Source of the DNA: a virus
Virus record (IMG/VR): IMGVR_UViG_3300010354_000676
Location: 1 to 23,475 of that record
Reading direction: 5' to 3' (one strand)
DNA: 23,475 nt
Under the pieces are notes generated by a model, which saw nothing but the letters and a program-made list of their open reading frames with translations, was not told where the DNA came from and ran no database searches. The stretch's first letter is position 1, and every line of letters begins with the position of its first letter. Positions 1 through 23,475 of the stretch are shown one piece after another. The position numbers were made by a program, and so were the translations under genes.

Positions 1-1
1 C

Positions 2-121
2 ATCTGCGAGCAGCTGATCTACCGCATCTACGCGCACCCGGACGAGCCGGCAGGCGCGCACATCACCGCGTACCACGTCGAGCTGTCGCAGGCTGACGGG
101 CTCGCGCCCGAGGAGGACTGA
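2..121 (+). CDS. 3' end of an unrecognised gene (partial)
   Basis: An open frame runs in from the left edge and stops at TGA 119-121. Only the last 39 residues are visible; they include a stretch rich in Tyr, Ile and His and an acidic tail ending Pro-Glu-Glu-Asp. The stop codon overlaps the ATG of the next gene by one base, so the two genes are probably translationally coupled and co-transcribed. The piece is too short to assign to any family. Confidence 0.6.
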   Translation: MCEQLIYRIYAHPDEPAGAHITAYHVELSQADGLAPEED

Positions 122-1080
122 TGAGCGTGAAGGCAGCGAGGACCGTCAAGTCGGGCAAGTGCAGGCCGCGCGAGGTCACCGAGAAGGTCGCCATCCGCAC
201 TGTGACCCCATCGTCGTACGCAGTCGAGATGGTCAGCCAGTCACCTGCTACGTTCGAGCAGTCGTTCTTCCTTGCGTCCGATGTCCACTGGGACAACGCC
301 CACTCAGACCAAGACCTGTTCCTCAAGCACCTTGCGCAGATGCGCGAGCGCGACGGGTACTGGATGCTGAACGGCGACTTCCTGTGCCTGATGCAGGGCT
401 CATGGGATCCGCGCAAGTCGATGTCGGCGTGCCGCCCCGAGCACAAGGTCGATGACTACCTCGACGCCGTGATCCGCACCGCAGCCGACGCGCTGGCGCC
501 GTACGCCGACCGCCTTCTCATGTACGCGCCCGGCAATCATGAGACGGCGATCCTGAAGCGGCACAATAGCAACATGGTCGAGCGGCTCGTACAGGCGCTC
601 AAGGTGCGCAACCCGGCGTGCAAGGCGGTTGCCGCCTCCTACGCCAACTTCATCACGTTCCGCGTGACCAATCCCGGCGGGCACACGGTCGGCAACCCAG
701 TCGTCATGTACGCGCACCACGGGTACGGCGGTGGCGGGCCCGTCACGCGCGGCACGATCCAGACCGCACGCATGGCGGTCTACCTGCCCGACGCGCATCT
801 CGTGTGGACCGGTCATACGCATGACGAGTGGCGGCTCCCCATCGAGCGGTGGCGCCTGAGCGCGCGCGGCTTCCCGTACTCCGACCGCGCCGTCCACTTC
901 CGCACCGCCGGGTACAAGGACGAGTTCAGCCCGCAGAACGGGTGGGCGATCGAGCGCGGGCATCCGCCCAAGCCCAAGGGCGGCGCATGGCTACGGCTGT
1001 TTGGCGACCGCACGCAGGCTCCGCACTCGATCGACAGCACCAGATGGGCCGTGCGCTACGAGGTCACCGAGGCGATCTGA
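121..1080 (+). CDS. Calcineurin-like metallophosphoesterase
   Basis: This 319-residue protein carries all the hallmarks of the dinuclear-metal phosphoesterase superfamily in order: Asp54-x-His56, Gly85-Asp86, Gly138-Asn-His140-Glu141, a His-His pair at 199-200, and Gly231-His-Thr-His234. Members hydrolyse phosphomono- or phosphodiester bonds in nucleic acids, nucleotides or phosphoproteins; the substrate here cannot be told. The first 45 residues are basic and lie outside the catalytic core. The start is supported by a strong Shine-Dalgarno sequence AGGAGG at 111-116, 4 nt before the ATG. Phage members are usually found among DNA-metabolism genes, but here the gene lies just before the lysis-like cluster. 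The family call is firm; the role is unknown. Confidence 0.88.
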   Translation: MSVKAARTVKSGKCRPREVTEKVAIRTVTPSSYAVEMVSQSPATFEQSFFLASDVHWDNAHSDQDLFLKHLAQMRERDGYWMLNGDFLCLMQGSWDPRKSMSACRPEHKVDDYLDAVIRTAADALAPYADRLLMYAPGNHETAILKRHNSNMVERLVQALKVRNPACKAVAASYANFITFRVTNPGGHTVGNPVVMYAHHGYGGGGPVTRGTIQTARMAVYLPDAHLVWTGHTHDEWRLPIERWRLSARGFPYSDRAVHFRTAGYKDEFSPQNGWAIERGHPPKPKGGAWLRLFGDRTQAPHSIDSTRWAVRYEVTEAI

Positions 1081-1089
1081 CTCCGCGCG

Positions 1090-1103
1090 TAGAGTGTGGT
1101 GGC
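1090..1103 (+). promoter_or_regulatory. Late-type -10 element TAGAGT before a probable leaderless start
   Basis: TAGAGT lies at 1090-1095, 8 nt before ATG 1104, in the only short gap between the phosphoesterase and the next gene. No Shine-Dalgarno sequence is seen. The same TAnnGT-N6-8-AT(G/C) layout occurs at 2661, 11945, 14041 and 15229. TGAC lies 8 nt upstream of the hexamer. Promoter function is inferred from this recurrence. Confidence 0.55.
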
Positions 1104-1343
1104 ATGAGCGACAAGCAACCCGAGACACGTCCGCAGCGCCGGCGACGGCTCATGCGGCAGGCCTGCGCGCAGATCATCGAGGCCGCAGACGCGGATGCCG
1201 TCGTGGTCGTGGCGTCGTACAACGATGCCGACCGCACGCACGTCCGCCTCGCGTCGGCAGGCAATCGCGTCCTCTGCGCCACGATGCTCGACATCGCCAG
1301 CGAGAAGATGCAGGAGATCATGGACGAGGACGGCGACGAATGA
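1104..1343 (+). CDS. Hypothetical protein, 79 aa
   Basis: This small protein has a basic N-terminus (Arg-rich, residues 8-17), a hydrophobic Ala/Val core strand near residues 27-37 and an acidic C-terminus. No family is recognised and no membrane segment or signal peptide is evident. The start at 1104 is chosen because a TAGAGT element sits 8 nt upstream and no ribosome binding site is visible, which suggests a leaderless mRNA. The stop overlaps the next ATG as ATGA (1340-1343), so it leads a tightly packed operon with the putative lysis genes. It could be a small regulatory or lysis-timing protein, but nothing in the sequence proves this. Confidence 0.6.
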   Translation: MSDKQPETRPQRRRRLMRQACAQIIEAADADAVVVVASYNDADRTHVRLASAGNRVLCATMLDIASEKMQEIMDEDGDE

Positions 1344-1570
1344 ACAGCACGACGGAATCGGAGCTCGCCACGATCATGCTCGCCATCGGGCGCCTCGAAG
1401 GCAAGGTCGATAGCCTGCTCGCGCGGCAGGACGAGTTGCAGGGCGCCATTCAGCGCCTAGAGACGCGCGTGCACGACATCGAGGGCATGAAGCACAAGAT
1501 GCTCGGTGCCGCTGCCGTCATCGGCGCGGTCGTGTCGCTCGCCATGCGGTTCGTGAAGATCGGGCCGTGA
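1340..1570 (+). CDS. XhlA-like small membrane protein, putative holin or holin accessory
   Basis: The 76-residue product has an N-terminal amphipathic coiled coil (about residues 8-50, heptads of Leu/Ile/Val with Glu, Arg and Gln) followed by one hydrophobic helix (about residues 54-70) and a short basic tail. This is the layout of the XhlA/haemolysin family, which acts with phage holins at the cytoplasmic membrane; single-helix holins can look the same. The ATG overlaps the previous stop and has a GAGGA-type sequence upstream. It is immediately followed by a lipobox protein and later by a 40-residue membrane peptide, which fits a lysis cluster, although no endolysin is present in the window. 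Assignment is by architecture only. Confidence 0.6.
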   Translation: MNSTTESELATIMLAIGRLEGKVDSLLARQDELQGAIQRLETRVHDIEGMKHKMLGAAAVIGAVVSLAMRFVKIGP

Positions 1571-2187
1571 GTTCGCGCCGTATGCGAATTGCGGCGCTGT
1601 CACCAAAACGTATGGGGATTGCGGCGTTCGTACTCGTTTTGGGGACAATCGGCTGCAGCGACACGCAGCGGATAGCCGATGCAAGCGGGGTGATCCGCAC
1701 CAGCGCCGAGAGCAGCAAGGCCCGGTTCGAGCGTGTCGAAACGTCGGCACTTGCGGCCAACGACAGACAGATTGTCACAGAGGCGCGCGCCGGGGCGAAG
1801 GAACAAGCGACGATCATCGGGGCGACCGAGGCGATCGTCCGAGCCCTGCCGGGCGTCAAGGACGTGACGCCGTGGTGGGCGACCGTCCTGACCTACGGGC
1901 TCATCGCCCTATCCGTGGTAGGCGTGGTGGCGCTCCTGTGGATGACCGGGCTCGGCGCGTTCGTGAAGCGCCTACTGGCGGCGGTAGGGCTCATGATCCC
2001 GGCAGCGGAGCGGCGCGAGGCTAACCTCGCCGCCAAGGCAATCGACTACGGAAGCGACGTATCGGTCCGCGAGTGGATAGCCGCACGCCGCGCATCCGAC
2101 CCCATGTTCGACGCGGCCTACAGGAGAGAGCGACGTGATCGCAAGAAAAGGACAGATGGACGGACCAAGCCAGCCGATCGACCTTGA
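1567..2187 (+). CDS. Lipobox protein with internal membrane helix; spanin candidate
   Basis: The frame opens with GTG at 1567 overlapping the previous stop; ATG codons at 1582 and 1612 are alternatives. From Met16 (nt 1612) the N-terminus is a short hydrophobic signal ending in a lipobox-like Gly-Thr-Ile-Gly-Cys30, predicting a lipoprotein. A helical Ala/Glu-rich segment (31-100) follows, then a strong transmembrane helix (about 104-130) and a basic, probably cytoplasmic tail of about 75 residues. A lipoprotein N-terminus plus a C-proximal transmembrane helix is the plan of unimolecular spanins such as T1 gp11, which span the periplasm and disrupt the outer membrane. The long tail is unusual for that group. 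It could instead be an ordinary inner-membrane protein using the first start. The gene lies next to the XhlA-like gene. Confidence 0.55.
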   Translation: MSSRRMRIAALSPKRMGIAAFVLVLGTIGCSDTQRIADASGVIRTSAESSKARFERVETSALAANDRQIVTEARAGAKEQATIIGATEAIVRALPGVKDVTPWWATVLTYGLIALSVVGVVALLWMTGLGAFVKRLLAAVGLMIPAAERREANLAAKAIDYGSDVSVREWIAARRASDPMFDAAYRRERRDRKKRTDGRTKPADRP

Positions 2188-2425
2188 TGGGATCGAGGAC
2201 GGGAAGCCGTGGATGCAGTTCGTGTGGCCCGTGTACTCGTGGGACCGATGCGGGACGAGGGCGAAGAAGCTGCGCATGAACGTGGACCCCGAGCACCCCG
2301 GCACGGTCGGCATCGAGATCGACCTTGACGACGGGGAGACGGTCGCCGCTATGATTCGGACTGCCGACCTGATGCGCTTCGTGGCGCACGCGGTCGCGCT
2401 CACTGGAGACAAGACCCCATGCTGA
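2135..2425 (+). CDS. Hypothetical protein, 96 aa
   Basis: The GTG start at 2135 is preceded by a clear AGGAGAG ribosome binding site at 2122-2128, inside the end of the upstream gene, so translation is coupled by a 53-bp overlap. An ATG at 2156 would give a product 7 residues shorter. The protein is acidic with a conserved-looking Asp-Asp-Gly-Glu turn near residue 69; it has one Cys near residue 43 and one at its last residue, and no membrane helix or signal. No family is recognised. Its position between the spanin candidate and the 40-residue membrane peptide only shows that it belongs to the same operon. Confidence 0.6.
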   Translation: MIARKGQMDGPSQPIDLDGIEDGKPWMQFVWPVYSWDRCGTRAKKLRMNVDPEHPGTVGIEIDLDDGETVAAMIRTADLMRFVAHAVALTGDKTPC

Positions 2426-2541
2426 CCTTCGCAGATGCTTCGTCCTTCCTCGGCTCGATCTGGTTCGCCGTCATGCTCGGCCTCGTCGGCTACATCGCCG
2501 GCAACGTGCTGCCCATCGGCAAGCTGTTCAAGAAGGACTGA
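2419..2541 (+). CDS. Small membrane peptide, 40 aa
   Basis: An ATG at 2419 overlaps the end of the preceding gene and opens a 40-residue frame ending in TGA 2539-2541. The peptide has one hydrophobic helix of about 20 residues (residues 12-32, including Trp15 and a Gly-rich face) and ends in Lys-Leu-Phe-Lys-Lys-Asp, a positively charged tail that should stay in the cytoplasm. Size and charge fit a minimal holin or lysis accessory, the last gene of the lysis-like cluster. At this length chance cannot be fully excluded, but the overlap, the helix and the strong hairpin after it support a real gene. Confidence 0.5.
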   Translation: MLTFADASSFLGSIWFAVMLGLVGYIAGNVLPIGKLFKKD

Positions 2542-2547
2542 AACACA

Positions 2548-2592
2548 CCCGGCGCACCGCTCCGCTTCGGCGTGACGTGCATCAAGGCCGGG
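2548..2592 (+). other. Possible folded RNA element after the lysis-like cluster
   Basis: CCCGGC at 2548-2553 can pair with GCCGGG at 2587-2592, and the adjoining GCAC (2554-2557) with GTGC (2577-2580), leaving a GC-rich inner part that can form a further short stem. This may be a second terminator or a folded RNA, or a chance result of high GC. No coding frame is convincing here. Confidence 0.3.
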
Positions 2593-2611
2593 TCACAACC
2601 TCCCCCCCGGA

Positions 2612-2649
2612 CGGCAACGCCTGCGCCCATGTCGGTGCGGGCGTTGTCG
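2612..2649 (+). terminator. Strong hairpin, probable terminator or RNA stabiliser
   Basis: The arms 2612-2627 and 2634-2649 form a continuous 16-bp stem with three G-U pairs and a 6-nt loop (CATGTC). There is no run of T after it, so simple intrinsic termination is not certain. It lies between the last lysis-like gene and the promoter of the packaging operon, where a transcription boundary is expected. Confidence 0.55.
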
Positions 2650-2660
2650 CATGCACGCGA

Positions 2661-2672
2661 TACAGTTCCCGC
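2661..2672 (+). promoter_or_regulatory. Late-type -10 element TACAGT before a probable leaderless terminase start
   Basis: TACAGT at 2661-2666 is followed by 6 nt and then ATG 2673. There is no Shine-Dalgarno sequence in the gap, so transcription probably starts at or within a base or two of the ATG. A TTGTC lies 12 nt upstream of the hexamer, but no -35 box is found at normal spacing. Confidence 0.6.
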
Positions 2673-3008
2673 ATGAGTGACATCGTTCCCTCGGAGGGTC
2701 AGGGCGGCTCTCCGCTCTTCAAGGATCCGCACCACATCCGCGAGGATCTGCGCACGCTGACCGCTGCGCTCCGCGCCGGGTGGAACGTGCCGGACGACGT
2801 GCGCCGTGACGCGCTCGCGGTCGCCGCAGGCATCATGCGCGAGGGCGACCACGCGCGGGACCGGATTGCCGCCGTGCGCCTGCTCGTGCAGATGCGCAAG
2901 GATGACGTGGAGGCGCTGGCGCTGCTCGACAAGATCGGCAGGCTTGAGAGCGGGGAGGCGACCGAGCGCATCGAGCTCAAGCCCGTGACCTTCGAGCGGC
3001 GGGACTGA
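2673..3008 (+). CDS. Putative terminase small subunit
   Basis: The 111-residue helical protein ends with a stop overlapping the ATG of the large terminase (TGATG), the usual position of the small terminase, which recognises packaging sites and regulates the large subunit. The central part (about 32-75) has the Trp-x-Val-Pro, Arg-rich and Ala-Ala-x-Arg-Leu-Leu pattern seen in many small terminases that lack an obvious helix-turn-helix. The start is chosen at ATG 2673 because the TACAGT element lies 6 nt before it; an upstream in-frame ATG at 2577 would run through the hairpin. The function rests mainly on position and general resemblance. Confidence 0.7.
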   Translation: MSDIVPSEGQGGSPLFKDPHHIREDLRTLTAALRAGWNVPDDVRRDALAVAAGIMREGDHARDRIAAVRLLVQMRKDDVEALALLDKIGRLESGEATERIELKPVTFERRD

Positions 3009-4219
3009 TGGCCGCCGAGCTGCGCCTGCCCGCGCTGTACGCCAAGCAGTATGAGGCGGTGCACGACCCGCGCCGCATCGTCGTCATCGAGGCATCGACC
3101 AAGGCCGGCAAGACCGCCGGGACGATGGTGTGGCTCCTCGGGCACGCGTGGAACGACAAGACCGAGGGGCACGCCTACTGGTGGGTCGCCCCGGTCTACC
3201 AGCAGAGCCGCATCGCCTTCGACCGCATGAAGGCGTGGCTCCGAGCCGCCGACGCCACCAAGCGCGTATGGAAGTCGCACGACACCGAGATGTGGATCGA
3301 GCTCGCCAACGGGTGCCGCATCTGGTTCAAGTCGGGCGACGATCCCGACAACCTGTACGGCGAGGACGTGTACGGGGCGGTGCTCGACGAGGCGACCCGG
3401 ATGCGCGAGGAGTCGTGGCACGCCGTCCGCTCGACCCTGACCGCGACGCGGGCGCCCGTGCGCATCATCGGCAACGTCCGGGGCCGGCGGAACTGGGTGC
3501 ACCGGCTCGCGCAGCGGGCGCAGTCCGAGCCGGCGGGCGACATCGGCTACCACAAGCTGACCGCGTGGGATGCGGTCGAGGGCGGCGTGATCCGGCGCGA
3601 GGAGGTCGAGGCGGCGATGCGCGACCTGCCGGCGGCCGTGTTCAAGGAGCTCTACCTCGCCGAGCCATCGGACGATGGCGGCAACCCGTTCGGCATCGAC
3701 GCCATCGCCAAGTGCGTCCGCCCGCTAGGCGACAAGTCGGTCGCCGTGTGGGGTGTGGACCTCGCAAAGAGCCAGGACTGGACGGTCGCGGTGGGGCTCG
3801 ATATGGATGGGAATACCGTCGCCCTCGAGCGCTGGCAGGGTCAGTGGGGCGACACCCGCGAGCGGCTGATTCGTCTCATTTGTGATACGCCCGCGCTCAT
3901 CGACTCGACGGGCGTCGGCGACCCCATCGTCGAGGATCTGCAGCGGGCGCTGCCGAGCGTCGAGGGGTTCAAGTTCACGGCACCCTCGAAGCAGCAGATC
4001 ATGGAGGGGCTCGCCGCCGCGATACAGCAAGGGTGCATTTCCGTGCCAGACGGGTGGCTCCGCGCGGAGCTCGAAGCGTTCGGCTACGAGCACACCCGCA
4101 CAGGCGTAAGGTATGAGGCGCCACCCGGACTGCACGACGACGGCGTCTGCGCCCTCGCCCTGGCGGTCAGGCATCACGCGCACGCGCACTCGAACACCCT
4201 CGACATACGGATCTTCTGA
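3008..4219 (+). CDS. Terminase large subunit (ATPase and nuclease)
   Basis: This motor protein pumps DNA into the procapsid and cuts concatemers. The 403-residue sequence shows a Walker A-type loop Ala29-Ser-Thr-Lys-Ala-Gly-Lys35-Thr36, a Walker B segment ending Leu-Asp127-Glu128, and a C-terminal RNase H-fold nuclease with acidic residues at Asp251 (Val-Asp-Leu-Ala), Asp299 (Ile-Asp-Ser-Thr) and Asp377-Asp378. Length is slightly below the usual 420-550 residues but both domains appear complete. The ATG overlaps the previous stop (TGATG), so it is coupled to the small subunit; no strong ribosome binding site is seen. The portal gene follows after 4 bp. Confidence 0.93.
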   Translation: MAAELRLPALYAKQYEAVHDPRRIVVIEASTKAGKTAGTMVWLLGHAWNDKTEGHAYWWVAPVYQQSRIAFDRMKAWLRAADATKRVWKSHDTEMWIELANGCRIWFKSGDDPDNLYGEDVYGAVLDEATRMREESWHAVRSTLTATRAPVRIIGNVRGRRNWVHRLAQRAQSEPAGDIGYHKLTAWDAVEGGVIRREEVEAAMRDLPAAVFKELYLAEPSDDGGNPFGIDAIAKCVRPLGDKSVAVWGVDLAKSQDWTVAVGLDMDGNTVALERWQGQWGDTRERLIRLICDTPALIDSTGVGDPIVEDLQRALPSVEGFKFTAPSKQQIMEGLAAAIQQGCISVPDGWLRAELEAFGYEHTRTGVRYEAPPGLHDDGVCALALAVRHHAHAHSNTLDIRIF

Positions 4220-4223
4220 CCAC

Positions 4224-6485
4224 ATGGGCATCCTCGACATCTTCCGTCGCAAGGCACAGGAGACAGCGGAGCGGTACTTCGAGTCGTCGCTGTCGGTGAT
4301 CGACAAGAGCGGCCGGCCCAAGGCGCAGCCGTTCTCCTACCGCGCGGCGGTCGCTGCGTACCAGTCGTGGATCTACGCGGCGGCGTCGATCAACGCGCAA
4401 GCGGTCGCGTCCGTGCCGCTGCGCCTCTACGTCCGCTCGCGCGCCAACGGGCGCAAGCTCTTCGACACGCGCCCCGTGCCGACCGCCCGTAAGAAATACC
4501 TGCGCGGGGATCTTTCGGTGCAGCCCTCGAGCCTCGTGCGCCGCAAGGCGCTCGCAGGCGACTTCGAGGAGGTGAGCACCGAGCATCCCGTGCTCGAGGT
4601 GCTGCGCAAGGCGAATAGCGTGGACGACGGCTTCGGGCTCGCCATGAGCCGCATCCTGTTCCTTGAGCTCACGGGCAACGCCTATCTCCACCCGGTCATT
4701 GACCCGACGCTCAACGTGCCGACGGAGCTCTGGACGATGCCGAGCCATCTCGTAAAGGTGCTGCCGAGCACGGACGGCCTGATCGCCGGCTACCGCTACG
4801 GCATCGACTCGCAGGCAGAGGTGGACTTCACGCCGGACGAGGTCATCCACTTCAAGCGCCCGAACCCAAAGAGCCTGCTCTACGGGCTCGGCAAGGTGGA
4901 GGCGGCCTGGGGCGTCGTGCAGCAGAATGCCGCCGTGCACGAGATGGACTTGGCCACGTTCGAGAACATGGCGCGCCCGGACTACGCGGTGATCATTAAG
5001 GGCGGCGCCGGCAAGGAGCAGCTCGAGCGGTTCGAGACGAAGATCCGCGAGGCGCTGCAGGGCACCCGCAAGAGCGGCAAGTTCATGGCGATCACGGGCG
5101 ATGTCGAGCTCAAGCCGCTGTCGTTCCCGACGAAGGACTTGGGCGGGCGCGATGAGATCGTCGAGGAGATTGCCGCCATTTTCGGCGTGCCCGTCTCGAT
5201 GCTCAAGGCGAACGATCCCAACCTCGCCGCCGCCAAGAGCGGCTACGCGCAGTGGCGCGAGAGCACCATCGCCCCGATCTGTCGGCTCGACGAGGAGACG
5301 CTCAACGCGAAGCTCCTGCCGCTGTTCGGGATCGAGGACGACGCCTACCTCGCGTACGACAACCCCGTCCCAGCCGACCGCCAGCAGGATCTCGTGGAGC
5401 GGCAGACGTCCGTCGCCGGCGGATGGCTCACCCCCAATGAGGCGCGCATCGAGGCGGGCTACGAGCCCTTCGACGATGACTCGGCAGATCGGCTCTACGT
5501 CAACGGACAGCCGCTAGGAGGCGCTGTGGGCGGCTTCTCGCTCGGAGGCGGCTTCGGGGCAGGCGCACCGCAGCCTGCCGCTAGCGAGGCTGCTGCGCCC
5601 CTCAACGGCGCGCAGATCCAGAGCGCCAACGACATCCTCCTTGGCGTTAGCGCTGGCACGGTCGCGCCCGCTGCGGCTATCGCCCTTATCCAAGCGCTCG
5701 GCGTCAGTCGGCAGCAAGCCGAGATCATGGTGCGAGCTCAATCGGGAATCGAGCTCCCGACGTCGGCGGTGCTTTCCGAAGCGGCGGTGCCCGGAGCCAA
5801 GCGGCTCGCGCTGCCCGCCGCCAAGCAAGACGACTGCGTGAGCGACAAGATCCGCACGCTGCTCGACGAGGGCTACCCGCGCGAGCAGGCAATCGCCATC
5901 GCCATCTCCATGTGCGAGGGCAAGGCGTGGCGCGACGCGGACCCCGCGAAGGCGGTCGGCGACGTGGACACGCGACCGACCGAGGAGATGGCACGGCTCG
6001 CCGCGCGTGGGCTGGAACTGCGCGCCGAGTTCAACCGGGGCGGTACGGAGGTCGGCGTGGCACGCGCACGCGACATCTCCAACCGCGCCAACCTCTCCGA
6101 GGAGACGATCCGGCGCATGGCGTCGTACTTCAGCCGTCACCGAGTTGACCTTGACGCCGAGGGCGCGCGACCCGGCGAGGACGGCTACCCGAGCGCAGGC
6201 GCGATCGCGTGGATGCTGTGGGGCGGCGACCCCAATGACCCCGATTCGGCAGGTGCGGCGTGGGCGAAGCGCAAGCAGGACGAGATCGACCGCGCGCGCG
6301 AGAAGTCGGCGACCCGTACGGCCATCGCCGAGTACGTGGCGCTGGTGGACGGGCGCGACGAGGCGAGCGACCGCAAGGCCATCGACACGCTGCTAGCGAC
6401 AGTCACCAAGAGCCTTGACCCCGTAGCGGTCAGCAACGCCAAGATGCTGGATTACCTTCTCAACGACGAGGACACGACCAAGTGA
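4224..6485 (+). CDS. Portal protein with long C-terminal extension
   Basis: The first 430 or so residues match the HK97-type portal: an opening Met-Gly-Ile-Leu-Asp-Ile-Phe, the Trp-Ile-Tyr-Ala-Ala-Ala-Ser-Ile-Asn region near 49-57, Gly-Asn-Ala-Tyr, and a Phe-Gly-Val-Pro-Val-Ser-Met-Leu segment. Portals form the dodecameric ring at one capsid vertex through which DNA passes. At 753 residues the protein is far longer than the usual 400-550. The extra part holds a Gly-rich linker (about 430-455), a helical module starting Leu-Asn-Gly-Ala-Gln (about 458-510), a Cys-containing helical segment (about 537-565), and a module with Arg-Gly-Leu-Glu and Trp-Met-Leu-Trp-Gly-Gly-Asp (about 593-680). I have seen the last module in other phage head proteins, but its role is unclear to me. 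The start follows the terminase stop by 4 bp. Confidence 0.9.
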
Positions 6486-8170
6486 GCGACACGAACCAGA
6501 CGCCCGAGGTGAACGCAACGCTTCTCGCTGCGGTGCTAGCGAAGAAGGCAGCGGAGCGCGCCGAGCGCGCGCGGCTCGCAGCCGACAACGCGCAGGAGTT
6601 CGCTGCGGAGGCGCAGAAGGCGCTGACCACGATCAAGGTGGGGCCAGTCGGTCCCGTGGGTCCGCAGGGTCCGCAGGGCGAGCAGGGTCCGCCCGGACGC
6701 GACGGCGCAGACGGTCAGAGCATCGTGGGTCCGCAGGGACCGAAGGGCGACAAGGGCGACAAGGGCGACCAAGGCGAGAAGGGCGAACCCGGCGAGAGGG
6801 GCGCACGCGGTCCAGCAGGTCCGCGCGGTCCAGCAGGCAGCGGTGGCGCGCCTGTTCTCGTCAATCCCGAGTTTGAGACGCTGGGCGTGCGCGGCGCTGC
6901 GCGGTTCAACGACGGCGTGACGGCGAGCGGCGCAGTCAATGTCACTGGAGCAGCGACGTTCACGGGCGGCGCAACGGTGCGACCGAACGCGAGCGCGCCA
7001 ACGAGCAACGTGGTGCTAGGGCCGAGCGCAGGGATAGCACTTGGAACAGGAGCCACAGACAACGTATTCATCGGTTTGCGTGCCGGAGATTCGCAGGTCA
7101 GCGGAGATCAGTGCATTGCGATCGGAACCGATGCGCTGCAATCTGAAACGCAGTACAGCCGAAAGATCGCCATTGGGCAAGCGGCACTAGCCGCAGATAC
7201 TTCAAACTCCGGAACAACCTCGGCGAATGTCGCAATTGGCGCATTGGCGCTTACAACGACAACTGGAGCCGGACAGACTGCAGTGGGAGACGCATCATTG
7301 CGCCGCGTCAGCACTGGCACGGGCAATACCGCTATCGGGTGCTTGAGCGGACACAATATCAACACCGGATCAGCAAATGCTATTGTCGGGCAGGCGGCAA
7401 ATGCGCTGACAACTGGCAGTCACAACGTAATCATCGGATCTGCTGTTCCGGGTTCGATTGATGGTGCTGGACCATCGCTGACAACCGGCTCCGGAAACAT
7501 TCTCATAGGACGCGCAAACTGCGCCGCTGCAGACTCTAACTCCATCGTAATTGCTGGTGGCGTTAGCCCGCTATTTGGATTTGCCATCGGCGACGGCAGC
7601 AATACGACGGTGATCGGGAACACCTCGACCACATCGACGCGCATCCCCGGCGGCAACCTCACGCTCTCCAACGGCAACCTGATCCTCGGGACGAGCGGCA
7701 ACGGCATCGACTTCAGCGCGGACGGCAACGCCGCAGGCATGACGAGCGAACTGCTCGACGACTACGAGGAAGGAACGTGGACGCCGCAGTACACCAACGC
7801 AACGCCTCCGACTACCGCGTACACCATGAACAACATACGCGCGAACTACACTAAGGTCGGTCGCGTGGTGACCCTCAATTTCTACAGCCGCACGAGCAAC
7901 GTAGATACAACTGGCGCATCTGGAGCATTGCAAATCAGCGGCCTTCCGTTCACATCAGCAAGCGATGCAGGCGGAACCGTTGGACTTTGCACATCATGGG
8001 CAGGCGATTTCCCTGCGCATGGTCAGGTCACGCTAAATGCGACTGCTATAACTCTGCGATATCGAGACACATCTGATGGGGCCGATGTGTCGATGGATGC
8101 GGCGGACCTCACGACGGGAGCGGGGAACGCCAACAATCTCATCATGTCCATGACCTACTTCACGACCTAA
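6482..8170 (+). CDS. Fibre protein 1 with collagen-like stalk and beta-helical repeats
   Basis: The GTG start at 6482 overlaps the portal stop. Residues 11-50 form an Ala/Glu-rich helix likely to trimerise; about residues 54-121 are Gly-x-y collagen-like repeats rich in Pro, Lys and Asp; about 170-370 contain repeats of the kind Asn-x-Ala-Ile-Gly-x-x-Ala-Leu, resembling trimeric autotransporter and phage fibre shafts; the C-terminus has the [11 protein letters not shown] head (about residue 424 on) common at fibre tips. This supports an extended trimeric virion fibre that may contact the host surface. It is not clear whether it is attached to head or tail; its place between portal and MuF genes is odd. 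Base composition drops within the repeat region. Confidence 0.85.
6641..6847 (+). repeat. Collagen-like Gly-x-y repeat tract
   Basis: About 22 near-continuous Gly-x-y triplets are coded here, with one interruption around Asp-Gly-Gln-Ser-Ile-Val. The DNA is built of repeated 9-bp units such as GGTCCGCAG and AAGGGCGAC, so length variation by slippage or recombination is likely. Confidence 0.85.
7589..7645 (+). repeat. Fibre module repeat, copy 1
   Basis: This 57-bp segment codes for Gly-Asp-Gly-Ser-Asn-Thr-Thr-Val-Ile followed by a Ser/Thr-rich stretch ending Thr-Arg-Ile. About 47 of 57 bases match 9831-9887 by eye, with no gaps. Confidence 0.75.
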
Positions 8171-8173
8171 CCC

Positions 8174-8416
8174 ATGCTCACCAAGACCACCATCGTTGAC
8201 AAGACCGAAGTCCTAGAGAACGGCTGCGTGCAGGTGCGCACCGCCATCCGCGTGATGGAGGACGGCGCGGTCCTCTCGCAGTCCTTCCACCGCCACGTAG
8301 TCGCGCCGGGGCAGGACTACAGCGGCGAGGATCCGCGCGTGCAGGCGATCTGCGATGCCGTGCATACGCCGGAGTGCATCGCGGCGTATCAGGCGAGCAT
8401 GACGAACGCAGGCTGA
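8174..8416 (+). CDS. Hypothetical fibre-associated protein, 80 aa
   Basis: A small protein with an alternating hydrophobic N-terminal part (Thr-Lys-Thr-Thr-Ile-Val-Asp), a His-Arg-His near residues 39-41 and a C-terminal helix containing Cys65 and Cys73. It sits 3 bp after fibre gene 1 and 4 bp before fibre gene 2. Small genes of this appearance are common beside phage fibre genes, and some such genes code for fibre chaperones, but I cannot assign a family here. No clear Shine-Dalgarno sequence precedes the ATG, so translation may depend on the upstream gene. Confidence 0.6.
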   Translation: MLTKTTIVDKTEVLENGCVQVRTAIRVMEDGAVLSQSFHRHVVAPGQDYSGEDPRVQAICDAVHTPECIAAYQASMTNAG

Positions 8417-8420
8417 CGCT

Positions 8421-10067
8421 ATGGCCTCGCGCATCCGCGTCAGGCGAAGCAGCGGCCCGTCCGTCTCGACCGCCACCGCAAAGGTGGTGCCGGGCGAGAT
8501 GCTTGCCGACACCACGGCAGGCACGATGTTCCTCGCGAAGGACGACGGCTCCGTTGTCAAGATGGCGATGGACGCCGATGTAGTAAAACTGACTGGCACG
8601 CAGGCTGTCGCGGGCGCCAAGACGTTCAGCGACATCACGACAATCAGCAACAGCACCGCGAGCAGCAGCACGACGACTGGCGCGCTCGTCGTTAGCGGCG
8701 GCATCGGCGTGGCTGGCGCCGTGCATTCCGGCGCTGACTCGTACTTCAACGGCATTCGCATCGGCAAGGTCGCAGGCACCAACAACACCGTCATAGGCGA
8801 CGCGGCAGGCGCATCGCTCGCATCCGGCGGCAACGAGTCGGTTCTTGTGGGCTATCAGGCCGGGGACGCGATCACCACAGGGGATAACCACGTGGCGGTG
8901 GGCGCAGGTGCGCTATCGGCGATCACCACGAACAGTAATACGGTAGCGGTGGGCTACAACGCGCTTCTTAGGTCTACGGCAGCGGATGTGGTCGCGGTCG
9001 GCTCCGAGGCGCTGGACATCAACACGCTTGGCACCGCAAACGTCGCCGTAGGTCGCTCGGCTCTCGGTGCTGCGACTACGGCAATTGCCACGGTCACAAC
9101 GACAGTCGCAGGCACGGGCGGCACGGACGGCGCGAAGACCGGGATCCAACTTGAGCGCGACAGCGGCGGGACGATGGTGACCTATCCGACCGTCAATCTC
9201 ACTGTGACAGGCGGCGCGGTGAGCGGGACGGTGACAGTTGCCACAGGCGGCAGCGGATCGACAAGCAGCACGGCAGGCGGCATCATCTTCAAGGCAAACG
9301 CGGCAGGCATTACCGCTGGCGTTCCTGCGGATTGGCGCTGCCAGTTGGCGACGGTCAGCACGGCGACAAACAACACGGCAGTCGGGCATCAGGCCGGACT
9401 GTCAATTACAACCGGTTCAGATAACACTTGTATTGGTCGCCAAGCGGGTGATGCTATTACTACTGGCGAATTCAACACGGCACTGAGTGCTGGCGCTTTA
9501 GGAGTCTGCACAACTGGTTCTTACAACGTGGCGCTAGGAACGGCATTAGGCGCGCTTACTACAGGCAATGACAATATGGGGATAGGACTATTGTCGCTGT
9601 CCTCATTGCAAACTGGGGTAAACAACGTATCCGTAGGCAGGCGCTCGTTGCAGAGCCTTACAGGTAGCGCGAGCGGGAATATCGGGATCGGCAATCAGGC
9701 AGGCCGATATCAGGGATCGGGGACGACAGAACTTACAGGCGCGACTAACTCGGTGTTCATTGGCAACACAAGTCGAGCCAACGGCACATCTCAAAGCAAT
9801 CAGGTCGTCATCGCAGGGCTGGACGGGCTAGGCGACGGAAGCAACACGACAGTTATCAACAATTCCTCGACCACCTCGACGCGCATCGCAGGCACGGCGG
9901 CGAGCGTGCTTCGCGTGGACGGCGATACGGTGCGCATCGTCAATGACCGCACCCCGGCAACCGCAGGCGCGGCAGGCAATGAGGGCGACTTCTGCTGGGA
10001 CGCCAATTACCTCTACATCTGCATTGCGGCAAACACATGGAGGCGGGTGGCACATGCAACATGGTGA
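8421..10067 (+). CDS. Fibre protein 2 with beta-helical repeats and an inserted domain
   Basis: This 548-residue virion fibre candidate has an N-terminal module with Val-Pro-Gly-Glu-Met-Leu-Ala (about residues 24-50), then a long array of repeats of the type Gly-Asp-Asn-x-x-x-Gly-x-x-Ala-Gly-x-x-Ile-Thr-Thr-Gly (about 120-215 and 313-470). The array is split by about 95 Thr/Gly/Val-rich residues (about 217-312) that do not follow the repeat. The C-terminus ends in a Gly-Asp-Phe-Cys-Trp ... Trp-Arg-Arg-Val module typical of fibre tips. A 57-bp stretch near the C-terminus is closely related to one in fibre 1. Codon composition becomes more AT-rich in the second repeat block (about nt 9380-9800). 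It has no collagen tract. Confidence 0.82.
   Translation: MASRIRVRRSSGPSVSTATAKVVPGEMLADTTAGTMFLAKDDGSVVKMAMDADVVKLTGTQAVAGAKTFSDITTISNSTASSSTTTGALVVSGGIGVAGAVHSGADSYFNGIRIGKVAGTNNTVIGDAAGASLASGGNESVLVGYQAGDAITTGDNHVAVGAGALSAITTNSNTVAVGYNALLRSTAADVVAVGSEALDINTLGTANVAVGRSALGAATTAIATVTTTVAGTGGTDGAKTGIQLERDSGGTMVTYPTVNLTVTGGAVSGTVTVATGGSGSTSSTAGGIIFKANAAGITAGVPADWRCQLATVSTATNNTAVGHQAGLSITTGSDNTCIGRQAGDAITTGEFNTALSAGALGVCTTGSYNVALGTALGALTTGNDNMGIGLLSLSSLQTGVNNVSVGRRSLQSLTGSASGNIGIGNQAGRYQGSGTTELTGATNSVFIGNTSRANGTSQSNQVVIAGLDGLGDGSNTTVINNSSTTSTRIAGTAASVLRVDGDTVRIVNDRTPATAGAAGNEGDFCWDANYLYICIAANTWRRVAHATW
9831..9887 (+). repeat. Fibre module repeat, copy 2
   Basis: Counterpart of 7589-7645 in the second fibre gene, at the junction between the repeat array and the C-terminal tip. 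Most differences are in third codon positions plus a Gly-to-Asn change. Confidence 0.75.
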
Positions 10068-10293
10068 CGAGGACATGACCGCGCAGCACCTTGCAGGGCT
10101 TGCAGCAAGCGCATCGGCGATTCGCGCGCTCATCGCGGCAGGCGACCGCAGCGACGAGGCACGCGATGCGGTGCGCCGCAACTGCGACCACATCGGGATT
10201 GCGTGCCAGTACGAGGATGTGCAGGCGAGCGGCGCCGACCTGTCCGACTACCTCTCCGCGCAGCGTGAGGGGCATGGGTGGCTGCATGTGTGA
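10054..10293 (+). CDS. Hypothetical protein, 79 aa
   Basis: The ATG at 10054 overlaps the end of fibre gene 2 by 14 bp; ATG 10075, with GACGAGG just upstream, is a good alternative start. The product is Ala-rich and mostly helical, with Cys44 and Cys51 and a His/Trp-containing C-terminus. No family is recognised. Its end overlaps the MuF gene start by 20 bp, so it is part of the same operon and probably coupled to it. It might be a small head or fibre accessory protein. Confidence 0.5.
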   Translation: MQHGDEDMTAQHLAGLAASASAIRALIAAGDRSDEARDAVRRNCDHIGIACQYEDVQASGADLSDYLSAQREGHGWLHV

Positions 10294-11218
10294 CCCCTGC
10301 ACGCATCGCGCGGTGCTGCGCGCCGTCAAGGCGCTCGCCAAGAGTCCTGCGGCGCGGTGCATCGACCCCGACGCGGCGATGCCGTGGATGCCGATGATCG
10401 CGGACAGCCAGGCCTACCGCACCAAGGATGGCGAGGTGCCGCTGCACGAGATCGAGCGGCGCGAGCTCGAGACGTTTACGCGGCGGATGCGGGACATCTT
10501 CGGCGGCTACGTCAACGACGTCATCGACGACGCCAAGGGGCGCGGGCTCACCGGGCGTGCGCAGATCACCTACGTGAGCCAGCGCATGGCGACGCTCGCC
10601 CCGCAGCTCGCGCTCGAGATCGCGCAGGTCGCGGGTCCGTACGGCCAGTTCATGGCGACCGCCGGCGTGCAGGCGGGCATATCGCAGATCGAGCAGCGCG
10701 CGCGCATCGAGATCGACTACAACGTCATCTTCGACGAGGCGAGCGAGTTCGCCGTCGAGGCGGCGCAGAACGCCGCGCAGCGCGTCGGCAACGTGGCGTC
10801 GCGCAGCATGGTCGAGCGCGTGCAGGGCACGATCGCGCGCGGCATCGAGGAGCTCAAGGACACCGACGAGGTGACGGGCGACCTCATGGACCTCGGCTTT
10901 GACGAGATCAGCGCCAACCGCATCGCGCGCACCGAGAGCGTGCGCGCCTACACAGACGGTCAGGTCGCGGCGTGGGAGGAGTCGGGCGTCGTGAGCCGCA
11001 AGGCCTGGCTCCTGTCGCCGACCTCGTGCGAGTTCTGCGAGATCGCCGCGATGGAGTACGGCGAGCAGGGCATCGCGCTCGATCAGCCGTTCTTCCAGAA
11101 GGGCGACCGGATCGTCGCGTCGGACGGTCGCGAGCTCAACCTAAACTACGAGAACGTCAACGGTCCCCCGCTCCACCCCTTCTGCCGCTGCACCCTCGTA
11201 CCAGTCGTAGACCTATGA
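10274..11218 (+). CDS. MuF/SPP1 gp7-type head morphogenesis protein
   Basis: The 314-residue protein carries the family signature in its C-terminal half: Arg-Ile-Ala-Arg-Thr-Glu at about 216-221, Cys-Glu-Phe-Cys at about 253-256 and His-Pro-Phe-Cys-Arg-Cys-Thr near 300-306. Such proteins associate with the portal and are carried in few copies inside the procapsid, where they help DNA entry or assembly. The N-terminal half is helical. GTGAGGGG just upstream supports ATG 10274; ATG 10286 is possible. The Cys-x-x-Cys and Cys-x-Cys could bind a metal. It overlaps the protease start (ATGA at 11215), the usual partner. Confidence 0.85.
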   Translation: MGGCMCDPCTHRAVLRAVKALAKSPAARCIDPDAAMPWMPMIADSQAYRTKDGEVPLHEIERRELETFTRRMRDIFGGYVNDVIDDAKGRGLTGRAQITYVSQRMATLAPQLALEIAQVAGPYGQFMATAGVQAGISQIEQRARIEIDYNVIFDEASEFAVEAAQNAAQRVGNVASRSMVERVQGTIARGIEELKDTDEVTGDLMDLGFDEISANRIARTESVRAYTDGQVAAWEESGVVSRKAWLLSPTSCEFCEIAAMEYGEQGIALDQPFFQKGDRIVASDGRELNLNYENVNGPPLHPFCRCTLVPVVDL

Positions 11219-11880
11219 ACAGCAAGCACCTACAGGCATCGATCCGCAAGGCCGCCGGCAAGGCGAGCACCTTCGTCGCCACGATCACGACTGACTCGGT
11301 GGACCGAGACGGCGAGGTCGTCGTCCCCGCCGGCATGAACAGCAAGGAGTACGAGGCGAACCCCGTCCTCCTGTACGAGCACGACGTGAAGCAGCCGATC
11401 GGGAAGATGCTGAAGATGCGCCGAAACGAGCGCAACATCGAGGCCGAGTTCGCCCTGGCGCCGCGGCCCGAGACGCATGTCGGAGAGTGGTTCCCCGATA
11501 CGGTCGCCGCCCTCATGGACTTCGGCGCCCTCAATACCATGAGCATCGGCTTCCTCGGGCTTGAGGCGCGCCCGGCCAGCAAGTCGGATAGCGAGAAGTA
11601 CGGTAGCGGCGTGCGCCGCGTCTACGGCAAGTGGAAGCTCCTTGAGGTGTCGGTGGTGTCGATCCCCGCCAATCAGGACGCCATCATCACCGCCGTCCGC
11701 AAGGGGCTATGCTCGCCCGCCGTCGCCAAGCGATTCGGCGTGACGGTGCCCGACGCGCCTGCGCCGATCCGCCGCTCGTACCGCGTCTCGGTCGCCGTGC
11801 CCGCGCTCGGTGACCTTGACCGCGTGCAGATCGTCCGCGACGAGATGGCGCGCGCACGCGGACGGCTCTACGCCGACTGA
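11215..11880 (+). CDS. HK97-type prohead protease
   Basis: The serine protease matures the procapsid by removing the scaffolding (delta) part of the capsid protein. The 221-residue sequence shows the Pro-Val-Leu-Leu-Tyr-Glu-His56-Asp motif with the catalytic His, Met-Ser110-Ile-Gly-Phe with the catalytic Ser, and the Leu-Leu-Glu-Val-Ser-Val-Val-Ser-Ile-Pro-Ala segment (142-152) of the U35 family. Length is normal. The C-terminal 55 residues are less conserved and probably self-cleaved, as is known in HK97. The ATG overlaps the MuF stop. A strong terminator follows after 17 bp, ending the packaging/procapsid operon. Confidence 0.93.
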   Translation: MNSKHLQASIRKAAGKASTFVATITTDSVDRDGEVVVPAGMNSKEYEANPVLLYEHDVKQPIGKMLKMRRNERNIEAEFALAPRPETHVGEWFPDTVAALMDFGALNTMSIGFLGLEARPASKSDSEKYGSGVRRVYGKWKLLEVSVVSIPANQDAIITAVRKGLCSPAVAKRFGVTVPDAPAPIRRSYRVSVAVPALGDLDRVQIVRDEMARARGRLYAD

Positions 11881-11897
11881 ACAGACTCTCTCCTTTG

Positions 11898-11929
11898 CCA
11901 CGGGCCGCCCGTTGTGGGGCGGCCTGTGG
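11898..11929 (+). terminator. Intrinsic terminator after the protease gene
   Basis: The arms 11898-11910 and 11917-11929 form a 13-bp GC-rich stem with a single G-U pair and a 6-nt loop (GTTGTG), followed by TGTTTC. The short T-run makes this a plausible intrinsic terminator separating procapsid genes from the capsid unit. Confidence 0.75.
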
Positions 11930-11944
11930 TGTTTCATGCGCGCC

Positions 11945-11956
11945 TAGTGTTGTGGC
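11945..11956 (+). promoter_or_regulatory. Capsid-unit promoter element TAGTGT
   Basis: TAGTGT (11945-11950) is followed by 6 nt and the triplet ATC, the same layout as the leaderless starts elsewhere but with ATC in place of ATG. Here transcription would begin about 100 nt before the capsid ATG, giving the capsid mRNA an untranslated leader with a proper ribosome binding site. It lies 15 nt after the terminator. Confidence 0.6.
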
Positions 11957-12056
11957 ATCGGTTGGTCGAGTCGGTGGGCACACGCCCGGACGAATGACCT
12001 GCGCCGGCACCGTCAATTCACCCCAAGCAACCCACCCCATTACGGGAGCGTTATTC

Positions 12057-13415
12057 ATGCGCAACATCACCGTCGCCGAGCTGCAGAAGAACCTGCAGGC
12101 TCTCGCGAACCAGAAGGGCGCGCAGGGATTCGACAAGGCCAAGGCCCTCTACCTCGAGGGCGTCATGGTCGTCGATGAGCAGGGCAACCCGCTCGACCCC
12201 AGCGCCATCAACTACGAAGTCACCATCAGCCCGGCCGCAGAGGTCGAGGAGGACGCCATGTCCGAAGATAAGCCCGAGGAGACGGCGAAGTCCGTGGCCT
12301 CCGAGGTCCGTGCAGTCATCCGCGACGAGATCGCGAAGTCTGCGTCCAAGCCCGCACCCAAGCTCGTGAAGGTCGAGAGCCCCAAGGTTCACGGCCGCCT
12401 GCGCGCGTTCAAGTCCGTCGACGAGGCGTACCGCTTCGGCCGCTGGGCGATGGCGTGCCTCGGTCACACCAAGAGCGCGCAGTGGTGCTCCGATCACGAC
12501 CTGCTCGTGACGAAGGGCCACGTCGAGGGCGTCAACACTGCCGGAGGATTCCTTGTCCCTGACGAGTTTGAGAACAGCCTCATCACCCTCCGCGACCAGT
12601 TCGGCGTGTTCCGCCAGAACGCGCGCATCGTGCCCATGTCCTCGGACGTGAAGCGCATGCCGCGCCGCGCAGGCACCGTGACCGCCTACTTCGTGGGCGA
12701 GGCGGCTGCCGGCACGCAGAGCCAGATGAGCTTCGACTCCGTGAACCTTGTCGCAAAGAAGGTCATGGTGCTCACCAAGATCAGCTCCGAGCTCTCGGAG
12801 GATGCCATTGTCTCGCTCGGCGATGACGTCGCAAACGAGGTGGCGTACGCGTTCGCCAAGAACGAAGATGATTGCGGGTTCAACGGCGACGGTACGTCGA
12901 CCTATGGCGGAATGATCGGGTTGAAGAACGCGATCGTCGCGGGCGGCACGTCGGACTCCGGCGAGACCAGCCTTGCGGACGTCAAGCTCGCGGATTGCCG
13001 CGAGGCGGTCGGCAAGCTGGCCGCGTGGGCGGACACCCCGAACACGAAGTGGTACATCAACCGCACGATCTGGAACAGCGTGTTCCTGCGTCTTGCGGAG
13101 GCTGCTGGCGGCGTGACCGCGAACGAGATCCGCGACGACCAGGGCGGCCTGTCGTTCTACGGCTACCCGGTCGTGCTCGCGCAGGCCATCCCTGCGGCGA
13201 CCACGAACGGCGACGTCCTCGCGTACTTCGGCGACCTCTCGCTCGCGGCCTACCTCGGCGACCGCCGCTCGACGACTATCGAGTTCAGCAACGCCGCGCT
13301 CAACGCGTTCGAGCAGGATGAGCTGGTGGTTCGCGCCACTCAACGATATGACATCAACGTTGCGAACGTGGGCGATGCCTCGGTCGCGGGCGCGATGATC
13401 AAGTTCACCCTCTGA
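12057..13415 (+). CDS. HK97-fold major capsid protein
   Basis: This is the main shell protein of the head. The 452-residue sequence has an N-terminal helical, charged region (about 1-115) acting as a built-in scaffold (delta domain), and the core from about 120, with Gly-Gly-Phe-Leu-Val-Pro-Asp-Glu-Phe (about 161-169) at its start and Phe-Val-Gly-Glu-Ala and Ser-Glu-Leu-Ser-Glu-Asp segments typical of the HK97 fold. Cleavage by the upstream protease is expected near residues 105-120; the exact site cannot be read. CGGGAG at 12043-12048, 8 nt before the ATG, decides the start. An in-frame ATG at 11994 would add 21 residues but has no ribosome binding site. An internal ATG at 12258 could give a core-proximal form. 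Confidence 0.93.
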   Translation: MRNITVAELQKNLQALANQKGAQGFDKAKALYLEGVMVVDEQGNPLDPSAINYEVTISPAAEVEEDAMSEDKPEETAKSVASEVRAVIRDEIAKSASKPAPKLVKVESPKVHGRLRAFKSVDEAYRFGRWAMACLGHTKSAQWCSDHDLLVTKGHVEGVNTAGGFLVPDEFENSLITLRDQFGVFRQNARIVPMSSDVKRMPRRAGTVTAYFVGEAAAGTQSQMSFDSVNLVAKKVMVLTKISSELSEDAIVSLGDDVANEVAYAFAKNEDDCGFNGDGTSTYGGMIGLKNAIVAGGTSDSGETSLADVKLADCREAVGKLAAWADTPNTKWYINRTIWNSVFLRLAEAAGGVTANEIRDDQGGLSFYGYPVVLAQAIPAATTNGDVLAYFGDLSLAAYLGDRRSTTIEFSNAALNAFEQDELVVRATQRYDINVANVGDASVAGAMIKFTL

Positions 13416-13437
13416 TCCTGAAAGGACACAGACCCCC

Positions 13438-13950
13438 ATGCTTTCCAACCAAGACGTCAAGACGATCTGCTCGAGCCCCGCGACCGTGACCAACGGCGGT
13501 ACGGGGACGTTCATCGTCGATACCCGCGGCTTCGCCGCTGCGCAGTTCGTGGTGGCCCCGTCCGCAGGGACCGGCGCCACGAACATCCCGACCGTCCTGA
13601 AGCTCGAGGAGGGCGACACGACCGCCACCTTCGGGAACCTCACGGGCTACGTCGGCGGCACCAACAGCGCCGGCGGCTTCACGATCCCCACCGCCATCGC
13701 CACGGCAGCCACCGCCGTCCAGCCCTACGTGCTGAACGTCGACCTGCGCGGCAAGAAGCGGTTCCTGAAGCTCTCGGTCAGCCCGCAGACGACGATCACC
13801 TACGGCTTCGTCTGCAGCCTGTCCCGTCCGGCGACCTCGCCGAACGTGATCGGCGAGGCGATCGCAATCCTCGGCGCCGACGGTGCGCAGGCGGCAGGCA
13901 CGACCACGGTCGGCCTCGTCGTCAACCCCGACGGCCCGATGGGCGCCTGA
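13438..13950 (+). CDS. Probable capsid decoration or head protein, 170 aa
   Basis: The gene follows the capsid gene by 22 bp with an AAAGGA ribosome binding site in the gap, and shares its transcription unit. The product is rich in Thr, Ala, Gly and Val with alternating polar and hydrophobic residues, suggesting beta structure; it has Cys residues only at about 11 and 122. There is no signal peptide or membrane helix. Small beta-rich proteins directly after the capsid gene are often decoration (cement) proteins that bind the mature shell. I see no family-specific motif, so this is inferred from place, size and composition. Confidence 0.6.
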   Translation: MLSNQDVKTICSSPATVTNGGTGTFIVDTRGFAAAQFVVAPSAGTGATNIPTVLKLEEGDTTATFGNLTGYVGGTNSAGGFTIPTAIATAATAVQPYVLNVDLRGKKRFLKLSVSPQTTITYGFVCSLSRPATSPNVIGEAIAILGADGAQAAGTTTVGLVVNPDGPMGA

Positions 13951-13956
13951 CCCATC

Positions 13957-13976
13957 TGCACGCCTTCGGGCGCGCA
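13957..13976 (+). terminator. Hairpin with UUCG loop, first of two
   Basis: TGCACGCC pairs with GGCGCGCA around a TTCG loop, with one A-C mismatch in an 8-bp stem. It starts 6 nt after the preceding stop codon. No T-run follows. Confidence 0.5.
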
Positions 13977-13997
13977 CCGTGCGCACGACGCACACCG

Positions 13998-14029
13998 ACG
14001 CAGGGGCGGCCTTCGGGTCGCCCCTGTGT
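13998..14029 (+). terminator. Strong UUCG hairpin terminator after the capsid unit
   Basis: The arms 13998-14011 and 14016-14029 form a 14-bp stem with G-U pairs at two positions and an exceptionally stable TTCG tetraloop (14012-14015). The sequence after it (CATTGG) has little T, so efficiency is uncertain. It ends the capsid unit just before the next promoter element. Confidence 0.7.
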
Positions 14030-14040
14030 CATTGGTGCGG

Positions 14041-14052
14041 TATCGTCCGCGC
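14041..14052 (+). promoter_or_regulatory. Late-type -10 element TATCGT before a probable leaderless start
   Basis: TATCGT (14041-14046) lies 6 nt before ATG 14053, directly after the UUCG hairpin. No Shine-Dalgarno sequence is present between hairpin and ATG. TGTGTC ends 10 nt upstream of the hexamer. Confidence 0.6.
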
Positions 14053-15231
14053 ATGCTCAAGCTCGATCTCGGTGCAGGACGCACCCGCATTCCCGGCTAC
14101 ACGCCAATCGACGCAGCGATGGGACATGACGTCCGCGCGCTGCCATTCGCATCCAACGTCGCGGATGAGATCCGCGCGAGTCACGTACTCGAGCACATCC
14201 CGTTCCCGGAGGCGCGGCAGGTGCTCAAGCACTGGGTCGACGTCCTCAAGCCGGGCGGATGGCTCAAGGTCGCAGTCCCGAACTTCGACCTCATCGTCAA
14301 GTGGTACACCGAGGGTCGCGGCAGCGAGCTGAACCTCGAGGGGATGCTCATGGGCGGGCACTCCGACCACAACGATGCGCACCATGCGATCTACCAGATG
14401 CAGAAGCTCGAGGGGCTGCTCAAGGAGGCGGGGCTCGAGGACATCTGCCCGTGGGAAGGCGACGCGGACGACTGCTCACGGCATCCCGTGACGCTGAACC
14501 TCAAGGGACGCAAGCCGCACAAGCAGGTACCCGCAGAACTGCCCACGTACGACGACATGCACCTCGTGCAGACATGCCCGCGCCTTGGATTCACAGACCA
14601 CATGTACTGCGCGGCGATCGCCACCAAGTCGCTGGGCATCAACCTGACTCGGCACACTGGCGTCTTCTGGACGCAGGGCATCGACCGCGTGCTGTCCGAG
14701 GCGTCGCGCAACGACAAGCTCAAGTGGATCATCACGACCGACTACGACACGCTCTTCTGCGCCGAGGACATCGTGCGCATGCGCGAGATCGCCGAGCGCA
14801 TGGATCTGGACATTCTCGCGCCGATGCAGGCGGGACGCGAGCGCACCTCGCCGCTGCTGACGATGCGCGACGAGAACGGCAACCTCAAGACGGGCGTCCT
14901 GTCCACCGAGCTCGAGAAGGACGCCATTCAGGTCGCGACCGCGCACTTCGGGCTCACGCTGATCCGCCGCGAGGCGCTGCTCAAGGTCGAGCGCCCGTGG
15001 TTCGTCGGCGTGCCGGCGCCGGACGGGACTTGGGGCGAGGGCAGGGTCGACGACGACATCACCTTCTGGCGCCAGTGGGAGAAGGCCGGGCTCAAGGCGT
15101 GGCTCACGCCGAAGGTGCAGGTCGGGCACGCGGAGCTCGTGGTCGCGTGGGTCGACCGCGACCTGCGCCGGCAGTGGCAGTCCACGAGCGAGTACTACGC
15201 GCAGGGCAAGCCGTGGTACGCACGCTCCTAA
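14053..15231 (+). CDS. Fused SAM methyltransferase and glycosyltransferase-like protein
   Basis: Two enzyme domains are visible in 392 residues. Residues 1-155 look like a class I S-adenosylmethionine methyltransferase: Leu-Asp-Leu-Gly-Ala-Gly (4-9), acidic Asp20 after the second strand, Asp-Val-Arg-Ala-Leu-Pro-Phe (26-32), His-Val-Leu-Glu-His (44-48) and Leu-Lys-Pro-Gly-Gly (65-69). Residues 165-392 look like a GT-A glycosyltransferase: Thr-Thr-Asp230-Tyr-Asp232 as the metal/nucleotide-sugar DxD motif, Asp-Asp-Asp-Ile (333-336) and His359. The target is unknown; position suggests modification of virion proteins or of a sugar on them. The start at 14053 is set by the TATCGT element 6 nt upstream. 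The stop codon (15229-15231) is part of the next promoter element. Confidence 0.8.
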   Translation: MLKLDLGAGRTRIPGYTPIDAAMGHDVRALPFASNVADEIRASHVLEHIPFPEARQVLKHWVDVLKPGGWLKVAVPNFDLIVKWYTEGRGSELNLEGMLMGGHSDHNDAHHAIYQMQKLEGLLKEAGLEDICPWEGDADDCSRHPVTLNLKGRKPHKQVPAELPTYDDMHLVQTCPRLGFTDHMYCAAIATKSLGINLTRHTGVFWTQGIDRVLSEASRNDKLKWIITTDYDTLFCAEDIVRMREIAERMDLDILAPMQAGRERTSPLLTMRDENGNLKTGVLSTELEKDAIQVATAHFGLTLIRREALLKVERPWFVGVPAPDGTWGEGRVDDDITFWRQWEKAGLKAWLTPKVQVGHAELVVAWVDRDLRRQWQSTSEYYAQGKPWYARS

Positions 15232-15240
15232 TGTTGGGGC
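15229..15240 (+). promoter_or_regulatory. Late-type -10 element TAATGT overlapping a stop codon
   Basis: TAATGT (15229-15234) contains the TAA stop of the preceding gene and lies exactly 6 nt before ATG 15241. There is no good Shine-Dalgarno sequence. It would start the connector/tail transcript with a leaderless mRNA. Confidence 0.6.
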
Positions 15241-16104
15241 ATGCCTGTAGGAACCTACGCCCTCACCTCGCTCGCGAACCTCAAGTCGTGGATCGGGATC
15301 TCGACCAGCACGGATGACGCCGTGCTCGAGAAGGCGATCGACCGCGCGACGGCGCGCATCGAGTCGTACGTCGGTCGGCAGATCCTCTCGCGCACCTACG
15401 CGGAGTGGCGCAATGGGTGCGGCGTCGACACGATCCGCCTGCACCAATGGCCCGTGACGCAGGTCACCAACGTCTGGACGGGCAACTACGCGGCGCTTGT
15501 GGTGTCGAGCGCGCAGCCCACCGACATCCGCGCGAGCGTCTCGGTGAATCAGGAGACGGGCACGAACGCTGTCGCCCTGACGCGCACCGACTCGAGCGGC
15601 GTGACGACGGCGACGAGCCTGTCTCTCGCGACCTACCCGACGACGACGAGCCTCGCGACCGCCATCGGCTCGACGGCTGGCTACGCCTGCAGCCTCGGCA
15701 AGAACATCCGCTCGGTGCAGCTGCGTCCGCGCGCAGGCGCCGACACGATCCTTGCGACGGTGACGCTGTTCGCCGCCGACACCGCGAGCGAGTACACCTA
15801 CGACTACGACACCGGGCGCCTGTCGATCGATCCCTCGTGGTGGGCGCAGTGGCCGATGGACCGTGGCGTCATGCCCGACGCCGTGAAGAGCGTGCTCGTC
15901 GAGTACACCGCCGGCTACGCGACCGTGCCCGACGACATCGAGCAGGCGTGCATTGAGGTCGCCGCCATGATGTACCGCGACCGCCGCAGGGACTCGGGGC
16001 TCGCCTCGGAGAGCCTGGGCGACTACTCCTACACCCGCGCCAACCGCGCCGAGGTCGATGCGGTCATGGCAGGGCTCCTCTCGGATTGGCGGGAGATCTC
16101 GTGA
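15241..16104 (+). CDS. Head-tail connector (gp6-like) with inserted beta domain
   Basis: The ends match the HK97 gp6-type connector that docks under the portal: the N-terminal Leu-Ala-Asn-Leu-Lys-Ser-Trp-Ile ... Asp-Asp-Ala-Val-Leu helices (10-45), an Arg-Thr-Tyr-Ala-Glu-Trp strand, Leu-His-Gln-Trp-Pro-Val (67-72), Val-Glu-Tyr-Thr-Ala-Gly-Tyr (220-226) and the helix Asp-Asp-Ile-Glu-Gln-Ala-Cys. Connectors of this kind are often 100-200 residues; here 287, because a Thr/Ser/Ala-rich segment of about 90-110 residues (about 85-190) is inserted in the loop. The start is fixed by the leaderless layout. The stop overlaps the next GTG. Confidence 0.82.
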   Translation: MPVGTYALTSLANLKSWIGISTSTDDAVLEKAIDRATARIESYVGRQILSRTYAEWRNGCGVDTIRLHQWPVTQVTNVWTGNYAALVVSSAQPTDIRASVSVNQETGTNAVALTRTDSSGVTTATSLSLATYPTTTSLATAIGSTAGYACSLGKNIRSVQLRPRAGADTILATVTLFAADTASEYTYDYDTGRLSIDPSWWAQWPMDRGVMPDAVKSVLVEYTAGYATVPDDIEQACIEVAAMMYRDRRRDSGLASESLGDYSYTRANRAEVDAVMAGLLSDWREIS

Positions 16105-16454
16105 GCGTCGACAGCATGATCACGCAGTACGGGATCGCCGCGACCACCCAGCGCCCGACGACCACGGTCGACACGACTGGCTCGGTGATCAACACCTACA
16201 CGAACGCGATCACCGCCCTTACGGTCTACCTGCAGCAGCGCGGCGGCACCGAGACGGACATGATGGGCGCCCAGCGCAACACGCTAACCGCAGTAGGCTA
16301 CGTGCCCGTAGGAACGGCTATAAGCCCTCAGGATCGGCTCTACGTCGGGACGGTCTACTGGGACGTCCAAGAGGTGCGGACGCCTGACGAGCGCTCTGCG
16401 GGCGACGGCGTGGCTCATATGCGTCTAGAGCTGACAAGGACGCTGCCGCTCTAA
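16101..16454 (+). CDS. Putative head closure / head-tail joining protein
   Basis: The 117-residue protein starts with GTG 16101, which overlaps the previous stop and has GGGAG 5 nt upstream; ATG 16116 is a weaker alternative. Sequence pattern (Gln-Arg-Pro, alternating beta residues, Leu-Tyr-Val-Gly-Thr-Val-Tyr-Trp-Asp-Val near 90-100, ending Arg-Leu-Glu-Leu-Thr-Arg) fits the small beta-barrel head closure proteins that plug the connector and bind the tail. It sits in the expected slot between the connector and the tail completion protein. Family resemblance is moderate; position is the main support. Confidence 0.72.
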   Translation: MSVDSMITQYGIAATTQRPTTTVDTTGSVINTYTNAITALTVYLQQRGGTETDMMGAQRNTLTAVGYVPVGTAISPQDRLYVGTVYWDVQEVRTPDERSAGDGVAHMRLELTRTLPL

Positions 16455-17116
16455 TGCCTGCGCGCCATAACTTCAACTCTAACGAGATTAGGCGCCGCCT
16501 TGAGGTCGCCCTGTCCGAGGGCGCGAAGGTGGTCATGTTCGACCTGCAGGCGACGATGCGGAAGCTGCTTGACAATGAGGGTAAGGGCAGGATCTACAGC
16601 CGCAACAGGTCGGGCGTACGGATCATGGAGCGGCTTGGGCTCCGGGAAGGCCAGTTCATCTCGGAGGCCACGCGATCCCGCATCCTGTACGAGGGCGGCA
16701 GGCGGGCTAGGCGACCCCGTGGCGGGCAGTTCGGCGGCATGACCGCTACGGGTGGTCGCGTCATCTCGGCAGTCTCACAGGGCAGGCGCGCGGCTCCAGC
16801 GCCTGGAACATTCATCCCGGCGCGCGGGCTCCGCGAGAAGAGCGTTGGCATCCACCGCGCATCGCTGCCGGGCGACCCGCCCGCCAAGGACACGGGACGC
16901 CTCATCAACTCCACGCAGACCAAGCCCAAGCGCCTGCGCGAGGGAATCGGCGTCGGATGGCGCCTGACCCTTGGCGTCAAGTACGCGCGCTGGCTTGAGT
17001 ACGGGATTGGAGTCGGCCGGCGCCCGTTCGTTGCTCCGTCGATCCAAGCGACCCGATCGCGGGCACCGCAGCTCATGCGCACTATGCTTGCAAGGTTCGG
17101 ATTCAACGTGCCATGA
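16454..17116 (+). CDS. HK97 gp10-like tail completion / neck protein
   Basis: The 220-residue basic protein shows the signature of the HK97 gp10-like family near its C-terminus: Leu-Pro-Gly-Asp-Pro-Pro-Ala-Lys-Asp-Thr-Gly-Arg-Leu (about 138-150), Tyr-Ala-Arg-Trp-Leu-Glu-Tyr-Gly (about 177-184) and Arg-Arg-Pro-Phe-Val-Ala-Pro-Ser (about 189-196). These proteins act at the head-tail junction or in tail completion. The middle (about 50-130) is unusually long and rich in Arg and Gly. The ATG overlaps the previous TAA stop, and AAGGA lies about 12 nt upstream. The gene before is head closure and the gene after tail terminator, as expected. Confidence 0.85.
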   Translation: MPARHNFNSNEIRRRLEVALSEGAKVVMFDLQATMRKLLDNEGKGRIYSRNRSGVRIMERLGLREGQFISEATRSRILYEGGRRARRPRGGQFGGMTATGGRVISAVSQGRRAAPAPGTFIPARGLREKSVGIHRASLPGDPPAKDTGRLINSTQTKPKRLREGIGVGWRLTLGVKYARWLEYGIGVGRRPFVAPSIQATRSRAPQLMRTMLARFGFNVP

Positions 17117-17529
17117 AGCCAATAGCCGCCGCCATCCACACGAAGCTCGGGAGCGCGACGGGCGCAGGATCCTTCCATGCGCTTCTGGGCGGTCGGTACT
17201 ACCACGTTGAGGCGCCGCAGAACACCGCCTTCCCGCTCGCCGTCTGGACGCTTGACGCGGTCGACAATGACGACCAGTTCGGCGGCTCGCGAATACTGCG
17301 CGGGACGCTGACCTTTGACATCTACTGCGAGGGCAAGGCAGGCGCGGCGGCTGCAATGGACATCGAGGAAGCGCTCTACGCGCTGCTCGACCAGCAGGCG
17401 CTTGCGGTCAGCGGAGGCACGTACGGCAATGTCACGCTGCAGTGCATCTCGCGCGGTCTACCATCTGCGACAGACGAGTTCATGGTCATGAGCACCACCT
17501 ACAGCATCTTCACCACGAGGGTCGCCTAA
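17113..17529 (+). CDS. Tail terminator protein (gp11 / DUF3168-like)
   Basis: The 138-residue protein matches the small alpha/beta tail terminator family: an N-terminal helix (Met-Lys-Pro-Ile-Ala-Ala-Ala-Ile), a Pro-Leu-Ala-Val-Trp strand (about 40-45), Phe-Asp-Ile-Tyr-Cys-Glu-Gly followed by an Ala-rich helix ending Glu-Glu-Ala-Leu-Tyr-Ala-Leu-Leu, and a final beta strand before Thr-Arg-Val. It caps the tail tube and joins it to the head. The ATG overlaps the previous stop (ATGA) and the stop overlaps the next ATG (TAATG). Length is typical. Confidence 0.85.
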   Translation: MKPIAAAIHTKLGSATGAGSFHALLGGRYYHVEAPQNTAFPLAVWTLDAVDNDDQFGGSRILRGTLTFDIYCEGKAGAAAAMDIEEALYALLDQQALAVSGGTYGNVTLQCISRGLPSATDEFMVMSTTYSIFTTRVA

Positions 17530-17936
17530 TGGCAGCAATCAGCGGCAATACGGGCAACGTCAGCGGCAACGGCATCGTCGGCAACCTGAACACATGGAGC
17601 GCGACGATCTCGCGCGCCGTGTCTGACGTCACCGGATTCAACAACAGCGGCCGCAACCGAATCCTCGGCGTCTATGACCTCACCGGCAGCGCCGGCGGCA
17701 TCATGGACGACGGGTCAAGCCTGCTGTCGAGCAGTAATTTCGCGGCGTTCACCTCAGCGACCGGCGCCAACGTGATCCTCACGGCCGACAGCGGCAACGC
17801 GATCACGGCCGCCTGCGTCGTGTCCGACATCGCACTCGGGTCAAGCAAGGCCGGCGACGCGACGATCACATTTTCCTTCAGTCTCGCCTCGACGGTGACG
17901 ACAGGGACGCTGCCCTTCACGATCGCCTGGTCGTGA
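17529..17936 (+). CDS. Major tail tube protein
   Basis: The 135-residue product starts with the Gly-Asn-x-Gly-Asn-Val ... Gly-Asn-Leu-Asn-Thr-Trp-Ser-Ala-Thr-Ile pattern that opens small tail tube proteins, followed by Gly-Arg-Asn-Arg and alternating beta strands, with a beta-rich C-terminus. It would assemble as stacked hexameric rings around the tape measure. The gene lies directly after the tail terminator and before the tail assembly chaperones, as in lambda-like tails. GAGG is about 9 nt before the ATG. There is no extra Ig-like C-terminal domain. Confidence 0.8.
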   Translation: MAAISGNTGNVSGNGIVGNLNTWSATISRAVSDVTGFNNSGRNRILGVYDLTGSAGGIMDDGSSLLSSSNFAAFTSATGANVILTADSGNAITAACVVSDIALGSSKAGDATITFSFSLASTVTTGTLPFTIAWS

Positions 17937-17940
17937 CGCC

Positions 17941-18225
17941 ATGAGCAGGAGAGAGCCGACAGTCGTAGGGCTGCCGATTCCGGGATTTGCCGTCGCCGGC
18001 ATCACGACATCCGAGGACGACTGGGTCGTCACAGGCTCCTACCGCGGCGCGCCGTTCCGCAAGTACGTCACGCCGAACATCGACGCCGAGCATGCGATGC
18101 GCACAGCAGTTGCCGTGCTCGGGTTCGATCCCTCGGGCATCGAGTGGATACGCGCCGACCGGAGGCGCGATGTCGAGCACTGCGTGCGCCTCGATGGCGA
18201 TTGGCTACGATCGCGCGCACTATGA
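17941..18225 (+). CDS. Hypothetical protein, 94 aa
   Basis: Lies between the tail tube gene and the chaperone pair and overlaps the latter by ATGA (18222-18225). The protein has a beta-rich N-terminal half, with Trp-Val-Val-Thr-Gly-Ser-Tyr-Arg-Gly-Ala-Pro-Phe near 28-39, a helix with Ala-Met-Arg-Thr-Ala-Val near 52-60 and a charged Arg-rich C-terminus. I do not recognise the family. Its place would fit a tail assembly or tube-associated role. No clear Shine-Dalgarno sequence precedes the ATG, suggesting re-initiation after the tube gene 4 bp upstream. Confidence 0.6.
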   Translation: MSRREPTVVGLPIPGFAVAGITTSEDDWVVTGSYRGAPFRKYVTPNIDAEHAMRTAVAVLGFDPSGIEWIRADRRRDVEHCVRLDGDWLRSRAL

Positions 18226-18605
18226 GGGCTCCGCTCACCATCGGCTCGCTGACGCTGCGCTTCCTGACGCTGCGCGACTGGAATGACCTCACCATGCGGT
18301 GGCTTGCTGCGCGCCAGCAGGAGCACGAACAGGCGCTTCGCCGGTCGGGCGCAGGCCCGGCGGACATCGCGCGGGCGGTGCAGGAGTATGCGGACAGGCG
18401 CAGCGCCTACGCGCTCCTGCTCGAGATGTGCAAGACCTTCGACGGAGCGTGCATGATCCTCGAGCGCTCCGCGCAGAACGCCGGCATCGAGCGCGACCAC
18501 CTGCATGCGGCGATGGAGGGGCTCGACCCCGACGCCGTGGCGATCCTTGCCATGCGCGCGTGCGGATGGGAGATACGTCCGCAGGGCGAATCGGGAAACG
18601 CCTAG
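18222..18605 (+). CDS. Tail assembly chaperone, short (G-like) form
   Basis: The 127-residue helical protein is the zero-frame product in the classic slot before the tape measure gene. It starts with a small beta part (Ile-Gly-Ser-Leu-Thr-Leu-Arg-Phe-Leu) and is then all helix, with many Ala, Arg, Glu and Cys at 67, 75 and 116. By analogy with lambda gpG it should bind the tape measure protein during tail assembly and not enter the virion. The last codons before its TAG stop hold a slippery heptamer that lets some ribosomes make the longer form. Alternative: two unrelated overlapping genes, which the frameshift signal makes unlikely. Confidence 0.8.
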   Translation: MRAPLTIGSLTLRFLTLRDWNDLTMRWLAARQQEHEQALRRSGAGPADIARAVQEYADRRSAYALLLEMCKTFDGACMILERSAQNAGIERDHLHAAMEGLDPDAVAILAMRACGWEIRPQGESGNA

Positions 18606-18817
18606 AGCCGCCGTCCGACGAGGACTGGCGGCGGCACATCGCGCTCGTCGCGCGCTACCTGCCGGGATTCGGGAATCCGCTTGACATGACGCTGCCTGAG
18701 CTGGAGGGCTGGGCGGACGCGCTCGCGCACATCCTCGAGCGCGAGAACGGGACGTCCGGGGACGCCGTTGACCATCGCGCTAGAGTAGAGGCTGAGATGC
18801 GGAGACTCCACGGATGA
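18222..18817 (+). CDS. Tail assembly chaperone, long (GT-like) form by -1 frameshift
   Basis: Reading 18222-18599 and then, after a one-base backward shift, 18599-18817 gives a 198-residue fusion: 126 residues shared with the short form plus 72 new ones. The added part is helical, with Trp-Arg-Arg-His, Leu-Pro-Gly-Phe-Gly-Asn-Pro-Leu and Leu-Glu-Gly-Trp-Ala-Asp. The second frame has no good start codon of its own near 18599, which supports shifting. In lambda the GT form links the tape measure to tube subunits. The final stop overlaps the ATG of the tape measure-like gene. Confidence 0.82.
18593..18632 (+). promoter_or_regulatory. Programmed -1 frameshift signal: slippery site plus hairpin
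   Basis: GGGAAAC at 18593-18599 is in the right phase (G GGA AAC) for simultaneous slippage of two tRNAs. The zero-frame stop TAG is at 18603-18605. After a 7-nt spacer, GCCGCCGTCC (18607-18616) pairs with GGAC and GGCGGC (18622-18625 and 18627-18632) around a GACGA loop with one bulged T, a stimulatory hairpin at the classic distance. Lambda uses the related GGGAAAG at the same place in its tail genes. Confidence 0.87.
18769..18786 (+). promoter_or_regulatory. Possible internal promoter TGAC-N8-TAGAGT
   Basis: TGAC (18769-18772), 8 nt, then TAGAGT (18781-18786) repeats the exact arrangement found at 1078-1095. It lies within the end of the chaperone gene and uses rare-looking codons there (AGA, GTA). 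If active it would transcribe the tape measure-like gene, whose ATG is 27 nt further on. Confidence 0.25.
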
Positions 18818-19464
18818 GCATGGCAGGGAATCCCTCGCTGATCGTTGATGTGGTCGCCAACAACGCGCAGCTCGGCAATGGCCTTCGTGCCGCCGAAGCA
18901 CAGGTGACCGCATCGGCATCGAGAATGGGCACGCTTGTCGATGCCCAGATGGGCAAGTTCGGCTCGCAGCTCGTCGGCACGCTCTCTCGCGGATTGAGCG
19001 CCATGATGGCGATACAGGCTGCGGATGCCGCCATCCGCGCCACGACGGAAGCCTTCAGGAACAACCGGGACATACCCGACGCGATCCTCGAGTCGATGCA
19101 GAGGACGTTCTCGTCGGTGCCCATCTTCGGCGCCATACAGGATGCGCTAATACCGCTCGGCGAAAGGCTCGGCACCTCGATCGCGCAGAGCGCCGTAGGC
19201 GTCATGCAGCGCGAGTTCGGGATGTTCGCCGGCATGACGTTCTCTGATCGCGGGAACGAGCCGCTCATCGCCGAGAGGACTGCCGAGCTCGAGCGCCTGC
19301 GCCGGCAGGCGAGCATGGCAAGCGTCGAGACGGTAGATACGGCGATCGGTCGCTTCCGCGTCGCCACGGACACGGACAAGGCGCAGCAGGAGCAGGTGGA
19401 GATCCTGCGCCGCATCGAGTCGATCATGCAGGAGCTCGGCATGCAGGTGAAGGGCGCAAACTGA
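18814..19464 (+). CDS. Very short tape measure-like protein
   Basis: The gene directly after the chaperone pair is normally the tape measure. The 216-residue product starts like one (Leu-Ile-Val-Asp-Val-Val-Ala-Asn-Asn-Ala-Gln-Leu, then a helix of Ala/Gln/Ser), has a hydrophobic stretch (about 55-85) and a moderately hydrophobic Gly/Phe/Met region (about 95-150), and ends in a coiled coil (about 150-212). Tape measures generally run 600 to over 2,000 residues, with tail length proportional at about 0.15 nm per residue; this one would set a tail near 30 nm. It could instead be a different core or pilot protein. The ATG overlaps the previous stop (ATGA). Confidence 0.6.
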   Translation: MSMAGNPSLIVDVVANNAQLGNGLRAAEAQVTASASRMGTLVDAQMGKFGSQLVGTLSRGLSAMMAIQAADAAIRATTEAFRNNRDIPDAILESMQRTFSSVPIFGAIQDALIPLGERLGTSIAQSAVGVMQREFGMFAGMTFSDRGNEPLIAERTAELERLRRQASMASVETVDTAIGRFRVATDTDKAQQEQVEILRRIESIMQELGMQVKGAN

Positions 19465-19465
19465 C

Positions 19466-20353
19466 ATGGCAATCACAGAGCTCGCCAATTCGCGGACGAT
19501 CGCCTACAACAACGGGAATCCCGTCGGGATCCGCGAGTACTACGCCCACCCGTACGAAACCGAGAAGGGGGTCATAGACGAGTACCTGAGCGGCAACCTG
19601 CCGCAGAAGATGACCCCGTGGCCGTCGACGGGATTCTTCACGCCACCTGTCTCGCTCTACGTGCAGGACTTCGAGCTCCGGCGCGACCCCAACGTCCCCG
19701 AGGGCTGGTACGTCACCATCACCTACCGCGAGCGCGGTGACGCTGCGCTCACGCCGGCGCTGACGCCCAACGACGTCGGGTACATGACGATGCGCCTATC
19801 GGTCGAGGCGAGGTTCCAGGATGTGTGGCGCCAGTGGTGGTCTGACGAGGAGACGAATGCGCAGGCCGGAACAGGCAAGCTCGACGAGTTCGCGCGCCCG
19901 CTCTACAGCGTCGGCACGCAGGACAGCGATATCGGCGGCAGGAAGGTCGACGTCGCAGGGCAGCCGACGAGCATCATGCGGCACATGCAGCGCATGCAGC
20001 TCGAGCTCGTGACGGGCGCCTTCCCGTCCGCTGCCGCATATCGCGCCTATCTCGGCGTGCGCAATCTGACGACGTTCCTTGGCGCCCCTGCCGGGACTCT
20101 CGTGTTCACAGGCGCAGATGCGGCGATGGTCAGCCCCGGAAAGTGGCAGGTGACCTTTGCCTTCGACGTCGACTACTTCTTCCACCTGCAGCAGGTCGCC
20201 AAGCGCAATCTCAACGGCAGCATCCTCCTCGACGGCGAGACAGGCGGATCGGTGCAGGGCACAGGGCACGCGAAGATCGTGTCATGGGTGCAGCCGTTCC
20301 CGATCGTCAAGGAGATGCGCGGGCTCAATTCGTACTTCGTGTCGCTACCCTGA
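19466..20353 (+). CDS. Unrecognised virion-like protein, 295 aa (distal tail candidate)
   Basis: The gene begins 1 bp after the tape measure-like gene, where lambda-like phages have distal tail or tip genes. The sequence has mixed alpha/beta character, with many Tyr/Trp/Phe and strands such as Gly-Trp-Tyr-Val-Thr-Ile-Thr-Tyr-Arg near 80-90 and Trp-Gln-Val-Thr-Phe-Ala-Phe-Asp-Val-Asp-Tyr-Phe-Phe near 228-240. No signal peptide, membrane helix or Cys. It ends with strongly aromatic strands. I cannot place it in a family; a distal tail or baseplate role is inferred from position alone. GTGAAGGG lies about 14 nt before the ATG. Confidence 0.6.
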   Translation: MAITELANSRTIAYNNGNPVGIREYYAHPYETEKGVIDEYLSGNLPQKMTPWPSTGFFTPPVSLYVQDFELRRDPNVPEGWYVTITYRERGDAALTPALTPNDVGYMTMRLSVEARFQDVWRQWWSDEETNAQAGTGKLDEFARPLYSVGTQDSDIGGRKVDVAGQPTSIMRHMQRMQLELVTGAFPSAAAYRAYLGVRNLTTFLGAPAGTLVFTGADAAMVSPGKWQVTFAFDVDYFFHLQQVAKRNLNGSILLDGETGGSVQGTGHAKIVSWVQPFPIVKEMRGLNSYFVSLP

Positions 20354-20362
20354 GAAGGACAT

Positions 20363-20746
20363 ATGGCAAACGAGATCACACTCACCGTGAACATGAGCGT
20401 CGCCAAGGGCTCGCTCCGCTACACATTCTCGCCACCTACGGCGAACATCAACCTCACAGGCAACGCGGCGGCTGGCGGCGTGCAGAACGTCAGCACGGCG
20501 ACCGAGGCGCTCCTGCTCATCGATGTGACGACGCGCGGGATGGCGAACTTCGTGAACCTGACGTCAGGCACGGAGGTCGAGCTCGGAACCTGGGACGGCA
20601 CAAACTTCAACCCGTTCCAGCAGCTCAACGCCGGCGAGCCTGCGGTGCTCAGGCTTTCCGCATCGAGCGGCACGAGCCCGGTCGCGAGGGTGATCGAGCC
20701 GACAAACGGCACGGCAAACATCCAGTGGCAGGTGTTCTCGGAGTGA
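20363..20746 (+). CDS. Unrecognised small beta-rich virion-like protein, 127 aa
   Basis: GAGAAGGA just before ATG 20363 is one of the best ribosome binding sites in the tail region. The product is rich in Thr, Asn, Ala and Val with alternating strands throughout, no Cys, no signal peptide and no membrane helix. Composition and place suggest a structural component of the tail tip or a small decoration. It shares this beta-rich, Asn/Thr-rich character with the 107-residue product coded at 21619, so the two could be structural relatives, but I see no convincing shared motif. Confidence 0.6.
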   Translation: MANEITLTVNMSVAKGSLRYTFSPPTANINLTGNAAAGGVQNVSTATEALLLIDVTTRGMANFVNLTSGTEVELGTWDGTNFNPFQQLNAGEPAVLRLSASSGTSPVARVIEPTNGTANIQWQVFSE

Positions 20747-20750
20747 CACG

Positions 20751-21617
20751 ATGAGCCTTCGGCGCTTCCAGAACCTGCAGATCGGCGCGCTCACCGCCCA
20801 GCGGATGAACGAGCTCGTCGATGCAGTATCGCGCCTGCAGGCGAAGGTGGACCAGCCGCAGCGCATCCCCGACGCGCCGCGCGGCCCCATGCTCGTGCGG
20901 ATCACGGAGCGGTACGCAAGCAGCGAGGTGGGCGAGCCGCCGAGCGTCGAGGGATCTGAGGTGATTGACGCGAGCGCATACCTGTTTGAGCAGGTGCATA
21001 TACGGTTCCGGCGCGACAGCGGCACGGTCGAGATCTCTGCACGCGAGTACGGGCTCAAGTCGCGCGCGCAGCAGGGACAGGACGAGGATCTCACGCTCGT
21101 CGCCATCGATCCGCGCAAGGGCAGCGACATACAGCCCGGCACGCTCGCGACCGTCTATCCGCTCGATGTTGACGCAGGCCCGTCGGGTGGCGATGTGCCT
21201 GAGCAACAGGGGCTCTACATGCTGCTGCGCACATTCGCTCCGCCGGAGGTTGCGGTCTACGAGATCACCGGGCTTGGCGCTGAGCTCGGTCACTACTTCG
21301 GGGTGCCGCAGGCGGAAGGGGCGCCGGAGGACATCGACGTCGGCAAAGAGCCTGTCCTGATCATCAACCTCTACGAGACGAGCGACTACTACGGCGCGCT
21401 CGCCGGCATCGGGCCTTGCGTGCAGATTCAGCCCGGCACGCTGTTCATCGGCGACCGCGTGCCGGTGCTCGTCTACGGCGGGCAGCACTACACGATGGCG
21501 CCTGTGAACTTCAACGCACAGTGCACGCCTTGCGGCGGCACTTCAGGCGCAGCGCTCGAGGGCGGCGCAAGCCGGGAGATCGAGCTCGCTGCCGCCGGGA
21601 TCATGATGAGGGGATGA
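20751..21617 (+). CDS. Unrecognised tail-region protein, 288 aa
   Basis: The N-terminal 35 residues form a helix (Leu-Thr-Ala-Gln-Arg-Met-Asn-Glu-Leu-Val-Asp-Ala-Val, then Leu-Gln-Ala-Lys-Val) suited to oligomerisation, followed by a mixed beta region and a Gly/Asp/Pro-rich C-terminal part with Cys-Thr-Pro-Cys near residue 260-263. Gly-Pro-Cys lies near 223. Phage baseplate and tip proteins often start with such a helix and continue in beta domains, but I have no specific match. A GGAG sequence precedes the ATG by about 6 nt. It is followed after 1 bp by the next gene. Confidence 0.6.
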   Translation: MSLRRFQNLQIGALTAQRMNELVDAVSRLQAKVDQPQRIPDAPRGPMLVRITERYASSEVGEPPSVEGSEVIDASAYLFEQVHIRFRRDSGTVEISAREYGLKSRAQQGQDEDLTLVAIDPRKGSDIQPGTLATVYPLDVDAGPSGGDVPEQQGLYMLLRTFAPPEVAVYEITGLGAELGHYFGVPQAEGAPEDIDVGKEPVLIINLYETSDYYGALAGIGPCVQIQPGTLFIGDRVPVLVYGGQHYTMAPVNFNAQCTPCGGTSGAALEGGASREIELAAAGIMMRG

Positions 21618-21618
21618 C

Positions 21619-21942
21619 ATGCAATCGCGCCTCCTGTACATCGGCAACCCTTCGACGTCTGCGCCCGAGCCAGTGATCCAGATCAATAACGGCGGCAAGG
21701 CGGTCATTACATCGATCCGCGTCGCGGCCCCGACGAACAACAACGGCACATACGAGATCCACCACCTGACGCGCGGCGAGACGTCGGCGACCACCGCCAA
21801 CGCGATCGCGTACAACGTGGGCATCTCAAGCAAGGACGCGAGCGAGTTCCTGACGCATCCGCTTTCGGTGTCGCCCGGCGAGGCGCTGTGGGTGAGCGGC
21901 AGCAATGTCGTCATAGCGGTCTACGGCGTGACGTTCCCATGA
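21619..21942 (+). CDS. Unrecognised small virion-like protein, 107 aa
   Basis: GATGAGGGG lies just upstream of ATG 21619, inside the end of the previous gene. The protein is beta-rich with Thr, Ser, Asn and Ala, including an Asn-Asn-Gly-Gly turn near 23-26 and a Val-Ser-Gly-Ser-Asn-Val-Val-Ile strand near 90-97; a single His-His occurs near 47-48. No Cys, no membrane segment. The look is of a compact beta-sandwich such as small virion decoration or receptor-contact proteins. The stop overlaps the next ATG (ATGA). Confidence 0.6.
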   Translation: MQSRLLYIGNPSTSAPEPVIQINNGGKAVITSIRVAAPTNNNGTYEIHHLTRGETSATTANAIAYNVGISSKDASEFLTHPLSVSPGEALWVSGSNVVIAVYGVTFP

Positions 21943-23219
21943 GCGGCAACCTCGCGGCGATTCGCCTCAAGGGCTGCTGCTGCAAGAAGGACGAGGACGA
22001 CAATCCGCAGCCGGACGAGTGCGGCTCGTCGTCGGAAGGCGCCGAGTCGGATCGCGCGACGACCGCGATCAGCCTCTCTCTGGACATGAGCGTCACCGAG
22101 TTTGTGGTTCGCAACTGGCTCGGCGGGCAGATCACCGTCGGCGCCGCGTTCGGCAAGAACTGCGTCATATGGAACGGATCCGCGTGCGAGTTTGAGTATC
22201 CCAACGGCGACCCGTACAACGCCTACTGGTGCGACGGCAACAACTCCGCCGCGGCCACGAGGCCGCTCAACAGCGCGACGGACTTCAGGGGCGGAAGCAC
22301 CTGCTACAACCAGACCGGCAACAGCAATCATGTCAGCAATTTCGTGGTGGCAGGCACGCAGTGCACATGCTCGACGCAGGGTAATTGCACCGCATGCACA
22401 GGTGATTCCTATACGCTGAGCGGTGGCGGCGCCATTCTCGATCAGGTGTCGCCGAACGCGCGCGAGTGGCGCACGTACCAGCGGTCGACGCAGATGCTGC
22501 CGGATCACCGCGTGGGCGAGTGGACATGGAGGCCCGGACTCAAGGGCACGCGCACCGTATCTCGTGTGATCAATGGAGTCCCGACGACAAGGACTGTGCG
22601 GCTGTTCTGCTCAAACCCGTTGCTCAGTCAGTATTACGTGAACAGCTTCTTCCAGTTTGGAGGGACGCCCAACATCCCGGCAGGGCCGCACATCGATTCC
22701 GATCCGGCTGGCATGTTCGTCGATGTGTCGCAGCCTCCTAACGGCGCGCGCACGTACCCGTATGCAAATGGGAGATGGGGCAACGCGGACGTCGGCCGCA
22801 TCTACGTCTGCGTCGACGCCACAATCCGGTACCTCGAGTCGTACACGTTCGCGGGGCAGAATCTCGGCCCCGGATGGCGAGCGGAAGTGCAGCTCTTCAG
22901 CGTGTTCCGCGAGCAGCATCTCGACCTGAGGCACAGGTTCACGATGGGGCTCCCGGCAGGATCGACCGCGCGATGGCATCTCGACAGCACGGTGCCCGAT
23001 GAGCCGGGCTATCCGTTCGGCAATGTCCCGACAGGCTTCAGGCGGTGGACTCCGTGGCTTGCGTGGAAGCCGTGCACAGGAGGCGATGACACGGTCGCCG
23101 GCACGTACCAGACGCTCGGCCAAACGGATCGCGACTACTACATGCAGTTCTTTGACGATTGCACGCTCGCCGGGTTCGCGCGCGGCGAGGCGAGCTTTCG
23201 GAGCATGGTGGTGTCATGA
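21939..23219 (+). CDS. Unrecognised cysteine-rich virion-like protein, 426 aa
   Basis: Starts at ATG 21939 overlapping the previous stop. Near the N-terminus is Gly-Cys-Cys-Cys-Lys-Lys (12-17) followed by an acidic, Ser-rich stretch to about residue 38. The body is aromatic and beta-rich with many further Cys, clustered between about residues 75 and 155 (including Cys-Thr-Cys, Cys-Thr-Ala-Cys) and scattered later. The high Cys count suggests disulphide bonds or metal sites in an exposed tip or receptor-binding protein. There is no signal peptide. Large late tail genes at this position are often tip or fibre proteins. I see no known domain. Confidence 0.6.
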   Translation: MSGNLAAIRLKGCCCKKDEDDNPQPDECGSSSEGAESDRATTAISLSLDMSVTEFVVRNWLGGQITVGAAFGKNCVIWNGSACEFEYPNGDPYNAYWCDGNNSAAATRPLNSATDFRGGSTCYNQTGNSNHVSNFVVAGTQCTCSTQGNCTACTGDSYTLSGGGAILDQVSPNAREWRTYQRSTQMLPDHRVGEWTWRPGLKGTRTVSRVINGVPTTRTVRLFCSNPLLSQYYVNSFFQFGGTPNIPAGPHIDSDPAGMFVDVSQPPNGARTYPYANGRWGNADVGRIYVCVDATIRYLESYTFAGQNLGPGWRAEVQLFSVFREQHLDLRHRFTMGLPAGSTARWHLDSTVPDEPGYPFGNVPTGFRRWTPWLAWKPCTGGDDTVAGTYQTLGQTDRDYYMQFFDDCTLAGFARGEASFRSMVVS

Positions 23220-23475
23220 CCTGCCGGCACTGGCGCAACGGATGCTCTCTCGGCCTCTACGGCGGCCGCCCGTCGCCCGGTGTCTGCCGGCGGTGCAGCT
23301 CGTATCAAGGCCCGTGGCGTGGCGCAGGAGACGCCGTGCGGTCGCTCGTGCGGATGCTGTTCCTCGGCAGGCTTGACGTCGCCGAGCGGCTTGCTGCGGC
23401 ATTTGAGGAGGCATGGGACAGGGCTCGGCGCAGGAAGCCGATCAGGATCTACGGCGGCGATGACGGCGGCTGCGG
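23216..23475 (+). CDS. Zinc-ribbon-like small protein (partial at the right edge)
   Basis: ATG 23216 overlaps the previous stop (ATGA) and the frame stays open to the window end, giving 86 complete codons. The start Met-Thr-Cys3-Arg-His-Trp continues with Cys10 and Cys24-Arg-Arg-Cys27, a spacing that resembles a small zinc-binding site. The remainder is Arg- and Ala-rich with Arg-Lys-Pro-Ile-Arg-Ile-Tyr-Gly-Gly-Asp-Asp. The function is unknown; because of its position it may be a late-expressed tail-region accessory or a regulator. Confidence 0.55.
   Translation, partial: MTCRHWRNGCSLGLYGGRPSPGVCRRCSSYQGPWRGAGDAVRSLVRMLFLGRLDVAERLAAAFEEAWDRARRRKPIRIYGGDDGGC

Follow-up and report, generated by a model that had tools for sequence, protein, structure and literature searches.

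Genes and features of the locus

The window analysed here, by which we mean the whole stretch of 23,475 nt, comprises positions 1 to 23,475 of the IMG/VR virus record IMGVR_UViG_3300010354_000676, a metagenomic contig from an uncultured phage. It carries a head and tail module with terminase, portal, minor head protein, protease, major head protein, adaptor and connector genes, and it also encodes a tail completion gp17-like protein. Within this module, a major tail protein candidate (17529-17936; phrog_9522 major tail protein, E 3.6e-4) is followed by a small gene (17941-18225) and then by a 127-aa frame running from ATG to TAG at 18222-18605, here called G, which is the candidate zero-frame product of a pre-tape-measure tail assembly chaperone gene and was aligned with 18 relatives. 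At the end of G lie a slippery heptamer, G_GGA_AAC (18593-18599), the zero-frame stop TAG (18603-18605) and, after it, a candidate stimulatory hairpin (18607-18632). The -1 frame past the heptamer, called T (18599-18817), runs for 72 residues up to the tape measure ATG, as an earlier note on this DNA had stated; its TGA overlaps that ATG (as ATGA), which opens a tape measure protein candidate of 216 aa at 18814-19464, and fusion of G and T would give a protein of ~198 aa. The G/T site is thus placed between the major tail protein candidate and the tape measure candidate, both weakly identified by profile; these two genes, G, T, the heptamer, the stop and the hairpin are all on the + strand.

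Elsewhere in the window, two fibre-like genes with GNTAIG/GNNAIG-like repeat motifs lie between the portal and capsid genes; the one at 6482-8170 includes a run of Gly-X-Y triplets like that of collagen (Pfam Collagen, E 2.4e-8), and the one at 8421-10067 a BppL_N-like match slightly below cut-off. Flanked by head genes on one side and connector genes on the other, 14026-15231 lies within the structural module and encodes a protein that begins with a methyltransferase domain (Pfam E 7.6e-8) and whose second half is without a Pfam match. At the left window end, 121-1080 encodes a calcineurin-like metallophosphoesterase, right at the Pfam cut-off.

In the AlphaFold models, G is small, largely helical and confidently folded (mean pLDDT 89), and T has three helices, predicted with lower confidence (mean pLDDT 78.5). 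PHROGs and Pfam held nothing usable for G, T or the tape measure candidate, and neither a PDB sequence search nor a fold search against solved structures gave a match for G; against BFVD, G had one match below E 0.001, to an uncharacterised protein of an uncultured phage (E 3.5e-5). We therefore name the chaperone and tape measure candidates from gene order, architecture and conservation, as neither G nor T has a match among annotated families. In relatives the tape measure candidate, at 215-383 aa, is conserved at its N- and C-terminal ends and variable in length in between, as tape measure proteins are expected to be. Its position, length and conservation pattern make 18814-19464 a tape measure candidate; the tape measure PHROG was matched by one relative at E 0.027 only. 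Tail length usually follows a rule of about 1.5 angstrom per tape measure residue, by which this very short candidate (216 aa) would correspond to a tail of roughly 30 nm.

The slippery heptamer and its conservation

In the zero frame G ends TCG GGA AAC GCC TAG, and it is because of these codons that GGGAAAC is read as an in-phase X_XXY_YYZ heptamer, 3 nt before the stop, in agreement with the phase and distance given in the earlier note. This is the sole copy of GGGAAAC in the window, where ~1.2 copies are expected, so that the motif alone is within chance. In-phase XXXYYYZ heptamers occur at ~0.0008 per codon (six in the ~7,500 codons of the window's listed genes), and only one of the six, namely GGGAAAC at 18593-18599, is near a gene end. 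The position of the heptamer exceeds chance; its conservation among relatives is the stronger argument and settles the matter.

Relatives were collected from IMG/VR, with G, T and alignments of each as queries. This gave 23 contigs of a close family, from several samples, which reduce to 17 distinct rows including the window. All 23 have the heptamer in phase, as GGGAAAC or, in one lineage, GGGAAAA, which bears out the expectation that the slippery site would be conserved; the stop of G lies 0-3 nt past it in 17 of 17 rows. A search for relatives in which the two frames are unlinked found none. More distant contigs, whose T is 38-52% identical to that of the window, also retain in-phase heptamers: GGGAAAG in L046, CCCAAAA in L045, and GGGAAAC in L047-L053 and L074. 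In the GTDB genomes searched, G and T had no host or prophage relatives, and in the GenBank phages searched there were none of G or of the tape measure candidate.

The window comes from metagenomic data, and one gene could be thought to have been split into two frames by a mistake in assembly or sequencing. The 23 related contigs, which stem from several samples, have the identical split, as do more distant phages, and the relatives refute this explanation so completely that its probability is practically nil.

The change of substitution frame around the heptamer

Substitution patterns give a separate view of which frame is translated. In an alignment of 15 sequences, substitutions in G fall mostly at zero-frame position 3 (0.46 vs 0.25 and 0.18), while past the heptamer they fall mostly at zero-frame position 2, which is position 3 of the -1 frame (0.44 vs 0.21/0.30). 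The third-position bias thus swaps frame around the heptamer, and from this it follows that both frames are coding and that the frame changes in this region.

An alternative is that T is a gene in its own right, reached by re-initiation or through a start codon of T lying in the overlap, and that the heptamer is incidental. In its favour, the -1 frame of the window can be read without a stop from the GTG at 18299, and L046 has a GTG that overlaps both the G stop and the heptamer, at which T of that contig could in principle start. The upstream opening of the -1 frame is, however, not a constant feature, as it extends for 57 nt in L023, 24 nt in L045 and only 3 nt in L046, and the overlap of G and T evolves in the frame of G, with substitutions upstream of the heptamer following that frame. 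In T itself the first ATG, GTG or TTG is at residue 30, and the best conserved stretch (PPSDEDW...ARYLPG) lies upstream of it, within residues 4-27; independent initiation is therefore a poor explanation. A separate T gene would also leave both the invariant heptamer and the hairpin unexplained, and we regard it as highly improbable.

The downstream hairpin

The earlier note had described a 10-bp bulged hairpin beginning 7 nt after the heptamer, and such a structure was recovered at 18607-18632. Positions 18607-18616 pair with 18622-18625 and 18627-18632, giving 10 bp (a 6-bp GCCGCC/GGCGGC clamp plus 4 bp) around a 5-nt loop, GACGA, with a bulged U18626. The fold has -20.3 kcal/mol, with a z of -3.5 vs dinucleotide shuffles. 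A contribution from a longer downstream structure was considered and rejected, the 81-nt fold being ordinary (z -0.95), as was an upstream Shine-Dalgarno-like stimulator, for which purine-rich stretches are present in some rows and, judged by eye, are not conserved. An Rfam scan gave no match.

In the close relatives the hairpin keeps its spacing from the heptamer. Across the 17-row alignment 96.5% of the cells are paired, vs 25-62% after shifting the 3' arm by 1-3 columns, and the covariation score of 0.102 compares with 0.052 in shuffles, none of 500 of which reached it, with the caveat that related sequences may beat shuffles through common descent. Two pairs of the upper stem have changed on both sides, from C-G to A-U and from G-C to U-A. 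Such both-side changes amount to 3 cells only, and seven of the ten stem pairs show no variation at all, so that these seven are uninformative by covariation.

This invariance is also what one would see if the hairpin had arisen only as a by-product, from GC-rich codons and the conserved protein motif PPSDEDWRR, with slippage brought about by the heptamer alone; the amino acids of the lower stem (P, P, W and R) are invariant as well. Codon choice and the variable positions argue otherwise. When the codons of T were resampled synonymously, the real fold was stronger than the resampled mean in 17 of 17 rows (z -1.4 to -3.9, the window itself having -3.9). The lower-stem codons CCG and CGG are each fixed in 17/17 rows, while other Pro and Arg codons of T vary. 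Changes in the Ser and Glu codons are coupled (TCA...GAT) and preserve the pair, and in two relatives (L009 and L037) Asp is replaced by Gly and yet the stem re-forms, now without a bulge. We therefore consider a by-product quite unlikely, and favour a hairpin that is maintained for its structure: it is a stable and structurally conserved stem 7 nt past the heptamer, within the spacing of about 5-9 nt of hairpin-stimulated -1 frameshifting.

Together, the heptamer and the stem clamp make a pattern that can be searched for. When IMG/VR was scanned for exact occurrences of GGGAAA, 8 nt, GCCGCC, 12-16 nt and GGCGGC, 56 contigs were returned, and 24 of these had the frameshift layout, namely all 23 of the known contigs plus L074; the remaining contigs lack the layout and look like chance matches. 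L074 is a divergent phage contig of 33.7 kb, with GGGAAAC and the GCCGCC/GGCGGC hairpin laid out at L074:1919-1956, a T domain that is 40% identical, and the T motif ARxxPGLGNPLDL. In L046, a distant relative, no hairpin of this kind follows the heptamer.

Proposed mechanism

The architecture, the conservation of the in-phase heptamer, the hairpin with its compensatory changes and the switch in substitution frame all directly support a -1 frameshift. The relatives strongly support the central reading of the earlier note, a chaperone gene with a -1 frameshift and a hairpin that stimulates it, and we suggest with very high confidence that in this uncultured phage family the pre-tape-measure chaperone gene undergoes programmed -1 frameshifting of the lambda G/GT type. 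That ribosomes slip in vivo, how often they would do so and that the products serve as chaperones are inferred. Most ribosomes would read G to its TAG. A smaller share of them, carrying tRNA-Gly and tRNA-Asn on GGA AAC while the stem of the hairpin sits at the mRNA entrance, would slip back by one base to GGG AAA; reading would resume with CGC CTA GAG..., giving a GT fusion with the junction Ser-Gly-Asn-Arg-Leu-Glu. G and GT, made in unequal amounts, would then serve the tape measure protein, whose gene comes directly after, as chaperones of tail assembly, with T probably recruiting the tail tube protein. For annotation of this family this amounts to a correction, as gene callers would miss or split GT.

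Comparison with known systems

A -1 frameshift that yields two versions of a tail helper protein is well known from phage lambda and many tailed phages. In the lambda G/GT type, GT is produced in a low and fixed proportion to G, the tape measure protein is bound by G and the tail tube protein by T. Like lambda, the locus described here has a GGGAAA-type heptamer in phase close to where G ends, a -1 extension T, and the gene order tail tube - G/T - tape measure. It differs in that the heptamer ends in C, where that of lambda ends in G, in the distance from heptamer to stop (3 nt here, 15 nt in lambda), and in having no family-level sequence match to annotated chaperones. As the earlier note had held, the lambda site has less downstream structure: the 42 nt downstream fold with -6.6 kcal/mol in lambda vs -23.7 kcal/mol here, though the two also differ in GC content. 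The lambda G/GT frameshift (Levin 1993; Xu 2004) is reviewed in PMC5009743, and -1 frameshifting in G/T is conserved across long-tailed phages despite low sequence similarity (PMC5009743).

The suggestion that the present site is a particularly efficient version is unsupported, as efficiency cannot be read from sequence, and in E. coli heptamers ending in AAC slip much less than those ending in AAG (Atkins et al. 2016, PMC5009743). The strong hairpin may offset the weaker A-site codon. One could also speculate that the state of the host Asn tRNA lets AAC slip well, with a GT:G ratio far above that of lambda that would suit the very short tail (tape measure of ~216 aa), an idea we hold to be rather unlikely.

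The same heptamer has been described in other phage groups. Frameshifts at GGGAAAC ahead of the tape measure gene are predicted for Caulobacter phage Colossus (PMC3556154) and for the haloarchaeal virus HCTV-1 (PMC5009743). In Burkholderia phage KL1, gp18/gp19 have a predicted GGGAAAC directly upstream of the G stop and a possible downstream stem-loop (PMC3483164); the locus in the window is alike in having GGGAAAC just before the stop of G and a candidate stem-loop after it. It differs from KL1 in that the KL1 stop abuts the heptamer (3 nt here), that the KL1 structure is weak (-5.8 kcal/mol over 42 nt), and that KL1 has an extra gene ahead of its tape measure gene. Because the arrangement, and even the GGGAAAC heptamer, have already been published for other phages, a claim of novelty would be unsupported. 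The finding is solid but ordinary, and opens no new question by itself; to the known systems it adds a well-supported case of tail-chaperone frameshifting with a hairpin that is backed by covariation.
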